From assembly GCA_035697485.1 (NCBI GenBank), contig DASSCU010000017.1, positions 62,001-126,000 of the forward strand: a stretch of DNA of 64,000 bases. The letters run 5' to 3'. Both the position numbers and the translations under genes were made by a program. A model generated the notes under the pieces. The model made no database searches, was not told where the DNA came from, and worked only from the letters and a program-made list of their open reading frames with translations. This DNA comes from Actinomycetota bacterium. Its GTDB lineage: Bacteria; Actinomycetota; UBA4738; HRBIN12. Position 1 is the stretch's first letter; the number at the start of each line of letters is the position of its first letter. This document shows, piece by piece, positions 1 to 64,000 of this stretch.

Positions 1-609
1 GAGGTCGACGCGATCGTGCGTGCGGCCGCCGACCTCGGCACATGGGTGATGTCGCACGCCCACGGGCCCGAGGGCATCAAACGTGCGGTGCGAGCGGGCG
101 TGCGCTCGATCGACCACGGCACCTACCTCGACGACGAGGGGATCGAGCTCATGCTCGAGCACGGCACGTGGCTCGTGCCGACGCTTACCGCCGGCGACAC
201 GACCGACGCGATCGCGAACGACTCGAAGGTGTCGCCCGCGGTGCGTGCGAAGCTCGCGGACCTCGGTCGCCCCGAGTTCGATGCCTTCCGTCGCGCGGTC
301 GACGCCGGCGTGAAGGTCGCGATGGGCACCGACTGTCCCGTGGCCCCTCACGGCACGAACCTGAACGAGTTGCGGCACATGGAGGCCAACGGCTTCACGC
401 CGGCGCAGGCGTTGCACGCGACGACGCTGAGCGCCGCCGAGCTCATGGGTCTCGACGCCGAGCTCGGCACGTTGGAGCCCGGCAAGCGCGCCGACCTCGT
501 CGTGCTCGACGGCGATCCGCTGGTGTTCGACGACTACGAGTCGCGCATCGATCAGGTGTGGAAGGACGGCGCTCGCGTCGTGCCGTTCGCCCTCACGCAT
601 GTTGGGTGA
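1..609 (+). CDS. Amidohydrolase family protein, C-terminal part
   Basis: This is the last 202 residues of a metal-dependent amidohydrolase of the imidazolonepropionase / Xaa-Pro dipeptidase-like branch. The frame is open to the left edge, so the 5' end lies outside the window. Visible motifs are HAHG (residues 19-22, metal-ligand histidines), a DHGTYL strand end near residue 38, GTDCPVAPHG near residue 109 (the catalytic or metal Asp on the last barrel strand), and the C-terminal GKRADLVVLDGDPL signature that closes the small beta domain. The family hydrolyses cyclic amides, dipeptides or related C-N bonds; the substrate cannot be read here. The stop overlaps the 3' end of a decayed regulator on the other strand. 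Confidence 0.85.
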   Translation, partial: EVDAIVRAAADLGTWVMSHAHGPEGIKRAVRAGVRSIDHGTYLDDEGIELMLEHGTWLVPTLTAGDTTDAIANDSKVSPAVRAKLADLGRPEFDAFRRAVDAGVKVAMGTDCPVAPHGTNLNELRHMEANGFTPAQALHATTLSAAELMGLDAELGTLEPGKRADLVVLDGDPLVFDDYESRIDQVWKDGARVVPFALTHVG

Positions 610-960
610 ACCGATACCCGACTCCCGCACGGTCTCGTTCAGGCGGGGATGGTCCTGTGCCAGCTTCGCCCGCACCCGGCGCACGTGCAGGTCGACGGTG
701 CGAAGGCCGCCGAAGTCGTCGTAGCGCCGGACCCTCGAGAGGATCTCGTCCCGGTGAACACACGCCCTGGCCGGCCGAGCAGCAGGCGGAGCAGCTCGTA
801 CTCCATGTCGGTGAGATCGAGCGAGCAGCCATCGAGCGACGCCGGGTAGCTGGCGGTGTTGAGCGACAGCGGCCCAAGCCGCAACACGTCGGGGCCGTCG
901 AGACCGGCGCAGCCGGAGCATGCGCAGCCGCGCGAAAAGCTCCTCGGTTGGGGGAGGGAC
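593..960 (-). pseudogene. Remnant of an OmpR/PhoB-type response regulator DNA-binding domain
   Basis: Reading leftward, a winged-helix effector domain can be pieced together only by changing frame three times. EELFARLRMLR (inter-domain linker) is followed after a frameshift near 917 by LRLGPLSLN and DLTDMEYELLRLLLGRPGRV. A missing base near 757 then leads to RDEILSRVRRYDDFGG and VDLHVRRVRAKL, and a further shift near 612 restores GYRFTQHA before a stop. These are the standard trans_reg_C motifs (LT..E..LL, VDVHIRRLR, GxGYRF). No receiver domain is recognisable upstream, so the gene is truncated as well as frameshifted. Its end overlaps the amidohydrolase 3' end by about 17 bp. A functional protein is very unlikely. 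Confidence 0.7.
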
Positions 961-1203
961 GCTCGACGAACTCGTCGCAGAGGCTCGCTACCGTTGAGCG
1001 TGCCGAACCCGCCGGGGGGAAGGAGGCGGTTTCCGGGCTGCTTCCCTCGTGTGACGGTCGTGTTACACGACGCCGACATGCCGGGGGGAGTGACGCTCCC
1101 GCCCTCGTGACTGGAGGGATCTGTAACCAGAACGAAACCGATATGTCACCCGCGCGGAACGAGCATGCGGTTGGGTTCTCCGAAGACGACCGAAGGAGGG
1201 GAC

Positions 1204-2562
1204 ATGGGGGAGATCAACACCGGCGACACCGCCTGGGTCTTGGCCGCAGCGGCCCTCGTGCTGTTCATGACGCCCGGGCTGGCGTTGTTCTACGGCGGGC
1301 TGGTCCGTTCGAAGAACGTGCTGGCCACGATGATGCAGTCGTTCGCGGCGATCGCCGTCGTCTCGATCGCATGGCTCGCGATCGGCTACACGCTGGCGTT
1401 CGGACCCGACATCGGGCTGGTGATCGGCGGGCTCGACTTCGCTGGTTTCCGAGGGGTCGGCGCGGAGCCGATGGCGCTGGCGCCGACGATCCCGGCATCC
1501 ACGTTCGCGATCTACCAGATGATGTTCGCGATCATCACCCCGGCGTTGATCGCAGGTGCGTTCGCCGAGCGCGTGCGATTCTCGGGGTACCTGCTGTTCA
1601 TCACGGCATGGTCGATCCTCGTGTACTCACCACTGGCCCACTGGGTGTGGGGGGGCGGGTTCCTGGGCGCCGCCGGCATCGGTGCCCTCGACTTCGCCGG
1701 TGGCACGGTCGTGCACATCAGCGCCGGCGCCGCCGCTCTGGCCGCCGCGCTCTACGTCGGCAGGCGCACGGGCTATCCGGGGGGCGCTTTCACGCCGCAC
1801 AACGTGCCAATGGTGATGCTGGGCGCCGCGATCCTCTGGTTCGGATGGTTCGGCTTCAACGCCGGCAGCGCGCTCGGCGCGAATGGCCTCGCATCGTCCG
1901 CCTTCGTCGCGACCCAGCTCGGTGCCGCCGGCGCGTTGATCGGGTGGGCGATCCTGGACCGTGTGCGTCACGGCAAGGTCACCGCGATCGGCGCGGTGAC
2001 GGGCGCCGTAGCGGGGCTCGTGGCGATCACGCCCGCGGCGGGCTACGTGGAGCCGGGGTCCGCCCTCGTGATCGGGCTGATCGCAGGGGCGGTCTGCTTC
2101 GTCGCGGTCGAAGCCAAGTCGCGCGTCGCCTACGACGACTCGCTCGACGCCGTCGGTGTGCACTTGGTCGGTGGGCTCGTGGGCGCGTTGCTGACCGGCA
2201 TCTTCGCGACCCTCGCGGTGAACCCCGTTGGGGCCGAGGGCAGCCTCGCCCAGGTCGGGAAGCAGGCGGCCGCCTGCGCGATCGCCCTCGCGTTCTCGTT
2301 CGTGGCGACGCTCGCGATCCTCAAGGTGGTGGACCTGCTGGTCGGGTTCCGCGCGAGCGAAGCCGCCGAGGCGGACGGGCTCGACGTCGTGGAGCACGGC
2401 GAGAGCGCGTACACCTGGGGCTCGCGGAGCATGACGCTGCTCGAGCCGCCGGCGCTGTCGGGGGACGACCTCGATGCGCTCCGCGAGCGGCTCGTGCTGG
2501 AGGCGACCGCGCAGGTGATCGAGAACGTTCGGCTGGAGTCGGAGCGCGAGGGCCCCCGCTGA
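1204..2562 (+). CDS. amtB: Ammonium transporter (Amt/MEP family)
   Basis: Channel for NH4+/NH3 uptake in the cytoplasmic membrane. The start chosen is the ATG at 1204, eight bases after a strong AGGAGGGG site; it gives 452 residues, the normal family length. The N-terminus (GDTAWVLAAAALVLFMTPGL, then FYGGLVRSKN) is the typical first-helix signature. About eleven hydrophobic helices follow, with pore-region segments such as WFGWFGFNAGSAL and DDSLDAVGVHLVGGLVGALL carrying the conserved pore histidine. The C-terminal tail of about 60 residues is longer and more acidic than in E. coli AmtB. No glnK/PII gene is adjacent, unlike the usual amtB-glnK pair. A perfect hairpin follows the stop, and downstream lies the gltB remnant, suggesting a former nitrogen-assimilation cluster. 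Confidence 0.95.
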   Translation: MGEINTGDTAWVLAAAALVLFMTPGLALFYGGLVRSKNVLATMMQSFAAIAVVSIAWLAIGYTLAFGPDIGLVIGGLDFAGFRGVGAEPMALAPTIPASTFAIYQMMFAIITPALIAGAFAERVRFSGYLLFITAWSILVYSPLAHWVWGGGFLGAAGIGALDFAGGTVVHISAGAAALAAALYVGRRTGYPGGAFTPHNVPMVMLGAAILWFGWFGFNAGSALGANGLASSAFVATQLGAAGALIGWAILDRVRHGKVTAIGAVTGAVAGLVAITPAAGYVEPGSALVIGLIAGAVCFVAVEAKSRVAYDDSLDAVGVHLVGGLVGALLTGIFATLAVNPVGAEGSLAQVGKQAAACAIALAFSFVATLAILKVVDLLVGFRASEAAEADGLDVVEHGESAYTWGSRSMTLLEPPALSGDDLDALRERLVLEATAQVIENVRLESEREGPR

Positions 2563-2578
2563 CCTCGCCGGCCGGATC

Positions 2579-2607
2579 GAGGGCCCGGGCAGCGCCCCCG
2601 GGCCCTC
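2579..2607 (+). terminator. Hairpin terminator candidate after amtB
   Basis: A perfect 11-bp inverted repeat (arms 2579-2589 and 2597-2607, 7-base loop) begins 17 bases after the amtB stop. The stem is almost all G/C. There is no T-run, as is common for GC-rich actinobacterial terminators. Confidence 0.6.
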
Positions 2608-2709
2608 GTCCACCAGTCGGCGACGTTTCGACGATCGTCACCGGCGCGAAATACGCGTGTCACGCGGGACGCCGAGCGTCGCCGGGGTCCGCGAGCGCGA
2701 GGGGCACGC

Positions 2710-3027
2710 GTGGTTCAGGGACCGGGGGAGCGAGCGCGAGAGCGCGATGCCTGCGGGGTGGGCTTCGTGGCCCGCGCCGACGGCACGGCGACGACCGAGG
2801 TGGTGGCGCTGGCCCTCGAGGCGCTGCGGCGGTGCGTCACCGAGGCGCCGTGGCGACCGACGGCGCGTGAACCTCGACACCGTGGAAGCGGTGCGCCCTG
2901 ACCCCGAGGCCGTGGGGCGGTTGCGGGGGTCACTCCACCGGCACCTGGCCCTCACCGGGTCGCTGGCGGCGCGCCGTGCGCTCGCGACCGACCTGCGGTC
3001 GACGCTCCTGCACGAGCGGCCGAGGAA
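2710..3027 (+). pseudogene. gltB: Collapsed glutamate synthase large-subunit (GltB) remnant: both ends, no middle
   Basis: Three short stretches in three frames match GltB. At 2740-2840 ERDACGVGFVARADG is the start of the class-II glutaminase domain, with the catalytic Cys codon at 2752. After one frameshift HRGAVATDGA (2841-2867) continues the same domain (the family has HRGA..AD..TGDGAG). From 2867 NLDTVEAVRPDP and then HRHLALTGSLAARR resemble the extreme C-terminal tail of GltB. About 4 kb of the roughly 4.5-kb gene is therefore missing, and the two ends lie side by side. The location directly after amtB fits an ancestral nitrogen-assimilation locus. The N-terminal match is strong; the C-terminal match is weaker but in the right order. 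Confidence 0.7.
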
Positions 3028-3150
3028 CGCGACACGCGATCCTCGACGGCCACGACGCGGCGGTCGGGTCAGGCTTCCGCTGATCCGCGCGGCCCGATCG
3101 GTGGCGCGGGGCATGCCGGGGGGAGACCGGGGTCTCGGTAGCCTCCGTGG

Positions 3151-3999
3151 ATGTTCCCGCTCGGTCTCGCCCTGTTCTCGGGGTTGACGTGGGGTTCCGC
3201 GGACTTCGTCGGTGGTCTCATGACGAAGCGGCTCCCGACCGCGACGGTGATGGTCGTGAGCCAGACCGCCGGACTGATCATCATCTCGGGCATCGTGATC
3301 GCCCTCGGCGAGCCGCGACCCGAGGCCCGCTTCCTCGTGTACGGCGGCCTCGGGGGTCTCGCCGGCGCGATCGGTCTCGCCTCGCTCTACAAAGGGCTGG
3401 CGGTCGGGCGCATGAGCATCGTGGCGCCGACCGCCGCGCTCTCCGGCGCGGTGCCCGTGATCGTCGGGTTCATCCAGGGCGAGCGCCCCGAGATGTTGCA
3501 GCTGGCCGGCATGGCCGTCGCGGGGGCCGGGGTGCTCCTGGCGGTCAGGACGCCCGAGCCGCCGGGCACCTCGCCGTCGGGCACCGGCACGAGCGGCATC
3601 GGTTTCGCGCTCGTCGCCGCGCTCTTCCTCGGCCTGCTCGTCACGTCGCTCGACGCGGCGGGCGAGGCGAGCCCGCTCTGGGCATCGCTGATGATCAGGC
3701 TCGTCTCGGTGCCATTGTTCCTGCTCGCGGCGGTGGCGACCGTGCGGCGCACGCGACGACCGACCGCCCGGGAGACCGGCATCCTGGCCGGCGTCGGCGC
3801 ACTCGACAACACGGCGAACGTGATGTTCGCGATCGCGGCCAAGGAAGGGCTGCTGACCCTCGTCTCGGTGTTCGGCTCGCTCTACCCCGTCGCGACCGTG
3901 CTGCTCGCTCGCTGGTTCCTGCACGAACGGCTGGCGCGCTGGCAGGTCGTCGGGATCGCCGCGACGTTCGCCGGCGTGGCGATGATCGCAGCGGGGTAG
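3151..3999 (+). CDS. EamA/DMT-family membrane transporter
   Basis: A 282-residue protein with about ten hydrophobic helices arranged as two EamA repeats (roughly residues 3-130 and 148-281), the standard drug/metabolite transporter layout. Features typical of the family are the first-helix motif LTWGSADFVGG, the end-of-repeat segment ASLYKGLAVGRMSIVAPTAAL, and the mirror segment LLTLVSVFGSLYPVATVLLA in the second half. It is predicted to export small metabolites or to be a permease of unknown substrate. There is no strong Shine-Dalgarno; a TAGCCT hexamer at 3139-3144 lies just before the ATG, so a leaderless start is possible. It converges with the amine oxidase gene, leaving only nine bases between stops. 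Confidence 0.85.
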   Translation: MFPLGLALFSGLTWGSADFVGGLMTKRLPTATVMVVSQTAGLIIISGIVIALGEPRPEARFLVYGGLGGLAGAIGLASLYKGLAVGRMSIVAPTAALSGAVPVIVGFIQGERPEMLQLAGMAVAGAGVLLAVRTPEPPGTSPSGTGTSGIGFALVAALFLGLLVTSLDAAGEASPLWASLMIRLVSVPLFLLAAVATVRRTRRPTARETGILAGVGALDNTANVMFAIAAKEGLLTLVSVFGSLYPVATVLLARWFLHERLARWQVVGIAATFAGVAMIAAG

Positions 4000-4008
4000 G
4001 CCGCGGGC

Positions 4009-5313
4009 TCAGCCGCCGGCGAGCATGCGGAGCACGTCGTCGGCGGCTGCCCGCCCGGTGCGCACCGCGCCCTCGATCCAGCCGGCACCTTCGGCGGCGA
4101 TGTCGGAACCGGCGAACGCGACGCGCCCTTCGATGCGCGTGCGGGTGGATGGGTCGTCGTCGTACCAGCCGGGCTTCGCGCAGAACCAGGTGCTCTTCGA
4201 GTAGGGGTCGGTGACCCAGTCGTGACCGTCCGCCACGGTGACCCGGGCTTCGGGCAGGAAGGCGCGGATCGCTCGCTCGACCGCGTCCCGATCGTCGGCT
4301 CGGATCGTGCGGGTTCCGGAGAAGCCGGTCATCAGCCGGCCGCCGGGAACCTCCTGGCCCGCGATCAGGCCTTGCAGTGCCGCGGGCCATCCGATCCCGA
4401 AGACGCCTTCGGGCACACCGTCGGCGATCGCGAGCACCTTGGTCGAGGCGCCCGCATGTCCGCCGGTCGCGGCGCGCCGCTTCGCATCGCCCAAGGGGGG
4501 ATCGAACGCGACGTCGACCCACACGTGCAGCGGTAGTGCCACGACGGCCGCGGCACCCCGAACCTCACCCCCCGCGGCGATGTCGGCGATCACGCCGTCG
4601 TCGGATGATCGGACGCGCACGACGGGACTCGACGTTCGGATGTGGGGTCCCGCTTCCGCGGCGATCGCGTCGACGAGGCTCGAGGTGCCGTCGACGAGAC
4701 TCGAGCCGAGGTCACCGAGTACCTGATCGAAGCGGTACCCCTCCTGCGCCGCGTCGAGCAGCAGTCCCAGCATCGACATGTGCGCCGGCCCGCCGCCACC
4801 CATCATCGCCGCGAACGCGAGCATGAACGCGGTCGCGTCGCGAGGCACGGCGTTGGCCTCGAGCCACGCCGTGACGGGCACGTCGAGGTCTCGAACGGCC
4901 TCGATGTCGGGCGATCGCTCCGGGGTGGCGTCGATCTCCGATGCGAGGCGCCGGACCGCCTCCTCGATCGCGGTGGCGCGCGAATGGGCGTCGGCGATAC
5001 CCGTGATGGCGTCGTCGCCGGTGCGCAGGACCCCGTCGGCGAGCCACACGACCGAGCGCGGGGTGCTCGGCCCGCTCACCCGTCCGCCGGCGCGGCGGAT
5101 CTCCTCGGCGAGCGCCGTCTGCGTCTCGGGGAAGAACCAGGTGCCGCCGTACTCGGCCATCACCCCGGTGCCGGGGATCTGCCGGTACCAGGTGCGCCCA
5201 CCGAGGCGGTCGCGCGCTTCGAGGAGCACGACGGACCGGCCCGCGGTCCGCAGGTCGCGGGCGGCCACGAGTCCGGCGAACCCCCCGCCGATGACGATCA
5301 CGTCGGCATCCAC
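4009..5313 (-). CDS. FAD-dependent amine oxidase (flavin monoamine oxidase family)
   Basis: A 434-residue flavoprotein. The N-terminus VIVIGGGFAGLVAARDL (about residues 5-21) is the dinucleotide-binding fold, followed by the GG motif region VLLEARDRLGGRTW. The C-terminal FAD-contact segment GRVAFAGSDIAAEGAGWIEG and a downstream helix are typical of monoamine and polyamine oxidases. It should oxidatively deaminate an amine with release of H2O2; the substrate is unknown. The frame is open far upstream, but the FAD motif places the start at the GTG at 5313, in the normal position four residues before the first beta strand. The amidase gene is divergent 78 bp away. Confidence 0.88.
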   Translation of the reverse strand: MDADVIVIGGGFAGLVAARDLRTAGRSVVLLEARDRLGGRTWYRQIPGTGVMAEYGGTWFFPETQTALAEEIRRAGGRVSGPSTPRSVVWLADGVLRTGDDAITGIADAHSRATAIEEAVRRLASEIDATPERSPDIEAVRDLDVPVTAWLEANAVPRDATAFMLAFAAMMGGGGPAHMSMLGLLLDAAQEGYRFDQVLGDLGSSLVDGTSSLVDAIAAEAGPHIRTSSPVVRVRSSDDGVIADIAAGGEVRGAAAVVALPLHVWVDVAFDPPLGDAKRRAATGGHAGASTKVLAIADGVPEGVFGIGWPAALQGLIAGQEVPGGRLMTGFSGTRTIRADDRDAVERAIRAFLPEARVTVADGHDWVTDPYSKSTWFCAKPGWYDDDPSTRTRIEGRVAFAGSDIAAEGAGWIEGAVRTGRAAADDVLRMLAGG

Positions 5314-5391
5314 GACGCGAAGCCTACCGGTCGATCCGTGGGGTGCGGGTGCTCGTTGTCCCCGGTGGCGCTCGCGGATACCCTTCGCCGC

Positions 5392-6774
5392 ATGCCGTTG
5401 CACGAGATCGCCGCGTCGGTGCGCCAGGGGCACGTGCCCGCCGAAGTCCTCGTCGCCGAGTCGCTCGGGCGCATCGAGCGCCTCGACGGTCCCATCAATG
5501 CGGTGGTACGCACACGTGGCGACGGCGCATTCGCCGACGCCGCCGCGATCGACGCCAGGGTCGAGGCCGGGGAGGATCCGGGTCCACTCTCGGGGCTCCC
5601 GCTGCTGGTGAAGGACAACGAGAACGCCGCCGGGCTGCCGACGACGTTCGGCTCGCTGCTCCGCGAGCACGCCGACCCCGCCGAGCGCGATTGCGAGGTC
5701 GTGTCCCGTCTGCGTGCCGCGGGCGCGATCGTCGTTGGGAAGACAAATGTGCCGGAGTTCGCGTTCGAAGGGTTCACCGCGAACCGGCTCTTCGGGGAGA
5801 CGCACGACCCCTGGGCGCTCGACTGGTCGCCGGGCGGCTCCAGCGGCGGGAGCGGGGCGGCGCTCGCCGCGGGCATGGCGCCGTTGGCCACCGGCACCGA
5901 CGGGGGCGGGTCGATCCGGATCCCCGCGGCGTTCTGCGGGCTCGTCGGTCTGAAACCAACCGGCGGGTTGATCGGGCACGATCCCCCGCCGTCGTGGATC
6001 GATCTGTCGACGAAGGGCCCGCTCGCCGTGAGCATCGCCGACGCGTCGCTACTGCTCGAGGTGATGCGCGGGCCCACGGCCGGCGATCCGAGGGCGGTGC
6101 CGACGTGGTCGCCCCGCGCCGATGCCTGGCCGGCTCGCATCGTGGCGACGCCGCGCATGGTCGACTACGGCCCGCTCCCGGCCTCGATCGATGCGCTGTT
6201 CGAGGAAGCGCTCGCCGGTCTCGCGTCGGCGACCGGCCTGACGATCGAGGGCGTCGCGCCGCCGTTCACCGAGCAGATCGACGATGACTGGTTCACCACG
6301 GTGGGCGTGGAGGAGCTCACGTGGCTCGGCCGCGACGTGCTCGACCGCGCCGACGACCTGACCCCGTACCTGCGGGGAGCGCTGGAGACCGCGGCCGCGA
6401 TCACGCCTGACGACTACCTCGCCGCCCGTCGTCGCCGGTTCACGTTCACGAGAGCGCTCGACGAGCTCCTCGGCACGGGCACCGTGCTCGTCTCGCCGAC
6501 GATGTGTGTCGAGGGCTTCTTCGCCGACGGCCGCTCGCCCGGCGACGACCGATCGGAGACGCCGGCATCCGCGTACAACACGCAGGCCGCGAACATCACA
6601 GGACATCCCGCCCTGTCCGTGCCGGCCGGTCGCTCGCCGAACGGTGTGCCGTTCGGCATCCAGATCACCGGTCCGCGGTTCGCCGACGACCTGGTGCTCG
6701 CGGTCGGGGCGGCATGGGAAGCCTCGTCGCCGTGGCCGCTCGCGGCGCCCGGGTACATGCCGTTCGGAGAGTGA
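5392..6774 (+). CDS. Amidase (amidase signature family)
   Basis: A 460-residue amidase-signature enzyme hydrolysing a carboxamide. The Ser-cisSer-Lys triad is visible: Lys74 in LLVKDNENAAG, the Gly/Ser-rich GGSSGGSGAALAAGMA around Ser150-151, and the nucleophile Ser174 in GTDGGGSIRIPAAFCG. Length and motif order match stand-alone amidases rather than GatA, and no gatB/gatC is nearby. The ATG at 5392 gives an N-terminal helix of the expected length. The gene stops three bases before the convergent ABC permease. Substrate is not predictable from sequence. Confidence 0.9.
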   Translation: MPLHEIAASVRQGHVPAEVLVAESLGRIERLDGPINAVVRTRGDGAFADAAAIDARVEAGEDPGPLSGLPLLVKDNENAAGLPTTFGSLLREHADPAERDCEVVSRLRAAGAIVVGKTNVPEFAFEGFTANRLFGETHDPWALDWSPGGSSGGSGAALAAGMAPLATGTDGGGSIRIPAAFCGLVGLKPTGGLIGHDPPPSWIDLSTKGPLAVSIADASLLLEVMRGPTAGDPRAVPTWSPRADAWPARIVATPRMVDYGPLPASIDALFEEALAGLASATGLTIEGVAPPFTEQIDDDWFTTVGVEELTWLGRDVLDRADDLTPYLRGALETAAAITPDDYLAARRRRFTFTRALDELLGTGTVLVSPTMCVEGFFADGRSPGDDRSETPASAYNTQAANITGHPALSVPAGRSPNGVPFGIQITGPRFADDLVLAVGAAWEASSPWPLAAPGYMPFGE

Positions 6775-6777
6775 AGC

Positions 6778-7572
6778 TCAGCTGGCGAGGTCGCGCCGCT
6801 CGAACGCGACGTGCGCGACGGCGAAGGACACGACGGCGATGCCGGCCAACACCGCCACATTCCGCACGTGGAGGCCACCCGCGAGCAGATGGGGGTCCTG
6901 GTACCAGCGGAAGGGTGAGAACGGACGGAGCGGGCGCAGCCACTCCACCGACGGTCCGATCGCGTGCACGATGAACGTGACGACGGCGAGACCCCCGCCC
7001 ACGGCGTTCGCCAGGGTTCGGCGGCCGGTGGCGGCCCCGACCGCGAACGCCACGCCGCCGAACGAGAGGCTGAGCAGCGCCAGCATCACACAGGCCGCAG
7101 CCACGTCCACGAACGGGACCGACAGGTCGAAGGCGGGCCCGAAGACCGCGATCGACGCGGCGGCGACGACGGCGAGCCCGATCGCGGCGCCCACGATCGC
7201 CAGCGCCTTCGTCGCGAGTACCTGCCGACGGCGGACGGGGGTTGACAAGAGCAGATCCAGCGTGCCGGCCTCCTCCTCACCCGCGATCGCGCGCGCTCCG
7301 GCCCCGATCGCGAAGATCAGGGCGATGAGCGCTCCCATCGTGTTGAAGAACTCGCTCTCGAGGTATCCGACGGGCGAGGTGTAGTCCTCGCCCGCCACGA
7401 TGGCGCGGATCGCGTCGGGCAGGTTCTCCATGTAGGCCTGCAGGTCCGCCGCGCTCTCCTTGATGCTCGGATAGAACGCCGCGTACATCAGGACCACGGC
7501 GGCCACACCGATGCCCCAGCCGATCATGCCTCGGCGCTGATCGCGCACCGCCTTGGCCAGCAGCCCCCTCAT
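6778..7572 (-). CDS. ABC-2 type transporter permease
   Basis: A 264-residue membrane subunit with a short cytoplasmic N-terminus (LLAKAVRDQRRGMIGW, typical of ABC-2 permeases), a first helix, an extracellular loop of about 80 residues, and five more hydrophobic helices including FAIGAGARAIAGEEEAGTLD, the conserved cytoplasmic coupling segment. Its ATG overlaps the stop of the ATPase gene (ATGA), so the two are translationally coupled and should assemble as one exporter. The transported molecule is unknown. Confidence 0.85.
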   Translation of the reverse strand: MRGLLAKAVRDQRRGMIGWGIGVAAVVLMYAAFYPSIKESAADLQAYMENLPDAIRAIVAGEDYTSPVGYLESEFFNTMGALIALIFAIGAGARAIAGEEEAGTLDLLLSTPVRRRQVLATKALAIVGAAIGLAVVAAASIAVFGPAFDLSVPFVDVAAACVMLALLSLSFGGVAFAVGAATGRRTLANAVGGGLAVVTFIVHAIGPSVEWLRPLRPFSPFRWYQDPHLLAGGLHVRNVAVLAGIAVVSFAVAHVAFERRDLAS

Positions 7573-8516
7573 GGCTCCGCCCCCTGGCCCGTGTCGTCGC
7601 CGGGGGTGCCGCTCTGGGGCTCCGATCCGTCGGCCCCGAAGTAGGTCAGGAACAGATCCTCGAGGCTCGGCTCACGGGTCTCGACGTTCACCACGGTGAA
7701 CCGCGCGGCCTGCTTGATCACGGCGTCGAGCGGGCCCTCGACGAAGAGCGACAGCTCGTCACCGTGCGAGTGGATCTCTCGCACGCTCGGAAGGCCCGCG
7801 AACGCATCGGCTGGGGCAGGCCCCTCGAAGTGCAGGTCGAGGCGTCGAAGCGCATGGGCTTTCAGCTGCCCGATGTCCTCGATCGCCACGAGGCGTCCCT
7901 CACGCACGATCGCCACGCGATCGCAGACGCGCTCGACTTCGGGCATCACATGCGAGGACAGGAACACCGTGAGGCCACGTGCCCGTTCCTCGTCGAGCAG
8001 GGCGTAGAACGTCTGCTGCACGAGCGGATCGAGACCCTGGGTCGGCTCGTCGAGCACCAGCAGGTCCGGCCGGTGCATGAACGCCTGCACGAGCCCGACC
8101 TTCTGCTTGTTCCCGTGGGAGAGATCCTTGATGCGTCGGGTCAGATCGAGCAGCAGCCGGCCGGCCACGTCCTCGACGAACGTCCACTCGACGCCGTGGC
8201 GGAGCGAGGCGAAGGTCCTGAGGTAGTCCTCGCCGGTCAGCCGCTGGTAGAGCGCGAGTTCGCCGGGCAGGTAGCCGAGCCTCGCATGCACGCGGACGCC
8301 GTCGACGCGAGGGTCCATGCCGAAGAGCCGGACCGAGCCCGACGTCGGCCTGATGAAGTCGAGCATCGTGCGGATGGTCGTCGTCTTCCCGGCGCCGTTG
8401 GGCCCGAGGAAGCCGAAGACCTCTCCCGGCGGCACGGCGAAGGTCAGGTCTTCGACCCCTCTGGACGCGCCGTACCGCTTCGTGAGCGACGTCGCCTCGA
8501 TGACCGGGGTGGTCAC
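7569..8516 (-). CDS. ABC transporter ATP-binding protein
   Basis: A 315-residue ATPase that energises the permease encoded downstream. Walker A GPNGAGKT is at residues 38-45, the signature is LSHGNKQKV, and Walker B is LLVLDEPTQGLDPL, followed by the switch region LSSHVMPEVERVCDR. The C-terminal extension of about 90 residues is the usual regulatory domain of ABC-2 exporters of the NatA/CcmA/DrrA type. The GTG at 8514-8516 is chosen because it precedes the first strand correctly and overlaps the stop of the formate/nitrite channel gene by four bases, coupling the three genes. Confidence 0.9.
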   Translation of the reverse strand: MTTPVIEATSLTKRYGASRGVEDLTFAVPPGEVFGFLGPNGAGKTTTIRTMLDFIRPTSGSVRLFGMDPRVDGVRVHARLGYLPGELALYQRLTGEDYLRTFASLRHGVEWTFVEDVAGRLLLDLTRRIKDLSHGNKQKVGLVQAFMHRPDLLVLDEPTQGLDPLVQQTFYALLDEERARGLTVFLSSHVMPEVERVCDRVAIVREGRLVAIEDIGQLKAHALRRLDLHFEGPAPADAFAGLPSVREIHSHGDELSLFVEGPLDAVIKQAARFTVVNVETREPSLEDLFLTYFGADGSEPQSGTPGDDTGQGAEP

Positions 8517-9367
8517 GGCGAGCCTTGTTTCGGTCGCAGGTACACGAACCAGTAGACGAGCCCAACGAGCACGGCGCCACCGATCACGTTGCCGATCGTC
8601 GCGGCCGCGAGGTTCGTGCCGAAGCCGGCGAGGTCGAGCCCGGCGAGCGCCGGATCGGCGGACGCGTCGTGCACGTCGCGTTCGAGCAGGAGTCCCACCG
8701 GGATGAAGTACATGTTCGCGATCGAGTGCTCGAACCCCGACGCCACGAAGGCGCTGATCGGGAAGATGATCGCGAAGATCTTGTCGACGATCGTCCGTCC
8801 GCCCGTCGCCAGCCACACGGCGAGGCACACGAGCGCGTTCGCGAGCACGGCCCTCCAGAACACCGTCCAGAACGGCAGCGCCGCCTTGCCGGCTGCGATC
8901 GCGAGCGCCGTGACGCCCACCGCTCCCTCGCCTTGGTCGCCCCAGTCACCGAGCCAAACCATGATCGCGACCGAGAGGGCCCCGACGAAGTTGCCGGCGT
9001 ACACGATCCCCCAGTTCCGCAGCAGCCGCGACACCGGCACCTTGCCGCTGACCACGCTCATCACGATCAGGTTGTTGCCGGTGAAGAGCTCCGCCCCGGC
9101 GACGACCACGAGGATCAGACCGAGCGAGAATCCGATGCCGGCGAGCCATCTGGTGATGCCGTACCCGAGCTCCGACGCGGTGCCGATCATCGTCGAGAGC
9201 ACGGCGCCGAGGGCGATGAATGCGCCCGCCAGCACGCCGAGCACGAACGTGGCGAGGAACGGCGCGCCGGCCTTGGCGACGCCACGGGTCTCCACCAGGG
9301 TGGCGATCTCTGCGGGCGCGAACGCGTCCATGCCGGACATGGGGTGCGGTGCAGGTGTCTGACTCAT
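8513..9367 (-). CDS. Formate/nitrite transporter family channel
   Basis: A 284-residue FNT channel (FocA/NirC family) for monovalent anions such as formate, nitrite or hydrosulfide. Six hydrophobic helices are visible. Family hallmarks are AGAELFTGNNLIV (broken helix 2 region) and SGFEHSIANMYFIP, which holds the central-pore histidine of helix 5. The start is placed at the second Met (MSQTPAPH); the longer frame would add an Arg-rich segment with no family match. It is the first gene of a coupled unit with the ABC exporter, an unusual partner. Confidence 0.88.
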   Translation of the reverse strand: MSQTPAPHPMSGMDAFAPAEIATLVETRGVAKAGAPFLATFVLGVLAGAFIALGAVLSTMIGTASELGYGITRWLAGIGFSLGLILVVVAGAELFTGNNLIVMSVVSGKVPVSRLLRNWGIVYAGNFVGALSVAIMVWLGDWGDQGEGAVGVTALAIAAGKAALPFWTVFWRAVLANALVCLAVWLATGGRTIVDKIFAIIFPISAFVASGFEHSIANMYFIPVGLLLERDVHDASADPALAGLDLAGFGTNLAAATIGNVIGGAVLVGLVYWFVYLRPKQGSP

Positions 9368-9392
9368 GCCCGTATCGTGCCGCTTCGGAGCG

Positions 9393-9439
9393 CCGGATGC
9401 GAACGGCCGCACGGCCCGCACCCCGCAGGACGCATCCGG
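9393..9439 (-). terminator. Inverted repeat between DAO gene and FNT gene
   Basis: A perfect 9-bp inverted repeat (9393-9401 and 9431-9439) with a long GC-rich interior lies in the 94-bp gap between two genes read in the same direction. It could terminate the DAO transcript or separate it from the FNT-ABC unit. There is no T-run. Confidence 0.3.
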
Positions 9440-9461
9440 GACCCGCGGGACGGAGCCCGCG

Positions 9462-10904
9462 CTAGGGACCGAGGTTGTAGCCGAGGCGCCTGGGGAGCTT
9501 CGCGACGAAGTCCACGATCGGATTCGGCTGCTCGCCCCGGTCCTCGAGCTCGTCCTTGTTGCGGATCGCGTGGTTCGCGATCAGCGCCCCGGGCGAGCGG
9601 ATCGGTTCGGGCGGGAACCGCATCGGCTCGGCGTCGACGATCGGCAGCTCCAGGGCCTCGTCGTAGAGCCCGAGGGCCCGATGGGCGAGGATGTCGCCGC
9701 CCAGGTGCGCCGGGCCCACCCCGTTGCCCGTGTACCCCAGCCCGTAGTGCACGGCCCCGCCCTCGAGGGTGCCGAAGAAGGGGAGGTGGGTGCCGGAGAC
9801 GTCGATCGGTCCGCCCCATGCCGCCTCGACCGGCACGTCGACGAAGGTCGGGAACATGCGGTGCAGGTCGGCGATCGCCACCCGGATCGCGGCCTCGTCG
9901 TAGGCGAAGCGCGGCCCGATCGTGCGGGCCAGGTTGGGCTGCATGCCGCCGATGCCGAACGCGATGCGCCCGTCCGGGGTGGTGCGCACGTAGTGCAGCG
10001 CCGACCGGTAGTCGCTCAGGCCGGCGCCGTTCGTCCACCCGATCTCTTTCAGGCGATCGGGGGCCGGAGCCGTGAGCACGATGTAGCTGCCCCGCACGGT
10101 GATCGCTCGCCGGAATCGCTTCCAGTACGACGCCCACGCGTTGAGCGCGATCACGGCGGCGCCGGCCCGCACGGTCCCCGATGGCGTCTCGGCGATGGCG
10201 GGAGATCCCGTCCCGAACCGGGTCACCGGGCTGCGTTCGTGCACCCGCACGCCCATCTGCATCACGACCCTGCGCAGACCGCGTGCCAGCCTCGCCGGCT
10301 GCACCGTGGCGCCGTATCGGCTCGCCATGCCGCCCCGGAACACCGGGGAGTCCACGAGGTTGCGCGTGGCCTCGGCCGACAGCACCTCGAAGTCATCGGC
10401 GAGCCCGAGCCGCTCGGCGGTGATCACGAGATCGCCCCACGCGCCGACCTGCACCTCCGACGCGGCGACGCCGAGGTCGCCGTCAGCGCGGAACCAGGCA
10501 TCGACGTCGTGCTCATCGCAGAAGGCGCCGATCGCCTCGACGCTCGCCTCGCCAGCCCTGCACAGGCGGAGCGCTGTCGCGTCGCCGAACACGTGCGCGA
10601 GGTGCGGCAGATCGCCCCAGTAGCTGTTGACGAACCCGCCGTTGCGTCCGCTCGCCCCGCCGCCACAGATGTCCTGCTCGAGCAGCACCACATCGACGCC
10701 CGGGTCGACCCGCTTCAGCTGGTAGGCGGTCCACAGCCCCGTGTAGCCGCCACCGAGGACCACGACGTCGGCCGTCACGTCGCCCTGAAGCACGAGGGCG
10801 TCCTCGCCCGCGAACTCGGGGAGGTCGAGGGCCTCGCGGAGCCACCAGCTGCGCCCCTCGTCGGGCGGCAAGGGGAGCGCGGAGGGATCGATCGCGACGC
10901 TCAT
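9462..10904 (-). CDS. FAD-dependent oxidoreductase, DAO/glycine-oxidase family (copy 1)
   Basis: A 480-residue flavoprotein of the D-amino acid oxidase superfamily, closest in layout to gamma-glutamylputrescine oxidase-like proteins. The nucleotide-binding motif VVVLGGGYTGLWTAYQL lies at residues 47-63, after an N-terminal stretch containing RSWWLREAL. The family segment DICGGGASGRNGGF follows, and the C-terminal FAD segment is [19 protein letters not shown]. The substrate is probably a secondary or primary amine. Its ATG overlaps the stop of the upstream paralogue (ATGA). The two copies align along their whole length, including the last residues ([10 protein letters not shown]), so they arose by tandem duplication. 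Confidence 0.88.
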   Translation of the reverse strand: MSVAIDPSALPLPPDEGRSWWLREALDLPEFAGEDALVLQGDVTADVVVLGGGYTGLWTAYQLKRVDPGVDVVLLEQDICGGGASGRNGGFVNSYWGDLPHLAHVFGDATALRLCRAGEASVEAIGAFCDEHDVDAWFRADGDLGVAASEVQVGAWGDLVITAERLGLADDFEVLSAEATRNLVDSPVFRGGMASRYGATVQPARLARGLRRVVMQMGVRVHERSPVTRFGTGSPAIAETPSGTVRAGAAVIALNAWASYWKRFRRAITVRGSYIVLTAPAPDRLKEIGWTNGAGLSDYRSALHYVRTTPDGRIAFGIGGMQPNLARTIGPRFAYDEAAIRVAIADLHRMFPTFVDVPVEAAWGGPIDVSGTHLPFFGTLEGGAVHYGLGYTGNGVGPAHLGGDILAHRALGLYDEALELPIVDAEPMRFPPEPIRSPGALIANHAIRNKDELEDRGEQPNPIVDFVAKLPRRLGYNLGP

Positions 10905-12322
10905 CGAGGCCCCAGGTTATAGCCCAGGCGGCGGGGCATCGTGGCGACGAGTCGGGTCAGCGGGTCGGCGCCCACGCCCGCGTCCTCGAGGTCGTCCTTC
11001 CGCCAGATCGCGGCGTTGGCGACGAGCATGCCCGGAGAGCGCAGCGGCTCGGGCGGGAACCGCTTGGGCTCGCGTGTGACCACCGGAAGCCGGGCGAGCG
11101 GGTCGTTCGCCCCGGTCGCCAGCGTCGCGAGGATCTTGCCCCCGAGGTGTGAGGGACCAACGCCGTTGCCGGTGTACCCGAGCCCGTGGTGCACGTTCGC
11201 GTGCCGGCCGGTCGTGCCGAAGAACGGCATCGTGAGCCCGGAGACGTTGATCGGCCCGCCCCATCCCGCGGCGATCGGCACGTCTGCGAATGTCGGGAAC
11301 ATCTGGACGAGGTCGTCCGCGGTCTTCCGCAGGAACCCTTCGTCGAAGGCCATCGAGGCGCCGACCTTCCGCGCGAGCCCGCGTTGCAGCCCGCCGAGCC
11401 CGAACGTGATGCGCCCGTCGGGCGTGGTGCGCAGATAGTGCACCGACGATCGCATGTCACGGATCGCCTCGCCGCCGGTCCATCCGAGCGCCTCGACGCG
11501 GTCGGGCGCCGGTTCGGTGATCACGATGAACGACCCTCGGATCGTGAGCACGGGCCGGAAGCGCCGCCACGTCGTCGCCCACGCCCCGAGTGCGTTCACC
11601 GCGTGGGCGGCTCGAACCGTGCCGCCCGCGGCCTCGGCGATCGCGGGGCTGCCCGCTCCGAACCTCGAGACCGGCGTGCCCTCGAAGATGCGCACGCCCC
11701 GCTCCATCAGCACGCGCCGGAGGCCCCTCGCGAGCCGGGCGGGCTGCACCGTCGCACCGTCGGGGATCAGCAGGCCTCCGCGGAACGTCGGCGATGCGCA
11801 CCGAGCCCGCACCTGATCCGAGTCGAGCTTCCGGTACTGACGAGCGATCCCGAGGCGCTCCGCCGTGCGGATCGTCGACGACCAACGTCCCTCGTGGTGA
11901 GGGTTCGTCGCGACCGCCAGGTTGCCCCCGTCGCGGAACCAGGCATCGATGCCGTGGGCGACGCACCACGCGCCGATCTCGGCAGGTGAGGGCGCGACCG
12001 CTTCGAGCAGGGCGTGGGCCCCGTCGTCGCCGAACGTTGCCGCGAGGTCGACGACGTGTCCCCACCAGCCGTCGCAGAACCCGCCGTTGCGTCCGCTCGG
12101 CCCGCCGCCGCAGATGTCCTGCTCGAGCAGCACTACATCGACGCCCGGGTCCCGTTCCTTCAGGAACCACGCTGTCCACATGCCCGTGTAGCCGCCGCCG
12201 AGGATCACGACGTCGGTCGTGGTGTCGGCGTGCAGCGGCGGGGCCGGATCGCCGGCGAACTCCTCCAAGGCGAGGGCTTCGCGGAGCCACCAGCTGCGGC
12301 CGAGATCAGGGATGGGCGTCAC
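10901..12322 (-). CDS. FAD-dependent oxidoreductase, DAO/glycine-oxidase family (copy 2)
   Basis: A 473-residue paralogue of the next gene downstream. It carries [17 protein letters not shown] near residue 45, [20 protein letters not shown], and [19 protein letters not shown] near the C-terminus. The GTG at 12322 is used because it gives the same N-terminal context ([10 protein letters not shown]) as copy 1; the frame stays open much further upstream but that part is antisense to ilvD. Divergence around the substrate loops (GGFCDGWWG against GGFVNSYWG) suggests different amine substrates. The pair is divergent from ilvD, with a 105-bp gap. Confidence 0.87.
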
Positions 12323-12427
12323 GCGCAGGATGCTATCGGTCCGTCGCGTCGTGCCACCCGTCGTGGGGTGGCCGCTGGTTGCTACGGTGAGGTCCCACGT
12401 CTTGACGGTCGGAAGGGGTGTCACGCG

Positions 12428-14104
12428 ATGGTCGGGGAGCGCCCGCGCAGCTGGGAGGTCACCGAAGGTCCGCAACGTGCCCCCGCTCGCGCGATGCTGC
12501 GCGCCGTCGGCTTCAGCGAGGACGACTTCGCCAAAGCCCAGGTCGCGGTGGCATCGAGCTGGAACGAGGTGACCCCCTGTAACTACCACCTCGGCAAGCT
12601 CGCCGCGCTCGCGAAGGAAGGCGTCCGTCAGGGCGATGGTGTGCCGATCGAGTTCACGACGATCGCTGTGAGCGACGGCATCGCGATGGGCCACGAGGGC
12701 ATGAAGGCCTCGCTGATGAGTCGCGACCTGATCGCCGACTCGGTTGAGCTCGTGATGCACGCCGAGCGCATGGACGCCCTCGTGGGCATCGCGGGCTGCG
12801 ACAAGAGCGAGCCGGGCATGTTGATGGCGATGGCCCGTCTGAACCTGCCGAGCGTCTACCTCTACGGCGGCACGATCCTGCCGGGCACCTACGAGGGTCG
12901 CGACATCACGATCCAGGACGTCTTCGAGGCGGTCGGCGCGCACGCCAAGGGCTCGATCGACGACGCGCAGCTGCGCGGCATCGAGCGTTCGGCGTGCCCC
13001 GGCACGGGCTCGTGCGCCGGTATGTACACGGCGAACACGATGGCGGCCGTCGGCGAGGCGATCGGCATGTCGTTGCCGGGCACCGCCTCGCCGCCGGCGG
13101 TCGACTACCGGCGTGAGGTGGCGGCGCGAGAGTCCGGCCTGCAGGCTGCGCGGCTCGTCGCCGAGAGCGGACCTCGTCCGCGCGACGTCATGAGCAGGGA
13201 AGCCTTCGAGAACGCGATCGCCGTCGTGATGGCGCTCGCGGGTTCGACGAACGCCGTGCTGCACCTGCTCGCGATCGCGCGCGAGGCCCACGTCGATCTG
13301 CAGCTCGACGACTTCGATCGCATCGCGCGGGACGTGCCCCACCTCGTCGACGTGCGCCCGGCGGGCCGGTTCGTGATGAGCGACATCGACCGGGTCGGCG
13401 GGGTGCAGGTCGTGATGAAGGAGCTGCTCGACGCGGGCCTGCTGCACGGCGACTGCATGACCGTCACCGGGAGGACGATCGCCGAGAACCTCGCGGCGAT
13501 GTCGGTCGCTGCGCCCGACGGCGAGGTGATCCACGCGCCGAGCGATCCGATCCATCCCTGGGGGGGCCTCGCGATCCTGCGAGGGAACCTCGCTCCCGAC
13601 GGCGCCGTGATCAAGGTGGCCGGCGCGTCGAGCACGTCGTTCGCGGGCACCGCGAGGTGCTTCGACTCCGAGCAGGCGGCGTTCGATGCGCTCACCGACG
13701 GTGCGATCGTGGCCGGTGACGTGATCGTGATCCGCTACGAGGGGCCGAAGGGGTCACCGGGCATGCCCGAGATGCTCGCGGTCACGGCCGCCGTGGCGGG
13801 CGCTGGGCTCGGCAAGGACGTCGCGCTGATCACCGACGGCAGGTTCAGCGGGGCGACGAAGGGCTTCAGCGTGGGCCACATCGCGCCGGAGGCGTGCGTC
13901 GGGGGTCCGATCGCACTGGTGCGCGACGGCGACCGTATCCGCATCGACGCCGACGCCCGTGCGATCGAGGTGCTCGTCGACGATGCCGAGCTCGAGCGCC
14001 GCCGCGCGGGATGGACCGAGCCCGAGCCGAAGTACACGCAGGGCGCCCTCGCGAAGTACGCGCGCTTGGTGGGGTCGGCCGACCACGGGGCGGTGACCTG
14101 GTGA
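12428..14104 (+). CDS. ilvD: Dihydroxy-acid dehydratase
   Basis: Converts 2,3-dihydroxyisovalerate and 2,3-dihydroxy-3-methylvalerate to the keto acids that precede valine/leucine and isoleucine. The 558-residue length is standard. The three cysteines expected to hold the [2Fe-2S] cluster are visible: Cys51 in NEVTPCN, Cys124 in GCDKSEPGM, and Cys196 in [16 protein letters not shown]. The C-terminal [19 protein letters not shown] motif holds the catalytic Ser region. The ATG at 12428 follows GGAAGGGG. The stop overlaps the thrC start (GTGA), linking branched-chain and threonine synthesis in one transcript. Confidence 0.96.
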
Positions 14105-15345
14105 CCGCCCACCCGATCGTCACGACACCCGCGGCGCTGCAATGCCGCATCTGCGGGCAGCAGTACCCGGTCGAGCCCCTCACGATCTGCGAGGAGTGCT
14201 TCGGCCCGCTCGAGCCCTCCTACGACCTCCAGTCGGTCGACGGGGTGGACTTCCGCAAGCAGGCAGAAGCCGGCCCGCAGACGCTCTGGCGTTACGAGGC
14301 GCTGCTGCCCGGTGGCCCCGGCATCGACCGCGTCGACCTCGGCGCCGGCTTCACGCCCCTGCGCCGCGCGGACAACCTCGCCGCGGCGATCGGCCACGAC
14401 GGTGTGATCTGGGTCAAGGACGACTCGGTGAACCCCTCGAACAGCTTCAAGGACCGCGTCGTGAGCGTCGCGACCACGATGGCGCGTGCCTTCGGCTACG
14501 AGGCGATCTCGTGCGCCTCGACCGGCAACCTCGCCAACGCGACCGCGGCGCACGCCGCGAAGGCGGGCATCGAGTGCTTCGTCTTCGTGCCCGAGGACCT
14601 CGAGCGGGCGAAGATCCTCTCGACCGAGGCGTACGGCGCGAAGGTCGTCGCGGTGAAGGGCAACTACGACGACGTGAACCGGCTCTGCAGCGAGGTCGCC
14701 GAGGCGCTGCCGTGGGCGTTCATCAACGTGAACATGCGCCCCTACTATGCGGAAGGGTCGAAGTCGCTCGGGTTCGAGACGGCCGAGCAGCTCGGGTGGC
14801 GCCTGCCTGACCACGTAGTGGTGCCGATCGCGAGCGGCGCCTTGCTCACGAAGATCCACCGTGCGTTCGGCGAGCTGATCGCGATCGGGGCGGTCGAGGA
14901 GAAGCCCTATCGGGTCTCGGGTGCGCAGCCCGAGGGCTGCCGACCGGTCGCGCAGGCGTTCCTCGACGGGGCCGATGAGGTCACACCGGTCAAGCCCGAC
15001 ACGATCGCGCGGTCTCTCGCGATCGGCGCGCCCGCCGACGGCTTCTTCGCGCTGAAGGTGTCCCGCTCGACGGGTGGTCATATCGAATGGTGCACGGAGC
15101 AGGAGATCCGCGAAGGTATCCGGTTGCTCGCTTCGACCGAGGGCGTCTTCACGGAGACCGCCGGCGGGGTCACGATCGCGAACCTGAGGCGCATGGTCGA
15201 CCAGGGCATCGTGCGGCCGGGTGAGGAGGTCGTCGCCTACGTCACCGGCAACGGCTACAAGACGATCGATGCGCTTGAGGGCTTCCTCGAACCCACCTAC
15301 CACGTGGCGCCGGACCTCGACGAGTTCCTCGCCGCGCTGGGCTGA
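14101..15345 (+). CDS. thrC: Threonine synthase with N-terminal zinc ribbon
   Basis: PLP enzyme making threonine from O-phosphohomoserine. The 414-residue protein starts with a Cys4 rubredoxin-like knuckle (C15, C18, C30, C33), as in archaeal/actinobacterial-type threonine synthases. PLP-binding Lys118 lies in [11 protein letters not shown], followed by the asparagine loop [14 protein letters not shown] that binds the cofactor phosphate region. GTG at 14101 overlaps the ilvD stop by four bases. Threonine feeds isoleucine synthesis through threonine dehydratase (not in this window), so the coupling to ilvD is metabolically sensible. Confidence 0.94.
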
Positions 15346-15354
15346 GGCCATCGC

Positions 15355-15900
15355 ATGGACGACTACTGGCATGCCGTCGCGATGCTCCGGCTCGACCGGC
15401 CCCTCGGGCTGGCTGAGCTGGCGTCCTGCTTCGTCGCGGGCAAGGCCGCGGAGGGCCTCGTCGGGGTGCGTCGGGGTCGGCTCCTCGCCGTCACCTACGG
15501 GTACGGCCTCGACGGTGTGTTCGAGGGCGTCGGGCGCGTCTGGATGCCGTGGCGCGGCAAGGAGTTCTCACGCCAGGCCGCCGAGGGCGTCAACCTGTTC
15601 ACGCAAGGTGGACGGCGGCTGATCCGTGGAGCCTTCCCGCGCTACCGAGACATCACCGACGACGACCAGGGCGCGACGGCGTTCCGGTTCGCGACCAGCG
15701 TCGGCCCGAGTGTCACGCACCCCGGCCACACCGTGCTGCGTCTCGACTATCAACACGTCAGCGAGAACCCCACCTCGGTGCGAGGCGTGCACGACGAACT
15801 CGTCCAACTCGACGACGACCTGTTCCTCGGACAGGCCCTTCTCACATGGGGCGGGCGTCGTCGCCGAGTCGCCTGGTTCTCGCTCGAAGCCGCCGCGTGA
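15355..15900 (+). CDS. Conserved hypothetical protein downstream of thrC
   Basis: A 181-residue soluble protein I do not recognise. It begins nine bases after the thrC stop and so is probably in the ilvD-thrC transcript. It has no signal peptide or membrane helix. The sequence alternates short strands (GRLLAVTYGYGLDGVFEGV, GHTVLRLDYQHVSENP, ALLTWGGRRRRVAWFSLEAA), suggesting an all-beta or alpha/beta fold of lipocalin-like character. Codon use and GC match the neighbours, supporting a real gene. No function is proposed. Confidence 0.75.
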   Translation: MDDYWHAVAMLRLDRPLGLAELASCFVAGKAAEGLVGVRRGRLLAVTYGYGLDGVFEGVGRVWMPWRGKEFSRQAAEGVNLFTQGGRRLIRGAFPRYRDITDDDQGATAFRFATSVGPSVTHPGHTVLRLDYQHVSENPTSVRGVHDELVQLDDDLFLGQALLTWGGRRRRVAWFSLEAAA

Positions 15901-15903
15901 CGC

Positions 15904-16359
15904 CTAGGTGTCGATCGAATAGATGAAGTCGAACTCAGCGGGATCGTCGCGGAACCCCAGATGCATGACACCCGTCGCGTCGCGGAACGCGCCCGTGCCG
16001 CCGGTGATCGCGAGGTTGCTCTCCATCGTGTCGTAGAACGGCCCTTCGACCGTCACGGAGCCTCCACCGAGCCACGCGGTCCAGCTGCACTGCCAGAAAC
16101 CGCGGGCCGCGTCGACCCGGATGCAACTGCCCTGGTCGCGCCCGATCTTCTCGGTGTTGGTCTCGTCGTACAGCTTGTTCGCGAACGTGAGCAGGTCGCC
16201 GTTCGAGTCGCCCGGCTTTCCCAGGTCGATCAGCTCGTCGGTGGTCGCGCGTTCCACCACGGTGATGACCGTCGATCCACCGGCGCCAGCCGGCACCGTG
16301 CCGGCGGCAGCCGCGACCACGAGGAGTCCCATGGCCGCGGCGATCGTGAGCCTGCGCAT
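15904..16359 (-). CDS. Secreted allene oxide cyclase/dirigent-like barrel protein
   Basis: A 151-residue exported protein. The ATG at 16359 is preceded by GGGAGG and opens a signal peptide (RRLTIAAAMGLLVVAAAAGT, cleavage near PAGAGG). The mature part shows the allene oxide cyclase barrel-like pattern seen in many actinobacterial secreted proteins: DSNGDLLTFANKLYDETN, then Cys-containing CIRVDAARGFWQCSW, and the closing ITGGTGAFRDATGVMHLGF. Two cysteines may form a disulfide. A catalytic role is not implied; bacterial members are uncharacterised. It converges with the thrC-linked gene. Confidence 0.72.
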   Translation of the reverse strand: MRRLTIAAAMGLLVVAAAAGTVPAGAGGSTVITVVERATTDELIDLGKPGDSNGDLLTFANKLYDETNTEKIGRDQGSCIRVDAARGFWQCSWTAWLGGGSVTVEGPFYDTMESNLAITGGTGAFRDATGVMHLGFRDDPAEFDFIYSIDT

Positions 16360-16474
16360 CGCGCCCTCCCTTCGGTTGCCTCCGAGAGCCACCCTAGACC
16401 CGGCGAACGACCGTTGTGAACCCTCGATCGGGCATCGCGGCGCTGCCGCCTCGGCGTGAACGCATCCAGGCCCG

Positions 16475-17359
16475 CTACCGCGTCGGCGCGTCGAGCGTGA
16501 CGGCGGCAACCCGCGCCAGACGCGCGTCGACGCGACCGAGCCCGGCCGACCCCTCGGCGCGCGAACGGGTCAGCGCCCGCAGCGCCGCGAGGTACTCCGC
16601 CACGGTACGCATCAGGACGAGCCGCGAGCGATGGTCGTCGGTCGCGCTGCCGAAGTAGCCGCGCAGCAGAGCGTCGCTGCGCGTGTCGCTCAGGTCGAGG
16701 TGCGCGGCGAGGCTTCCCAGGTCCTCGAAGGGATCGCCCGCGCCGGCCCATCGGTAGTCGATGATCCAGACGTGGTCGCCATCGAGGAGCAGGCTCGAGG
16801 TCGTGAGGTCGCCGTGGCAGGCGACCATCGTCCGCGGCTCGGCGGTGACCACGTCCTCGATGCTTCGGACCACGTCGGCGGCCGCCGGTTCGGAGCCGGG
16901 CATCGTCGCCCCGCTCGCGAGCACGAGGCGCCGGAGCTCGCGGGCCTCCTGGAAGATCGAGCGCGGGAGGTTCGGCGGCGGACATGCGTGCAGCGCCCGG
17001 ATCGAGCCGACGACCGACGCGAGCACGTCGTCGCGTTCGACGTCGCCCGCGTCGAGCCGGCGCCCGGGGGCGAAGCGGGTCACGAGACAGCCGAGCTGCG
17101 GCAGCGAGGCGATCACCTCGGGCGCGACGCCAGCGCTCGATGCCGCGCGAGCGACGGAGAGCTCGCTCGTCGCGTCGACACGGGGGCGGTCGCTCGACGG
17201 GGACGCGAGCCGGAGCACGAACAACTCCTGGTCGGCTTCGACCAGGAAGTGCCGTTCGTCGTGGCCGACCGACACCGGCGTCACGCCGATGTCGCGGCCG
17301 CGCCACGCGCCGACCGCGCGGATCGCAGCCTCGAGCCGGGGGTCGCTGCGAGGCTCCAT
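16475..17359 (-). CDS. Aminoglycoside/choline phosphotransferase-like protein with altered catalytic loop
   Basis: A 294-residue protein of the APH/choline-kinase-like fold. The catalytic loop is [12 protein letters not shown] (His182, Asp184) and the metal-binding motif is [18 protein letters not shown] (Asp201), the latter resembling choline/LicA-type kinases. The Asn normally found five residues after the catalytic Asp is Ser189, so kinase activity may be reduced or lost. No resistance phenotype can be inferred. It is divergent from cspA. Confidence 0.75.
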
Positions 17360-17425
17360 CGCGTGCGACCGTACGGGTCGCGCGCGCCGAAGGTCAAACG
17401 TCGGGGGAACGACGGGTGAACACGC

Positions 17426-17454
17426 TGTCCGACGTCGCCGGTTCCTGCTAGCGT
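17426..17454 (+). promoter_or_regulatory. Candidate cspA promoter
   Basis: TGTCCG (17426-17431) and an extended -10 TGCTAGCGT (hexamer TAGCGT at 17449-17454) are separated by 17 bp. Transcription from here would give a leader of about 120 bases before cspA, as is usual for cold-shock mRNAs. Inferred by eye only. Confidence 0.35.
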
Positions 17455-17582
17455 TGTGGCCGAGGGCACCGATCGCGGTTTCACGCTTCGAGCAGTTCCC
17501 TCACCCGGCTGTCACGGCCGGCGCCGACGGGCCAGCATCACGCACGATGCCCGATCCGGCGGAAGGAAGGAGGGGATCGCAC

Positions 17583-17786
17583 GTGGCAACAGGAACCGTG
17601 AAGTGGTTCAGCTCCGAGAAGGGCTTCGGCTTCATCACGCCTGACGACGGCAGCGCCGATGTGTTCGTGCACTTCAGCGCGATCTCTGGCGAGGGCTACC
17701 GCAACCTCGACGAGAACCAGAAGGTCGAGTACGACGTCACCCAGGGCCAGAAGGGCCCGCAGGCGGCGAACGTCCGCGGCATCTGA
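17583..17786 (+). CDS. cspA: Cold-shock protein (CspA family)
   Basis: A 67-residue single cold-shock domain that binds single-stranded nucleic acid and melts mRNA structure. Both RNA-binding motifs are intact: KGFGFIT (RNP1) and VFVHFS (RNP2), with the opening [12 protein letters not shown]. The GTG start at 17583 is preceded by the purine-rich GGAAGGAAGGAGGGG, one of the strongest ribosome-binding sites in the window. A perfect hairpin follows the stop. Confidence 0.96.
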
Positions 17787-17808
17787 CGCCTTCTCGCGTT
17801 ACACACGC

Positions 17809-17838
17809 ACGAGGCCGGCGCATCCGCGCCGGCCTCGT
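17809..17838 (+). terminator. Terminator hairpin after cspA
   Basis: A perfect 12-bp inverted repeat (17809-17820 and 17827-17838, 6-base loop) lies 22 bases beyond the cspA stop, followed by a T-containing stretch. Confidence 0.7.
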
Positions 17839-17858
17839 TCGTGTTCTAGGGTTCGGCC

Positions 17859-18323
17859 ATGGACTGGATCGTGCTGTTGCACGTGCTCGTGGCGTTCGCG
17901 TTCGTCGCGGGCCTCGTCGGCAGGGACGTCACGATCGCCCAGGCGCGTCGATCGAGCGACCTCGCCTCGATCACGACCTTGCTCGCGGTCGCGAACCGAT
18001 TCGACACGATCGTGAAGGTCGGTTCGATGGCCGTGCTCGTCTTCGGGGTGATCGCGATGGTGGTCGGGAACGTGTCCCTCACCGACAACGGATGGCTGAT
18101 CGCATCGCTCGCGCTCTTCGTCGCGATCGGACTGCTCGTGCCAACCGTCTTCCTGCCTCGCGGTCGTGTCTTCGAACGCGCGCTCGCCGACGCGAAGCTG
18201 CGGGGCGTGGTCACGCCCGAGCTCTCCGCAGCGTTCCACGACCGGGCCGTCGCGGTCGCGAGGAACGTGGAGCTCGTGATCGTGGTCGCGATCATCGGAC
18301 TGATGGTCCTGAAGCCGTTCTGA
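17859..18323 (+). CDS. DUF2269-like integral membrane protein
   Basis: A 154-residue protein with four predicted membrane helices (around residues 3-22, 53-73, 80-100 and 133-152). The pattern LLHVLVAFAFVAGLVGRDVT followed by ANRFDTIVKVGSMAVLVFGVIAM resembles the DUF2269 group of small membrane proteins. It is related in layout to two other proteins in this window (44033-44506 and 45899-46381) but keeps only the first of their two helix-1 histidines. Function unknown. The ATG is 20 bases after the cspA terminator. Confidence 0.7.
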   Translation: MDWIVLLHVLVAFAFVAGLVGRDVTIAQARRSSDLASITTLLAVANRFDTIVKVGSMAVLVFGVIAMVVGNVSLTDNGWLIASLALFVAIGLLVPTVFLPRGRVFERALADAKLRGVVTPELSAAFHDRAVAVARNVELVIVVAIIGLMVLKPF

Positions 18324-18399
18324 TGCCGGTCCTTGCGAGGAGGATCGTGTCGGCCTTGGCCGTGACGGTGACCGCGACGCATGCACCGGATCCGACCCG

Positions 18400-18702
18400 T
18401 CCGGCGGAGAGCTCGCGGGCGTCGCCTGGACGGTCTCCTCGCCCCGGCACCGCGCTCCCTCCCGGTCTCCCCATCGACGCGACCTTCCGTGACGACGGCA
18501 CGGTCGAGGGTTCCGACGGTGCAACTGGTACGGCGGGCCATAACTCGGTAGCACGGAGCGAGCGTGCCCGACGCCGCTCAGGAGGCAGGAACGTGCGTAC
18601 CTCGATGCGCTCGGATCGGTCGAAGCATGGAAGGTCTCGGGCCCCGCCTTCCAGTTGTTGAACGAGACGGGCACCGCCGAAGCGACCTACGTGCGTGGCT
18701 GA
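18400..18702 (+). pseudogene. Frameshifted META-domain (HslJ-like) lipoprotein remnant
   Basis: Segments of a META domain appear in order but in different frames: ELAGVAWTVSS at about 18409-18441, then PGTALPPGLPIDATFRDDG and VEGSDG (to about 18519), then CNWYGGP after another shift, and at 18589-18702 ERAYLDALGSVEAWKVSG through AEATYVRG and a stop. Complete META proteins read ELxGxxWxL...TATFxxDGxxxGSxGCNxYxG...YLxALxxVxxYxxxG. The central part is shortened too. An ATG at 18323 is immediately after the upstream gene's stop and may be the old start of the export signal. It encodes no intact product. Confidence 0.65.
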
Positions 18703-18775
18703 ATGAGTGCAGAACCCATGGCGATCCCTCGCCACGGGTTCACGGTCGCGCCTTCATGGTCGAAGCTCCGAAGAG

Positions 18776-19444
18776 ATGTTCGATCTCATGTGGCTCGCGT
18801 GGCTGGTCGGCGCCGTGATCGGTGCGATCGCCCTTCGGCGCCGAGCTCCCGCCGTCGCGCTCGGGCTGGTCGGTGCCGTGGTCGGCGGTGCGGTCGGACT
18901 CGCCGGTGCTGACGGTCGATCGGTGCCCGAGCAGGTCGCGGAGTATGCGACGCTCGGCCTGCTTCTCGGCTGCGTGCTCGGGTCATTCGTTCGGCCCAGG
19001 GCGACGGTAGGGTTCCTACTCCGGGGAGCGGCGATCATCGCGCTCGTGGTCGCGCCGATCGCGGGAACGATCACGTGGAACGCGATGCGGGGGCGGTGCA
19101 CCTCGTACGATCCCGCGCCCGACCGCTTCTGCGCCGGTGTCGACATGTTCTACGGCATCTCCGGGGTGGTGCTCGGTGCCGTGGTCGGGGGTGCGGCGAT
19201 CGTCACCGGGGCGTTCCTCGTCTCCGCGTGGCGGGTGCACCGAGCCTCACGGGCCGCCGAGTTGGCCGGTTCCTCGCGTGAGCATTCGAGGCGGCGAGCC
19301 TGTGACTGCGTGCAGGTCAGGTCGCGGCACCCGGTGAGGCGAGCGCGCCTCGGAGCAGTTCGAGGGGCTCGTCGTTCACACGGAAGTAGGCCCACCGGCC
19401 GCGCTGTTCGCGCTCGACGAGTCCTGCATCGGCGAGCACCTTGA
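18776..19444 (+). CDS. Small multi-pass membrane protein, C-terminus doubtful
   Basis: From the ATG at 18776 the frame encodes five hydrophobic helices in the first 155 residues (for example WLAWLVGAVIGAIAL, LGLVGAVVGGAVGLAG, FYGISGVVLGAVVGGAAIV), with two extracytoplasmic Cys in GRCTSYDPAPDRFCAG. After about residue 165 the frame becomes Arg-rich, runs 128 bp into the opposite-strand arsR gene, and no longer looks like protein. A frameshift near 19260-19310 may have removed a normal stop. No family recognised. Confidence 0.5.
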   Translation: MFDLMWLAWLVGAVIGAIALRRRAPAVALGLVGAVVGGAVGLAGADGRSVPEQVAEYATLGLLLGCVLGSFVRPRATVGFLLRGAAIIALVVAPIAGTITWNAMRGRCTSYDPAPDRFCAGVDMFYGISGVVLGAVVGGAAIVTGAFLVSAWRVHRASRAAELAGSSREHSRRRACDCVQVRSRHPVRRARLGAVRGARRSHGSRPTGRAVRARRVLHRRAP

Positions 19445-19667
19445 GGTGGTGGCTCACGGTCGGTTGTGACAGGCCGAGCGGCTCGGTCAGGTCGCAGACG
19501 CACGCTTCCCCTTCAGCGCATGCGCCGATGATGCTCAGCAGGCGTAGTCGGGCCGGCTCCGCGAGCACCCGGAGGGCCGCGGCGAGGCGCTCGGCCTCCG
19601 CCTGGTCGAGCGGTGCCGAGAGCACCGGCGGGCAGCACGTGGTGTCGATCGTCTGGATGAGCCTCAC
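19317..19667 (-). CDS. arsR: ArsR-family arsenic-responsive repressor
   Basis: A 116-residue winged-helix repressor. The recognition helix region is LSQPTVSHHLKVLADAGLV, followed by the wing EREQRGRWAYFRV. Cysteines are at positions 11-12 (TTCCPP) and in ACVCDL just before the helix-turn-helix; this arrangement (an N-terminal Cys pair plus a Cys in the helix) matches the second type of As(III) site known from Corynebacterium ArsR rather than the E. coli CVCxxC site alone. The GTG at 19667 begins the conserved N-terminus and lies at the expected start point of a TTGCCG-17-CAATAT promoter, so the mRNA may be leaderless. Confidence 0.88.
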   Translation of the reverse strand: MRLIQTIDTTCCPPVLSAPLDQAEAERLAAALRVLAEPARLRLLSIIGACAEGEACVCDLTEPLGLSQPTVSHHLKVLADAGLVEREQRGRWAYFRVNDEPLELLRGALASPGAAT

Positions 19668-19673
19668 GGGGTC

Positions 19674-19734
19674 ATATTGACACTCATCGATTGGTGCGGC
19701 AATCTGTACGGATACATATCGACCTGTGTCGATA
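19674..19734. promoter_or_regulatory. Divergent ars promoter region with ArsR operator
   Basis: Leftward, TTGCCG (bottom strand 19702-19697), 17 bp and CAATAT (19679-19674) would start transcription at the arsR GTG. Rightward, TTGACA (19677-19682), 17 bp and CAATCT (19700-19705) would start near 19712. An inverted repeat TATCGAC-4-GTCGATA (19717-19723 and 19728-19734) sits just downstream of the rightward start and within the leftward upstream region, a good position for an ArsR-family operator controlling both directions. Confidence 0.5.
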
Positions 19735-19776
19735 CATGAGGTATCGGGATCCGATCGAGAGGGAGGAGGGACCGAG

Positions 19777-19812
19777 ATGAACGAGGGATGTTGCCCGTCC
19801 GGTTGTTGCTGA
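19777..19812 (+). CDS. Eleven-residue Cys-rich micro-ORF (candidate leader peptide or micropeptide)
   Basis: ATG at 19777 reads MNEGCCPSGCC and stops at 19810-19812. Four of eleven residues are Cys, arranged CCxxxCC. A strong ribosome-binding site (GGGAGGAGGG, 19761-19770) lies six bases before the ATG, which would be surprising for a chance ORF. It lies between the ArsR operator and a long perfect hairpin (19821-19860). It could bind As(III) directly, act as a Cys-codon leader peptide, or be the only translated product of a short arsenic-induced RNA. No annotation pipeline would normally call it. Confidence 0.45.
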   Translation: MNEGCCPSGCC

Positions 19813-19820
19813 ATCCGAGC

Positions 19821-19860
19821 GGGGTGGTCGTCTCCCAGGGAGGCCAGGGGCGACCACCCC
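19821..19860 (+). terminator. Long hairpin after the Cys micro-ORF (terminator or attenuator)
   Basis: A perfect 10-bp inverted repeat (19821-19830 and 19851-19860) encloses 20 bases that can themselves form a 5-bp CTCCC/GGGAG stem. It begins eight bases after the micro-ORF stop. It lacks a T-run. A separate promoter follows immediately, so this hairpin may end a short transcript. Confidence 0.5.
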
Positions 19861-19865
19861 CTCGC

Positions 19866-19894
19866 TTGACGGGATCGATAACTCAGCATAGCTT
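19866..19894 (+). promoter_or_regulatory. Promoter candidate for the HTH-ArsC fusion gene
   Basis: TTGACG (19866-19871), 17 bp, TAGCTT (19889-19894). The predicted start at about 19901 coincides with the ATG of the fusion gene, implying a leaderless mRNA; no ribosome-binding site is visible there. Confidence 0.45.
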
Positions 19895-19900
19895 GAGGCG

Positions 19901-20605
19901 ATGAATGTTGAGGTATTTTCGGAACGCGCAGTGATCCATGCTGCGCTCGCCGACCCACACCGGCTCGCGATCGTCGACCAGTTGACATGGTCGGACCGGT
20001 CGCCGTCCTCGCTCGCCTCCGCGATCGGCCTCGGGTCGAACCTGTTGGCACATCACCTGGCGATCCTCGAACGGGCCGGTGTCGTGGAGCGGACGACCTC
20101 GGCAGGTGACGGCCGGCGCCGATACGTCCGGCTCGTGTCCGACGCGATCGCATCGCTCGCCGACCCGGCTGCACACCTCGTTGCCCGCCACGTGCTCTTC
20201 GTCTGCACCGCCAACTCCGCGCGCTCGCAGCTCGCTGCGGCGGTGTGGAACGCCCGGCACGAGGTGCCGGCCTCGAGCGCCGGCACACATCCCGCGCCGG
20301 CGGTGAGGCCCGGGGCGGTTCGTGCGGCCGCGCGGGCGGGTCTCGATCTGCGGGCCGCCCGTACCCGCTCCATCGAGGACGTCAGCGAGCACCCCGACCT
20401 CGTGATCACGGTCTGCGACGTCGCGCACGAGGAGCTGCATCCACTGCCGGATGAGGCGACGATCCTGCATTGGTCGATCGCCGATCCCGCCACGTCGATC
20501 GCGTCCAACGCGTACGACGTCGCACTGCGTGCGGTGACCGCCCGAATCGACACCCTCGCTCCGAACGTCCGTCCCTGCCGTCGAGCAAGGAGCACCCACC
20601 CATGA
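19901..20605 (+). CDS. ArsR-type HTH fused to LMW-phosphatase-like arsenate reductase
   Basis: A 234-residue two-domain protein. Residues 1-90 form a winged helix (GLGSNLLAHHLAILERAGVV, then a TSAGDGRRRYVRL wing). Residues 96-222 are an LMW-PTP/ArsC domain with the phosphate loop VCTANSARSQ (Cys102-x5-Arg108). ArsC reduces arsenate to arsenite; the fusion could sense and act on the same ion or regulate the module. No extra As(III)-binding Cys cluster is seen in the HTH. The last four bases overlap the next gene (ATGA). Confidence 0.85.
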   Translation: MNVEVFSERAVIHAALADPHRLAIVDQLTWSDRSPSSLASAIGLGSNLLAHHLAILERAGVVERTTSAGDGRRRYVRLVSDAIASLADPAAHLVARHVLFVCTANSARSQLAAAVWNARHEVPASSAGTHPAPAVRPGAVRAAARAGLDLRAARTRSIEDVSEHPDLVITVCDVAHEELHPLPDEATILHWSIADPATSIASNAYDVALRAVTARIDTLAPNVRPCRRARSTHP

Positions 20606-21261
20606 GCCTCGTGAACCCGCTGAGCGCCGCCCCGGTCGAGATGCGACCCCTGATCCGTGCGAGCGCCGAGCGCTTGCGCACGGACTTCGCCGGCGTCTTC
20701 GGCGGGGAGACGATCCAACGCTTCATGGCCGAGTCGTGGGAGTCGCTGCAGGGCGCGAAGGTCGCTGCATTCGTGCCGCTGTTCGTCGAGCGTTTCACTC
20801 GTCAGCGACTGCGCGCGCTCGCGCGGGTCGAGGGCAAGAGCAGGGATACGAGGCCCATGGTCGTGTTCCTCTGCGTGCAGAACGCCGGTCGCTCGCAGAT
20901 GGCGGCCGGATGGCTCCAGCACCTGGCCGGCGATCAGGTCGAGGTCTTCTCCGGCGGATCCGACCCGGCGAGCGAGGTGAATCCAGCGGCGATCGAGGCG
21001 ATGGCCGAGGTCGGCATCGACATCTCGAGCGAGTTCCCGAAGCCCTGGACCGATGAGGTCGTGCAGGCCGCGAACGTCGTCGTGACGATGGGGTGCGGCG
21101 ACTCGTGCCCGATCTTTCCCGGTACCCGCTCCATGGATTGGGAGGTCGGCGACCCGGCGGGCCTCCCGCTCGAGCAGGTGCGGCCGATCCGCGACGAGAT
21201 CGGCGACCGGGTGCGCGGCATCATGGCCGAGCTCGGCATCGAGTCTCCCGCCTCGCCCTGA
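20602..21261 (+). CDS. arsC: Arsenate reductase, LMW-phosphatase type, with N-terminal helical domain
   Basis: A 219-residue protein. Residues 1-80 form a helical domain (ERLRTDFAGVFGGETIQRFM and onward) found in mycobacterial/corynebacterial arsenate reductases. The catalytic domain has FLCVQNAGRSQMAAGW (Cys91-x5-Arg97), TMGCGDSCPIFPG with two further Cys, and the acid loop VGDPAG. It reduces arsenate with thioredoxin or mycothiol; sequence alone does not decide which. ATG 20602 overlaps the upstream stop and has AGGAG. No acr3/arsB pump follows. Confidence 0.9.
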   Translation: MSLVNPLSAAPVEMRPLIRASAERLRTDFAGVFGGETIQRFMAESWESLQGAKVAAFVPLFVERFTRQRLRALARVEGKSRDTRPMVVFLCVQNAGRSQMAAGWLQHLAGDQVEVFSGGSDPASEVNPAAIEAMAEVGIDISSEFPKPWTDEVVQAANVVVTMGCGDSCPIFPGTRSMDWEVGDPAGLPLEQVRPIRDEIGDRVRGIMAELGIESPASP

Positions 21262-21273
21262 GGGTTCCGCGGC

Positions 21274-21669
21274 TCAGCCGACGTGGAACCCGAGGGCCCG
21301 ACCGATCCAGCCGCCGCCGATGAACTTCCAGACGACCCTGTAGTCACCCGGCCCCTCGAACGGGAAGTTCGCGCGCCAGGCGATCGATGAGCCGAACGTG
21401 GCGCCCAAGTCGCGAATGCGGTACGTGTGGCAGGTGGGCGAGTCGTCGGGACCCGTGACGCAGAGTCGGAAGCGCTCGAAGTAGTCGGCCGCCAGCATGA
21501 TGCGCAGCCGCCGCACACCGTCGACCCGCCGCACGCTCTTGCAGACGTCGCCGCTCGGCGAGCAGGTGTCGAGCGGCAGGTGATCAGCGGATGCCGGACC
21601 CGCCGGGGCGGCAACGACGGCGAGCACGGCCAGCAGGGTCACGATCGATCGGACGATGCGTCGGGGCAT
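21274..21669 (-). CDS. Secreted hypothetical protein
   Basis: A 131-residue protein with a clear signal peptide (PRRIVRSIVTLLAVLAVVA, cleavage near ASADH). The mature part has four Cys (CSPSGDVC, RLCVTGPDDSPTCHTY), consistent with two disulfides, and a beta-rich pattern ending in GGGWIGRALGFHVG. The longer frame upstream is antisense to other genes, so the ATG at 21669 is used. Family unknown. It converges with arsC. Confidence 0.7.
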   Translation of the reverse strand: MPRRIVRSIVTLLAVLAVVAAPAGPASADHLPLDTCSPSGDVCKSVRRVDGVRRLRIMLAADYFERFRLCVTGPDDSPTCHTYRIRDLGATFGSSIAWRANFPFEGPGDYRVVWKFIGGGWIGRALGFHVG

Positions 21670-21748
21670 GACTCCTCCCGTCGGTGGGGGGGTGCGAGTC
21701 TGGCACTCGGGCCTCCCGGCTCGACATCGCCACTTCGACCGACGGACG

Positions 21749-21775
21749 TGTCGGTTTCCTTGCCCCCCGTTCGTC
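21749..21775 (+). promoter_or_regulatory. ECF-type promoter candidate upstream of the DGPF gene
   Basis: TGTCGG (21749-21754) and CGTC (21772-21775), 17 bp apart, resemble the -35/-10 elements reported for ECF42 target promoters (TGTCGA and CGA/CGTC-like). Position about 40 bases before the DGPF ATG fits autoregulation by the sigma factor encoded next. Confidence 0.45.
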
Positions 21776-21813
21776 CGATAGGGGACCATCCGCCACGAGG
21801 AGGAGGACAACGG

Positions 21814-22173
21814 ATGAAGTACATGCTGCTGATCCACCAAGCCGATGCGCCGACGCCGCGCTCGCCAGAGGCATGGGCGACACTCTCGGAAGCCGAGCAG
21901 CAGGCGGTCTACTCGGACTATCAGGCGGTCAACGAGACCCCCGGCGTGACGCCGGGCATGCAGCTCGACGATCCGGCCACCGCGACGACCGTGCGGGTGC
22001 AGGACGGGAAGACCCTCACGACCGACGGTCCGTTCGTTGAGATCAAGGAGTCGATCGGCGGCTACCTGCTGTTCGAGGCCGACGACCTCGACGCCGCGAT
22101 CGATCTGGCGTCGCGCGTGCCGGCTGCGCGACTGGGCGGCGCGGTCGAGGTCCGTCCGATCGTCGAGTGGTAG
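21814..22173 (+). CDS. DGPF/YCII-related domain protein, partner of ECF42 sigma factor
   Basis: A 119-residue dimeric ferredoxin-like-fold protein. It opens MKYMLLIHQADAPTP and holds the TTDGPFVEIKESIGGYLLF motif that names the DGPF family. ATG 21814 follows GAGGAGGAGG. DGPF genes are the standard neighbours and targets of ECF42 sigma factors; their biochemical role is not established. It overlaps the sigma gene by seven bases. Confidence 0.9.
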   Translation: MKYMLLIHQADAPTPRSPEAWATLSEAEQQAVYSDYQAVNETPGVTPGMQLDDPATATTVRVQDGKTLTTDGPFVEIKESIGGYLLFEADDLDAAIDLASRVPAARLGGAVEVRPIVEW

Positions 22174-23354
22174 ACGAACCGCCGCTCGAGCAGGTCTTCC
22201 GCCAGCGCTGGGGCTACGTGCTCGCGTCCCTGATCGGCTTCCTCGGCGACGTGGATCTCGCCGAGGAAGCCGCCCAGGACGCCTTCGCCGTCGCCACGGA
22301 GCGCTGGCCTCGCGACGGAGTGCCGACGAACCCGGGCACTCGGCTCGTGAGCACCGCACGGAACCGGGCGATCGATCGCATCCGACGGGAGCGCACGTTC
22401 GCCGCGAAGGCGCAGCTGCTCGCCGCGGAGCCGCACGAGGAACCGATGGCACCCACGACGTTTCCCGACGAGCGGCTCGAGCTGATCTTCATGTGCTGCC
22501 ATCCGGCGCTGTCGGTCGAGTCGCAGGTCGCGCTCACCTTGCGAACCCTCGGCGGCCTGACCACCGACGAGATCGCCCGCGCGTTCGTGGTGCCGGAACC
22601 GACGATGAGCCAGCGTCTCACGCGCGCGAAACGGAAGATCGCCGCGGCGGCGATCCCGTTCCGGGTGCCACCCGACCACCTGCTGCCCGACCGCCTCGTC
22701 GCGGTGCTCGCGGTCGTGTATCTGGTCTTCAACGAGGGGTACTCGGCCTCGCCCACCCGCGGCGATCTCGCCGACGAAGCGATCCGGCTCGGTCGAGCGC
22801 TGGCCGAGCTGATGCCCGACGAGTCGGAGGTGCACGGTCTGCTGGCGTTGATGCTGCTCCTCGACGCTCGCCGCGACGCTCGGTTCGACGACGGCGAGAT
22901 CGTGCTCCTGGCCGACCAGGACCGCTCCCTCTGGGACGCCACGCAGATCGCCCAGGGCCGGGCCGCGCTCGACCGAGCACTCGCGATGCACGGCCACGGA
23001 CCGTATGTCGTGCAGGCGGCGATCGCGTCGCTACACGCCGACGAGTCCCGCGACTGGGCCGAGATCGCCGCCCTGTACCACGAGCTCTCCCGGCTCACCG
23101 ACTCGCCGGTCGTCGAGCTGAGCCGAGCCGTCGCGGTCGCCGAGACCGAGGGCACGGACGCAGGTCTCGCGATCGTCGACGGACTGAGCCTCGACAACTA
23201 CCGGTACATGCACAGCACCAGAGCCGAGCTACTCCGACGGCTCGGGCGCACCACGGAGGCTCGCGCCGCTCTCGAGAGAGCGCGGGAGATGACCCACGAC
23301 GAACCCGAGCGGCGGCTGCTCGATCGCAAGCTGGCGGAGCTCGGCTCGGACTGA
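22167..23354 (+). CDS. ECF42-group RNA polymerase sigma factor with C-terminal TPR-like domain
   Basis: A 395-residue sigma factor. Region 2 (GFLGDVDLAEEAAQDAFAVA, then TARNRAIDRIRRE) and region 4 (GGLTTDEIARAFVVPEPTMS) are both present. The remaining 220 residues are the helical C-terminal extension of the ECF42 group, ending in the conserved LDNYRYMHSTRAELLRRLGR. This group has no anti-sigma factor; the extension is thought to control activity. GTG 22167 lies inside the DGPF gene, so translation is coupled. Confidence 0.9.
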   Translation: MVDEPPLEQVFRQRWGYVLASLIGFLGDVDLAEEAAQDAFAVATERWPRDGVPTNPGTRLVSTARNRAIDRIRRERTFAAKAQLLAAEPHEEPMAPTTFPDERLELIFMCCHPALSVESQVALTLRTLGGLTTDEIARAFVVPEPTMSQRLTRAKRKIAAAAIPFRVPPDHLLPDRLVAVLAVVYLVFNEGYSASPTRGDLADEAIRLGRALAELMPDESEVHGLLALMLLLDARRDARFDDGEIVLLADQDRSLWDATQIAQGRAALDRALAMHGHGPYVVQAAIASLHADESRDWAEIAALYHELSRLTDSPVVELSRAVAVAETEGTDAGLAIVDGLSLDNYRYMHSTRAELLRRLGRTTEARAALERAREMTHDEPERRLLDRKLAELGSD

Positions 23355-23426
23355 GCGACCGGAGGCTCGAGTACAACGAGCACCCGTCGCGCGATCCAAC
23401 AGGGCGGTCCCCCCTCTCGCACGCGC

Positions 23427-24059
23427 TTACGGAAGGAACTCGCGACCGATCGTGTCGAGCAGGAGCCAGCCGATCCCGGCGAACCACGCGATGAGCGTCA
23501 GCGGTACGGCGATCGCGGACGCGCGTCGGGCCGCGATCATTGTGAAGCCGATAACGGGGGCGGCGACGATCGCGATGACTTTCGCCCAGATCCAGCTCGT
23601 GGAGTCGAAACGGGCGTCGGTCGCGGTGTCGATGCAGAGCCCGAACGGGGCCGAGAGGTGCGCGCCGCCCGGGCAGGTCTGATCGGGGAATCGGGTGGCG
23701 AGTACCGCGAACCCGATCGTGAACACGACCGCCAATCCCCAGCGCCAGCCGTCCTTGCCCGTGCCCTCGACCGGGCGCATCCGGGTCCGCCACGCGATCG
23801 CGATCCCTCCGGCCGCGGCGAGCCCACCGAGGAAGGAGAACAACCCTCCGACGCCGGCGAGCACCTCGCACGCCGTTTCAGGCGCCTGCCGCGGCCCCCC
23901 AGGATCCACGGGAACCGTGCACGTGAGCTCGTTCCATGCAAGGACCACGGTCGCCACCCCGGCGATCGCGAGGCAGGCCGCGACGGTCCAGGCCGCGGCA
24001 CGCCCTCTCGGAGAGATGGGCAGCGGCGGCGGCCACTTGTCACGTCTGGTCGTGGACAC
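23427..24059 (-). CDS. Hypothetical membrane protein
   Basis: A 210-residue protein with four predicted helices (about residues 22-42, 66-88, 107-124 and 160-200). An extracytoplasmic loop holds Cys pairs in ELTCTVPVDPGGPRQAPETA and FPDQTCPGGAHLSAPFGLC, so disulfides are likely. No family is recognised. The upstream flank contains only decayed genes on the same strand. Confidence 0.65.
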   Translation of the reverse strand: MSTTRRDKWPPPLPISPRGRAAAWTVAACLAIAGVATVVLAWNELTCTVPVDPGGPRQAPETACEVLAGVGGLFSFLGGLAAAGGIAIAWRTRMRPVEGTGKDGWRWGLAVVFTIGFAVLATRFPDQTCPGGAHLSAPFGLCIDTATDARFDSTSWIWAKVIAIVAAPVIGFTMIAARRASAIAVPLTLIAWFAGIGWLLLDTIGREFLP

Positions 24060-24065
24060 GGTCAG

Positions 24066-24158
24066 TCACGACGCCACGACGAACCCCTCTGCCTCGAGCA
24101 ACGTTCGCGCCGCACGCCGGAAGGGCGCGTGGTCGTCGAGGAACAGGAGCCTCCACAT
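24066..24158 (-). pseudogene. Truncated response-regulator receiver start
   Basis: ATG at 24158 reads MWRLLFLDDHAPFRRAARTL then LEAEGFVVAS and stops after 30 residues. This is beta-1/alpha-1/beta-2 of a NarL/LuxR-type receiver (acidic pair DD followed by H..FR..L). The rest of the gene is absent: the next gene begins at once. A deletion has removed more than 80% of it. Confidence 0.6.
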
Positions 24159-24229
24159 CGGGCCATCCTGACAGTCGCACGGAGCGCCGTCTTCAGGGTG
24201 GCCCTGACCGGATCCGGTGATTCTCCCCG

Positions 24230-24525
24230 ACGCGTACGAGATGCCGGCGACGGGACCGCCGTTCCACGCGCCGTCGTCGCACGCGCGCAGCACCAGTCGG
24301 GCAACACGGGGATGCCCGCGTCCCCGAACGCGACCTCGATGGTATCGAGGGCACGACCCAGGTCCGAGGTGAGGATCGCGTCGAGCCCGTCGTTCGAACG
24401 GCGCCGGCCTGGTTCACGTGCTAACTCGTGTCCCGCGTCGGACAGTCGTCCAGACAACCAACCGGTGGCCAGCCCTGCCTCGTCGTCCTCGTCGCATGCG
24501 TCTCGAACGCGAGATGGATCGACAT
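24230..24525 (-). pseudogene. Frameshifted histidine-phosphatase (phosphoglycerate mutase-like) remnant
   Basis: Starting at ATG 24525, MSIHLAFETHAT is the N-terminal strand with the histidine motif of this subfamily. After a shift, EAGLATGWLSGRLSDAGHEL and IEVAFGDAGIPVLPDW follow with the LTSDLGRALDT signature. A second shift near 24300 leads to LRACDDGAWNGGP, the conserved end of the first half (LRECDYGxWNG). The C-terminal half, with the second catalytic His, is missing. It lies directly before the truncated receiver. Confidence 0.65.
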
Positions 24526-24618
24526 GCGCTCGCTCCGGTCAGGTTGCGGCGTCTTGGGAGGATGATGAGCATCATCGCTGGTCACGTTGGCCAGCCAAGA
24601 ACAGGGGTGGTTCGGGCG

Positions 24619-24993
24619 ATGCCGCTGCCGAGATCGGTCGCGAGGTTCAATCGAACGGTCACCAACCACGTGACGCGACCGATGGCCCGCCATCTGCCTG
24701 GGTTCGGGGTCGTTGTCCACGTCGGCCGGAAGTCAGGGCGGCAGTACCGCACGCCCGTCAACGTGTTCACTCGGGCCGGCGGGTGGAGGTTCGCGCTCAC
24801 CTACGGGGAAGCCGACTGGGTGCGTAACGTGCTCGAGGCGGGCGGTGGGCGGCTCGAGTCGCGCGGCCGGGTCGCTCGATTCGCGAATCCCGTGCTCGTC
24901 GAGGATGCGAGCTTGCGCCACTTCCCGTTCGCGGTGCGGTGGATCCTGCGTCGGATCGATGTGGACCAGGTGCTCGTCGTGGACGAGGCTTGA
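24619..24993 (+). CDS. Deazaflavin (F420)-dependent nitroreductase-family protein
   Basis: A 124-residue split-barrel protein of the DUF385/DDN group. The F420 or quinone-binding signature VGRKSGRQYRTPVNVF is complete, preceded by HLPGFGVVVHV. Members reduce quinones, nitro compounds or bind fatty acids using F420H2. The frame extends upstream, but the ATG at 24619 gives the normal MPLPRSVARFN start; a GGGGTGG stretch is the only possible ribosome-binding site. It is one of few intact genes in a decayed stretch. Confidence 0.82.
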   Translation: MPLPRSVARFNRTVTNHVTRPMARHLPGFGVVVHVGRKSGRQYRTPVNVFTRAGGWRFALTYGEADWVRNVLEAGGGRLESRGRVARFANPVLVEDASLRHFPFAVRWILRRIDVDQVLVVDEA

Positions 24994-25089
24994 GGGGCCT
25001 GGCTGTGGGTTCGATGCCTCGGCTCGGAGCCACTGCGCTGCGACCGTTCGTCGCTCGGCGGTGCAACCTTCTTTCCTGCCTCGCGTCGT

Positions 25090-25688
25090 GAGCTTCCGCT
25101 CGCGCCGATCGGCGTTGAATCTCGCCGCCGGGGTCTGGACCGGTGAAGAGATGATCGTGTTCGGCTCCCTCCTCGATGGTCGGAACATCGCCTCCACGCA
25201 GACCGCCGTCGGCGCTCTGTACGACCCGAAGTTCGACCCGCTGGTCTGAGCTCGAGCCCTCGGGCCGCTCACCTCAGGCGACCGCGCTCGGCTTCGTCGG
25301 TGGGGATCGCTCGCCGGGTGACTATGCCGTCCGATCCCAGATCTACGACGTGACTCGAGGCGTGTGGAGCCCGCCGAGCAAGAGGCCATTGCGGGCCAGC
25401 GAGTGCTATCCAGATCTCGCAGTGGTGCAGGACGTCGCCATCGCTTTCTCCTGCGGGGAGGCGGCTGCCTCCCGCGCGGGGGGTGATTGGCGTCGACTGG
25501 GCGGCGGGATGCTCGACGAGACGTACGAGGTCGATGGCAACACGCACCAGCTCTACCGGTTCGCGAAGATCGTCCCGGTCGGGGAAGGCATCGTGTTCGC
25601 GGTCGAAGGGGATCACGACGTCGGACACCGGGGAGTGTGCAACGGCTGCCCTGGGGCACCTCGGTCAGTGTGGACCTGGCGGCCGTGA
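25090..25688 (+). pseudogene. Frameshifted kelch-like beta-propeller remnant
   Basis: Two frames together give part of a propeller protein. From about 25105: LNLAAGVWTGEEMIVFGSLL and TAVGALYDPKFDPLV, then after a shift near 25240 SPQATALGFVGGDRSPGDYA, SQIYDVTRGVWSPPSKRPL and RFAKIVPVGEGIVFAVEGDH, ending near PRSVWTWRP. The repeated pattern W(T/S)G.E..V.GG, YD...W and P..R matches kelch/galactose-oxidase-like blades. There is no start codon context or signal peptide, and the 3' part seems shifted again near 25620. Confidence 0.55.
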
Positions 25689-25721
25689 TCGCATCAAGTC
25701 CGGTCGGCGAGATGCCGAAAG

Positions 25722-25749
25722 TTGACAGCACAGGAGGCTTCTTTAAACT
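25722..25749 (+). promoter_or_regulatory. Promoter of the ilv-leu operon
   Basis: A consensus TTGACA (25722-25727) and TAAACT (25744-25749) are spaced by 16 bp. This is the best sigma-70-type promoter in the window. The predicted start falls at about 25753-25757, at the first codon(s) of the leader peptide, so the leader peptide is translated from a nearly leaderless RNA. Confidence 0.7.
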
Positions 25750-25752
25750 GTC

Positions 25753-25812
25753 ATGACCATGTTCAGCGAGGACTCGATCACTCGGCGCACGACCCTCGTA
25801 CTTATTTCTTAG
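25753..25812 (+). CDS. ilv operon leader peptide (attenuation)
   Basis: ATG 25753 encodes MTMFSEDSITRRTTLVLIS and stops with TAG at 25810-25812; a second in-frame ATG at 25759 is the alternative start. The final codons include Leu-Val-Leu-Ile (CTC GTA CTT ATT), among them GTA, CTT and ATT, which are rare in this GC-rich genome and would make stalling sensitive to charged tRNA levels. A terminator follows 40 bases later. This is a textbook attenuator leader for branched-chain amino acid synthesis. Confidence 0.8.
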   Translation: MTMFSEDSITRRTTLVLIS

Positions 25813-25875
25813 GCGCGGCCAGGCCCAGGAGGCCTGCTGACCGCGCCGGACGCCCCCGCAGCCGCGGGGGTTTTT
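25813..25875 (+). terminator. ilv attenuator: pause hairpin and Rho-independent terminator
   Basis: A first hairpin pairs GCGCGG (25813-25818) with CCGCGC (25841-25846) and CAGGCC (25820-25825) with GGCCTG (25831-25836). It is followed by a terminator stem CCCCCGC (25853-25859) / GCGGGGG (25864-25870) and five T residues (25871-25875). Stalling in the leader peptide would disturb the first hairpin and alter terminator formation. Confidence 0.75.
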
Positions 25876-25943
25876 CATTCCCAGCTTCCAGCCCAAAGGA
25901 TCGTGAACACCGGGCGAAGGTCCGGAGACAAGGAGAGCACCTC

Positions 25944-26261
25944 ATGCGGTACGAGTTCGAGCGGGACGGCACCGTCGTCGCCAGCGTGCTGTGGGAGGGT
26001 CCCGGCCAGGTGAGCGTCGAGTTGGCCGAGCCCTCGACGCGCGCCGTCGTCGACCGCTACCTGTCCTCTGACGTGGTCTATCTGGGCTCGGGTTTCGACT
26101 TCGGCGCAGAGCAGGAGCAGGACGTGTTGCAGATGCGCCGGCGTGACTGGACCCCATGGGAGTTCGAGCGCGCCTGCCGAAACCTAGCGCACCGTTTGCA
26201 GGCGCACGTGCGCCGGGTCGAGACCGGTCCGGTCGAGGCGAGAGGGGCAGCGGCGCGATGA
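25944..26261 (+). CDS. Small conserved hypothetical protein translationally coupled to ilvB
   Basis: A 105-residue acidic soluble protein between the attenuator and ilvB. ATG 25944 has AAGGAGAG upstream, and its stop overlaps the ilvB ATG (ATGA). The sequence is strand-rich at first ([18 protein letters not shown], then [20 protein letters not shown]) and ends in a helix ([18 protein letters not shown]). No domain is recognised. Its position makes it a candidate accessory or regulatory protein of branched-chain amino acid synthesis, but this is only inference. Confidence 0.75.
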
Positions 26262-28015
26262 CCGGCTCGAAGATGTCGGGCGCCGACGCGCTGCTGAAGG
26301 CGCTCGAGCAGGAAGGCGTCGACACGGTCTTCGGCATTCCCGGCGGCGCGAGCATGCCGATCTACGACCCGCTCGTCGACCGGTCGCCGATCCGCCACAT
26401 CCTGTGCCGCCACGAGCAGGGCGCGGGCCACGCTGCCGAGGGCTACGCGTGGGCGACCGGCAAGGTCGGTGTCTGCATGGCGACGAGTGGCCCGGGCGCG
26501 ACGAACCTGGTCACGCCGCTCGCCGACGCGAAGATGGACTCCGTACCGATCGTGGCGATCACCGGTCAGGTGCCGACGCCCGTCGTGGGCAACGATGCCT
26601 TCCAGGAGGCCGACATCACTGGCATCACGATGCCGGTGACGAAGCACAACTTCCTGGTGAAGGACCCGGCCGACATCGTGGCGACCGTGCGCGAGGCGTT
26701 CCACATCGCCTCGACTGGGCGACCCGGTCCCGTGTTGATCGATCTTCCGAAGGACGTGCTGCTCGCGGATACGACGTACCGGTGGCACGACAACGTGACG
26801 CTGCCCGGGTACAAGCCGACGACGAAAGGTAACCAGCGACAGGTCGTCGAGGCCGTGAAGATGATCCTGCGGGCGAAGAAGCCCGTGCTGTACGTGGGCG
26901 GCGGCGTGATCAAGGCCGACGCGCACCAGGAGCTCTTCGACCTCGCCACGACCGGACAGCTGCCGGTCGTGACGACGCTGATGGCTCGCGGGGTGTTCCC
27001 CGACTCGAACGAGCTCTGCCTCGGCATGCCGGGCATGCACGGCAACTACACGGCCGTCACCGCGATGCAGAAGTCCGACCTGCTGGTCGCGCTCGGAGCG
27101 CGATTCGACGACCGTGTCACGGGAAAGCTCGCGGCCTTCGCACCGCATGCGAAGGTGATCCACGTCGACATCGATCCCGCCGAGATCGGCAAGAACCGCG
27201 TGGCCGACGTGCCGATCGTGGGCGACTGTAAGGACGTGATCGGCAAGCTCGCCGCCGAGCTGCACAAGCGTCAGGACGAGGCGGGCGGACCGCCCGACCG
27301 TTCCGCGTGGCTGGGGCAGCTGCGCGGGTGGCAGGACGAGTACCCGTACCGCTATCCGACGGACGACGGGAAGTTGAAGCCGCAGTACTGCGTCGAGCGG
27401 CTGCGCGCGCTCGCCGACGACGACACGATCTGCGTGTCGGGGGTCGGCCAGCACCAGATGTACGCATCGCAGTACTGGCGGTTCGAGCATCCGCGGAAGT
27501 GGATCAACTCAGGCGGGCTCGGCACGATGGGCTTCGCCGTGCCGGCCGCCATGGGCGCCAAGGTCGGCAGGCCCGAGGCCCGCGTCGTCGCGATCGACGG
27601 CGACGGCTGCTTCCAGATGACCGCGCAGGAGCTCGCCACGAGCGCGACCGAGCAGATCCCGTTCGTGACGGCGATCCTGAACAACGGATACCTCGGCATG
27701 GTGCGCCAGTGGCAGGAGCTGTTCTTCGACGAGCGGTACTCGGGCGTGTGGCTCGACCCGAACGTGCCCGACTACGTGAAGCTCGCCGAGGCCTACGGGG
27801 CGGTCGGCCTGCGCGTGGAGTCCACCGACGAGGTCGACACCGTGATCGAGAAGGCGTACTCGATCACGGACCGGTCGGTGGTGATCGACTTCCGGGTCGA
27901 CCCGGGCGAGATGGTGTTCCCGATGGTGCCCTCGGGCGCCTCGAACGACGACATCATCGTCGGGCCCGAGAGCATCCAGTCCACAACCGACCCCGGGGAG
28001 GCTCCGATCGCATGA
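26258..28015 (+). CDS. ilvB: Acetolactate synthase, large (catalytic) subunit
   Basis: ThDP enzyme making 2-acetolactate or 2-aceto-2-hydroxybutyrate, the first common step to valine, leucine and isoleucine. The 585-residue length is normal. Visible are the ThDP-activating Glu in [16 protein letters not shown], the FAD-domain segment [20 protein letters not shown], and the ThDP/Mg motif from [12 protein letters not shown] to ILNN. Its ATG overlaps the upstream small gene and its stop overlaps ilvN (ATGA at both ends), giving tight stoichiometric coupling. Confidence 0.97.
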
Positions 28016-28542
28016 ACGGCGCGACCCTGCACACGATCTCAGTGCTCGTGGAGGACCGTCCCGGCGTGCTCACGCGCGTAGCCGGGCTCTTCGCGGCCCG
28101 TGGCTACAACATCGACTCGCTCGCGGTGGGCCCCACCGAGGCCGCTGGCATCTCGCGCATGACGATCGTGGTGAACGTCGACGAGAGCCCGCTCGAGCAG
28201 GTCACGAAGCAACTCAACAAGCTGATCAACGTGATCAAGATCCTCGAGCACGATCCTGGCACGGCGGTCGAGCGCGAGCTGATGCTCGTGAAGGTGCGCG
28301 CCGAGGGCGACGCGCGCGCACGCATCATGGAGCTCGCCGACGTCTTCCGCGTCAGCATCGTCGACGTCACCGCCTCGACCCTCACCGTCGAGGCGAGCGG
28401 GAAGCCGGAGAAGCTCGAGGCCCTTCGTGAGCTGCTGAGCGAGTTCGGCATCGTCGAGCTCTCGCGCACCGGCCGCATCGCGCTTGCGCGCGGGGAGCGA
28501 GGCATCAGGGAGCGTGTGTTGAAGGCCGCGAAGGCCGGCTAG
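28012..28542 (+). CDS. ilvN: Acetolactate synthase, small (regulatory) subunit
   Basis: A 176-residue subunit that activates IlvB and gives valine feedback inhibition. The N-terminal ACT domain carries [20 protein letters not shown] and [12 protein letters not shown], where the Gly/Asn region binds valine. The C-terminal ALS_ss_C domain ([20 protein letters not shown], then [19 protein letters not shown]) completes the family layout. It is followed by a 44-bp gap before ilvC. Confidence 0.97.
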
Positions 28543-28586
28543 TCCGAGACGGAACCGCCCACGGCGACCCAGGGGGAACGAGCGAC

Positions 28587-29600
28587 ATGGCGACGATCTA
28601 CTACGAGAAGGACACCGACCCGGGCATACTCGCCGACCAGAAGATCGCCGTGCTCGGGTTCGGGTCGCAGGGGCATGCGCACGCCCAGAACATGAAGGAC
28701 TCCGGCCTCGACGTCCGGGTCGGGCTGCGCCCCGGCTCGGCGAGCCGCAGGCAGGCAGAGGACGCCGGCCTGCGCGTCCTCGACACGGCCGACGCCGTCG
28801 CCGAGGCCGACGTCGTGATGTGCCTGCTGCCCGACACCGCCCACGGGAAGGTGTACGAGAGCGACATCGCGCCGAACCTGAAGGACGGCGACATGCTGAT
28901 GTTCGCCCACGGGTTCTCGATCCACTTCGGCACGGTGACCCCGCCCGAGGGCGTCGACGTCACGATGATCGCGCCCAAGGGCCCAGGCCACCTGGTGCGC
29001 CGCACGTACGTCGAGGGCAACGGCACCCCGGGGCTCGTGGCCGTGCGCCAGGACGCGACCGGCAAGGCGAAGGCTCGCGCGCTCGCCTACGGGGCTGCGA
29101 TCGGGTGCGCGAAGCCGGGGATCATCGAGACCACGTTCGAAGAGGAGACCGAGACCGACCTCTTCGGTGAGCAGACCGTGCTGTGCGGCGGCGTGAGCGA
29201 GCTGATCCGCAACGGGTTCGAGACGCTGGTCGAAGCCGGCTACCAGCCCGAGATCGCCTACTTCGAGTGCCTGCACGAGCTGAAGCTGATCATCGACCTG
29301 ATCTACGAGGGCGGCCTGTCGTGGATGCGCTACTCGGTGAGCGACACCGCCGAGTGGGGCGACTACCAGAGCGGCAAGCGCGTGATCGACGAGCACGCGC
29401 GCGACCAGATGCGTCAGGTGCTAGCCGAGATCCAGGACGGCACGTTCGCCCGGAGATGGATCGCGGAAGCCGACGGTGGCTTCGAGGAGTTCCTCCGACT
29501 TCGCCAGCAGGCGCAGACGTCCCAGCTCGAGCAGGTGGGACGGCAGCTGCGCCAGATGATGCCCTGGTTGGAGAGCGAGCAGAAGGTGCCACCGTCATGA
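28587..29600 (+). CDS. ilvC: Ketol-acid reductoisomerase, class I
   Basis: Isomerises and reduces acetolactate to dihydroxyisovalerate with Mg2+ and NAD(P)H. The 337-residue length marks the short class I form. The Rossmann motif is [18 protein letters not shown], with the beta2-alphaB loop [10 protein letters not shown] whose Arg/Ser residues favour NADPH. The knotted C-terminal domain has acidic metal ligands in [14 protein letters not shown] and the [17 protein letters not shown] helix. The stop overlaps the leuA ATG. Confidence 0.97.
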
Positions 29601-31195
29601 GCGACAGCAACGGCAACGTCGGCAACGTAGGAAGCGCGGGGGATGCCCGCGACGTACGAAACGGCAACGTCAGGATCTTCGACACCACCCTGCGCGACGG
29701 GGAGCAGGCTCCCGGCATCGCGCTCACGAAGGCCGAGAAGGTCGAGATCGCCGAACAACTCGCCCGGTTGAACGTCGACATCCTCGAGGCCGGCTTCCCG
29801 GTCAGCTCCCCCGGCGAGTTCGACGCGGTCGCCGAGATCGCGTCGACCGTGAAGGGGCCGGTGATCGCCGCGCTCGCGCGCACTGCGACCGGCGACATCG
29901 AGCGGGCGGCCGAGGCGCTCAAGGGCGCCGATCGCTGGCGTATCCACACGTTCATCTCCACGAGCGACGTGCAGCGCGAGTCGATGCTGAAGATGAGCCA
30001 CCAGCAGGTGCTCGACGCGATCCGCGAGAACGTGTCGCTCGCGAAGAGCTACACGGACGACGTGGAGTTCTCGGCGCAGGACGCCACACGCACTCCGCTC
30101 GAGTTCCTGCTCGAGTGCTATCGGCTCGCGGTCGAGTGCGGGGCGACCACGATCAACGTGCCCGACACGGTCGGGTACGCCACGCCGACCGAGTTCGGCG
30201 AGCTGATCCGCGTCGTGCTCGACCGTTCGCCCGACGACGTCGTGATCTCGACGCACTGCCACAACGACCTCGGGCTCGCGGTCGCGAACTCACTCGCCGG
30301 CATCGAGCACGGCGCCGGTCAGGTCGAGGTCGCGGTGAACGGCATCGGCGAGCGGGCGGGGAACTGTTCCCTCGAGGAGATCGCGATGGTCGTGCGCACG
30401 CGTGGGCAGGCGCTCGGCAGGCAGCACGATCTGAACATCAAGGAGATCGTACGAACGTCGCGCCTCGTGGCGATGACGACCGGCTACACCGTCCAGCGCA
30501 ACAAGGCGGTCGTGGGCTCGAGCGCGTTCGCGCACGAGAGCGGTATCCACCAGCACGGCGTGCTGACCAACCGCGCCACCTACGAGATCATGGACCCGGT
30601 CGAGATCGGGCTCGAGGGCAATGCGCTCGTGTTGGGCAAGCACTCCGGCCGCCACGCCTTCGTGGACGCGCTCGACAAGATCGGTATCGGTCTCGACGAC
30701 GACCACCTGAACCGCGCGTTCGCCCGCTTCAAGGACCTCGCCGACCGCAAGGTGCAGATCACCGATCAGGACCTCTCCGCCATCGTCGCCGAAGAGCTCG
30801 GCGCGACCGACGAGGACGTCCTCGTGATGGAGTCGCTGCAGATGCACGGCGGCACCGACCGGGAGCCGAGGGTCACGGTGCGCCTGCGACGGGGCGAGGA
30901 GGTGATCGAGCGAACCGCGACGGGCGACGGCCTGATCGATTCCGCGATGGGAGCGATCCAGCAGGCCGCCGGCGTCGACGGCCGACTCGTGAACTTCCAC
31001 GTGTCGAGCGTCACCGAGGGCACCGACGCCTTAGGTGACGTCGTCGTGCAGATCGACGTCGACGGGCGCCGGGTCACCGGCCGTGGCGTCGCGACCGACG
31101 TCGTGGAGGCGAGTGCCCGCGCCTACCTCGCCGCGGTCAACCGCGCGGTGCACGTCACCAACGTGCAGCGGGCGTCGAACGAGGAGACTCCGTGA
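29597..31195 (+). CDS. leuA: 2-isopropylmalate synthase
   Basis: First committed step to leucine: acetyl-CoA plus 2-ketoisovalerate. The 532-residue protein has the [15 protein letters not shown] start of the TIM barrel, the metal-binding [15 protein letters not shown] and [15 protein letters not shown], and a C-terminal LeuA regulatory domain (from about residue 390) that senses leucine. The N-terminus carries about 20 additional residues of Asn/Gly/Val repeats ([20 protein letters not shown]) not present in most LeuA proteins. ATG overlaps ilvC; the stop overlaps leuB (GTGA). Confidence 0.95.
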
Positions 31196-32247
31196 CGGGT
31201 GCCTACCGGGTCGGCGTGATCCGCGGCGACGGCACCGGCCCCGAGGTCGTGGCCGAGGGCCTCAAGGTCCTCGACGCCGTGCGCGGCGATGCGACCTTCG
31301 ACTTGGTCGAGTTCGATCTCGGGGCCGACCGCTACCTCCGCACCGGCGACACGCTGCCCGACGATGAGCTCGAGCAGCTGCGGGGGCTCGACGCGATCTT
31401 CCTCGGGGCGGTCGGCGATCCGCGCGTGAAACCTGGGGTACTGGAGCGCGACCTGCTCTTGAAGGCGCGGTTCGGCCTCGACCAGTACGTGAACCTGCGG
31501 CCGGTCGTTCGTTACCCGGGGGTGCAGACGCTCGTGCCGAGCCACACCGAGGACGACGTGAACATGGTCGTGGTGCGCGAGAACTCCGAAGGCCTCTACA
31601 GCGGCGCCGGAGGGTTCCACCGGAAGGGGACCGAGAACGAGGTGGCGACCCAGGAGTCGATCAACACCCGACACGGCGTGGAGCGCATCGTGCGGTACGC
31701 GTTCGAACTGGCGATGCAGCCGCATCGGCGCAGGAAGCTCACCCTCGTGCACAAGACGAACGTGCTGACGTTCGCGGGCGACCTGTACCAGCGGGTGGTC
31801 GACGAGCTCGCGGCCGAGTTCCCCGAGGTCGAGACCGATTACGTGCACGTCGACGCGGCGTGCATCTACTTCCTCGACTGGCCGAGCCGGTTCGACGTGA
31901 TCGTCACCGACAACATGTTCGGCGACATCATCACGGACCTCGGCGCGATGATCCAAGGAGGCATGGGCATCGCCGCGGGGGGCAACATCAACCCGCAGGG
32001 CGTGTCCATGTTCGAGCCGATCGGCGGCACCGCACCGAGCGAGACCGGCAAGGGCACGATCAACCCGCTCGCGGCGACCGGCGCCCTGGAGATGCTGTTG
32101 CGTCAGCTCGGTGAGGCCGATGCAGCCGACAGGATCGACCGTGGCATCCGCGCCGCGACCCAGCAGATGAAGTCGATGCGAGCGGGGGAGATGGGCCACA
32201 CGACCTCGCAGGTCGGCGACCTCGTGGTCGAGGGGGCGACGTCGTGA
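31192..32247 (+). CDS. leuB: 3-isopropylmalate dehydrogenase
   Basis: NAD-dependent oxidative decarboxylation in leucine synthesis. The 351-residue enzyme has [16 protein letters not shown] at the N-terminus, the substrate Arg region in [32 protein letters not shown], the Mg-binding [15 protein letters not shown], and the cofactor loop [17 protein letters not shown]. Homoisocitrate or tartrate dehydrogenases share the fold, but the position between leuA and cimA supports LeuB. In an organism with CimA it may also act on 3-methylmalate. leuC and leuD are not in the window. Confidence 0.93.
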
Positions 32248-33833
32248 CCGACCCCGGCCCTCGGGTCGAGCTCTACGACACGACGCTGCGCGACGGCGCG
32301 CAGCAGGCGGACCTCTCGTACACCGTCGAGGACCGCCTGCGCATCCTGCACAAGCTCGACCAGGTCGGCTTCCCATTCGTGGAGGGCGGTTGGCCGGGCG
32401 CGAACCCGCGCGACACGGAGTTCTTCAAGGTCGCGACGAAGGAGACGCTCAAGACGAGCACGCTCACCGCGTTCGGCATGACGCGTCGGGCGGGTGAGCG
32501 CGCCGACGACTCGCAGGTGCTGCGCGACCTGCTCGACGCCGGCACCGAGGTCGTCTGCCTCGTGGGGAAGTCGTGGGACCTGCACGTCACCGAGGCGCTG
32601 CGCACCGATCTCGAGGAAGGCCTCGCGATGGTCCGCGATTCGGTGGACTTCCTGCGGGCCCAGGGCCGGCGGGTGTTCTTCGACGCCGAACACTTCTTCG
32701 ACGGCTACCGCAGCGACGCGGCGTTCTCGATGGCCGTGCTCGCCGCCGCCGAGGGGGCCGGCGCGGAGCGGCTGGTGCTCTGCGACACGAACGGGGGCAT
32801 GCTGCCGTTCGACGTCGCGCGGGTGGTGGAGGACGTCAGGGCCCAGGCGACCGTGCCGCTGGGCATCCACGTGCACAACGACGCCGGCTGCGCGGTCGCG
32901 AACTCCCTCGTCGCGGTCGACGCCGGGGTCCATCAGGTGCAGGGCACGATCAACGGCTACGGGGAGCGGACGGGCAACGCCGACCTGATCCCCCTCACTG
33001 CCGACCTCGTGTTGAAGATGGGCGTCAGCGACGCGCTGCCCGATGGGGCCGTCGAGCACCTCACGGAGCTGGCGCACTATGTCGCGGAGATCGCGAACCT
33101 GGCGCCGGACTCCCGCCAGCCATACACGGGGCGGCACGCGTTCACGCACAAGGCCGGCTTGCACACGAGCGGCGTGGCGCGTCTGTCACGGGCCTACGAG
33201 CACGTGCCGCCCGAGAGCGTGGGGAACCGGCGCGGGGTCGTGGCTTCGGACTATGGCGGCGGTGCCACGATCCGCATGAAGGCCACGGAGCTCGGGCTGG
33301 AGCTCGACGCCGCTGCGATCCCTGCGGTCGTCGAGCAGATCAAGGAACGCGAGTCGCGAGGGTACGCGTTCGACGTGGCGGAGGCCTCGCTCGAGATGCT
33401 GATGCGCCGCGCCGGCGGATGGTCCCAGCCATTCTTCGAGATCGAGAGCTACCGCGTGCACGTGGAGGAGCGGGTCGGCGACGACGAGCCGCCGCTCGCC
33501 GAGGCGACCGTGAAGGTCCGCACGCAGGGCACGCGGCACATCGAATCGGCCGAGGGACAGGGGCCGGTGGGTGCCCTCGACACCGCGCTCAGGAAGGCGC
33601 TCACGAACGACTATCCCGCGCTGGATCAGATGGAGCTCGAGGACTTCCGCGTGCGGGTGCTCTCAGGCACGCACGGCACCGGGGCGGTGGTGCGGGTGCT
33701 GATCGACCTGTCGAACGGCGAACGCGAGTGGACTACGGTCGGGGTGAGCGAGAACATCATCGAGGCCTCGTGGGAGGCGCTCGTCGACGGGTACACGTAC
33801 GGCCTGCTGCACCCACGCGCACCGCTGGAGTGA
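32244..33833 (+). CDS. cimA: (R)-citramalate synthase
   Basis: Condenses pyruvate with acetyl-CoA to citramalate, the start of a threonine-independent route to 2-ketobutyrate and isoleucine. The 529-residue protein is a LeuA relative, with YDTTLRDGAQQADLSYTVED, the metal site HVHNDAGCAVANS, NGYGERTGNADLIPL, and a C-terminal LeuA-type regulatory domain from about residue 400. The AQQ..LS variant of the first motif is typical of CimA-like proteins rather than LeuA or homocitrate synthase. GTG 32244 overlaps leuB. It closes the operon. Confidence 0.92.
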   Translation: MTDPGPRVELYDTTLRDGAQQADLSYTVEDRLRILHKLDQVGFPFVEGGWPGANPRDTEFFKVATKETLKTSTLTAFGMTRRAGERADDSQVLRDLLDAGTEVVCLVGKSWDLHVTEALRTDLEEGLAMVRDSVDFLRAQGRRVFFDAEHFFDGYRSDAAFSMAVLAAAEGAGAERLVLCDTNGGMLPFDVARVVEDVRAQATVPLGIHVHNDAGCAVANSLVAVDAGVHQVQGTINGYGERTGNADLIPLTADLVLKMGVSDALPDGAVEHLTELAHYVAEIANLAPDSRQPYTGRHAFTHKAGLHTSGVARLSRAYEHVPPESVGNRRGVVASDYGGGATIRMKATELGLELDAAAIPAVVEQIKERESRGYAFDVAEASLEMLMRRAGGWSQPFFEIESYRVHVEERVGDDEPPLAEATVKVRTQGTRHIESAEGQGPVGALDTALRKALTNDYPALDQMELEDFRVRVLSGTHGTGAVVRVLIDLSNGEREWTTVGVSENIIEASWEALVDGYTYGLLHPRAPLE

Positions 33834-33837
33834 GGCC

Positions 33838-34359
33838 GTGGCGTTCTCGCTCCGCGACGCGGTGGTCGACGACGCCCGGCCCATCGCCGAAGTGCACGTC
33901 GAGTCGTGGCGGTGGGCTATCGGGGTCAGCTGCCCGGCGAGACCCTCGACGGGCTCGACGTGGCCGAGCGGGAGGCGGGGTGGCTCGCCGTGCTCGCCTC
34001 CGACGATGCCCACGCTCGCGTGATCGTGGCGCAGACCGCGGATCGCGTCGTGGGCTTCGCCAGCATCGGAGCTGCCCGTGATGGCGACGCCTCCGCAGGG
34101 ACAGGTGAGCTGTACGCGATCTACGTCGCCGAAGGGGTGGCAGGGACCGGCGTGGGGCGAGACCTGCTCCTGCGCTCGACGACGACCCTCGGGGAGGGGC
34201 GTCGAACGGGCGACGCTCTGGGTGCTCGAGACGAACCAGCGGGCGCGCCGCTTCTACGAGCGGGAGGGCTGGGCATGGGACGGCACGACCAGCATCCATC
34301 AGGTGGAGGGCTCGAACCTGCCGATCGTGCGCTACGCGCTCGACCTGCCACAGGGGTGA
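33838..34359 (+). pseudogene. GNAT acetyltransferase broken by two one-base deletions
   Basis: GTG 33838, four bases after cimA, starts AFSLRDAVVDDARPIAEVHV; a missing base near 33912 shifts the frame to YRGQLPGETLDGLDVAEREA, VIVAQTADRVVGFASIG and the acetyl-CoA loop EGVAGTGVGRDLLLRS. A second missing base near 34197, in a G-rich run, leads to ERATLWVLETNQRARRFYER and a normal family end (RYALDLPQG). All four GNAT motifs are present, so the break is recent or an assembly error. It would be the last gene of the ilv-leu operon. Confidence 0.75.
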
Positions 34360-34377
34360 TCCCGGCCCCTCGTGGGC

Positions 34378-35364
34378 TCAGCAGCTGAGGATGTCGTCGC
34401 CCACGTCGGCACGGCACCGATCGTGGCCCCGACCGCCCGACAGGCGGTCGTTCCCGCCGATGTCGTCGATGCCGTCGAGACGATCGCCGCCCGAGCCGCC
34501 CGAGAGCAGATCGCGGCCGGTGTCAGGGTAGACCCCCTGCGCAACCTCGAGCGAATCGTCGACCACGTCGTGTCCTGGGCCACCCCGCAACACGTCGTCT
34601 CCTCGCCCACCGATCGTGACGTCGGCTCCCGCCCCGCCCAGGACCGTGTCGGAGCCGTTCCCGCCGTCGAGCCGGTTCTCACCGGTGTCCCCGATCAGGT
34701 GATCGTCGTTCGAGGAGCCGTCCGCATCCTCGATCGAGATGAGCCGATCGGGTCCTTCCCCGATCCCGACACCCGCGAGCAGGCTCACGCGCACCGGCCC
34801 CGGCGCGATGAAGTAGGTGACCTCGTCGCGACCAAGGTTCCCGCTCACGCGATCGCGACCACTGAGCCCGGCGAGGACGTCGTCGCCAGCGCCACCGGTC
34901 AGGCCGTCGGCCCCGCTGCCACCGAGCATGAAGTCGTTCCCGACGCCGCCGATCACCCGATCGCGGCCACCGCCGCCTCTGATGTTGTCGTTGCCGGAGT
35001 CACCCACGACCCGATCACGGCCGCCCTGGCCGTCGATGAAGTCCTTGTCGCCGTTCCCGCGCAGCACGTCGTCACCGTCGCCCCCGCAGACACGATCGGC
35101 ACCGTCGAGACCGTCGATCGTGTCGTCGCCTCCGAGCCCGACGATCACGTCGCGGTCCGCCGTGCCGGCGAGGTCGTCATCACCCGGTGTGCCGACGATC
35201 GTCGCGGTACGGCCGAAGCAACGCGATCCCGCCGACGCGGGCGGGGCGACGGCCGTCGACAGGAACACCAGCACCGCGACGGAAGACGCCGCGGTGGCGA
35301 TCCCTCGGTGGCCTCGTGGGAAGCTGTTCACGTCACGCCTCGGTGCGGGTCGGTCAGCTGCCAT
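34378..35364 (-). CDS. Secreted RTX-like calcium-binding repeat protein
   Basis: A 328-residue protein. After a signal sequence (ATAASSVAVLVFLSTAVAPP, cleavage near ASAG) nearly the whole chain is built from nonapeptides of the GGxGxDxhx kind (GGDGDDVLRGNGDKDFIDGQ and so on), which fold into a Ca2+-bound parallel beta-roll outside the cell. A linker (about residues 190-220) divides two repeat blocks, and the last residues CRADVGDDILSC contain two Cys. The ATG at 35364 is used; a GTG at 35331 is an alternative. No catalytic domain is attached, so it is likely structural or adhesive. Confidence 0.82.
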   Translation of the reverse strand: MAADRPAPRRDVNSFPRGHRGIATAASSVAVLVFLSTAVAPPASAGSRCFGRTATIVGTPGDDDLAGTADRDVIVGLGGDDTIDGLDGADRVCGGDGDDVLRGNGDKDFIDGQGGRDRVVGDSGNDNIRGGGGRDRVIGGVGNDFMLGGSGADGLTGGAGDDVLAGLSGRDRVSGNLGRDEVTYFIAPGPVRVSLLAGVGIGEGPDRLISIEDADGSSNDDHLIGDTGENRLDGGNGSDTVLGGAGADVTIGGRGDDVLRGGPGHDVVDDSLEVAQGVYPDTGRDLLSGGSGGDRLDGIDDIGGNDRLSGGRGHDRCRADVGDDILSC

Positions 35365-35459
35365 CGTATGCGCGATCGCCGGCTCACGTGCGCCCGCCGG
35401 ACGCGGTCGAGGGCTCGCCTCCTCTCCCGGAGCCGCGCGGGCGAGCAGGCGAACGAGCG

Positions 35460-36656
35460 CTACCTCGGCCCGGCGTTCGCGGCGACCACGCGGACGATCC
35501 TGTTCTCGATCGACTTGGCCTGATCGGTGTTCACGCCGCTCGATAGGATCGAGAAGGCCGCCCAGGCGTCTTCCCGCTCCAGCCACACCCACCCCGACAG
35601 CGCCGAGACCTCGATCAACGTGCCGGTCTTGGCCCGCACGGTGACCGTCTGCAGACGGTCCTCGAGTGTTCCCTCGCCTCCGGCGGCCAACGTGTCCCGC
35701 AGCACGTCGCCCCACGGCGCCTGCTCGGCGACCCGGAGCATCTCGACCATGCCTCGGGCGGTCACGCGGTTGTCGTAGGACAGGCCGGAACCGTCATGGG
35801 CCGCCACGCGCACGCCCTGGGCGTCGGCGAAGCCTTCGACCACCCTGGCGCCCTTCGCGATCGTGCCCGGCGATCCGAGTCGTTTCGCGCCGAGCACCTT
35901 GCCGAGCACCTCCGCTCGGAAGTTGCTCGAGACGACGTTCATCCGATGCATGATCGCGGCGAGGGGATCGCTGTGCACCGTGGCCATCGCGACGAGCCCG
36001 CGCGGCGCCGAGCCGAGACCCGGCCTGCCGGTCACCTCGATGCCGCGCACCTCGAGCTTCCTCGTCAGGGCTTTCGCAGCGAGGCGTTCGGGGTCGCGGA
36101 GATGGCGCCCGCCCGCGCCCTCGTTGAACCGGTACGTCAGCGCCGTCGGCAAGGCGATGTAGACATCGGGGAAGTAGTCGCGCCAGCCCGGCGCCCACCA
36201 GTCGCGCGCGAACGGACCCGTCCCACCGAAGACGCGCCCTCGGACGCGTTCGACGCCGGCGTCGCCGAGCGACCGCGCGAGGTCGGCCATGTCGAGGGCG
36301 TCGATCTCCGGATCGCCGTGGCCGACGATCCACAGGTTCCCGTCGAGCACGTCGTCCGACCCCACCGGTTCGGTCGCGAACAACCGGGTCGGGATCGTCG
36401 TGTCGGCGCCGATCCGTTGCAACAGCGCCATCGACAGCAAGAGCTTCTGGTTGGAGGCCGGCGGTCGGCGCACCCAGTCCTGGTGCCGGTAGAGCGGGCT
36501 CCCCTCGAGCGAGACGGCCACCGAGATCGGCAGGTCACCGACCAGGGAATCCACCCGTTGCACCCACCGTGGCGGAGCGGCGATCGCGGGCGACTGCGCG
36601 ATCAGGGCAGCGGAGACGCCCAGGCAGATCGCGAACAGGAATCGTCGGGTTCGCAT
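35460..36656 (-). CDS. dacB: D-alanyl-D-alanine carboxypeptidase/endopeptidase (PBP4, family S13)
   Basis: A 398-residue exported penicillin-binding protein trimming peptidoglycan. The signal peptide (RRFLFAICLGVSAALIA, cleavage near AIAAP) is followed by the three active-site motifs of S13 enzymes: SNQK at residues 68-71, SSN in MNVVSSNFRAEVLGK, and KTG in RAKTGTLIEVSALSG. The length equals that of actinobacterial PBP4. It lies 52 bp downstream of the GGDEF-EAL gene on the same strand. Confidence 0.92.
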   Translation of the reverse strand: MRTRRFLFAICLGVSAALIAQSPAIAAPPRWVQRVDSLVGDLPISVAVSLEGSPLYRHQDWVRRPPASNQKLLLSMALLQRIGADTTIPTRLFATEPVGSDDVLDGNLWIVGHGDPEIDALDMADLARSLGDAGVERVRGRVFGGTGPFARDWWAPGWRDYFPDVYIALPTALTYRFNEGAGGRHLRDPERLAAKALTRKLEVRGIEVTGRPGLGSAPRGLVAMATVHSDPLAAIMHRMNVVSSNFRAEVLGKVLGAKRLGSPGTIAKGARVVEGFADAQGVRVAAHDGSGLSYDNRVTARGMVEMLRVAEQAPWGDVLRDTLAAGGEGTLEDRLQTVTVRAKTGTLIEVSALSGWVWLEREDAWAAFSILSSGVNTDQAKSIENRIVRVVAANAGPR

Positions 36657-36708
36657 CGACCGGTCCAGGGTACGGGGTCACGGCCCCGTCGCCATGCTGG
36701 TCGTGCGA

Positions 36709-39700
36709 TCAGAGCTGTCGCCCTCGAGCGAGCGCCTCGGCCTCGCCGTGCATCGCCGTGCGCTCCTCGAGCAGCGCGGCCAGCTCGTCGCTGCGCAACG
36801 GCTTCGCGAAGTAGTAGCCCTGCCCCATCTCGCAGCGCAGCTCCAGCAGCCGGTGGAGCTGGTCGGCCCGCTCGATGCCCTCGGCCACCGGCCTGAGGTT
36901 CAGGATGCCCGCGAGCTTGATCACGGCTTCGGTGAGCGCCGAGGCCTCGCCGCCGTCGTTCACGCCGTCGATGAAGGACTTGTCCACCTTGAGGATGTCG
37001 ACGGGGAACCGCCGGATGTAATTGAGCGACGAGTACCCGGTGCCGAAATCGTCGACCGCGAGCTGGACACCGAGCTGCTTCAGGTGGCCGAGGCGCTCGA
37101 TCGAGAGGTCCATGTCCTGCATCATCACGCTCTCGGTGATCTCCAGGATCAGCGAGTGCGGGTCCAGCCCCGTGTCGATGAGGATCTCGCGCACCTCTTC
37201 GACGAGTTCGGGACGCGCGATCTGACGGACCGAGAGGTTGACGGCCATGTGGATGGGCGGATCGCTCGGGAACCGTTCCTGCAGCTCGACGGCATGACGG
37301 CAGGCCTCGCGCAGCACCCAGCGCCCGATCGGCACGATCAATCCTGTCTCCTCGGCGAGCGGGATGAAGTCGAGGGGTGGCACCACCCCGCGGACGGGGT
37401 GGATCCAGCGGATCAGGGCCTCGACCCCCACGATGCGACCGCTCTCGAGCTCGATCACCGGCTGGTAGTGCAACCGGTACTCCTGGTGTTCGATCGCCCG
37501 TTGCAGGTCCGCCTTGAGCTCCAGGCGCTTGAGCGCGGTGTCGTGCATCGCGGGCTCGAAGACCTGGTAGCGGCCCTTCCCCCGCTCCTTCGCCATGTAC
37601 ATCGCGACGTCGGCGTTGCGCAGCAGCTCCTCCACATCGCCTCCGCGGTCGCCGTCCGCGGTCGCGATGCCGACCGACGACCGCACGAACACTTCCTTGC
37701 CCTCGAGGGTGAACGGGTCCTCGAGCATCGCCATGATGCGTTCGGCGACGTCGGCGGCAGTCACTCCCTTTTCGCCGTCCTCGAGCAGCACGGCGAACTC
37801 GTCGCCCCCGAGCCGGGCGGCGGTGTCCGCCGCCCGCAGGCACTTGCGCAATCGCTCCCCGACCTCGAAGAGCAGCTGGTCTCCGGCCGCGTGCCCGAGC
37901 GAGTCGTTGATCGTCTTGAAGTCGTCGAGGTCCATGAACAGCACCGAGATCGGCTCGTGGTCGCGGGACTGTCGCTCGAGGGCGTGGGAGACGCGGTCGT
38001 GGAACAGCGCCCGGTTCGCGAGGGTCGTGACGGAGTCGTGGAAGGCTTGGTGCTCGAGCTGTTCCTCGAAGCGCTTGCGCTCGGTCACGTCACGGACGTT
38101 CAGTACGATGCCTCCGACGTTGGGGTCGTCCGACTGATCGGAGATGAGCGTCTCCGTATGCAGATGCTCCCCACGGTTGTGCCGCACCCGCAGCTCGACC
38201 AGCACCGAGTCCCTCGTCTCCTCGTCGTGAGGTTCCATCGCGTGGAGGGCCTTCGGCACGTCGTCGGGGTGCACGAGCTCGGCGAACCTGGTGCCCTCCA
38301 ACACCCCCGGGTCGTAGCCGAGCATGCGTGCGACCGCGGGGCTGACGTAGCTGATCGTGGTGTCCCGGGTGACCACGCAGACGACATCGGACGAGTTGCT
38401 CACGAGCGACGCGAACCTCGCCTCGCTCTGCTGCTGGAGCAGGTTCCGGGTGAGGGCGGCCGACTCCAGCGCGAGCGCGACTTGCGTGCTCAGCGCGGTC
38501 AGCGAGTCGGTGAGAGACCGGTCCATCTCGTCAGGGGTCGCGACGACCATCAGTCCCCGGAGCTCGTCCTGTACGAACAGCGGGGCCGTGAAGACCGAGC
38601 CTTGCTCGATCCGCGCGAGGTAGAGGTCGGAGACGAGGGTGCTCTCGTGCGTCTGGACGACGAAGGCCGTGTTCGACTGCAGCTGCTCTCGCTTCCAGAC
38701 GGGGAACAGGGTCAACGTGAAGCGGGCGCCCTTCGCATCGCCACCCCCCGACGACGCCATCACCACGAACCGCCCGGGCCGCTGCGGTGAGTCGCACATG
38801 CGCACGGCCGCATCGTCACCGGCCAGCGCTGCGACGGCGTCGATCGCGGCACGGTGGATGCCGTCCTGGCTCGTCGCTGTCGCGAGCTTGGCGCCCGCCT
38901 CGCGGAGCGCCTTCTCCCTGACCGCGGATCCCTCCTGCGCTCGTGCCAGGCCCCACATACGCGCGACGACGAGCAGGAACATCACGATCGTGGCGTCGAC
39001 GAGGACCCCGACGCCTTCGCCGGTCTCGCCGGGCAGCAGCTGCAGCGCGATCATCGCGGGGGCGATCAGCGACGCGGCCGCCAGCAGGGCGAGCCGTAGC
39101 AACCCGAGGGGCCGCTCGTCGCTGGACGCTTCGGTCAGTGACGTCATCGTGGGGTGCACGGCGGCGAGCCCGATCAGGAGCGCGGCCGTCACGCTGCCGA
39201 AGAGCATCACCTGATCGGCCCCCATCATCGTGATGGTCGCGCCGGTCGTGAGGAGCAGGATCGCCCCGGCGTGACCGATGGCGACGGCGACGACGGCGCC
39301 CACGAGCGCCCACAGCGAGGCGCTCCTCGGTCGGGGCGTGATGGCCAGCCGGACCGCGACACCCACTAGGCAAACGTCCAGGAACCCTCCCGCCAGGTAG
39401 ATGATGCGGGTGTCGAGATCGAGGTTGCTCGCGGTCAGGGTCGGCTGCAGCATGGCGACCCATGCGATCGTGCCGATGCCGATGGCGACCGTGAAGGCGT
39501 CGATCGCCGCCGTCCGGTCGGGACCCCCGCAGCGCGCCCTCACGATCACCGTCGACGCCGTGATGAGGGCGACCGGCGCACCGAGCGCCAGCCACGCCGT
39601 CGCGCTCTGGAGGGCATCGGCCCCACCGGTCGAGACGAGGAGGCGATCGATCAAGGGCGGGATCGCGAGCAGCAGCACCGCCAACGTCAGTACGAGCCAG

Positions 39701-39858
39701 GCGATCCGGTGTCGCGGTGCGTGTCGGTGAACCCCGAGCAGGATCGCGACCGGCACGAGGCCACCCACGGCCACGCCGAGCTGCCATGGCACGTCACCGG
39801 GCACAGCGGCGGCGACCCCGGCCATCGGGGCGACGAAGAACCACACGTTCCGAGACAT
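36709..39858 (-). CDS. Membrane-anchored GAF-PAS-GGDEF-EAL cyclic-di-GMP protein
   Basis: A 1,049-residue signalling protein. About eight to nine membrane helices occupy residues 1-310. A GAF-like domain follows (about 325-465), then PAS (about 475-595, FASLVSNSSDVVCVVTRD) ending in NVRDVTERKRFEEQLEHQAF. GGDEF is intact (RLGGDEFAVLLE near 683, a diguanylate cyclase signature), as is EAL (GVEALIRW near 815) with NLSVRQIARPELVEEV, ILEITESVMM and AVDDFGTGYSSLNY, the phosphodiesterase metal-site residues. Both activities are thus possible. The N-terminal membrane region resembles a ligand-sensing module of unknown stimulus. Confidence 0.93.
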   Translation of the reverse strand: MSRNVWFFVAPMAGVAAAVPGDVPWQLGVAVGGLVPVAILLGVHRHAPRHRIAWLVLTLAVLLLAIPPLIDRLLVSTGGADALQSATAWLALGAPVALITASTVIVRARCGGPDRTAAIDAFTVAIGIGTIAWVAMLQPTLTASNLDLDTRIIYLAGGFLDVCLVGVAVRLAITPRPRSASLWALVGAVVAVAIGHAGAILLLTTGATITMMGADQVMLFGSVTAALLIGLAAVHPTMTSLTEASSDERPLGLLRLALLAAASLIAPAMIALQLLPGETGEGVGVLVDATIVMFLLVVARMWGLARAQEGSAVREKALREAGAKLATATSQDGIHRAAIDAVAALAGDDAAVRMCDSPQRPGRFVVMASSGGGDAKGARFTLTLFPVWKREQLQSNTAFVVQTHESTLVSDLYLARIEQGSVFTAPLFVQDELRGLMVVATPDEMDRSLTDSLTALSTQVALALESAALTRNLLQQQSEARFASLVSNSSDVVCVVTRDTTISYVSPAVARMLGYDPGVLEGTRFAELVHPDDVPKALHAMEPHDEETRDSVLVELRVRHNRGEHLHTETLISDQSDDPNVGGIVLNVRDVTERKRFEEQLEHQAFHDSVTTLANRALFHDRVSHALERQSRDHEPISVLFMDLDDFKTINDSLGHAAGDQLLFEVGERLRKCLRAADTAARLGGDEFAVLLEDGEKGVTAADVAERIMAMLEDPFTLEGKEVFVRSSVGIATADGDRGGDVEELLRNADVAMYMAKERGKGRYQVFEPAMHDTALKRLELKADLQRAIEHQEYRLHYQPVIELESGRIVGVEALIRWIHPVRGVVPPLDFIPLAEETGLIVPIGRWVLREACRHAVELQERFPSDPPIHMAVNLSVRQIARPELVEEVREILIDTGLDPHSLILEITESVMMQDMDLSIERLGHLKQLGVQLAVDDFGTGYSSLNYIRRFPVDILKVDKSFIDGVNDGGEASALTEAVIKLAGILNLRPVAEGIERADQLHRLLELRCEMGQGYYFAKPLRSDELAALLEERTAMHGEAEALARGRQL

Positions 39859-39922
39859 CCTTCGGGTTATCGGTTGCGTCGGGGCATACCTGACCCCGAC
39901 GCCGACACGTCCGACGTTCCCG

Positions 39923-41026
39923 TCAGCCGAGGAGCGACCTCAGATCGAAGGTGTCGAACGGTGCGGTGCAAGGATTGCCGTGCGTCAGGTGGAGCGCAGC
40001 CACCGAGAGGTCCATGACGATCGCGGCCACGGTGACGTAGTCGGCCTCCGGAGGCCGCGACTGGTCGCCGTGGGCGCAGACCGATCCCTCGCCACGGTTC
40101 GGGCCGGCGTGCGCTCGAAGGGCCGACTCGATCTCCGGCACGCCGATCGAGCGGCGCTCGACGCTTCCTTCGGCCGAGGCCTGTCGCAGGGGGGACTCTC
40201 GGCCGTCGAGCATGGCGAGGTCCTTGAAGTCACGGTCGGGGCGGACGAAGTGGTTCGCGTGGCAGATCGTGCCGGCGTCGACGCGCCAGACGGCGTCGGG
40301 ACCGCCGGGTGCCACCTCGAGGTCCGTGACGTGCCCGGAGCGCGCACCGATCAGGTAGTTGGCTGACGACGCGCGCTCCCGCTGGACGACCTCGGTGACC
40401 GCTTCCTCGAAGGAGGCGCTGGTGAGCACCCGGCGAAGGATCGCGTGGTAGGGCACGCCAGGGTTCCCCCGGTCGCGGCTCGAGGTCAGCGCGTTCGTCG
40501 CGACTCCGATCCCGGCGTCATTCATGCCGGCCTTCGCGAGCAGGCCGGCCTCCACGAGCGTCACGAAGGCGGGACGTCCCGCCGGCCGCATCGCCAGGAG
40601 CACGCAGGTGTCGCGGGCAGGCGGCTTCCAGTCCCAGTTCTGGGCGATGAAGACGCGCTCGCCGACGGTGGCGGGCGGTGCCGCACCGATCGCCGTGCAC
40701 TCCTTGGCGGCAGTCCGAGCGGCGCGCGCGTCGAGGCCGAACATCACCTCGGTGCGGACGTTGAGGGCGAGCACGTCCTCGGCGTCGACGCCCGCACCTT
40801 CCGCGATGCCTTCGATCTCGGGGAGGAGCTGCACGTCGGTGTCGTCGAACCACTCGGCGTAGGCACCGGCCCGGTCGCGGACCTCGGTCCACCCCAGCCC
40901 GGTGTAATGGCGGAAGACCGCCGTGTACAGCTCGATCGAGCCGTGCACCCTGTCGCGTGCCCCCTCCCCGTACGCACGCCCCCGCTCACGAGGGCCCCCC
41001 GACGCTCGGATCAACGGCCATGCCAT
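39923..41026 (-). CDS. C45 family (acyl-CoA:6-APA acyltransferase-like) Ntn-hydrolase
   Basis: A 367-residue protein of the autoproteolytic acyltransferase group. The predicted nucleophile is Cys110 in AAKECTAIGAAPPATV, the cleavage point that would expose an N-terminal Cys. It is followed by the FIAQNWDWKPP signature, LVEAGLLAKAGMNDAGIGVA, and the ASSANYLIGARSGHVTDLE segment. Members cleave or form amide bonds in beta-lactams, bile salts or peptides; most bacterial ones have no known substrate. It does not imply beta-lactam synthesis here. Confidence 0.83.
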   Translation of the reverse strand: MAWPLIRASGGPRERGRAYGEGARDRVHGSIELYTAVFRHYTGLGWTEVRDRAGAYAEWFDDTDVQLLPEIEGIAEGAGVDAEDVLALNVRTEVMFGLDARAARTAAKECTAIGAAPPATVGERVFIAQNWDWKPPARDTCVLLAMRPAGRPAFVTLVEAGLLAKAGMNDAGIGVATNALTSSRDRGNPGVPYHAILRRVLTSASFEEAVTEVVQRERASSANYLIGARSGHVTDLEVAPGGPDAVWRVDAGTICHANHFVRPDRDFKDLAMLDGRESPLRQASAEGSVERRSIGVPEIESALRAHAGPNRGEGSVCAHGDQSRPPEADYVTVAAIVMDLSVAALHLTHGNPCTAPFDTFDLRSLLG

Positions 41027-41128
41027 AGCGCCAGGCTAGCGGGACGGCGCGTCCGCGTGAGGCGACGCCGGGGCTAGACTCCCGCACGAACGGGCACTCC
41101 GCGACACGATGCCGAGGGGGGAACCCAC

Positions 41129-42484
41129 GTGAAGACCGTCGACCGCGCTCGGGTGGCCGAGCTGATGGAGCGCGAACGGGCGACGTTCCGAGAGCGTCAC
41201 GCCCGCAGCGGACAGCTCTCCGAAGAGGCTAAGGGATCGCTGTTGTTCGGCGTGCCGATGAACTGGATGACCCGCTGGCCGGGGGACCATCCCGTCTTTG
41301 TCGATCGAGCGGAGGGCGCGCACTTCTGGGACGTCGACGGGAACGATTTCGTGGACTTCTGCCTCGGCGACACGGGCGGCATGGCCGGCCACTCACCGAA
41401 GGTCGCGGTCGACGCGATCGCCGAGCAGGCGAGTAAGGGCATCACGTTGATGCTCCCGACGGAGGACGCCACCTGGGTGGGCACCGAGATGGCGCGCCGG
41501 TTCGGCGTGCCGTACTGGCAGTTCACGCTGACGGCCACCGACGCGAACCGGTTCGTGATCCGGTGGGCGCGCGAGATCACGCGGCGCCCGAAGATCGTGG
41601 TGCACAACTGGTGCTATCACGGGTCGGTCGACGAGACGTTCGCGACCCTCATCGGCGGGCGCACCGTGGCGCGCGAGGGGAACATCGGCAAGCCCGTACC
41701 GCTCGACGAGACCACCAGGGTGGTCGAGATCAACGACCTCGACGGCCTGGAGGCCGCCCTCGCCGAGGGCGATGTGGCCGCGTGCCTGTTCGAGCCGGCC
41801 CTCACGAACATCGGCATCGTCCTTCCCGATCCCGGGTATCACGAGGCCGTTCGCGAGTTGTGCACGAAGTACGGCACCCTGCTCGTGATCGACGAGACGC
41901 ACACGATCAGCACCGGGCCGGGCGGCTGTACGAGGGCCTGGGGCCTCGAGCCCGACTTCGTCACGATCGGGAAGACCCTCGGCGCGGGCATCGCGAGCGG
42001 CGCCTACGGCATGACCCAGCGGGTCAGCGACCTCGTCTACGAGCACACCGACTGGAGGAACGCCGACGTCGGCGGCGTGGGCGGCACCCTCGCTGGGAAT
42101 GCCCTGTCGCTCGCGGCGATGCGCGCCACGCTCGGACAGGTCATGACCGACGAGGCGTTCGAGCGGATGATCTCGCTGGGCGCGCGGTTCGAAGAGGGTG
42201 TCCGCGGGGTGATCGAGTCGCGTGAGCTGCCTTGGCACGTGGTGCGTCTCGGCTGCCGCGTCGAGTACCTGTTCCGTCCAGACGTGGCCCGCAACGGCGC
42301 CGAGGCGGCCGCCGGCCAGGACGACGACGTGGATCCGTACATCCACCTCTACCTGCTGAACCGCGGCATCCTGATGACACCGTTCCACAACATGGCGCTG
42401 ATGTCGCCGGCGACCACCGCCGACGACGTCGACCGTCACACGGAGGTGTATGCGCAGATGGCCGACGAGTTGGTGGGGGGGTGA
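41129..42484 (+). CDS. Class III PLP aminotransferase
   Basis: A 451-residue aminotransferase similar to glutamate-1-semialdehyde aminotransferase and omega-transaminases. PLP Lys282 is in FVTIGKTLGAGIASGAYG. VIDETHTISTGPGG holds the Asp that pairs with the pyridine nitrogen, and NWCYHGSVDETF contains the usual YHG turn. The heme genes that would support a HemL role are not nearby, so the substrate is probably another amino acid or amine. It overlaps the VOC gene (GTGA), hinting at a shared catabolic role. Confidence 0.85.
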   Translation: MKTVDRARVAELMERERATFRERHARSGQLSEEAKGSLLFGVPMNWMTRWPGDHPVFVDRAEGAHFWDVDGNDFVDFCLGDTGGMAGHSPKVAVDAIAEQASKGITLMLPTEDATWVGTEMARRFGVPYWQFTLTATDANRFVIRWAREITRRPKIVVHNWCYHGSVDETFATLIGGRTVAREGNIGKPVPLDETTRVVEINDLDGLEAALAEGDVAACLFEPALTNIGIVLPDPGYHEAVRELCTKYGTLLVIDETHTISTGPGGCTRAWGLEPDFVTIGKTLGAGIASGAYGMTQRVSDLVYEHTDWRNADVGGVGGTLAGNALSLAAMRATLGQVMTDEAFERMISLGARFEEGVRGVIESRELPWHVVRLGCRVEYLFRPDVARNGAEAAAGQDDDVDPYIHLYLLNRGILMTPFHNMALMSPATTADDVDRHTEVYAQMADELVGG

Positions 42485-42849
42485 CGATAGCCGACGCGAG
42501 CTTCCTCTTCGTCACGATCGACGCTGTCGACACCGTGAAGGCCGCCTCGTTCTGGGCGGAGGTGCTGGGCACCGAGATCGACGACGAGCTCGACGAGGGC
42601 CGGTTCACCTTCCTGAAGGGCCGTGACGACCTTCCGGTGGTGTGCATCCAGCGGGTCCCCGAGCCGAAGCAGGCGAAGACGCGCATCCACCTCGACCTCG
42701 GCGTGTCCGACCTCGAGGCGGCCACGCGGCGCGTGATCGAGCTCGGTGGGTCGTGGGACGGGGAGGAGCGCCAGCTCGAGCCGTTCACGTGGCGCACGCT
42801 CTCCGATCCCGAGGGCACGGAGTTCGACATCGCACTGGTCGAGGAGTGA
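42481..42849 (+). CDS. VOC (glyoxalase/dioxygenase-fold) family protein
   Basis: A 122-residue protein with two beta-alpha-beta-beta-beta modules: FLFVTIDAVDTVKAASFWAE then KTRIHLDLGVSDLEAATRRV, ending in the DPEGTEFDIALVEE metal-site Glu. His in IHLDL and Glu in TEFD are probable metal ligands. The GTG at 42481 overlaps the aminotransferase stop. Reaction unknown. Confidence 0.85.
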   Translation: MTIADASFLFVTIDAVDTVKAASFWAEVLGTEIDDELDEGRFTFLKGRDDLPVVCIQRVPEPKQAKTRIHLDLGVSDLEAATRRVIELGGSWDGEERQLEPFTWRTLSDPEGTEFDIALVEE

Positions 42850-42856
42850 CAGGGTA

Positions 42857-42878
42857 CCCCCGTCGATCCAATCGGGGG
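42857..42878. terminator. Bidirectional hairpin between VOC gene and serC
   Basis: CCCCCG (42857-42862) pairs with CGGGGG (42873-42878) in the 43-bp gap between convergent genes, with a partly paired interior. Confidence 0.4.
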
Positions 42879-42892
42879 GAGTCCAGATGCGA

Positions 42893-43990
42893 CTAGTAGG
42901 CCCTGGCGGCGAAGTCGCCCATGAACGTCGCGAGCGTCTCGACGTCGTCGATCGGCATCGCGTTGTAGATGCTCGCCCGGACGCCGCCGACGCTGCGGTG
43001 GCCCCTGAGCTCAGCGAGCCCGCGCCGGGCGGCCTCGGACACGAACCGGGCGTCCAGCTGGTCGCTCGGCAGGCGGAACGTGACGTTCATCAGCGATCGC
43101 GAGCCCGGGTCCGCGTGTCCTCGGTAGAACCCCTCGCTCGCATCGATCGCGTCGTACAGCAGCTCCGCCTTGGCGCGGTTGCGCCGCTCCTGTCCCTCGA
43201 GGCCGCCGACCTCGTCGCGGAGCCAGCGGGTCACGAGCATCACGACGTAGATCGCGAACACCGGCGGTGTGTTGTAGAGGGAGCCGTGCTCGACGAACGT
43301 GCGGTAATCGAGCATCGTCGGTAGTCCGTCGGGCACGCGATCGAGCAGGTCCCCGCGCATGATCGCGATCGTCACCCCGGCCGGGCCGGCGTTCTTCTGA
43401 GCTCCCGCGTACAGCACGCCGAAACCACCGACGTCGATCGGCCGCGACAGCAGGTCCGACGACGCGTCGGCCACGAGCGGCACCCCAGGGGGTGGTACCG
43501 GCGGTACGGACCACTCGACCCCCTCGATCGTCTCGTTCGTCGTGACGTGGAGGTACGCGGCATCGGGTGAGGGCGTCCAATCGTCGGCTTCCGGCACCCG
43601 GACGAACCCGAGCTCGGCGCCGCTCCACGCGACGCGGACCGCACCCTCCCGCCCGGCCTCGCGAACCGCCTTCGTGCCCCAGGAACCGGTGACGACGTAC
43701 TCGGCGATACCGCCGCTGCCTCTGAGCAGGTTCATCGCCACCATCGAGAACTGCTGGGTCGCGCCGCCTTGGCAGAACACGATGCGATGGGTCGCCGGTA
43801 CGCCGAGCAGCGAGCGGAGGTTCCCTTCGGCTTCCTCCAGCACGCCGGCGAACCAGGAGCTGCGATGAGAGATCTCGAGCGGCGAGATCCCGATGCCGGG
43901 GAGCGAGAGCAGGTCACGTTGCACCTGCTCGAGCACCGGCAGAGGAAGCGTCGCCGGCCCCGACCCGAAGTTGACGACTCGGTCGCTCAT
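42893..43990 (-). CDS. serC: Phosphoserine aminotransferase
   Basis: Converts 3-phosphohydroxypyruvate and glutamate to phosphoserine, the second step of serine synthesis. The 365-residue protein has VNFGSGPATLPLPVLEQV at the N-terminus, FCQGGATQQFSMVAMNLL (PLP phosphate contact), VADASSDLLSRPIDV (Asp bonding the pyridine nitrogen) and Lys199 in YAGAQKNAGPAGVT, the Schiff-base lysine. The start is set at MSDRVVNFG; the frame has an earlier ATG that would add 11 residues. serA and serB are not in the window. Confidence 0.94.
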   Translation of the reverse strand: MSDRVVNFGSGPATLPLPVLEQVQRDLLSLPGIGISPLEISHRSSWFAGVLEEAEGNLRSLLGVPATHRIVFCQGGATQQFSMVAMNLLRGSGGIAEYVVTGSWGTKAVREAGREGAVRVAWSGAELGFVRVPEADDWTPSPDAAYLHVTTNETIEGVEWSVPPVPPPGVPLVADASSDLLSRPIDVGGFGVLYAGAQKNAGPAGVTIAIMRGDLLDRVPDGLPTMLDYRTFVEHGSLYNTPPVFAIYVVMLVTRWLRDEVGGLEGQERRNRAKAELLYDAIDASEGFYRGHADPGSRSLMNVTFRLPSDQLDARFVSEAARRGLAELRGHRSVGGVRASIYNAMPIDDVETLATFMGDFAARAY

Positions 43991-44032
43991 GGCGACCAGG
44001 CTACCGATGTCGGGCGGGGGCACGACGTCTCG

Positions 44033-44506
44033 TCACGCGCCGGGCTTGAACACCATCAGGGAGAGGATCACGAGCAGACCTACCGACCCGCTCGCCGCGG
44101 TGATCGTCGTCGCCGGCCCCTCGAGCGCCTCGCGGAGCTCGTCGTCGGACATCGTGTAGGTGCCGTCGGCCCACCGGGTGCACCCATCACGCAGCCGCTT
44201 CATGTGCGGGGTCGCGACCACCGACATCAGAGCCGTCAGCACGAGCAGCAGGAGCAGGGAGCCCAACAGCCACCAGTCGGCGAAGAGCGCACCGTCGATG
44301 CCGGCTGCGACGCCTCCGAGCAGGAGCAGGCCGAACGAGATGTACATCGGCATCGTGGTCCGTTTCGAGGTTTCACACCATTCGAGGATGCGATCGCGGT
44401 CCCCGTCGACGGCGCGCACCGCGAACAGGGCCCACATCGAAACCCCGTGCGTCACGAGGAATCCGGCCACACCCACGAGATGCACGAACACCCAGAACCG
44501 GTACAT
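44033..44506 (-). CDS. DUF2269-like membrane protein with two helix-1 histidines (copy A)
   Basis: A 157-residue protein with four membrane helices. It aligns without gaps over at least the first 57 residues to 45899-46381: His9 and His20 in helix 1 (FVHLVGVAGFLVTHGVSMW) and the MPMYIS motif at residues 52-57 are shared. The acidic DDELREALEGP segment before helix 4 is also shared. The two histidines are about three turns apart on one helix face, a possible metal or heme site, but this is inference. It lies on the left flank of the USP-Rieske gene, divergent from it. Confidence 0.75.
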   Translation of the reverse strand: MYRFWVFVHLVGVAGFLVTHGVSMWALFAVRAVDGDRDRILEWCETSKRTTMPMYISFGLLLLGGVAAGIDGALFADWWLLGSLLLLLVLTALMSVVATPHMKRLRDGCTRWADGTYTMSDDELREALEGPATTITAASGSVGLLVILSLMVFKPGA

Positions 44507-44560
44507 CCCCGAAGGATACGGGCGCGGTGCCTCCTCCGGGGCTTCGGGGCGGCCTGCCCG

Positions 44561-44758
44561 TCAGCCGCCCCGTCGCACGTGCCGGAAGATGCGTGGCATC
44601 GTGATGCGGCCTCGCAGGCGCCGGCCCCGCCCCAGATGCACCCGGTCGGGAAGCCGTCCGCCCCATCGTCCGCTCGCAGGCCCCGGCCTGTGCTCCCGTG
44701 ACTCGATCTCGGGCCGATGGGCATCGGACCAGGTCGTGGGTGGCACATGCGTCGTCAT
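44561..44758 (-). CDS. Small Arg-rich basic protein (65 aa), tentative
   Basis: ATG 44758 is preceded by GAGGAGGG seven bases upstream, one of the better sites on this strand. The product MTTHVPPTTWSDAHRPEIES continues into an Arg/Gly-rich tail (HLGRGRRLRGRITMPRIFRH). No family recognised. It could bind nucleic acid or be a non-functional ORF; the ribosome-binding site is the main support. Confidence 0.4.
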   Translation of the reverse strand: MTTHVPPTTWSDAHRPEIESREHRPGPASGRWGGRLPDRVHLGRGRRLRGRITMPRIFRHVRRGG

Positions 44759-44892
44759 CGCGATCCCTCCTCATCTCGACCGTAGTGCCCCGTGGCGGGA
44801 CCGCTACCGGCCGTGGGGCCCGGGGGGGCCGGGACCGCGTGTCGGCAGGGGTGAGCGCGCGGTAGCGTGCGAGGCCCGAGGAGAGGTCGCCC

Positions 44893-45897
44893 GTGGCGTA
44901 CAAGCGCATCCTGTTCGGCACCGACGGCACCGCTCGAGCTGCGGCGAGCAGCCGAGTGGCCACCGAGCTCGCCAAGGCCGGTAAGGCCGAGCTGATCGTC
45001 GCCTACGTCTGGGAGCGACCCGAGGGGGCACAGCAGGTGCTCGATGAGGCCGTCGCTGCCGCGCAGGAATCGGGCGTCAAGAAGGTCAAGGGCGAGCTCC
45101 ACGGTGGGCGCTCTCCGGCCGACGTGCTGGTGGACCTCGCCGAGGAGCGCGACGTCGGATTGGTGGTTGTCAGCGGTGGTCGCAGCGCGACCGAGATCGG
45201 TCCGACCGCCGACCGGCTCTCGCATCGTGCGCCCCGCGACCTGTTGATCGCGATGGACGTCGAGCGTGGCGACGGCGAACACCTCTATCGCCGCATCCTG
45301 ATCGCGACCGACGGTTCGGCGACCGCGGATCGGGCCGCGCGCAAGGGGTTCGACCTCGCCGCCTCGGTCGGTGCCCCCGCGACCCTCGTGTTCGTCGGAC
45401 ACCCCGCCACGGGGAAGCTCGTCACCGACGACACCGTCGTGGTCTTCGGGGCCGAGGTCGACTGCGACGTGGTGCTGCGCCAGGGCGACCCGGCCGACGA
45501 GATCCTCGCGGTCGCCCGCGAGGTCCGAGCGGATCTGATCGTGATCGGGAACAAGGGGATGACTGGGGCCAAGCGATTCTTCCTGAACCCGGTACCGGAG
45601 AAAGTCGTCGACATGTCCGATCGCGACGTGCTCGTCGCCCGCACGATCGCGCAGGTGGCCTCGGAGCTCGAACCCGGCGAGGGAGGGATCTTGGTGCAGG
45701 CGGGGGAGCGGCTCGCCGCATTCATGGACGAGACGGGGGAGCTGCATCTGATGTCCGCGCGCTGCACGCACATGGGCTGCACGGTCGCCTGGAGCACGGC
45801 CGACCACGTTTTCGAGTGTCCCTGCCACGGGTCCCGCTTCGGCCCTCATGGTGAGGTCGTGAACGGACCGGCGGCTCGCCCCTTGCCGCCCGCCTGA
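44893..45897 (+). CDS. Tandem universal-stress domains fused to a Rieske [2Fe-2S] domain
   Basis: A 334-residue three-domain protein. Residues 1-122 and 133-250 are two UspA-fold domains (RILFGTDGTARAAASSRVAT; RILIATDGSATADRAARKGF). The nucleotide loop of the second is GNKGMTGAKRFF with LNP in place of the usual Gly-Ser, and that of the first is more degenerate, so ATP binding is doubtful. Residues 260-334 are a complete Rieske domain: Cys291, His293 and disulfide Cys296 in CTHMGC, then Cys309, disulfide Cys311 and His312 in CPCHGSRF. There is no signal peptide, so it is cytoplasmic. Its electron partner is unknown. GTG start with GAGGAGAGG-like sequence upstream. Confidence 0.88.
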   Translation: MAYKRILFGTDGTARAAASSRVATELAKAGKAELIVAYVWERPEGAQQVLDEAVAAAQESGVKKVKGELHGGRSPADVLVDLAEERDVGLVVVSGGRSATEIGPTADRLSHRAPRDLLIAMDVERGDGEHLYRRILIATDGSATADRAARKGFDLAASVGAPATLVFVGHPATGKLVTDDTVVVFGAEVDCDVVLRQGDPADEILAVAREVRADLIVIGNKGMTGAKRFFLNPVPEKVVDMSDRDVLVARTIAQVASELEPGEGGILVQAGERLAAFMDETGELHLMSARCTHMGCTVAWSTADHVFECPCHGSRFGPHGEVVNGPAARPLPPA

Positions 45898-45898
45898 C

Positions 45899-46381
45899 CT
45901 AGGGCCAACCGGGCTTGGCCACCATCAGGTAGACGATCACGACGAGGCCGACCATACCGATCGTCGTGATCAGGTGGGCCTTGCTCTTGGGGCCGGCGAT
46001 CAGTTCCTGCAGCTCCTCGTCGCTCACCCTGGGCACTCCCGACGGACGGATCGCACAGGCCGCCGTGATGCGCTGGAAGTAGGGCTTGGCGGTCAACGTC
46101 ATCAGCACGGTGGTGACCACGAGCACGGCGAACGCGAGCCACATCCACCAGTAACCGAGAAACTTCCCCTGCACCCCGAGCACGAACCCCGCGACGATCA
46201 CCACCGCGAGCGAGATGTACATCGGCCGCGTGGTGGTGCCGGAGAAGGCGATCGTGTCGGCGATGCGGGCCCGGTCGAGCCCCATCGCACGGATCCGGTA
46301 GAGCGCGAACATCGAGACGCCGTGACAGCCGGCGAACACGATCGCCGCGAGGATGTGCAGCAGGAGCCAGTACTCGTACAT
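45899..46381 (-). CDS. DUF2269-like membrane protein with two helix-1 histidines (copy B)
   Basis: A 160-residue paralogue of the protein at 44033-44506: His9 and His20 in LLHILAAIVFAGCHGVSMF, RPMYIS at 52-57, SDEELQELIAGP before the last helix, and a shared end (YLMVAKPGWP against SLMVFKPGA). Four helices. It converges with the USP-Rieske gene with one base between stops, so the two are not co-transcribed. Function unknown. Confidence 0.75.
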   Translation of the reverse strand: MYEYWLLLHILAAIVFAGCHGVSMFALYRIRAMGLDRARIADTIAFSGTTTRPMYISLAVVIVAGFVLGVQGKFLGYWWMWLAFAVLVVTTVLMTLTAKPYFQRITAACAIRPSGVPRVSDEELQELIAGPKSKAHLITTIGMVGLVVIVYLMVAKPGWP

Positions 46382-46419
46382 CGCGCCGGAGCATACCGGC
46401 GACCGCCGAGGCTGTGCCC

Positions 46420-47268
46420 TCAGACTCGGTCGAGGGGGCGGGTGAGACAGGTCGGTCCGCCGTCACCCTTGCGCGAGATCTCCGTGCCCGTGAACGTGCG
46501 GACGTCGACCCCCGCCGCCTCCATGCGTCGTCGAGTCTCGGGGCTCCCGTCGAGCGCGAGGGCCACTCGTGGGGCGAGCGCGAGCACGTTGGGGCCCTGG
46601 GTCTCGAACTCGTCGTCGGGCACCTCGACGAGCTCGACCTCTCGCTCCCGCAGGAGCGCGACCAGGCGCACCGGCATCATCGGCATGTAGACGACGACGA
46701 GATCGTGGTCGAGCGGGGAGATGAACGACATCAGGTGCAGGCACGCATCGGGCCCCTGGAAGTGCGGCAGATCGAACGCGATCACGTCGATCCCGCCGCC
46801 CAGCAACGACCGTATCTGCTCGATGCCATCGTCGTTCGTCCGGTAGCCGCGGCCGACCAGCAGGGTGTGCTCATCGAGCCAGAACATGTCGCCACCCTCG
46901 GCGACGGCCGGGGGCGAGAGCGTCCCCAGGAGGCGAAGACCCTGACTCGCGAGGTCGGCTGTGAGCGCCCCCGGTTCGGCCCGTCGACCCGGTTTGCCGG
47001 GGCGCAGGGCGATGACCCCCTGATCGGTCGGCAACGTGGGGTCGTACGCGTAGATGGCGTCGGGGTCGCCGGGCACGGTCGTGGCGCCGACCACGACCTC
47101 GGCACCGCGGGCCTCCAGCGCCTGACGGAACGCGGCGTGCTCCTCTGCCGCCTTCACGGGGTCGGGGGCGGCATGCCATGCGTAGTCACGCCATGCCAGG
47201 AGGGCGTCGGGATCGGGAGGCCGAACGTAGATGCGGCGGATCGTGCCGACAGCGTTCTGGATCGTCAC
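46420..47268 (-). CDS. Dimethylarginine dimethylaminohydrolase-like amidinohydrolase
   Basis: A 282-residue protein of the guanidine-modifying (GME) fold. AVAEGGDMFWLDEHTLLVG holds substrate-binding acidic residues, CLHLMSFISPLDHDLVVV the catalytic His region, and the catalytic Cys is Cys274 in GGPTCLTRPL near the C-terminus, as in DDAH and arginine deiminase. It should hydrolyse a guanidino compound such as dimethylarginine or arginine; which one is not decided by these motifs. Confidence 0.83.
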   Translation of the reverse strand: MTIQNAVGTIRRIYVRPPDPDALLAWRDYAWHAAPDPVKAAEEHAAFRQALEARGAEVVVGATTVPGDPDAIYAYDPTLPTDQGVIALRPGKPGRRAEPGALTADLASQGLRLLGTLSPPAVAEGGDMFWLDEHTLLVGRGYRTNDDGIEQIRSLLGGGIDVIAFDLPHFQGPDACLHLMSFISPLDHDLVVVYMPMMPVRLVALLREREVELVEVPDDEFETQGPNVLALAPRVALALDGSPETRRRMEAAGVDVRTFTGTEISRKGDGGPTCLTRPLDRV

Positions 47269-47292
47269 GGGGCCGAGCGCTCCGCGCCCAGG

Positions 47293-48822
47293 TCAGTGTC
47301 CTTCGGCGTTGCCGTTGCTCTCGGCGTTGCCGTCGCTCTCGGGGGTGCCTTCGCTCTCGGGGGTGCCGTCGCTCTCGGGGGTGCCGTCGCTCTCGGGAAT
47401 GCTGCCACCGCCGCCGTTGCCGCCACCGCCGCCATTGCCGTTGCCGTTGCCGCCACCGCCGCCGTTGCCCCCACCGCCGCCGTTGCCGCCACCGCCGCCG
47501 TGGCCCGGGTTGTCCTCGTCGTCGTTGCCGCCACCGTTGTCGTGGTCGTCCCCGTCGCCGTCGTTGCCGCCACCGTTGTCGTGGTCGTCTCCGTCGCCGT
47601 CGTTGCCGCCGCCCTTGTCGTGGTCGTCGTCACCGCCGTCACGAGCGTCGCCGGCATCTCCGCCGCTGTGGTCGTCGCCGCCCCCACCGGCGTTGATTCC
47701 GCTCCCGCCGCTCCCGCCGCTCCCGCCGTCGTCACCGCCTCCGCCAGCACCTCCGTCACCGGGGCCGATGTCACCAGCGTCGACGCCGATGTCGGGGGGT
47801 CCCGGGGGCTCGAGCGTCGTATCGCCCACGAGCGTGATGCCGGGGGAACCTGTCAGGCTGAGATCGTCGGCTGTGCCGCCTCCCCCCTCGCCTCCGTTGC
47901 CGCCGTCGCTGTTCTCGCCGCCGTCGGTCTCCCCCACCGTTCCCGGGGGGTTGTCGGTTCCGGGGTTCGGCGTGCTGGTGACCCCCTGCGACATCGGGGC
48001 TCCGCTGATGCCTCCGATCGGCACGCGGGTGCCGCCGAGCGCCAGGGCCAGCACGAGAGCGCTCGCCACCGCGGCCCCGCCGAGGGCGAGGTTGCCGAGA
48101 CGGCGGTTCAGGGCGCTCTGAGCACCCACCGCGCTTCCTCGAGCGGCCAACGACGCGACGGCCGCGCCGCCGCCGTCGGCCGCCGCGGCGGGCACGGATC
48201 CGGCGAGCGCCGCTGCGCCCGCCGCGCCCGCGACGAGCCCGGCCGCGGCACCTGCGCCGGCGTGCTCGTCGTCCGGCTCTGCGTCGGGAACGTTCAGGAT
48301 CAGCTCGTCGTGATCGATCGTCGGTGTGAGCGGCAGGATGACGACGGGTGCCGGCTCGCGGTCCTCGATGATCGCTTCGTCGGTCGCGGCGGCACCGCCG
48401 AACAGCATCGCGTTGAGCATGTCCGGATCGCTCGTCGCGCTTTCGATCAGCGCCGGACCACGTCCTGAACTCGTCGCGCTGGGCTGCCCCGTGAGTCGCT
48501 CGATCGTCGGGCCGAGATCCTGCAGCACGCGTGCGGGCTCGACACGCGCGGCACCCCCCACCGGCATGACCGCTCCCGGCCACACCAGGACCACCTTGGT
48601 GTTCGGGGACATCTCGTTGATCATGCCGACGGCCGTGGCGCCGATGCCGTCGTCGAGGACCACGACATCGGGACGGTGCCTCGCCATGAGGCGCGCGAGC
48701 TCAGCCGTCGTGGACGCCTCGGCCACGACGTCGTATCCCTCCCCATCCACGACGAAGCGGAGGAGGCCCTTCCGTTCGGACGGGCCTTCCCCGACAACGA
48801 TGCGGACGCCTCGTGCACTCAT
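47293..48822 (-). CDS. Pseudo-receiver domain, transmembrane helix and glycine/aspartate-rich repeat tail
   Basis: A 509-residue protein of unusual layout. Residues 1-90 resemble a response-regulator receiver (GVRIVVGEGPSERKGLLRFV, RHRPDVVVLDDGIGATAVGM with Asp57), but the usual N-terminal acidic pair and the Thr/Lys switch residues are lacking, so phosphorylation is doubtful. Residues 90-240 are Ala-rich and linker-like. One helix lies at about 246-266. The remaining 240 residues are Gly/Asp/Asn/Ser repeats, presumably outside the cell. A receiver on the cytoplasmic side with an extracellular disordered tail suggests a surface or signalling role I cannot name. Confidence 0.7.
   Translation of the reverse strand: MSARGVRIVVGEGPSERKGLLRFVVDGEGYDVVAEASTTAELARLMARHRPDVVVLDDGIGATAVGMINEMSPNTKVVLVWPGAVMPVGGAARVEPARVLQDLGPTIERLTGQPSATSSGRGPALIESATSDPDMLNAMLFGGAAATDEAIIEDREPAPVVILPLTPTIDHDELILNVPDAEPDDEHAGAGAAAGLVAGAAGAAALAGSVPAAAADGGGAAVASLAARGSAVGAQSALNRRLGNLALGGAAVASALVLALALGGTRVPIGGISGAPMSQGVTSTPNPGTDNPPGTVGETDGGENSDGGNGGEGGGGTADDLSLTGSPGITLVGDTTLEPPGPPDIGVDAGDIGPGDGGAGGGGDDGGSGGSGGSGINAGGGGDDHSGGDAGDARDGGDDDHDKGGGNDGDGDDHDNGGGNDGDGDDHDNGGGNDDEDNPGHGGGGGNGGGGGNGGGGGNGNGNGGGGGNGGGGSIPESDGTPESDGTPESEGTPESDGNAESNGNAEGH
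47320..47700. repeat. Tandem coding repeats in the glycine-rich tail
   Basis: On the minus strand this region encodes three copies of a GGGNDGDGDDHDN-like unit, several GGGGGNGG units and four of a PESDGT-like unit. The DNA repeats (for example the TTGCCGCCACCGCCG-like unit on the plus strand) are near perfect and prone to copy-number change or assembly error. Confidence 0.8.
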
Positions 48823-49044
48823 GCGTTCGCTGTCCTCTGTTCGGCCCCCATCTGTGCGGGAGCGTACCGCATGGTCTCACGAAGACCCTCCAGCCATGCG
48901 GCGGAAAACTGACTGGCCCGAGCGAGCTAGTTCCTTTGCCGAGCCGTGTCGGCCTTACCCCTAGACTCGGCCAAAACGGGCGCAACCTTGACCCCCGGTC
49001 CGGCCTTGATCGGCCTGTGACGGGCCGGTGGAGGACGGTGATCG

Positions 49045-49452
49045 ATGGACGACGTGACGCTGCGGTGGACCGGCGAGGGCCTGACGTTCCGGTCCCAGGC
49101 CACTTACGGCGAGCCGATCCTGACCGGCGACGACCCCGACGGACCGGGATCGAAGCCCTCGGATCTGCTGCCGATCTCGCTCGCGGCCTGCACGGTCTAC
49201 GACGTCGTCGTGATCCTGCGCAAGCAGCGGCAGGATCTGCGCGCCCTCGAGGTCCGCATCTCGAGCGAGCAAGACCTCGCTCCGCCGTGGACGTTCCGGT
49301 CGATCCATATGCACTTCGTCCTGACGGGCACGGTCGAAGACCGCAGGGCGGCGCGGGCGATCGAGCTGTCAGAGTCGAAGTACTGCTCGGTGGCGGCGAC
49401 CCTCCGACCGGTGGTTCGGCTCAGTCACTCGTACGAGATCGTGGGGAGCTGA
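49045..49452 (+). CDS. OsmC/Ohr family peroxide-reductase-like protein
   Basis: A 135-residue protein with the two conserved cysteines of the family: Cys49 in ISLAACTVYDVVVILRKQ and Cys114 in SKYCSVAATLRP. The layout matches OsmC-type thiol peroxidases that detoxify organic hydroperoxides; the Arg expected near residue 15 is present (FRSQATYG). ATG 49045 follows GGAGGACGG. Divergent from the glycine-rich protein. Confidence 0.88.
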   Translation: MDDVTLRWTGEGLTFRSQATYGEPILTGDDPDGPGSKPSDLLPISLAACTVYDVVVILRKQRQDLRALEVRISSEQDLAPPWTFRSIHMHFVLTGTVEDRRAARAIELSESKYCSVAATLRPVVRLSHSYEIVGS

Positions 49453-49458
49453 ACCTCG

Positions 49459-50331
49459 TCAGAGTTTCCCTGTGACCTCAACCGTGGCCGACGCGGCGGG
49501 GAACCCGGGGCAGCGGAAGGAGACCGTCGCCGTTCCCCGGAAGCCAGTCACCACCCACGCATCGTCGACGACGCCCACGTCGATCGCGTCGAGTTCGACG
49601 TCGATAGGCGCCGGGGCGCTTCCTTCGCGGCCGCATCGTGCGGGCAGGCCCTCGACCGTGCCCACCCAACGACCGTCCTGGGGCTCGATCTCACCCTCGA
49701 GCCCCGACCAGGTCGATGGGCAGCCGCCCTGGCCGTCGCCGCACGTCGATTCGAACGACCATCGGTCGATACCCCGCCTTCCGGGGATCGGGTTCTCGAT
49801 GCCGAACGCGGCGCCGATCGAACGCGCCGAGCGCACCGTCAGGCCGACCCGGTAGATGCCGGCGAGCCGCGCGATCTCGTCGGGGGGCGTGGGTACCACC
49901 GCGTCGACCTCGGCGGTGGGGAGTGACTCGCCTTCACCGCTCACAGCGACGACCTGATAGGCGTAGCGCTGACCGAACGTCACGTCGCGGTCGACGAACG
50001 AGAGCTCGCTGCCGTTGAGTGTCTCGAGCGGCGCGCCGTCGCGAAGGAGCCGGTACCGCTCCACCCCCGCCCCGGACTCAGGCGGCCTCCAGTCCAGCGC
50101 GACGATCGGCGTGTAGCGCTCGCAGGGCTCCTCGCAGCTCGTCGCAGTGGCCTGCAAGGCGATCGGCACCGTCGGGGGTCCCGGCGAACGTGTGAACCAC
50201 AGGAGGGATGCGACCAGGATGCCGATGGCGACCACCAGGAGTCCGATCGCGAGGCGCCGATCGCGACGCGTCGGCGTGTCGGGTTCCGCCACGCTGTCGG
50301 GGTACGGAGGGTTCGGGGTGTCGGTTTCCAT
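49459..50331 (-). CDS. Membrane-anchored protein with fibronectin type III-like domain
   Basis: A 290-residue protein. The cytoplasmic N-terminus has a run of Pro/Asp, then one helix (RLAIGLLVVAIGILVASLLW). Outside is an Fn3-like module (IVALDWRPPESGAGVERYRL, AYQVVAVSGEGES) and a second beta domain with three Cys pairs (FESTCGDGQGGCPSTW). It shares the Fn3-plus-beta layout with the lipoprotein gene five bases upstream on the same strand. The long N-terminal frame extension is antisense to other genes, so ATG 50331 is used. Confidence 0.72.
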   Translation of the reverse strand: METDTPNPPYPDSVAEPDTPTRRDRRLAIGLLVVAIGILVASLLWFTRSPGPPTVPIALQATATSCEEPCERYTPIVALDWRPPESGAGVERYRLLRDGAPLETLNGSELSFVDRDVTFGQRYAYQVVAVSGEGESLPTAEVDAVVPTPPDEIARLAGIYRVGLTVRSARSIGAAFGIENPIPGRRGIDRWSFESTCGDGQGGCPSTWSGLEGEIEPQDGRWVGTVEGLPARCGREGSAPAPIDVELDAIDVGVVDDAWVVTGFRGTATVSFRCPGFPAASATVEVTGKL

Positions 50332-50336
50332 GAGGA

Positions 50337-51158
50337 TCAGGTCTGCAGGAGCCCCTGCACGCTCCAGTCGATCGTCGCGGTCATGCATCCACCGTACGAT
50401 GAGATCTCGTCGATCGCGCCGACGAACTTCGTCGCCCGCCATCTTCCCTCCAACGGGGCCGCCTTGCTGACCCGCAGGCGCACCTCGAGCACCTCCTCGA
50501 CCACCTCGCCGAAGCAGTTGCGGACGAACAACGGGGTGCGCAGGGTGGCCTCGTAGACGCCATCGGTCCGTCGGAGCGTCCCTTCGGTTCGGGCACTGCG
50601 CACGTTCCAGCGGACGTCGCACGCCCCAGAACGGCAGCGGGGGTCGAAGGTGAAGAAGATCGCGCCTCCGCGGACCGGGTCGCTGGTTCCCGAGGCACGT
50701 TCCACGACCATGCGCACGGAGAAGGTGCCCTCGAGGCGCGCGTCCGACACCTTCGGTTCCTCGGTCCTGATCGACACGGCGGCCCCGAGCGTCTCGACAC
50801 CGTGGACGTCGACGCCGACGACCTCGTACCGGTAGCGGGCCCCCGGTTCCACATCGTCGTCGAGGAAGGTCGTCTCCTCGACCTCTTCGCCGACCGTCAC
50901 GCCGTCGCGTCGCACCTCGTAGTGGTCGATCACGACGTCGGTCGGCTCCCCCCACGAAACGCGCAGCCGCCAGTCCGCGCCGCTCGCCTTCCATCCGGGC
51001 TCGTCGATCGTGAGGCCATCGATCTCGACCTGCTCGGTCGGAGTGGCCAGCTGCGTGGCCGAGGCCGCCGGTGAGGGATCGCCGGATCCGGATCCCGAGG
51101 TGCACGCGGCCAACGACACCACAGCGAATGTCCAGGCGATGCGCCGGCCGGTCGGCAT
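50337..51158 (-). CDS. Lipoprotein with fibronectin type III-like domain
   Basis: A 273-residue lipoprotein. The lipobox is SLAAC (Cys19) after RRIAWTFAVV. An Fn3-like module follows (RLRVSWGEPTDVVIDHYEVR, RYRYEVVGVDVHGVE), then a beta domain with Cys residues in DPRCRSGACDVRWNV and RNCFGEVVE. It is tightly linked to the next gene, which has the same two-part plan, so the two probably descend from a duplication and may form a surface complex. Confidence 0.75.
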   Translation of the reverse strand: MPTGRRIAWTFAVVSLAACTSGSGSGDPSPAASATQLATPTEQVEIDGLTIDEPGWKASGADWRLRVSWGEPTDVVIDHYEVRRDGVTVGEEVEETTFLDDDVEPGARYRYEVVGVDVHGVETLGAAVSIRTEEPKVSDARLEGTFSVRMVVERASGTSDPVRGGAIFFTFDPRCRSGACDVRWNVRSARTEGTLRRTDGVYEATLRTPLFVRNCFGEVVEEVLEVRLRVSKAAPLEGRWRATKFVGAIDEISSYGGCMTATIDWSVQGLLQT

Positions 51159-51252
51159 CCGCGGATGGTACCGGGCCGTCGCATCATCAGGAAACCCCCT
51201 TCGCACCGGCGGTCAAGCCGGACGGCACTGCCGCCGATACCCTCGCCTGTCT

Positions 51253-52182
51253 ATGCGTCGCCGTGCCCTCATCCTCGTTCTGCTTGTGCTCGCCATCCTG
51301 CCGACCGACGCGATGGTCGCCACGGGCGCGTGGTCGACCCCTGCGCCCGACCTCGCGACGCTCGAGGCACGGATCGAGCGTGCGCAGGCCCGCGTGAACC
51401 GTTGGTACGGAAGGATCGAGCGCTGGTACCAGCGGATCTATCGCGCATCGGCCCGGGTCGAGCGGCTCGAGGCGGCTGCCGAGGGCCTCACGGGCGCCGG
51501 GACGAGCTTCGTCGTGGGTCACACGTCGCCCAGGGCGCAGCCTTCCGCGTTCCTGCTCCCAGAGGCCAGGCGCGATCTGCGAGGCATACTCACGGATCCG
51601 TGGGCGCGACACGTGCAGGCCGAGCTCGATACGTGGAGCGCCTACCTCGCGGAGCTCGTCCATGCACGGGAGCGGGCGCTCCGTTCCGCACCGGCCGCCG
51701 ACGAGGACCGACCCGAGGAGCGTGGCACCCGACTCGTGCCCGGCGAACCGATGACCTTCGAGGGGTGGGCGGGTGCGTTCCTCGCTCGGCTCGGCGCGCC
51801 GGCCTGCGGCGAGAACCTGCTGATCGTGGTGACGTGGGAGACCGCTGAGTCCACCTCGGCCGCGTTCAATCCGCTGGCGACGACGCGGGACGTGGCCGGC
51901 GCGTCCGACATGAACACGGTCGGGGTGAAGCACTACGTCTCGTTGCGTCAGGGCCTCGACGCCTCTCGGGACACCCTGCTCCTGGGCGCGGGGTCCTACG
52001 GGTACGAGGCGATCGTCGAAGCGCTCCAGCGCTGCGCCGTGGCCGACGTGACGGCGCGAGCGATCAACGCGTCGGCCTGGTGCCGCGGATGCGTGGGCGG
52101 CGCCTACATCACCGGCCTGCTGCCGATCGTGCGCAGCTCCTACGGCGAGCATGCCGCTCGCCTGGTCTCGACCTCGGCGTGA
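51253..52182 (+). CDS. Secreted coiled-coil protein with lysozyme-like/tail-type C-terminal domain
   Basis: A 309-residue protein. The signal peptide is RRRALILVLLVLAILP. Residues 35-80 form a short coiled coil (LEARIERAQARVNRWYGRIE). The C-terminal half, GWAGAFLARLGAPACGENLL through FNPLATTRDVAGASDMNTVG, YVSLRQGLDASRDTLLLGAG and IVEALQRC, resembles a transglycosylase-like module seen in actinobacterial and phage tail proteins (FNPLxTT...NTVGV...GL.AT). Catalytic Glu assignment (ETAES) is tentative. Probably cell-wall associated. Confidence 0.65.
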   Translation: MRRRALILVLLVLAILPTDAMVATGAWSTPAPDLATLEARIERAQARVNRWYGRIERWYQRIYRASARVERLEAAAEGLTGAGTSFVVGHTSPRAQPSAFLLPEARRDLRGILTDPWARHVQAELDTWSAYLAELVHARERALRSAPAADEDRPEERGTRLVPGEPMTFEGWAGAFLARLGAPACGENLLIVVTWETAESTSAAFNPLATTRDVAGASDMNTVGVKHYVSLRQGLDASRDTLLLGAGSYGYEAIVEALQRCAVADVTARAINASAWCRGCVGGAYITGLLPIVRSSYGEHAARLVSTSA

Positions 52183-52269
52183 GCGAGGCCGAGTCGGCGC
52201 ATCGCAGCGTCACGGCTCGGACGTTGCAGCCGTCGCCAGGGGTGGGGCGACCTGCCAGAATGACGGCTC

Positions 52270-55200
52270 GTGGACGCGCACTCCGAGATCGCGGCGGTGC
52301 CCACGCCGGGTGAGCCACCCGCCGTGATGCAGTCGCTGCTCGAGGTGATCGATCTGCGCGTTGAACTCGAGCGCCGCGACGCCATCGCCGCGTTCGCGAA
52401 GGCGTTCCTGCGCCGGATGTCGCCCGACGAGCTCGAGGCATCGGGCGTCGACGGTCTCTCGGGACTCGTTCTATCGGCGTTCGGATTCGCCGACCGCCGC
52501 GGGGCCCACCCTTCCGCGGTGCGGGTCTTCGATCCCGATCCCGCCACCGACGGGTACGGAACCGTCGGCTCGGTCGTCGAGACGAACACCGACGACTCGC
52601 CGTTCCTCGTCGATTCCGTGCAGGAAGAGCTCCTCGCGAGGGGCCTCGGCGTCCGCCTTCTCCTGCACCCGGTGATCGGCACGATCCGCGACGAGCAGGG
52701 CCGGATCGAGCGCGTGATGTCGGGGCGGGACGCGAGCCATCGAGAGTCGATGATGCACTTCGAGCTCGACCGTCAGCTGGCACCCGATGAAGCCGACGAC
52801 CTCGAACGTCGCGTCACCGCGGTCCTGCACGACGTTCGGCTCGTGGTGCGCGACTTCGAGCCGATGCAGGAACGCGTTCGCCACATGATCGAGCTGGCGC
52901 GCACCGCGGCGGTCCGGTACCCGCCGCAGGAGGTGGGCGAGGCGATCGACTTCCTCGAGTGGCTGGCGCAGCTGAACTTCGTGCTGCTCGGCTACCGCGA
53001 GTACGAGCTGGTCGACATCGACGGCGAGGAGCGGGCCGCGATCCGCGCCGTGCCCGGCAGTGGGCTCGGCATCCTGAGCGACGTGCAGCGCTCGGCCTTC
53101 GCCGACACCACTCGGTTGGCAGACCTCGACGCGGTCGTGCGAGCTCGCATCGAGGGCGGTGACCTCCTCGTCTTCTCGAAGACGAACTCCTACTCCACGG
53201 TGCATCGCCGCGCCCGCATGGACTACATCGGCGTACGCATCGTCAATCCCGAGGGCGTGATCACGGGCGAGGCGAGGCTGATCGGCCTGTTCACCTCGAA
53301 GGCGTACATGGAACCCGCGGCGAAGACGCCGCTGCTGCATCACAAGCTCGAGCAGATCCTCGCCGCCGAGGACCTGATCCCCGGCTCGCACGATTACAAG
53401 GAAGCCGTCGAGCTCTTCGAGTCCTTCCCCAAGGACGAGCTCTTCCAGGCCTCGACCGACGAGCTCCGTCGTCTCGTGATCGGCCTGCTGCAGCTCGAGA
53501 AGCACGGGGGCATCCGCGTGCTAGTCCGGCGCGACCTCTACGGCCGCAGCGTGTCGGTCGTGGTCGCATTGCCGCGCGACCGTTTCAATGCGGCCCTGCG
53601 CAAGCGCTTGCAGCAGTACTTCCTGCAGCAGTTCAACGGGACCACGGTCGACTACCACCTCTCGCTCGGCGAGACCGAATCGGCTCGCATCTTCTTCACG
53701 GTGCACGTGCTTCCGGGCACTCAGATCCCCGACGTGCCCTACGAGCAACTGGAGGCCGAGGTCGAGCGGCTCGCGCGGAGCTGGGACGACGACCTGCGCG
53801 ACGTCCTGACGGAGCGGGTGGGGCCCGAACGAGGTCCGCTCCTCGCCGAGAAGTACTCGCCGCGCTTCCCGAGCTACTACAAAGCGTCGGACGAGTGGGG
53901 CCTGATCGTCGACGACGTGCTCGCGCTCGAGGCGCTCGAGACGAACCCAGACGGATACCTCGTCGGCATCGGCAACGAGAAGAAGGGCGAACGTCTTACC
54001 CGGGTGAAGCTCTACAAGAACGGAGGGAAGGTCGATCTGTCGGCGTTCATGCCGATCCTGGAGGCGCTGGGTCTGCGGGCGGTCGAGGAGATCCCGACCC
54101 ATGTGCTCGGCGAGGGCAAGACCTACATCCACGACTTCGGCGTATTGGACTCGCGCGGCGCCGTGCTCGAACTCGGTAAGGAAGCCGACAACGTCGCCGA
54201 GACGATCTCCGCGGTCTGGCGCGGCGAGGCTGAGTCGGATTCACTGAACCGCCTGGTCACGCTCACCGACCTCGACTGGCGCCATGTGCAGATCCTGCGC
54301 GCGCTCCGCAAGTACCGGATGCGTGTATCCGCCCGCTACACCGAGGAGTATCGCAACGACGCGATGGCCGAGCATGCGCACATCTCTGCTGCGCTGGTCC
54401 GCATGTTCGAGGCGAGGTTCGATCCCGCCCGGGCCGCGACCGATGAGGAGATCGACGAAATCCGGCAGTCGATCCACGCCGACCTGCGCGATGTGCGCTC
54501 CCTCGACCAGGACAACATCCTGCGCAGCCTGCTCGGCACGATCGAGGCGATCGTGCGCACGAACGCCTACGTGCCGGGGCGCACGAGCCTGAGCTTCAAG
54601 CTGCGCTCCGCTCGCGTGCCCGAGATGCCGAAGCCGCATCCCTTGTTCGAGATCTTCGTGTACTCGCCGCACATGGAGGCGATCCATCTGCGCGGCGGGA
54701 TGATCGCGCGGGGCGGCATCCGATGGTCCGATCGCAGGGAGGACTACCGCACCGAGGTGCTGGGCCTGATGAAGGCGCAGAAGGTCAAGAACGCGGTGAT
54801 CGTGCCCGACGGATCGAAGGGCGGCTTCATCCTGCGCCGAACCCCGGCGGCGGTCGAGGAGCTGAAGGCCGAGGTCTCCACGCAGTACGTGACGTTCATG
54901 CGGGGCATGCTCGACATCACCGACAACCTGGTCGATGGCACGGCCGTGCACCCCCAGCACGTCCGCATCCACGATGGCGACGACCCCTATCTCGTGGTCG
55001 CGGCCGACAAGGGCACCGCCACCTTCAGCGACACGGCGAACGCCATCAGCCTCGACTACGGGTTCTGGCTCGGAGACGCGTTCGCGAGCGGTGGCTCGCA
55101 GGGGTACGACCACAAGGCGCTGGGTATCACCGCCCGCGGTGCCTGGGAGTCGGTGAAGCGGCACTTCCGCGAGATCGGCATCGACGTGATGAACGAGCCC

Positions 55201-57102
55201 TTCACCGTTGTCGGCGTCGGCGACATGTCGGGCGACGTCTTCGGGAACGGGATGCTCTACACACCGCAGATCAAGCTCGTCTGCGCGTTCGACCACCGTC
55301 ACGTCTTCATCGATCCAGACCCCGACCCCGCGATCTCGTTCGCCGAACGTCAGCGCCTGTTCACCACGCCGGGATCGACGTGGGCCGATTACGACCGGAC
55401 GCTGATGTCCGCCGGCGCCGACGTGCTGGATCGCAGCGCCAAGAGCGTCACCCTCTCGCCCGAGGCCAGGAAGGCGCTCGGGATCGGGGAGGACATGCCC
55501 GCGAACATGACGCCCGCCGAGGCGATCCATCACGCCTTGCAGGCGCCCGTCGACCTTCTCTGGAACGGTGGCATCGGCACTTACGTCAAGGCGACGGGTG
55601 AGGGTCACACGGAGGTCGGCGACCGCGCCAACGATCCGGTCCGCACGAACGGTGACGAGGTCCGCGCCCGGGTGGTGGGTGAGGGCGGCAACCTCGGGTT
55701 CACGCAGCGTGGACGGATCGAATACGCGGCCGCCGGCGGGCGCATCAACACCGACTTCATCGACAACTCGGCGGGCGTCGACACGTCGGACCACGAGGTG
55801 AACATCAAGATCCTGCTGGGCCTCGCCGTGCAGCGTGGGGAGCTGATGCTCGACGGGCGCAACGAGCTGCTGCTGGCCTGTGCCGAAGACGTCGTCGCCC
55901 ACGTGCTCTACGACAACTACCAGCAGGCCCAGATCCTCTCCCAGGAGGTCGAGGTCAGCGCCCAGCGGGTCGAGGCGTACGAGGATCTGATGCAGCAGCT
56001 CGAGGCAGGCGAAGGCGAGCTCGAGCGTGACGTCGAGTTCCTGCCTTCGTCCGAGGAGATGATCGAGCGCCGCGCCGCCGGCCAGGGACTGATGCGCCCG
56101 GAGCTCGCCGTGCTCCTCGCATACGCGAAGCGGTCGATCTTCGCCGCGTTGATCGACTCTGATCTCCCGGATTCGCCCTACCTGGCCCAGGATCTGCGGG
56201 CGTACTTCCCGGACGAGATCGTCGAGCGGTTCGGGCACCTGGTCGAGCAGCATCCGCTCCGCCGCGAGCTGATCGCCACGATCGCGGCGAACGATGTGGT
56301 CAACTCGCAGGGCATCACGTTCGTCTCGCGCATGGTGACCGAGACGGGCGCGAGCCCGTCCGAGATCGTGCGGGCATTCCGGATCGCGCGCGACGTGACC
56401 GGGGCGGTGCAACGGTGGGCCGACGTCGAGGCGCTCGACGGGGTGATCGACCCCGAGATCCAGAACGAGCTCATGACCGGCGTCGACTGGCTGGTGGAAA
56501 CGTCGTCACGCTGGTACCTGGTGCACGCGACCGGCCGGCATATCGCCGAGGCTGTCGAGGATGCGCATGCGTCGTTCGAGGAGCTGTCGGGCGTGATCGA
56601 CCAGATCGGGCCCGAGGCGTGGCGCGAGGAGCACGACCACTCCGCCCGGCGGCTCGAGGCCGAGGGCGTGCCTGCGGCGCTCGCCCGCCGCCACGCGTTC
56701 CAGGCGGAGCTGGTCCACGGGCCAGACATCATCACGGTCTCGCACGCGACCGGCCGCACCGTGCTCGAGGTGGCTCGGGCGTTCTTCCTGCTGGGTGAGC
56801 GGCTGCAGCTCGACTGGCTCGAGAAGCAGGTCGAGGCGATGCCAGGGGGATCCCGCTGGCAGCGGTGGGCGCTGCAGTCGATGGAGGACGACCTCTTCAC
56901 GCTGCGCCGGAGCCTCGCCGAGACGGTGCTCGACGAGTGCGGCGGTCTGCCGATCGACGAAGCGGTAGAGAAGTTCCTGGAGACGCGCGACGACGCCTTC
57001 ACGCGGCTGCAGCGATTCATGCGCAGCCTCGCGGTCGACGGCATGGGTGACCTCGCCCAGCTCACGGTGGCGCTGCGTCAGATCCGTTCGCTGATCGGCT
57101 GA
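52270..57102 (+). CDS. gdh: NAD-specific glutamate dehydrogenase, large (180-kDa) type
   Basis: A 1,610-residue catabolic glutamate dehydrogenase of the L_180 class found in actinobacteria and proteobacteria. The N-terminal 700 residues are ACT-like and regulatory. The catalytic core is at about 790-1250, with RGGMIARGGIRWSDRREDYR and VKNAVIVPDGSKGGFIL (substrate Lys), and the Rossmann motif VGVGDMSGDVFGNGML near 980. The C-terminal helical region (1250-1610) completes the class. GTG 52270 is the start. With gltB reduced to a remnant and amtB present, this enzyme may carry much of the ammonium-glutamate interconversion, but NAD-GDHs of this type usually degrade glutamate. Confidence 0.95.
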   Translation: MDAHSEIAAVPTPGEPPAVMQSLLEVIDLRVELERRDAIAAFAKAFLRRMSPDELEASGVDGLSGLVLSAFGFADRRGAHPSAVRVFDPDPATDGYGTVGSVVETNTDDSPFLVDSVQEELLARGLGVRLLLHPVIGTIRDEQGRIERVMSGRDASHRESMMHFELDRQLAPDEADDLERRVTAVLHDVRLVVRDFEPMQERVRHMIELARTAAVRYPPQEVGEAIDFLEWLAQLNFVLLGYREYELVDIDGEERAAIRAVPGSGLGILSDVQRSAFADTTRLADLDAVVRARIEGGDLLVFSKTNSYSTVHRRARMDYIGVRIVNPEGVITGEARLIGLFTSKAYMEPAAKTPLLHHKLEQILAAEDLIPGSHDYKEAVELFESFPKDELFQASTDELRRLVIGLLQLEKHGGIRVLVRRDLYGRSVSVVVALPRDRFNAALRKRLQQYFLQQFNGTTVDYHLSLGETESARIFFTVHVLPGTQIPDVPYEQLEAEVERLARSWDDDLRDVLTERVGPERGPLLAEKYSPRFPSYYKASDEWGLIVDDVLALEALETNPDGYLVGIGNEKKGERLTRVKLYKNGGKVDLSAFMPILEALGLRAVEEIPTHVLGEGKTYIHDFGVLDSRGAVLELGKEADNVAETISAVWRGEAESDSLNRLVTLTDLDWRHVQILRALRKYRMRVSARYTEEYRNDAMAEHAHISAALVRMFEARFDPARAATDEEIDEIRQSIHADLRDVRSLDQDNILRSLLGTIEAIVRTNAYVPGRTSLSFKLRSARVPEMPKPHPLFEIFVYSPHMEAIHLRGGMIARGGIRWSDRREDYRTEVLGLMKAQKVKNAVIVPDGSKGGFILRRTPAAVEELKAEVSTQYVTFMRGMLDITDNLVDGTAVHPQHVRIHDGDDPYLVVAADKGTATFSDTANAISLDYGFWLGDAFASGGSQGYDHKALGITARGAWESVKRHFREIGIDVMNEPFTVVGVGDMSGDVFGNGMLYTPQIKLVCAFDHRHVFIDPDPDPAISFAERQRLFTTPGSTWADYDRTLMSAGADVLDRSAKSVTLSPEARKALGIGEDMPANMTPAEAIHHALQAPVDLLWNGGIGTYVKATGEGHTEVGDRANDPVRTNGDEVRARVVGEGGNLGFTQRGRIEYAAAGGRINTDFIDNSAGVDTSDHEVNIKILLGLAVQRGELMLDGRNELLLACAEDVVAHVLYDNYQQAQILSQEVEVSAQRVEAYEDLMQQLEAGEGELERDVEFLPSSEEMIERRAAGQGLMRPELAVLLAYAKRSIFAALIDSDLPDSPYLAQDLRAYFPDEIVERFGHLVEQHPLRRELIATIAANDVVNSQGITFVSRMVTETGASPSEIVRAFRIARDVTGAVQRWADVEALDGVIDPEIQNELMTGVDWLVETSSRWYLVHATGRHIAEAVEDAHASFEELSGVIDQIGPEAWREEHDHSARRLEAEGVPAALARRHAFQAELVHGPDIITVSHATGRTVLEVARAFFLLGERLQLDWLEKQVEAMPGGSRWQRWALQSMEDDLFTLRRSLAETVLDECGGLPIDEAVEKFLETRDDAFTRLQRFMRSLAVDGMGDLAQLTVALRQIRSLIG

Positions 57103-57142
57103 GCGGGCTCGTCCTTCGGAGCACCTCGCGGCGCCGGAGCTC

Positions 57143-57592
57143 TCAGCCGCCGTAGAACATCACGGTGACCCAGGTGTGGCCTCCCTGGCTCACCACACCG
57201 ATCCCTGCGTGAGAAAAACCGCTCCGCAGGATGTTGCCGCGGTGCCCGGAGCTCCGCATGAAGAGCTTGTGCGCGCGGCGCACCGTGCCCGCCATGCCGA
57301 CGTTCTCGCCCCAGACCGAGGGATGCCAGCGCCTGACGAGCCGGTACAGGTTCGCGGTGTGGTAGACGGTGTTTCGCTCCGCCATGCGACGAGAATGACC
57401 CTGCGCGCCCTTCGACAGGCGCCAGTTCAGCTCGAGGGGGCGCAGCCCGTTGTTGCGGCGCGCCGAGTTCGTGAGCGCGAGCATCTTGCGCCGCAACTCC
57501 TTCGGGGAGGTCGCCCCCGAGGTCATGGGAACGGCCGCCACGAGCACGGCAGCGAGCACGATGCTGGTTAGGAAGGTCTTCGCACCCCTCAT
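57143..57592 (-). CDS. CAP-domain (SCP/YkwD) secreted protein
   Basis: A 149-residue secreted protein with a signal peptide (KTFLTSIVLAAVLVAAVPMT) and one CAP domain: LTNSARRNNGLRPLELNWRL, MAERNTVYHTANLY, SVWGENVG and SSGHRGNILRSGFSHAGIGV. The two His in this set (HTANLY, GHRGN) lie in the family's cavity. Function of bacterial CAP proteins is mostly unknown. Confidence 0.9.
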   Translation of the reverse strand: MRGAKTFLTSIVLAAVLVAAVPMTSGATSPKELRRKMLALTNSARRNNGLRPLELNWRLSKGAQGHSRRMAERNTVYHTANLYRLVRRWHPSVWGENVGMAGTVRRAHKLFMRSSGHRGNILRSGFSHAGIGVVSQGGHTWVTVMFYGG

Positions 57593-57722
57593 GCGATCGC
57601 ACGACCCTAGCGAGGCCCACCCACCTCGTCATCCATTTTCGTTGCCCTGAAGCGGAACTTCGGGCCGAGGTTTCCTGTGCGGCAGAGGAAACGGTTTCTA
57701 GAGAAATATCGCGGGTCGAGCG
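57593..57722. other. Short intergenic region with a small hairpin
   Basis: Between the CAP gene start and the MBL gene end. GTTTCC (57670-57675) can pair with GGAAAC (57687-57692), and CCCTGAAG/CTTCGGG forms a second weak stem. It may serve as the MBL terminator or the CAP leader; I see no riboswitch. Confidence 0.3.
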
Positions 57723-58601
57723 TCAGATCGGCAGCCAGGTCGCCAGGCCGTCGTTCCCCGCGCCGACGCGCCCGTACGCCTGGGCGAAATGGGTAGGGGA
57801 GAGCGTGGTTGCGGGGTGGGAGAGAAGCTCGGCGAGCACGGCGCGCCGCGTCGCGGCCGCCTGCGGCGGGATCACATCGGTTCCGGAAGGCCAGTCGGGG
57901 TGGGGGATCTGGATCGGGTGGTTGAACGTGTCGGCAGTGATGATCGCTCGTGCGCCGCGTGACCGGAGCCGCACGATCTGATGCCCGGGCGTGTGTCCTG
58001 GTGCCAGGTGCACCTCGATCCCGTCCGCGATCACGTGGTCGCCGTCGAGCAACGTCAGCTGTCCGGCACGCTCGAGCGGGCGGAGCAGCAACATGTCGAT
58101 CACCCGGTCCTCCTCGTCCGCGCGCGCCTGCTCGCTCTGCCACTCGCGGTCGGCCCGCTGGAGCAGATAGGTCGCGCGTGGGAAGGCGGGCACCGGCTCG
58201 ATGTCGTCCCCGTCGGGGAAGATCACCGTGCCGCCGAGGTGGTCGTCGTGCACGTGGCTGAGCACGACCGTGTCGATCGCGTCGGGCGGGGTGCCCGTCT
58301 CCCGGAGCGCATCGAGCAGCTGACCGGGCGCGCCGAACCACTCAGGACCCGGAGCGCCGCGGGCGCCGAGGCCGGTGTCGACCAGCGCTACCCCCCCGGG
58401 GTGCCGGACGAGCCACGCCCGGACGTGTAGGCGCCAGGCGCCCGCCCCTCCGTAGACCCCTGGCGCGCGGTCACGGAACGACTCGAGCGCCTCACGAGGC
58501 ACGTCGGGGAACGAGTCCGCCATCGGTCCCGTCAGGTCGCCCACCCCGTCGAGCAGAGCGAGTACTTCGATGTGTCCGACGGTGAGCGGGGTGGCGAGCA
58601 T
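57723..58601 (-). CDS. MBL-fold metallo-hydrolase
   Basis: A 292-residue metallo-beta-lactamase-fold hydrolase. Metal ligands are HVHDDH (His116, His118, Asp120, His121), His in LAPGHTPGHQ, and Asp in ITADTFNHP, with a C-terminal His in SPTHFAQAY. The spacing matches the quorum-quenching/lactonase-like branch rather than true beta-lactamases. Substrate unknown. Confidence 0.85.
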   Translation of the reverse strand: MLATPLTVGHIEVLALLDGVGDLTGPMADSFPDVPREALESFRDRAPGVYGGAGAWRLHVRAWLVRHPGGVALVDTGLGARGAPGPEWFGAPGQLLDALRETGTPPDAIDTVVLSHVHDDHLGGTVIFPDGDDIEPVPAFPRATYLLQRADREWQSEQARADEEDRVIDMLLLRPLERAGQLTLLDGDHVIADGIEVHLAPGHTPGHQIVRLRSRGARAIITADTFNHPIQIPHPDWPSGTDVIPPQAAATRRAVLAELLSHPATTLSPTHFAQAYGRVGAGNDGLATWLPI

Positions 58602-58699
58602 CGGCCAGCGAGTCTATCCGTGTCGCGCGGTCCGTATGCGTGAGTGCGCGACGAGGGACCGTTAGTCTCGGGCCGAGAGGAACCGATCGGAGGACCCGG

Positions 58700-59599
58700 A
58701 TGAGGACCGCTCGTGCATCGATCCGAAGCGCCGCCCTATTGGCCGGGCTCACCCTGCTGCTCGCGGGGTGCCTCAAGCTCGACATGGCCCTCACGATCTC
58801 GCCCGACGACACGGTCGACGGCGAGATGGTCTTCGCGGTCAACAAGGAGCTGCTCGAGCTGACGGGGCAGAACGTGGACGACCTGTTGGGCGACACGGCC
58901 GTGCCCGACGACGTGCCGGGCGCCACGCAGGAACCGTACGAGGACGATCGTTTCGTCGGCACTCGCGTGCTGTTCGAGGACGTCGCGCTCCAGGACATCC
59001 AGGAAGGCTCCGGTCCCGATGCCCTCTCGATCGAACGCACGGGCGACACGTACGAGGTCAACGGCGTGATGGACCTCACCACCGACAGCGCGGAGCTGCA
59101 GGGCAACCCGTTCGAGGACCAGATCAGCGAGGCGTTCGACACGGCGGAGCTCCGAATCGCGATCACGTTCCCGGGAGAAGTCCTCGAGACCAACGGCCAG
59201 GTCGACGGAACCACGGTGACGTGGGAGCCGGTGTTCGGCGAGCGCACCGAGCTGCGGGCGGTGGCGTCCGCGTCGGGTGACGTCGCAGGCGGCGACGAGC
59301 CCGGCCAGGGGGCCTCGGGTGAGCAGGCCGGGGCCACGGAGGAAGGTGGGTTCGGTGCGAACGCGTGGTTGTACGCGATCCTCGGACTGGTGATCGTCGG
59401 CGCCGTCGTCGGCCTGTTCGTCATGATGCGGCGACACCGCGCCGACGCCGGCCCGGCGCCGGGTGCGCCTGAGGACGTCGTGACGGCCCCGCTGCCGTCC
59501 ACCGCGCCCGCGCCGCCGGCGACCCCCGCGCCTCCGCCCCCGCCACCGGCCCCGGCCGAATCCTCCTCGGACGGGCCAGGAGACGAGCCCGCCCGCTAG
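58700..59599 (+). CDS. LppM-like lipoprotein with C-terminal membrane helix
   Basis: A 299-residue protein. The lipobox LLAGC gives Cys24 after a hydrophobic start. The LppM domain (DUF3153 type) begins LKLDMALTISPDDTVDGEMV and ends near residue 190, and a helix (WLYAILGLVIVGAVVGLFVM) with a Pro-rich cytoplasmic tail follows. In mycobacteria LppM influences phagocytosis, but here only the fold is inferred. ATG 58700 has GGAGGA upstream. Confidence 0.82.
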   Translation: MRTARASIRSAALLAGLTLLLAGCLKLDMALTISPDDTVDGEMVFAVNKELLELTGQNVDDLLGDTAVPDDVPGATQEPYEDDRFVGTRVLFEDVALQDIQEGSGPDALSIERTGDTYEVNGVMDLTTDSAELQGNPFEDQISEAFDTAELRIAITFPGEVLETNGQVDGTTVTWEPVFGERTELRAVASASGDVAGGDEPGQGASGEQAGATEEGGFGANAWLYAILGLVIVGAVVGLFVMMRRHRADAGPAPGAPEDVVTAPLPSTAPAPPATPAPPPPPPAPAESSSDGPGDEPAR

Positions 59600-59698
59600 C
59601 CGAGACCGCTCGACCGGGCCGGCGGGGTCGCGCGTTCGTCGCGAGGGCCGCAGCCGCATACGATATGGCCTGCCAACCTCGAGCGCGAAGGGAGTTCC

Positions 59699-61978
59699 GT
59701 GGCCTCCACCGACATCGCACCGACGCCGGATGTGTTCGTCCGCCAGGACGGGAAGGAGAAGGTCACCGGCTCCGGCCGCTATACGGCGGACCTGACGTTG
59801 ACGGGCCAGGCCTTCGCGAAGTTCCGCTACGCCGACCACCCGCACGCCCGCATCCTGTCGATCGACACCTCGAAGGCCGAGGCGCTACCGGGCGTGGTCG
59901 CGGTGGTCACGCAGGAGCACCTTCCCGACGTACGCTTCGGCGGGTTCGTGCAGGACCGCACGCTCTTCGCGAAGGACATCGTGCGCTTCGAGGGGGAGAT
60001 CGTCGCCGGCGTCGCCGCGCTCACCGAAGACATCGCGGTCCAGGCCGCCAGGCTGATCGAGGTCGAGTACGAACCGTTGCCCGCGGTGAGCGACTTCGTC
60101 GCGGCCATGGATCCCTCGGCCCCGCTGATCCATCCCGATCTCGCTACCTACGAGAAGGACGAGAACGTCGTCGCCGACGGCAACACGATGGCGTACTCCA
60201 CGATCGTGAAGGGCGATGCCGACGCCGCGATGGGCGAGGCCGACGTCGTGGTGAAGGGCCGGTACGTCTCCGACGCCTCGCAGGGCGTGCCGATCGAGCC
60301 TCGCGCCGTGGTCGCGCAATGGCAGGGCGACGAGGTGACGATCTGGTCTTCGACGCAGGTGCCGTACGCGGCTCGGTCGGGCGTCGCTCAGACCTTGCAG
60401 CTCCCCGAGGCGAACGTCCGCATCGTGGTGCCGCTGCTCGGCGGCGGCTTCGGTGCGAAGTGCGACCTGCACTTCGAGGCGCAGGTCGCCGCGCTGGCCC
60501 GGGCGGCGCGGCGTCCGGTGAAGCTGGTCTTCAGCCGCCGCGAGGAGTTCGTCGCGATCGCGCAGCGGCGCGAAGGCATCGTGATGGAGTTCGAGACCGG
60601 TGTGACGCGCGACGGGCGCCTGGTTGCCCGGAAGGCATCGCTCGTGCTCGACAAGGGCGCCTACTGCGGCGAAGGAGGCTTCCTCGGGCAGATGGCGGCG
60701 ATGCACGCGTGCGGTCCGTACGTGATCGACCATGTCTTCGTCGAGGCGCACCTGAACTACACGAACAACCAGCCTTCGGGCTCGGTCCGCGCCCCGACGG
60801 CGCCGCAGGTGTGCTGGGGGCTCGAGCAGCACATGGACGAGGTGGCGCGCGCGATCGACATGGACCCCGTCGAGCTGCGCCGCCGCACGCTGATCGAGCA
60901 GGGCGCTGAGGGCCCGACGCGCCAGGTCTTCGAGGAGATCGGCATGAAGCAGACCCTCGAGCGTGCGGTCGAGATGATCGGGTACGGCCAGGAGCTGCCC
61001 GAGGACGAGGCGATCGGCGTCGCCGTCGGCTGGTGGCCGTGCATGCCGGCTCCGTCCGGGGCGTACATCCACATCAACGGCGACGGCAGCGGCACGATCG
61101 TGACCGGTGCGCAGGAGAACGGGAGCGGCGCCGTCATGGCGATGCCGATGTTCGTCGCCGAGGAGCTCGGAATGAACCCCGAGGACTTCACGATCCTCTA
61201 CCAGGACACGGCCGCCGCGAACTGGGACATGGGCTCATGCGGCTCGCAGACCACGTTCAACAGCGGCCGCGCGGTCCTCGGCGCCGCGGCCGACGTGCGC
61301 GAGCAGCTGCTCGACGCGGCCGCCGAGGAGCTCGAGGCCGATCGCGAGGACCTGGAGCTCGTCGACGGAAGCGTCCGCGTCAAGGGTTCGCCCGACCGCT
61401 CGGTGTCGATCGGTGATCTCGCGGGGGCCGGGACGATCCACGGCAAGGGCTCCGGTGAGGTGCCCGACGCGCCCGCCGGTGACACCGGCGGTTGCGTGGG
61501 CCGGCTCGGCAACGAGACGTTCCTCGCCCCGCAGCTGATCACCCAGGCGGCGCATGTGAAGGTCGATCGCGCCACCGGCGTGGTTCGGGTCCTCAAGGTC
61601 GCGGCGGCGCACGATTCCGGGGTGATCCTCAACCGCAGGGGGGCAGACGGCCAGGTCACCGGCGGGATCGTGATGGGCGTCGGCCTCGCGTTGAGCGAGG
61701 GCACTCAGCTCGACGAGGAAGGCCGGCAGAGGAATCCCGCCCTGCTCGACTACAAGCTCGTCACGTGCGCCGATGCGCCCGAGATCGAGGTCGACTGGGT
61801 CCAGATCGCGGCCAAGGGCGCCGGCCCCCGGGGCTCGAAGGGGGTGGGGGAGCCGCCGCAGGTCCCCACGGCCGCCGCAATCGCGAACGCGATCACGAAG
61901 GCGCTTGGCACGCAGGTGCGACGGTTGCCGATGACCCCCGAGCGGGTCTGGGAGGCAGAGCGGCAGGTGGGGGCGTGA
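59699..61978 (+). CDS. Molybdenum hydroxylase large subunit (xanthine dehydrogenase/CoxL superfamily)
   Basis: A 759-residue molybdopterin-cytosine-dinucleotide-type catalytic subunit. Motifs: GSGRYTADLTLTGQAFAKF, LLGGGFGAKCDLHFEAQ (cofactor contact), NQPSGSVRAPTAPQ (the conserved Arg region), and the catalytic Glu in KGVGEPPQVPTAA near residue 716. There is no AYxCSFR loop of true CO dehydrogenase, so it is not a CoxL form I. Substrate is probably an N-heterocycle or aldehyde. GTG start; stop overlaps the FAD subunit gene (GTGA). Confidence 0.92.
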   Translation: MASTDIAPTPDVFVRQDGKEKVTGSGRYTADLTLTGQAFAKFRYADHPHARILSIDTSKAEALPGVVAVVTQEHLPDVRFGGFVQDRTLFAKDIVRFEGEIVAGVAALTEDIAVQAARLIEVEYEPLPAVSDFVAAMDPSAPLIHPDLATYEKDENVVADGNTMAYSTIVKGDADAAMGEADVVVKGRYVSDASQGVPIEPRAVVAQWQGDEVTIWSSTQVPYAARSGVAQTLQLPEANVRIVVPLLGGGFGAKCDLHFEAQVAALARAARRPVKLVFSRREEFVAIAQRREGIVMEFETGVTRDGRLVARKASLVLDKGAYCGEGGFLGQMAAMHACGPYVIDHVFVEAHLNYTNNQPSGSVRAPTAPQVCWGLEQHMDEVARAIDMDPVELRRRTLIEQGAEGPTRQVFEEIGMKQTLERAVEMIGYGQELPEDEAIGVAVGWWPCMPAPSGAYIHINGDGSGTIVTGAQENGSGAVMAMPMFVAEELGMNPEDFTILYQDTAAANWDMGSCGSQTTFNSGRAVLGAAADVREQLLDAAAEELEADREDLELVDGSVRVKGSPDRSVSIGDLAGAGTIHGKGSGEVPDAPAGDTGGCVGRLGNETFLAPQLITQAAHVKVDRATGVVRVLKVAAAHDSGVILNRRGADGQVTGGIVMGVGLALSEGTQLDEEGRQRNPALLDYKLVTCADAPEIEVDWVQIAAKGAGPRGSKGVGEPPQVPTAAAIANAITKALGTQVRRLPMTPERVWEAERQVGA

Positions 61979-62871
61979 CGAGGTCGTTCACCTCCGCCGC
62001 CACACTGGACGAGGCCGTCGCCGCCCTCAGCTCCGGCGCCCGACCGGTCGCCGGCGGCACCGACCTCGTGGTCGGCGCGCGCCAGGGCAAGGCGCCGTTG
62101 CCCGACGCGATCGTCGCGATCGACCGCGTCGAGTCGCTCAGGCACCTCGACGACGCGGGTGGCGGCCTCCTGCTCGGGGCACTCGCCACGCACGAGGCCA
62201 TCGTGGCCAGCGAAGCCGTGCGAGCGAGGTTCACCGCCCTCGCGGATGCGTCCGCGATCGTCGGGTCCCACGCCACGCGCGCGAACGGCACGATCGGCGG
62301 GAACGTGATGAACGCGTCGCCGGCGATGGATACCGGCGGTCCGTTGCTCTGCCTGGGGGCCACCGCGACACTGCGGTCGGCGGCAGGCGAGCGTTCGCTC
62401 GCGCTCGACGAGCTGTGGACCGGTCCCGGCGCCACCGCGGCCGCTCCCGACGAGCTGCTCGTCTCGATCGACGTTCCGGCCCCGGCCGACCGCACGGGCT
62501 CCGCGTACGTGCGGCTCGAGTACCGGCGCCAGATGGAGATCGCCGTGGTCGGGGCCACGGCCGTCGTCACCCAGGCCGACGGTGCGATCATCGACGCGCG
62601 GGTCGCGATCACGGCGCTGTCCCCGACGATTCGCCGCGTGGCCGAGGCCGAACGGGCGCTGGTGAGCGGCGACGGAGGCGATGCCGACGTCGGGGCTGCC
62701 GCACGCGCCGCCGCCGAGGGAGCCGCGCCGATCAGCGACGTCCGCGCCTCCGCCGACTACCGCACCGCGATGGCCGAGGTCGTGGCTCGCCGCGCGATCG
62801 CCGCCGCGATCACGCGGGCCGGCGGCGGCGACGTCCCGATCCCTGCGAGCGACGCGCTCTACGGCGCGTGA
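61975..62871 (+). CDS. Molybdenum hydroxylase FAD-binding (medium) subunit
   Basis: A 298-residue CoxM/XdhB-type subunit. The two FAD loops are ARPVAGGTDLVVGAR (residues 22-36) and TRANGTIGGNVMNASPAMD (about 99-117), followed by the CO_deh_flav C-terminal domain from AAVTALSP-like segment VAITALSPTIRRV. It passes electrons from the [2Fe-2S] subunit to an acceptor. GTG 61975 overlaps the large-subunit stop. Confidence 0.93.
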   Translation: MTRSFTSAATLDEAVAALSSGARPVAGGTDLVVGARQGKAPLPDAIVAIDRVESLRHLDDAGGGLLLGALATHEAIVASEAVRARFTALADASAIVGSHATRANGTIGGNVMNASPAMDTGGPLLCLGATATLRSAAGERSLALDELWTGPGATAAAPDELLVSIDVPAPADRTGSAYVRLEYRRQMEIAVVGATAVVTQADGAIIDARVAITALSPTIRRVAEAERALVSGDGGDADVGAAARAAAEGAAPISDVRASADYRTAMAEVVARRAIAAAITRAGGGDVPIPASDALYGA

Positions 62872-62887
62872 GGAGTACGAGAGACGC

Positions 62888-63412
62888 ATGAAGACCGACG
62901 CGACGCTCACCGTGAACGGCACCGACTACCCGATCGAGATCGACCCGCACCTCTCCCTGTTGAAGGCCGTGCGGGACGAGATCGGCTTGACCGGGTCGAA
63001 AGAGGGCTGCGACGACTCCGAGTGCGGCGCCTGCATGATGCTGCTCGACGGCCGGCCGGTGAACGCCTGCTCGTACCTCGCGATGCAGGCCGTCGGGAAG
63101 CAGGTCATGACCGTGGAGGGGCTCGCCGGCGGGGAGCAGGTGGGCGCCCTGCAGGCCGAGTTCCTGCAGCAAGGCGGGGTGCAATGCGGCTTCTGCACGC
63201 CCGGCATGCTCGTGTCGGCCACGGCGCTGCTGCGGCGCAACCCCACGCCGACCGAGGACGAGGTGCGGCTCGCACTGGCGGGCAACCTGTGCCGCTGCAC
63301 CGGGTACGGCGGCATCGTGAAGGCCGTCATGGAGACCGCGGCGGGCCACGTGCCGAGGCTGCCATCGCCTCCCGCTCACGAGGTCCGGCCGGCCCCGCAC
63401 CACGCGGGGTGA
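62888..63412 (+). CDS. Molybdenum hydroxylase [2Fe-2S] (small) subunit
   Basis: A 174-residue CoxS/XdhC-fold ferredoxin subunit. The plant-type cluster ligands are Cys41, Cys46, Cys49 and Cys61; the second cluster uses Cys100, Cys103, Cys135 and Cys137 (QCGFCTPGM, LCRCTGY). The gene order large-medium-small differs from the common M-S-L order. No maturation gene (xdhC, coxD-F) is seen in the window. Confidence 0.94.
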   Translation: MKTDATLTVNGTDYPIEIDPHLSLLKAVRDEIGLTGSKEGCDDSECGACMMLLDGRPVNACSYLAMQAVGKQVMTVEGLAGGEQVGALQAEFLQQGGVQCGFCTPGMLVSATALLRRNPTPTEDEVRLALAGNLCRCTGYGGIVKAVMETAAGHVPRLPSPPAHEVRPAPHHAG

Positions 63413-63444
63413 GCCTCCGCGCCGCTGCCTCCGGCAACGGCAGG

Positions 63445-64000
63445 TCACTCGCCCCAGACGGCGCGAGCGCGATCGGTCAGCACGGGTCCGCGGGCGAGCG
63501 TGCCGAACCACCAGGCCTTGGCGAGTGCGATCGCAGCGCCGAGGATCGCAGCGGCGACCCCGAGCCGTCCGGGTTCGTCGCCGACCCATCCGGCGGCTCT
63601 GGCCGCCATGAGGGCGAGCCCTCCGTTCAGGAGCGCGAACTGCAGCGGCGCCACGATCTCGAAGGCCGCGAGCGCCCGGCGTCGGTCCCTCGGATGCCCG
63701 GGCCGCGCCATCGGGAGCAGGTAGGACCAGGCCCCGAGCAGCACCTGCACGAGCCAGCCGCCGACGAATGCGACGAGGAACGTCGACCGGTAGCGGTCGA
63801 AGCCGGCCTCCCCGTCGAACAGCGCGATCGCCAGACCGAACGAGCCGACCACGAACCAGACGACCGCGGCCATCATGTGGAACGCGGCCGCCGGGATCGC
63901 CCAGTTCCGTTCGGTCCGCAGGACCGTGACCACGAGCAGCACGACGCCGAGCGCTCCGGCCGCATACGCGATCCCGCCGGCTTGGAGCATCCACGTCCAT
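63445..64000 (-). CDS. Multi-pass membrane protein, cut by the window edge
   Basis: At least 181 residues from an ATG at 63990, with the frame open to the window's end, so the true start may lie outside. Five or six helices, with His in AAAFHMMAAVVWFVVGSF and conserved-looking GGWLVQVLLGAWSYLLPMAR followed by RRALAAFEIVAPLQFALLN. The pattern recalls cytochrome oxidase subunit I-like or NnrS-like membrane proteins, but I cannot assign it. Confidence 0.55.
   Translation of the reverse strand, partial: WTWMLQAGGIAYAAGALGVVLLVVTVLRTERNWAIPAAAFHMMAAVVWFVVGSFGLAIALFDGEAGFDRYRSTFLVAFVGGWLVQVLLGAWSYLLPMARPGHPRDRRRALAAFEIVAPLQFALLNGGLALMAARAAGWVGDEPGRLGVAAAILGAAIALAKAWWFGTLARGPVLTDRARAVWGE

Follow-up and report, generated by a model that had tools for sequence, protein, structure and literature searches.

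The ilvB gene in the window, i.e., the 64-kb stretch of DNA that was analysed, is preceded by an attenuator-like element, the observation of which is confirmed. That expression is controlled by attenuation in general at this ilvB leader is very probable. More specifically, the element is proposed to be a ribosome-controlled transcription attenuator of the ilvB operon that senses charged Leu, Val and Ile tRNAs; this reading includes blocking of the terminator by the first hairpin, and it is favoured with some reserve. Steric terminator blocking by this hairpin, taken on its own, is put forward more tentatively. The layout, its conservation, the near-leaderless spacing, the codon choice and the absence of strand exchange by folding are directly supported.

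Promoter, leader ORF, hairpin 1 and terminator follow each other within 154 bases (25722–25875; Table 1). All elements listed in the preliminary description, i.e., a promoter, a leader with the codons CTC GTA CTT ATT, a first hairpin and a terminator with a T-run, were located again at their positions. The promoter, with a spacer of 16 nt between TTGACA and TAAACT, is the sole match to TTGACA-N15–19-TAnnnT in the window when both strands are scanned. The encoded leader peptide ends in Thr-Thr-Leu-Val-Leu-Ile-Ser. The Rfam 15 covariance models gave zero matches at the gathering score in the window.

Table 1. Elements of the ilvB attenuator and the adjoining genes in the window.
Feature	Position	Strand	Basis or remark
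-35 element TTGACA	25722..25727	+	kept in 14/14 family loci
-10 element TAAACT	25744..25749	+	family consensus TACACT
Predicted transcript start	25755..25757	+	spacing argument; best guess A25756
Leader ORF MFSEDSITRRTTLVLIS and stop	25759..25812	+	17 codons + TAG
Control codons CTC GTA CTT ATT (Leu-Val-Leu-Ile)	25795..25806	+	CTCGTACTTAT invariant in family; CTC 25795, GTA 25798, CTT 25801, ATT 25804, then TCT, TAG
Leader stop TAG	25810..25812	+	stop-codon counts over 67 loci
Hairpin 1, GGCGCGG...CCGCGCC	25812..25847	+	folding, -24.5 kcal/mol; starts on the last base of the stop codon
Intrinsic terminator hairpin	25852..25871	+	folding, -16.9 kcal/mol
T-run of terminator	25871..25875	+	sequence
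Small ORF, 105 aa, between attenuator and ilvB	25944..26261	+	conserved in family
ilvB, acetolactate synthase large subunit, controlled gene	26258..28015	+	Pfam TPP_enzyme N, M and C domains

Conservation of the element was assessed by searching ilvB in 17 genomes of the same family, which resulted in 14 loci with readable upstream DNA (the window and 13 further) and an ilvB identity of 72–100%. Promoter, leader, CTCGTACTTAT, stop codon, hairpin 1 and terminator are kept in all 14 loci amid differing flanks, which argues that the layout is not due to chance, and the attenuator is invariably positioned 240–530 bases 5′ of ilvB. Each of these loci has an identical CTCGTACTTAT, after which come Y, three free bases and TAG-GCGCG. 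The preliminary description had staked its claim on the presence of the leader codons in close relatives, and the alignment of the ilvB upstream regions indeed reveals them there. Most relatives have ATC as the Ile control codon where the window has ATT, so the fixed codons are only CTC-GTA-CTT. In another family of the same order, locus L150 encodes MSGNQVVLASLLVLVLIT followed by a stop codon, with an equal layout but with GTC as the Val codon. Of 10 genomes from other families of this order, several of them incomplete, only two gave a close ilvB match (E <= 1e-150), so the gene may have been lost there or missed by the assembly.

3′ of ilvB, ORFs are present that resemble ilvN, ilvC, leuA and the gene for a 3-isopropylmalate dehydrogenase, named by sequence resemblance. 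In the window, the small ORF and ilvB overlap in ATGA. This ORF separates attenuator and ilvB in 13 of the 14 family loci, being missing from L014; its protein, which begins with MRYEFERDG, has neither a Pfam nor an NCBIfam match, and the structure model of this protein (mean pLDDT 68) gave no significant fold match in the PDB. The same genome additionally encodes a distant ilvB paralog with 32% identity (L002; G000:C49:130739-132313), and the same motif search detected no such attenuator in the 1.5 kb upstream of it.

The distance between the -10 element and the leader ATG is 9 nt in 13 family loci and 10 nt in the remaining one (L011), and the base 7 nt past the -10 element is a purine in 13 of the 14. 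In S. lividans, the gap between the -10 element and the transcription start is on average 6.3 nt, with 88.7% of the gaps at 5–7 nt (PMC8079986). Combined with the fixed spacing, these gaps point to a 5′ UTR of about 3–4 nt, typically RCC-AUG, which is a well-supported prediction. The earlier proposal that transcription starts within a few bases of the leader ATG is thus backed, as a prediction, by conserved spacing. The second ATG, at 25759, is most likely the true start of the leader; the in-frame ATG at 25753 is less likely as it lies only 3 nt past the -10 element and is found solely in the window and in L004. A conserved Shine–Dalgarno region was not found among the family leaders. The window does contain an AGGAGG (25732–25737), 15 nt 5′ of the ATG at 25753, from which the leader could be translated if a longer transcript came from an upstream promoter. 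This is highly improbable: the motif is too far away at 15 nt, it is not kept in relatives, in which the spacing between -10 element and ATG is fixed, and it falls between the -35 and -10 elements of the window's sole consensus promoter.

Outside the family, the promoter-like signal at leaderless spacing is weaker than inside. A strict TAnnnT test placed 11 of 56 non-family loci at leaderless spacing vs. 0–3 in control intervals, and the profile aligned on the leader start is enriched in A at -12 and in T at -8. The TAnnnT result lends modest support to leaderless starts in these loci.

According to the usage in five ORFs of the window, GTA accounts for 4% of the Val codons, CTT for 1% of the Leu codons and ATT for 3% of the Ile codons. 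The share of GTA among Val codons in the leader runs is 82% in the family and 68% in other loci, compared to 3–4% in genes; for CTT among Leu codons, these shares are 50% and 27%, compared to 8% in ilvB genes and 1% in genes of the window. Given the codon usage of the window, the chance of obtaining CTC-GTA-CTT among synonymous Leu-Val-Leu codons is approximately 0.0002, which indicates that the codon choice is selected. The rarity of GTA, CTT and ATT that had been suggested earlier therefore applies to all three codons in the window, but for ATT it is not conserved, as relatives mostly use ATC. A similar bias concerns the stop codon: among the 67 loci with a readable ilvB stop, the leader ends in TAG in 56, vs. 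TGA as the stop of ilvB in 62. A rare stop codon could lengthen ribosome dwell, and in attenuation theory, release from the stop codon or dwell of the ribosome there determines basal readthrough (PMC1183508). Alternatively, TAG is used because its G is the first base of hairpin 1.

To survey the phylum, ilvB loci were collected from public genome contigs and same-phylum genomes, of which 70, family included, have a branched-chain leader and a terminator detectable by rule. In 69 loci, hairpin 1 starts between -3 and +1 nt relative to the end of the stop codon, and in 68 it ends 0–5 nt 5′ of the terminator; in the window this gap is 4 nt. Both positions together with a stability <= -11 kcal/mol are found in 66 of the 70 loci, compared to 13% of shuffled spacers, with the restriction that the loci are related and a binomial p overstates their independence. 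In every family locus, hairpin 1 exceeds the terminator in stability (median -28.1 vs. -16.8 kcal/mol), and its outer stem is invariant, hence there is no covariation support for it. In Streptomyces-like and LVVIG-type loci, the stop codon falls inside hairpin 1; the terminator is close by here too, and the two structures have no bases in common. A small gap alone is not diagnostic, since upstream structures lie near the terminator in the E. coli trp and his folds too.

Most loci in the range L032–L092, from Acidimicrobiia-labelled and related MAGs, have GTA-rich branched-chain leaders before ilvB, often with a Thr-stop end. The ilvB gene and leader of L046, a record titled Bifidobacterium breve, are nearly identical to those of L043, an Acidimicrobiia MAG, and the record name is therefore probably wrong. 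Actinobacterial-type leaders are also present in L034 (Acidobacteriota) and L044 (Thermoanaerobacterales).

The folding check for a competing antiterminator that had been called for earlier was carried out on transcripts ending just before the 3′ arm of the terminator, with the edge of the ribosome set for each control codon and the pairing probability of the terminator 5′ arm as readout. In the E. coli thr, leu, trp, his and ilv controls, this arm is sequestered at ~0.50–0.90 at most stalled positions, and for thr, his and ilv the sequestration drops once the ribosome advances. By this test, which the five E. coli attenuators pass, a strand-exchange antiterminator was not found in the 70 actinobacterial loci, the window included; being static, the folding misses kinetic intermediates. 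Mean sequestration is 0.36 in the family and 0.21 in other loci, and the residual pairing in the window consists of local helices of two to four bases. Once the ribosome is placed at the stop codon, sequestration in the actinobacterial loci moreover rises on average, which is the opposite of the classical direction displayed by the E. coli controls. The equilibrium probability of the terminator was dropped as evidence, given that it is likewise ~1 for the E. coli attenuators. Two candidate pairings were rejected. Pairing of CUCGUAC in the leader with GUACGAG at the 5′ end of the small ORF is broken in L015, and L014 lacks the ORF and retains the codons; pairing between the 3′ arms of hairpin 1 and terminator is not conserved and has the wrong polarity.

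A classical strand-exchange attenuator, with a kinetic antiterminator missed by static folding, is nevertheless the most serious rival, be it an unlikely one. Such a structure could, e.g., join the 5′ arms of the two hairpins, G-rich in hairpin 1 and C-rich in the terminator, once the base of hairpin 1 has been opened by a ribosome on CTT or ATT. In the family loci L006, L015, L016 and L014, hairpin 1 is indeed opened by a ribosome placed on the final control codons, its G-rich arm becomes partly available to the terminator, and the terminator 5′ arm is sequestered at 0.5–0.8. Strand-sharing, mutually exclusive structures are also assumed in the published models of M. tuberculosis ilvB1 (PMC13236596) and Corynebacterium ilvB-II. 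However, strand exchange is weak or absent in the window and in most of the 70 loci, and it is not conserved.

The preferred reading is that of a ribosome-controlled hairpin next to the terminator, for which the following course of events is proposed. Transcription would start 3–4 nt before the leader ATG, and ribosomes would load on the 5′ end of the RNA independently of a Shine–Dalgarno region, after which the ribosome would follow RNA polymerase closely. When amino acids are ample, the ribosome would reach the TAG and cover the 5′ arm of hairpin 1, presumably melting this hairpin and holding it open, so that the terminator could close and transcription would end. During shortage, the ribosome would stall on CTC-GTA-CTT-ATT and hairpin 1 would form. 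Being more stable than the terminator and only 4 nt away, it could keep the base of the latter from closing in the RNA exit channel, in which case the polymerase would read into the operon. Stalling and its polarity are modelled on M. tuberculosis ilvB1. If that polarity holds, intact hairpin 1 favours readthrough, as hairpin 1 is the only structure that differs between the stalled position and the stop codon; its position at the base of the terminator suggests steric blocking. Blocking in the exit channel is proposed from what is generally known of polymerase structure. The extension to a phylum-wide class, i.e., actinobacterial ilvB attenuators that use no base-pairing antiterminator and in which a wedged hairpin blocks the terminator sterically unless melted by a ribosome dwelling at UAG, is more doubtful still.

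Known systems share several of these elements. M. tuberculosis ilvB1NC has an LVVI leader ORF, including GUA, and a hairpin followed by an intrinsic terminator. Stalling on the codon run there leads to readthrough, and replacing LVVI by AAAA abolishes induction (PMC13236596); codon-dependent induction has thus been demonstrated experimentally for that leader. In the M. tuberculosis-like leaders studied here (LVVIG[RK]RV), the stop codon is found further 3′ than in the window. That homologous leader also bears on an improbable alternative, in which hairpin 1 acts only as a pause hairpin to keep polymerase and ribosome in step, the terminator level is fixed and regulation occurs elsewhere. Folding reveals no antiterminator, and changes of leader codons in S. 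coelicolor ilvB reportedly made no difference (cited in PMC1262725), which also speaks against the preferred reading. On the other hand, a fixed terminator leaves the strongly selected control codons and the near-leaderless spacing unexplained, and the M. tuberculosis leader is codon-dependent.

The Streptomyces ilvL of ilvBHC (S. lividans IlvL, MRTRILVLGKRVG) resembles the element in its leaderless-type leader, its ILVL codons including CTCGTACTT, and its hairpin directly before a T-run terminator 5′ of ilvB; loci L130 and L132 encode exactly this S. lividans peptide. Hairpin 1 encloses the stop codon in Streptomyces, whereas in the window it starts at this codon. IlvL was mapped as leaderless in S. 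lividans (PMC8079986), in contrast to the predicted 5′ UTR of ~3–4 nt in the window, which compares to 0–3 nt for the leaderless IlvL type. The branched-chain codon run and the terminator 5′ of ilvB that characterise the IlvL type are both present. The leaderless or near-leaderless variant that the preliminary description had put forward agrees with the predicted spacing, but is not novel, as a leaderless ilv leader was already known in Actinomycetota.

The ilvB-II motif of Corynebacterium, described in 2023 (PMC10272879), and C. glutamicum ilvBNC have a branched-chain leader of 15–17 codons, two hairpins and a terminal U-run in common with the window. For C. glutamicum, the title of the original study speaks of leader peptide formation without a ribosome-binding site (Morbach 2000, cited in PMC4046766). 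P1 of ilvB-II overlaps most of the leader ORF, whereas hairpin 1 of the window begins at the stop codon, and the strand-exchange antiterminator proposed there between the P1 loop and P2 was not found by folding in the window. With the E. coli trp, his, thr, leu and ilv attenuators, the element would share the principle that the position of the ribosome on control codons decides termination, and it has both a control-codon leader and a terminator before the first gene. In E. coli, however, the terminator has a strand in common with a 2:3 antiterminator, and none of these leaders is leaderless; such an exchange is absent from the folds of the window.

Candidate branched-chain leaders and terminators before ilvB were noted in Corynebacterium, Mycobacterium and Streptomyces in 2005, when their mode of regulation was called unclear (PMC1262725). 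The window is a well-conserved member of this known type in poorly studied actinobacteria, and its variant feature is an abutting, non-overlapping hairpin pair, for which folding found no strand-exchange antiterminator. It is a genuine switch that is long established in this phylum, and similar ones are known. The packing of stop codon, hairpin and terminator, the preference for UAG and GUA, and the fact that no strand exchange was found provide a concrete model that is testable in vitro. M. tuberculosis ilvB1 is governed by a leader of the same general type, and the model, if true, would represent a second physical way of building a ribosome-controlled terminator switch.

Follow-up and report, generated by a model that had tools for sequence, protein, structure and literature searches.

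What does a cell do with a receiver-like domain that carries no recognizable output domain and is followed by a membrane helix and a long glycine-rich tail? A gene with this layout lies in the DNA analyzed here, a stretch of 64,000 nucleotides from an Actinomycetota bacterium that we refer to as the window, and its product is called the window protein below. We asked whether its N-terminal domain is a receiver, whether its active site could still work, how far the layout recurs among relatives, and what the outside part of those relatives says about function.

Layout of the gene and its product

Positions 47293-48822 on the minus strand of the window hold an open reading frame of 509 amino acids with an ATG start, divided as follows:

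48484..48822, minus strand: pseudo-receiver domain, residues ~1-113, with E12, G13, D57, W81 and P96 and an alpha4 region 7 residues shorter than in 12 of 13 canonical receiver rows
48091..48483, minus strand: predicted cytoplasmic linker, residues 114-244 (131 aa), evolving faster than the receiver, with an Ala/Gly-rich stretch at ~192-210
48034..48090, minus strand: predicted membrane helix, residues 245-263, identical at 19 of 19 positions to that of the congener
47296..48033, minus strand: low-complexity Gly/Asp/Asn/Pro tail, predicted to lie outside, residues 264-509, repeat-rich and of species-variable length

The sequence-only reading of this locus had described a receiver, one membrane helix and a tail. 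The predicted helix, which is the strongest hydrophobic segment of the protein (mean Kyte-Doolittle hydropathy, KD, 2.20), and the tail of 246 residues (38% Gly, 15% Asp, 8% Asn) bear that description out, except that the 131-residue linker between receiver and helix had been omitted from it. The tail DNA contains tandem repeats, periods of 18, 30 and 39 bp among them. The motif PG[RK]SAxHNPxGGPPG is common to the tails of four of the seven proteins grouped as subgroup A below (L032, L034, L035 and L036) and was not found in the window protein, itself one of the seven. As had also been stated, the protein has no DNA-binding or enzymatic output domain: no Pfam family other than the receiver matches it up to E = 10. 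A large antisense frame (46414-48468, plus strand) was set aside as unsupported; the low dN/dS of the receiver (0.06) agrees with coding on the minus strand.

The N-terminal domain as a receiver homolog

As a single sequence, the window protein matches the Pfam receiver family weakly (PF00072, residues 20-80, E = 0.002, 18.7 bits, below the curated score of 30.2), and in the PF00072 scan of its own genome it is the weakest among the 47 receiver matches listed (E = 5.3e-4). A phmmer search of the PDB sequences gave a CheY as the top match (E = 1.5e-4). Profile comparison gave a strong result: when the seven rows of subgroup A were compared by hhalign with 13 canonical receiver rows, residues 3-114 aligned at 99.1% (E = 7.6e-19), and 20 column-shuffled profiles used as a control reached 0.1-2.2%. 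Two outlying receivers (L100_139 and L104_66) had been removed from the canonical set for this comparison and for the residue counts below. Judged by these profiles, the domain is a receiver homolog, as first proposed.

Ten further family proteins or stretches were scanned with PF00072; four pass the curated score (L043, L045, L046 and L047), four score under it (L037, L041, L048 and L081), and L040 and L084 have no receiver match. An AF2 model of the receiver, made from two rows only (the window protein and one relative), was poor (pLDDT 54.8, pTM 0.54, residues 1-32 below 50), and Foldseek with this model returned 15 receiver-containing entries among its top 16 PDB matches, none with E <= 0.001 and with a best TM-score of 0.48.

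Distribution and phylogeny of the family

A family profile (A1) was built from 20 relatives, all of them among the 26 proteins analyzed below, so that their own E-values are set by construction. At E <= 1e-15 it gave 27 matches, 7 of them outside A1, and reached all 17 searched genomes of the taxonomic family; none of the 10 other genomes of the order (here the same 27 genomes as the class) had a match at this threshold. One of the matches (G016:C185) is a fragment of a subgroup-B protein, leaving 26 usable proteins. In the handles used here, G000 is the window's own genome and G001 that of the congener. Among 396 genomes of the phylum, with up to 11 candidates scored in each, 54 had a match at E <= 1e-15, comprising the 17 of the family and 37 others; at 13 loci inspected from these 37 genomes, the hydropathy behind the receiver stayed below 1.0 or the reading frame ended.

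Phylogenetic analysis of 41 rows grouped the 26 from the family into a single clade (support 97/93), separate from the 15 receiver rows that the 13 outside loci had given; 13 of those 15 (two outliers set aside) carry all five active-site residues. The outside row nearest to the family is a single-domain receiver with a YVEKG motif in beta5 (L098, from G027); unlike the family, it has a complete active site and its frame ends behind the receiver. Within the family, subgroups A (7 proteins, including the window protein) and B (7) are jointly a clade (100/99, branch 1.05). Neither C nor A is a clade: subgroup C (5) collects the leftover proteins, and the tree leaves A unresolved. The remaining subgroups are Cb (4) and D (3).

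Active-site residues by subgroup

The domain had been read as a degenerate receiver that keeps Asp57 only. In all seven subgroup-A proteins the positions of D12, D13, D57, T87 and K109 hold E, G, D, W and P, so that Asp57 is indeed kept and D13, T87 and K109 are lost, while the DD pair retains one acidic side chain in the form of a Glu (E12). None of the seven thus carries the residue set of a phosphorylatable response regulator (DD pair, D57, T/S87, K109). Receiver homology without key catalytic residues is how a pseudo-receiver is defined in a 2025 review (PMC12632262), and by its sequence the domain falls under this definition. The window protein as a pseudo-receiver with a predicted membrane helix and a predicted outside tail is, as an observation, confirmed.

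The other subgroups have lost different residues. Subgroup B has Glu at D12, never Asp at D13, retains D57, has Trp at T87 and replaces K109 by Pro (six proteins) or Thr (one). In subgroup C, D57 is replaced by His, Asn or Gln and the Lys is gone, with D12 kept in four proteins and D13 in three. Subgroup Cb has lost D12 (4/4) and D13 (3/4) and retains D57, T and K, from which it appears that some family members might still be phosphorylated. Subgroup D has lost all five. K109 is therefore absent in A, B, C and D (22 of the 26 proteins), and Asp57 is absent in 8 of the 26, with the layout unchanged in these.

A and B have a further change in common. In the beta4-beta5 interval, which contains the alpha4 region, 7 residues are missing in 14 of 14 A and B rows; by comparison, 12 of the 13 canonical rows are complete here, the thirteenth lacks 6 residues, and C, Cb and D lack 0-3. 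Nine A/B representatives have 15 invariant positions, eight of which deviate from the canonical consensus (E12, E28, L42, V80, W81, P82, V85 and G104); four of these eight, E12, W81, P82 and V85, lie on former active-site loops. Given the invariant new residues and the short alpha4 region, the A/B active site looks more like one that was rebuilt than one that decayed.

These residues bear on the idea that a histidine kinase phosphorylates D57 and that the helix conveys the signal outward to a polymer on the surface. The aspartate is retained in 7/7 A, 7/7 B and 4/4 Cb proteins, and one subgroup-C gene (in G009) stands ahead of a PAS histidine kinase gene. The residues that would accompany such a switch are nevertheless gone in A and B (D13, T87, K109), where the alpha4 region is also short, proteins without D57 have the same layout, and none of the genome's 42 HATPase matches falls in the window; we hold this mechanism to be very improbable.

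Selection on the receiver

Rates of nonsynonymous and synonymous substitution were compared for seven pairs of genes, three in subgroup A, one in B, two in D and one, very close, in C. In this order, dN/dS of the receiver was 0.059, 0.057 and 0.090 (A), 0.385 (B), 0.155 and 0.088 (D) and 0.405 (C); that of the linker was 0.238, 0.422 and 0.421, 0.996, 0.507 and 0.728, and undefined; and that of the outside part was 0.522, 0.151 and 0.285, 0.444, 0.345 and 0.316, and 0.198, the tail values coming from alignments that are repetitive and contain gaps (124 such columns for G000/G001). Apart from the 19-residue helix, nothing in the protein is as constrained as the receiver in six of the seven pairs; the exception is the C pair, where the outside part has the lower value. 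Three pairs have the same helix sequence, and the rest are 68-95% identical there. On these ratios, the receiver is under purifying selection. A decaying, functionless relic would have a degenerate active site and a variable tail, as this family does, yet five of the seven pairs have a receiver dN/dS of 0.06-0.16 and two have 0.39 and 0.41, the helix is unchanged in three, and a match occurs in 17 of 17 family genomes; we give this reading practically no weight.

Membrane helix and predicted topology

The architecture recurs: in the survey of the family and of the 396-genome phylum sample, a strong predicted helix follows the receiver in 25 of the 26 family proteins (KD at least 1.86, searched for behind residue 100). 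The exception (G011Cb), which contains Ns and a broken frame, is excluded from the 25. In the 15 residues flanking the helix on either side, Lys and Arg are more numerous on the receiver side in 18 of the 25, equal in 6 and fewer in 1; the window protein has two before the helix and one behind. This bias, drawn from sequences that are related and not independent, favors a predicted topology with the receiver inside and the tail outside. The linker of the window protein has a second, weaker Ala/Gly-rich hydrophobic stretch at ~192-210 (KD 1.66) with a counterpart in the congener G001; if this segment crossed the membrane, the tail of the window protein would be inside. Some other relatives have weak linker hydropathy peaks at other places, and relatives without the 192-210 segment retain the main helix.

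The subgroup-D proteins (L082, L083 and L084) have a Ser/Pro-rich outside region with a second hydrophobic stretch near the C-terminus (KD 1.74-1.78), followed by basic residues, which looks like a sorting signal or a second helix.

An outside domain shared with proteins of sigma operons

A conserved stretch of about 85 residues follows the helix in the C, Cb and D proteins. We built a profile of this ectodomain (A6) from 9 of the 12 C/Cb/D proteins, whose own E-values are again set by construction, and searched the 396 phylum genomes with it, scoring up to 13 candidates in each. It gave 15 matches, namely the 12 C/Cb/D genes (11 in frame, that of G011 in a shifted frame) and three genes from outside the family, in G022, G024 and, as a second protein, G006 (E 4e-20 to 8e-16). 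All three outside genes start within the end of an ECF sigma gene, with a 4-bp overlap, and the sigma gene encodes regions 2 and 4 in each case. An overlap of this kind is the usual arrangement for anti-sigma genes, and this position marks the three proteins as putative anti-sigma factors. Each has one helix (KD 2.06-2.72) with more Lys and Arg before than behind it, that of G022 having two weaker peaks besides. Two of the three have a trace of DUF5667 below the cut-off, and none matches a curated anti-sigma domain. The reverse profile, made from the three sigma-operon proteins, recovered all C/Cb/D proteins but one (11/12, with E-values from 3e-14 to 4e-7) and 0 of 1040 shuffles. The shared ectodomain is absent from all 14 A and B proteins, the window protein included (reverse profile 0/14), and none was found elsewhere in the window's own genome in a search run without a positive control. 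This sharing is the main new result; at the level of sequence it links the family, and the window protein only indirectly, to sigma/anti-sigma signaling.

When we searched the window and 28 family-region loci by tblastn with four ECF references, sigma genes were found only beside D genes and at 22185-23117 of the window. An ECF42-type sigma gene adjoins the D gene in G016 and in G004, with only fragments of one in G014; the orientation is convergent with the family gene. No ECF sigma gene lies directly ahead of the window gene, whose upstream neighbor is an OsmC gene on the opposite strand; for this reason, and because it has no shared ectodomain, the window protein is not classed as an anti-sigma factor. 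The sigma gene at 22185-23117 (plus strand) is ECF42-like; it shares 76% identity across 312 residues with the sigma gene next to one of the subgroup-D pseudo-receiver genes.

As a rule, the proteins of ECF sigma operons relay signals inward from outside the cell. The sequence-only reading had suggested the reverse, a cytoplasmic signal coupled to an envelope polymer, and this direction is now disfavored by the loss of K109 in 22/26 and of D57 in 8/26 proteins together with the occurrence of the sister-subgroup ectodomain in ECF sigma operons.

Proposed function

Receiver homology, loss of the switch residues, the common layout, selection and the sister-subgroup ectodomain in sigma operons together suggest that the family is anti-sigma-like. 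Its members would be single-pass membrane proteins with the receiver inside and the C-terminus outside, in which a receiver without phosphorylation chemistry may have become a phosphorylation-independent docking domain. The outside part would sense the state of the envelope, and the signal would pass inward to the cytoplasmic pseudo-receiver, which would hold or recruit a regulatory partner at the membrane much as a membrane anti-sigma factor does. Because its own subgroup lacks the shared ectodomain, the tail of the window protein is taken as a putative wall-spanning tether. We put forward this class of anti-sigma-like one-component transducers, for which we infer topology, signal direction and partner, as a tentative proposal that falls somewhat short of probable. 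A bolder version, in which the lineage swapped the sigma-binding domain of membrane anti-sigma factors for a pseudo-receiver, making the receiver fold the cytoplasmic output of an outside sensor and the family a new one-component class, is conceivable and rather less likely.

Like membrane ECF anti-sigma factors, some of which have a DUF5667-like stretch, these proteins have a predicted N-terminal cytoplasmic part, one predicted helix and a low-complexity tail, and the sister subgroups share their outside domain with three putative ones. Unlike them, the window protein has a receiver homolog as its cytoplasmic domain, no adjoining ECF sigma gene and no shared outside domain. RsgI-type anti-sigma factors also have a cytoplasmic binding domain, one helix and a long outside region.

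Bacterial pseudo-receivers (FrzS, ShkA REC1, CikA and WhiI) lack the full set of phosphotransfer residues and work through, among other things, the binding of proteins or ligands; according to the same review, their on/off switching mechanisms remain a mystery (PMC12632262). The window family resembles them in receiver homology and missing phosphotransfer residues and differs in that a single membrane helix and a tail predicted to lie outside follow the domain; neither "transmembrane" nor "extracellular" appears in the text of that review on pseudo-receivers. In the open-licence PMC literature, searched by titles and abstract starts, we found no receiver with one membrane helix and an outside tail, and the exact phrases membrane-bound, transmembrane, membrane-anchored and membrane-associated response regulators gave nothing in that literature. 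A family-wide set with one layout, distinct active-site states and a link to ECF sigma factors offers a defined system for phosphorylation-independent receiver function, in which domain exchange between two-component and sigma/anti-sigma systems can also be tested.

Gene neighborhood

The following genes near the window gene were compared with those around its relatives:

36709..39858, minus strand: GGDEF-EAL gene
46420..47268, minus strand: arginine deiminase/DDAH-family gene, 24 bp downstream of the window gene on the same strand
49045..49452, plus strand: OsmC gene, on the other side of the window gene
49459..50331, minus strand: gene for a membrane-anchored protein with a weak FN3 match and a second predicted beta region
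50337..51206, minus strand: gene for a putative lipoprotein whose FN3-plus-beta region is related to that of the 49459..50331 gene, which follows 5 bp downstream

A DDAH-family gene also lies downstream of the relative in G014 and G016. In G002 and G012, OsmC and DDAH matches stand back to back, 125 and 205 bp apart, with no pseudo-receiver gene between them, from which the window gene was probably gained or lost as a unit at this site.

Beyond DDAH and OsmC lie the two FN3-beta genes and a gene for NAD-glutamate dehydrogenase. A structure model of the FN3 neighbor is confident in the FN3 part and mostly below pLDDT 50 in the rest. In G002 (L040:9355-10710), one family protein has a pseudo-receiver and membrane helix followed by an FN3-beta ectodomain of its own, which suggests that outside parts have been exchanged within the family. 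FN3-beta relatives in G004, G006, G009 and G014 lie on other contigs or more than 50 kb from family genes. Two FN3-beta-related stretches stand in tandem in G009 (C4:512062-513578).

G006 has an ECF sigma/anti-sigma pair in the vicinity of FN3-beta and glutamate dehydrogenase genes (L147:6069-9353). We considered this pair as a stand-in for the pseudo-receiver gene and dropped the idea, as it is not repeated at the glutamate dehydrogenase loci of 8 further genomes, where no sigma, anti-sigma, ectodomain or FN3-beta match was found in stretches some of which are short (5.7-18 kb).

In 5 of 17 genomes (G000 itself, G008, G010, G011 and G015), the GGDEF-EAL gene or a relative 59-69% identical to it lies no more than ~8 kb from a family gene, next door in three, and the GGDEF-EAL protein is a possible partner of the pseudo-receiver. 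This proximity, together with the four new residues on the former active-site loops (E12, W81, P82, V85), would suit a pseudo-receiver that binds a nucleotide such as c-di-GMP and relays its state to a membrane partner, by analogy with the kinase ShkA (PMC7010744). The other 12 genomes, mostly many-contig assemblies, have no GGDEF-EAL relative within 8 kb; the c-di-GMP site of ShkA is at beta5-alpha5 (PMC7010744), and the aromatic residue at K-3 is replaced by Arg in 7/7 subgroup-A proteins. We consider ligand control improbable.

The remaining explanation is a static scaffold or wall anchor, in which the pseudo-receiver docks a cytoplasmic machine such as the Tad pilus or a division complex and the tail is fixed to the wall without any signal. 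Its precedent is the FrzS pseudo-receiver, which binds SgmX and brings it to the pole, so that type IV pili are activated (PMC12632262). Two family genes (in G007 and G006) lie less than 2 kb from a TadE gene, and low-complexity tails of variable length would suit a passive anchor. No TadE or pilus-ATPase gene lies near the remaining family loci compared, however, the pilus-ATPase relative of the window's own genome sits on another contig, and the anti-sigma-type ectodomain of the sister subgroups suggests sensing; a scaffold therefore seems unlikely to us, although it deserves to be taken seriously beside the anti-sigma-like transducer.

A single conserved partner gene was rejected, since DDAH, Tad genes, GGDEF-EAL, PAS kinase and ECF42 genes are each near some members only. 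At 6423-8712 of locus L096 (G000:C25) in the window's own genome, three receiver-containing genes with low receiver scores (24.8-40.1 bits) stand in tandem, and the same contig also bears a pilus-ATPase relative.
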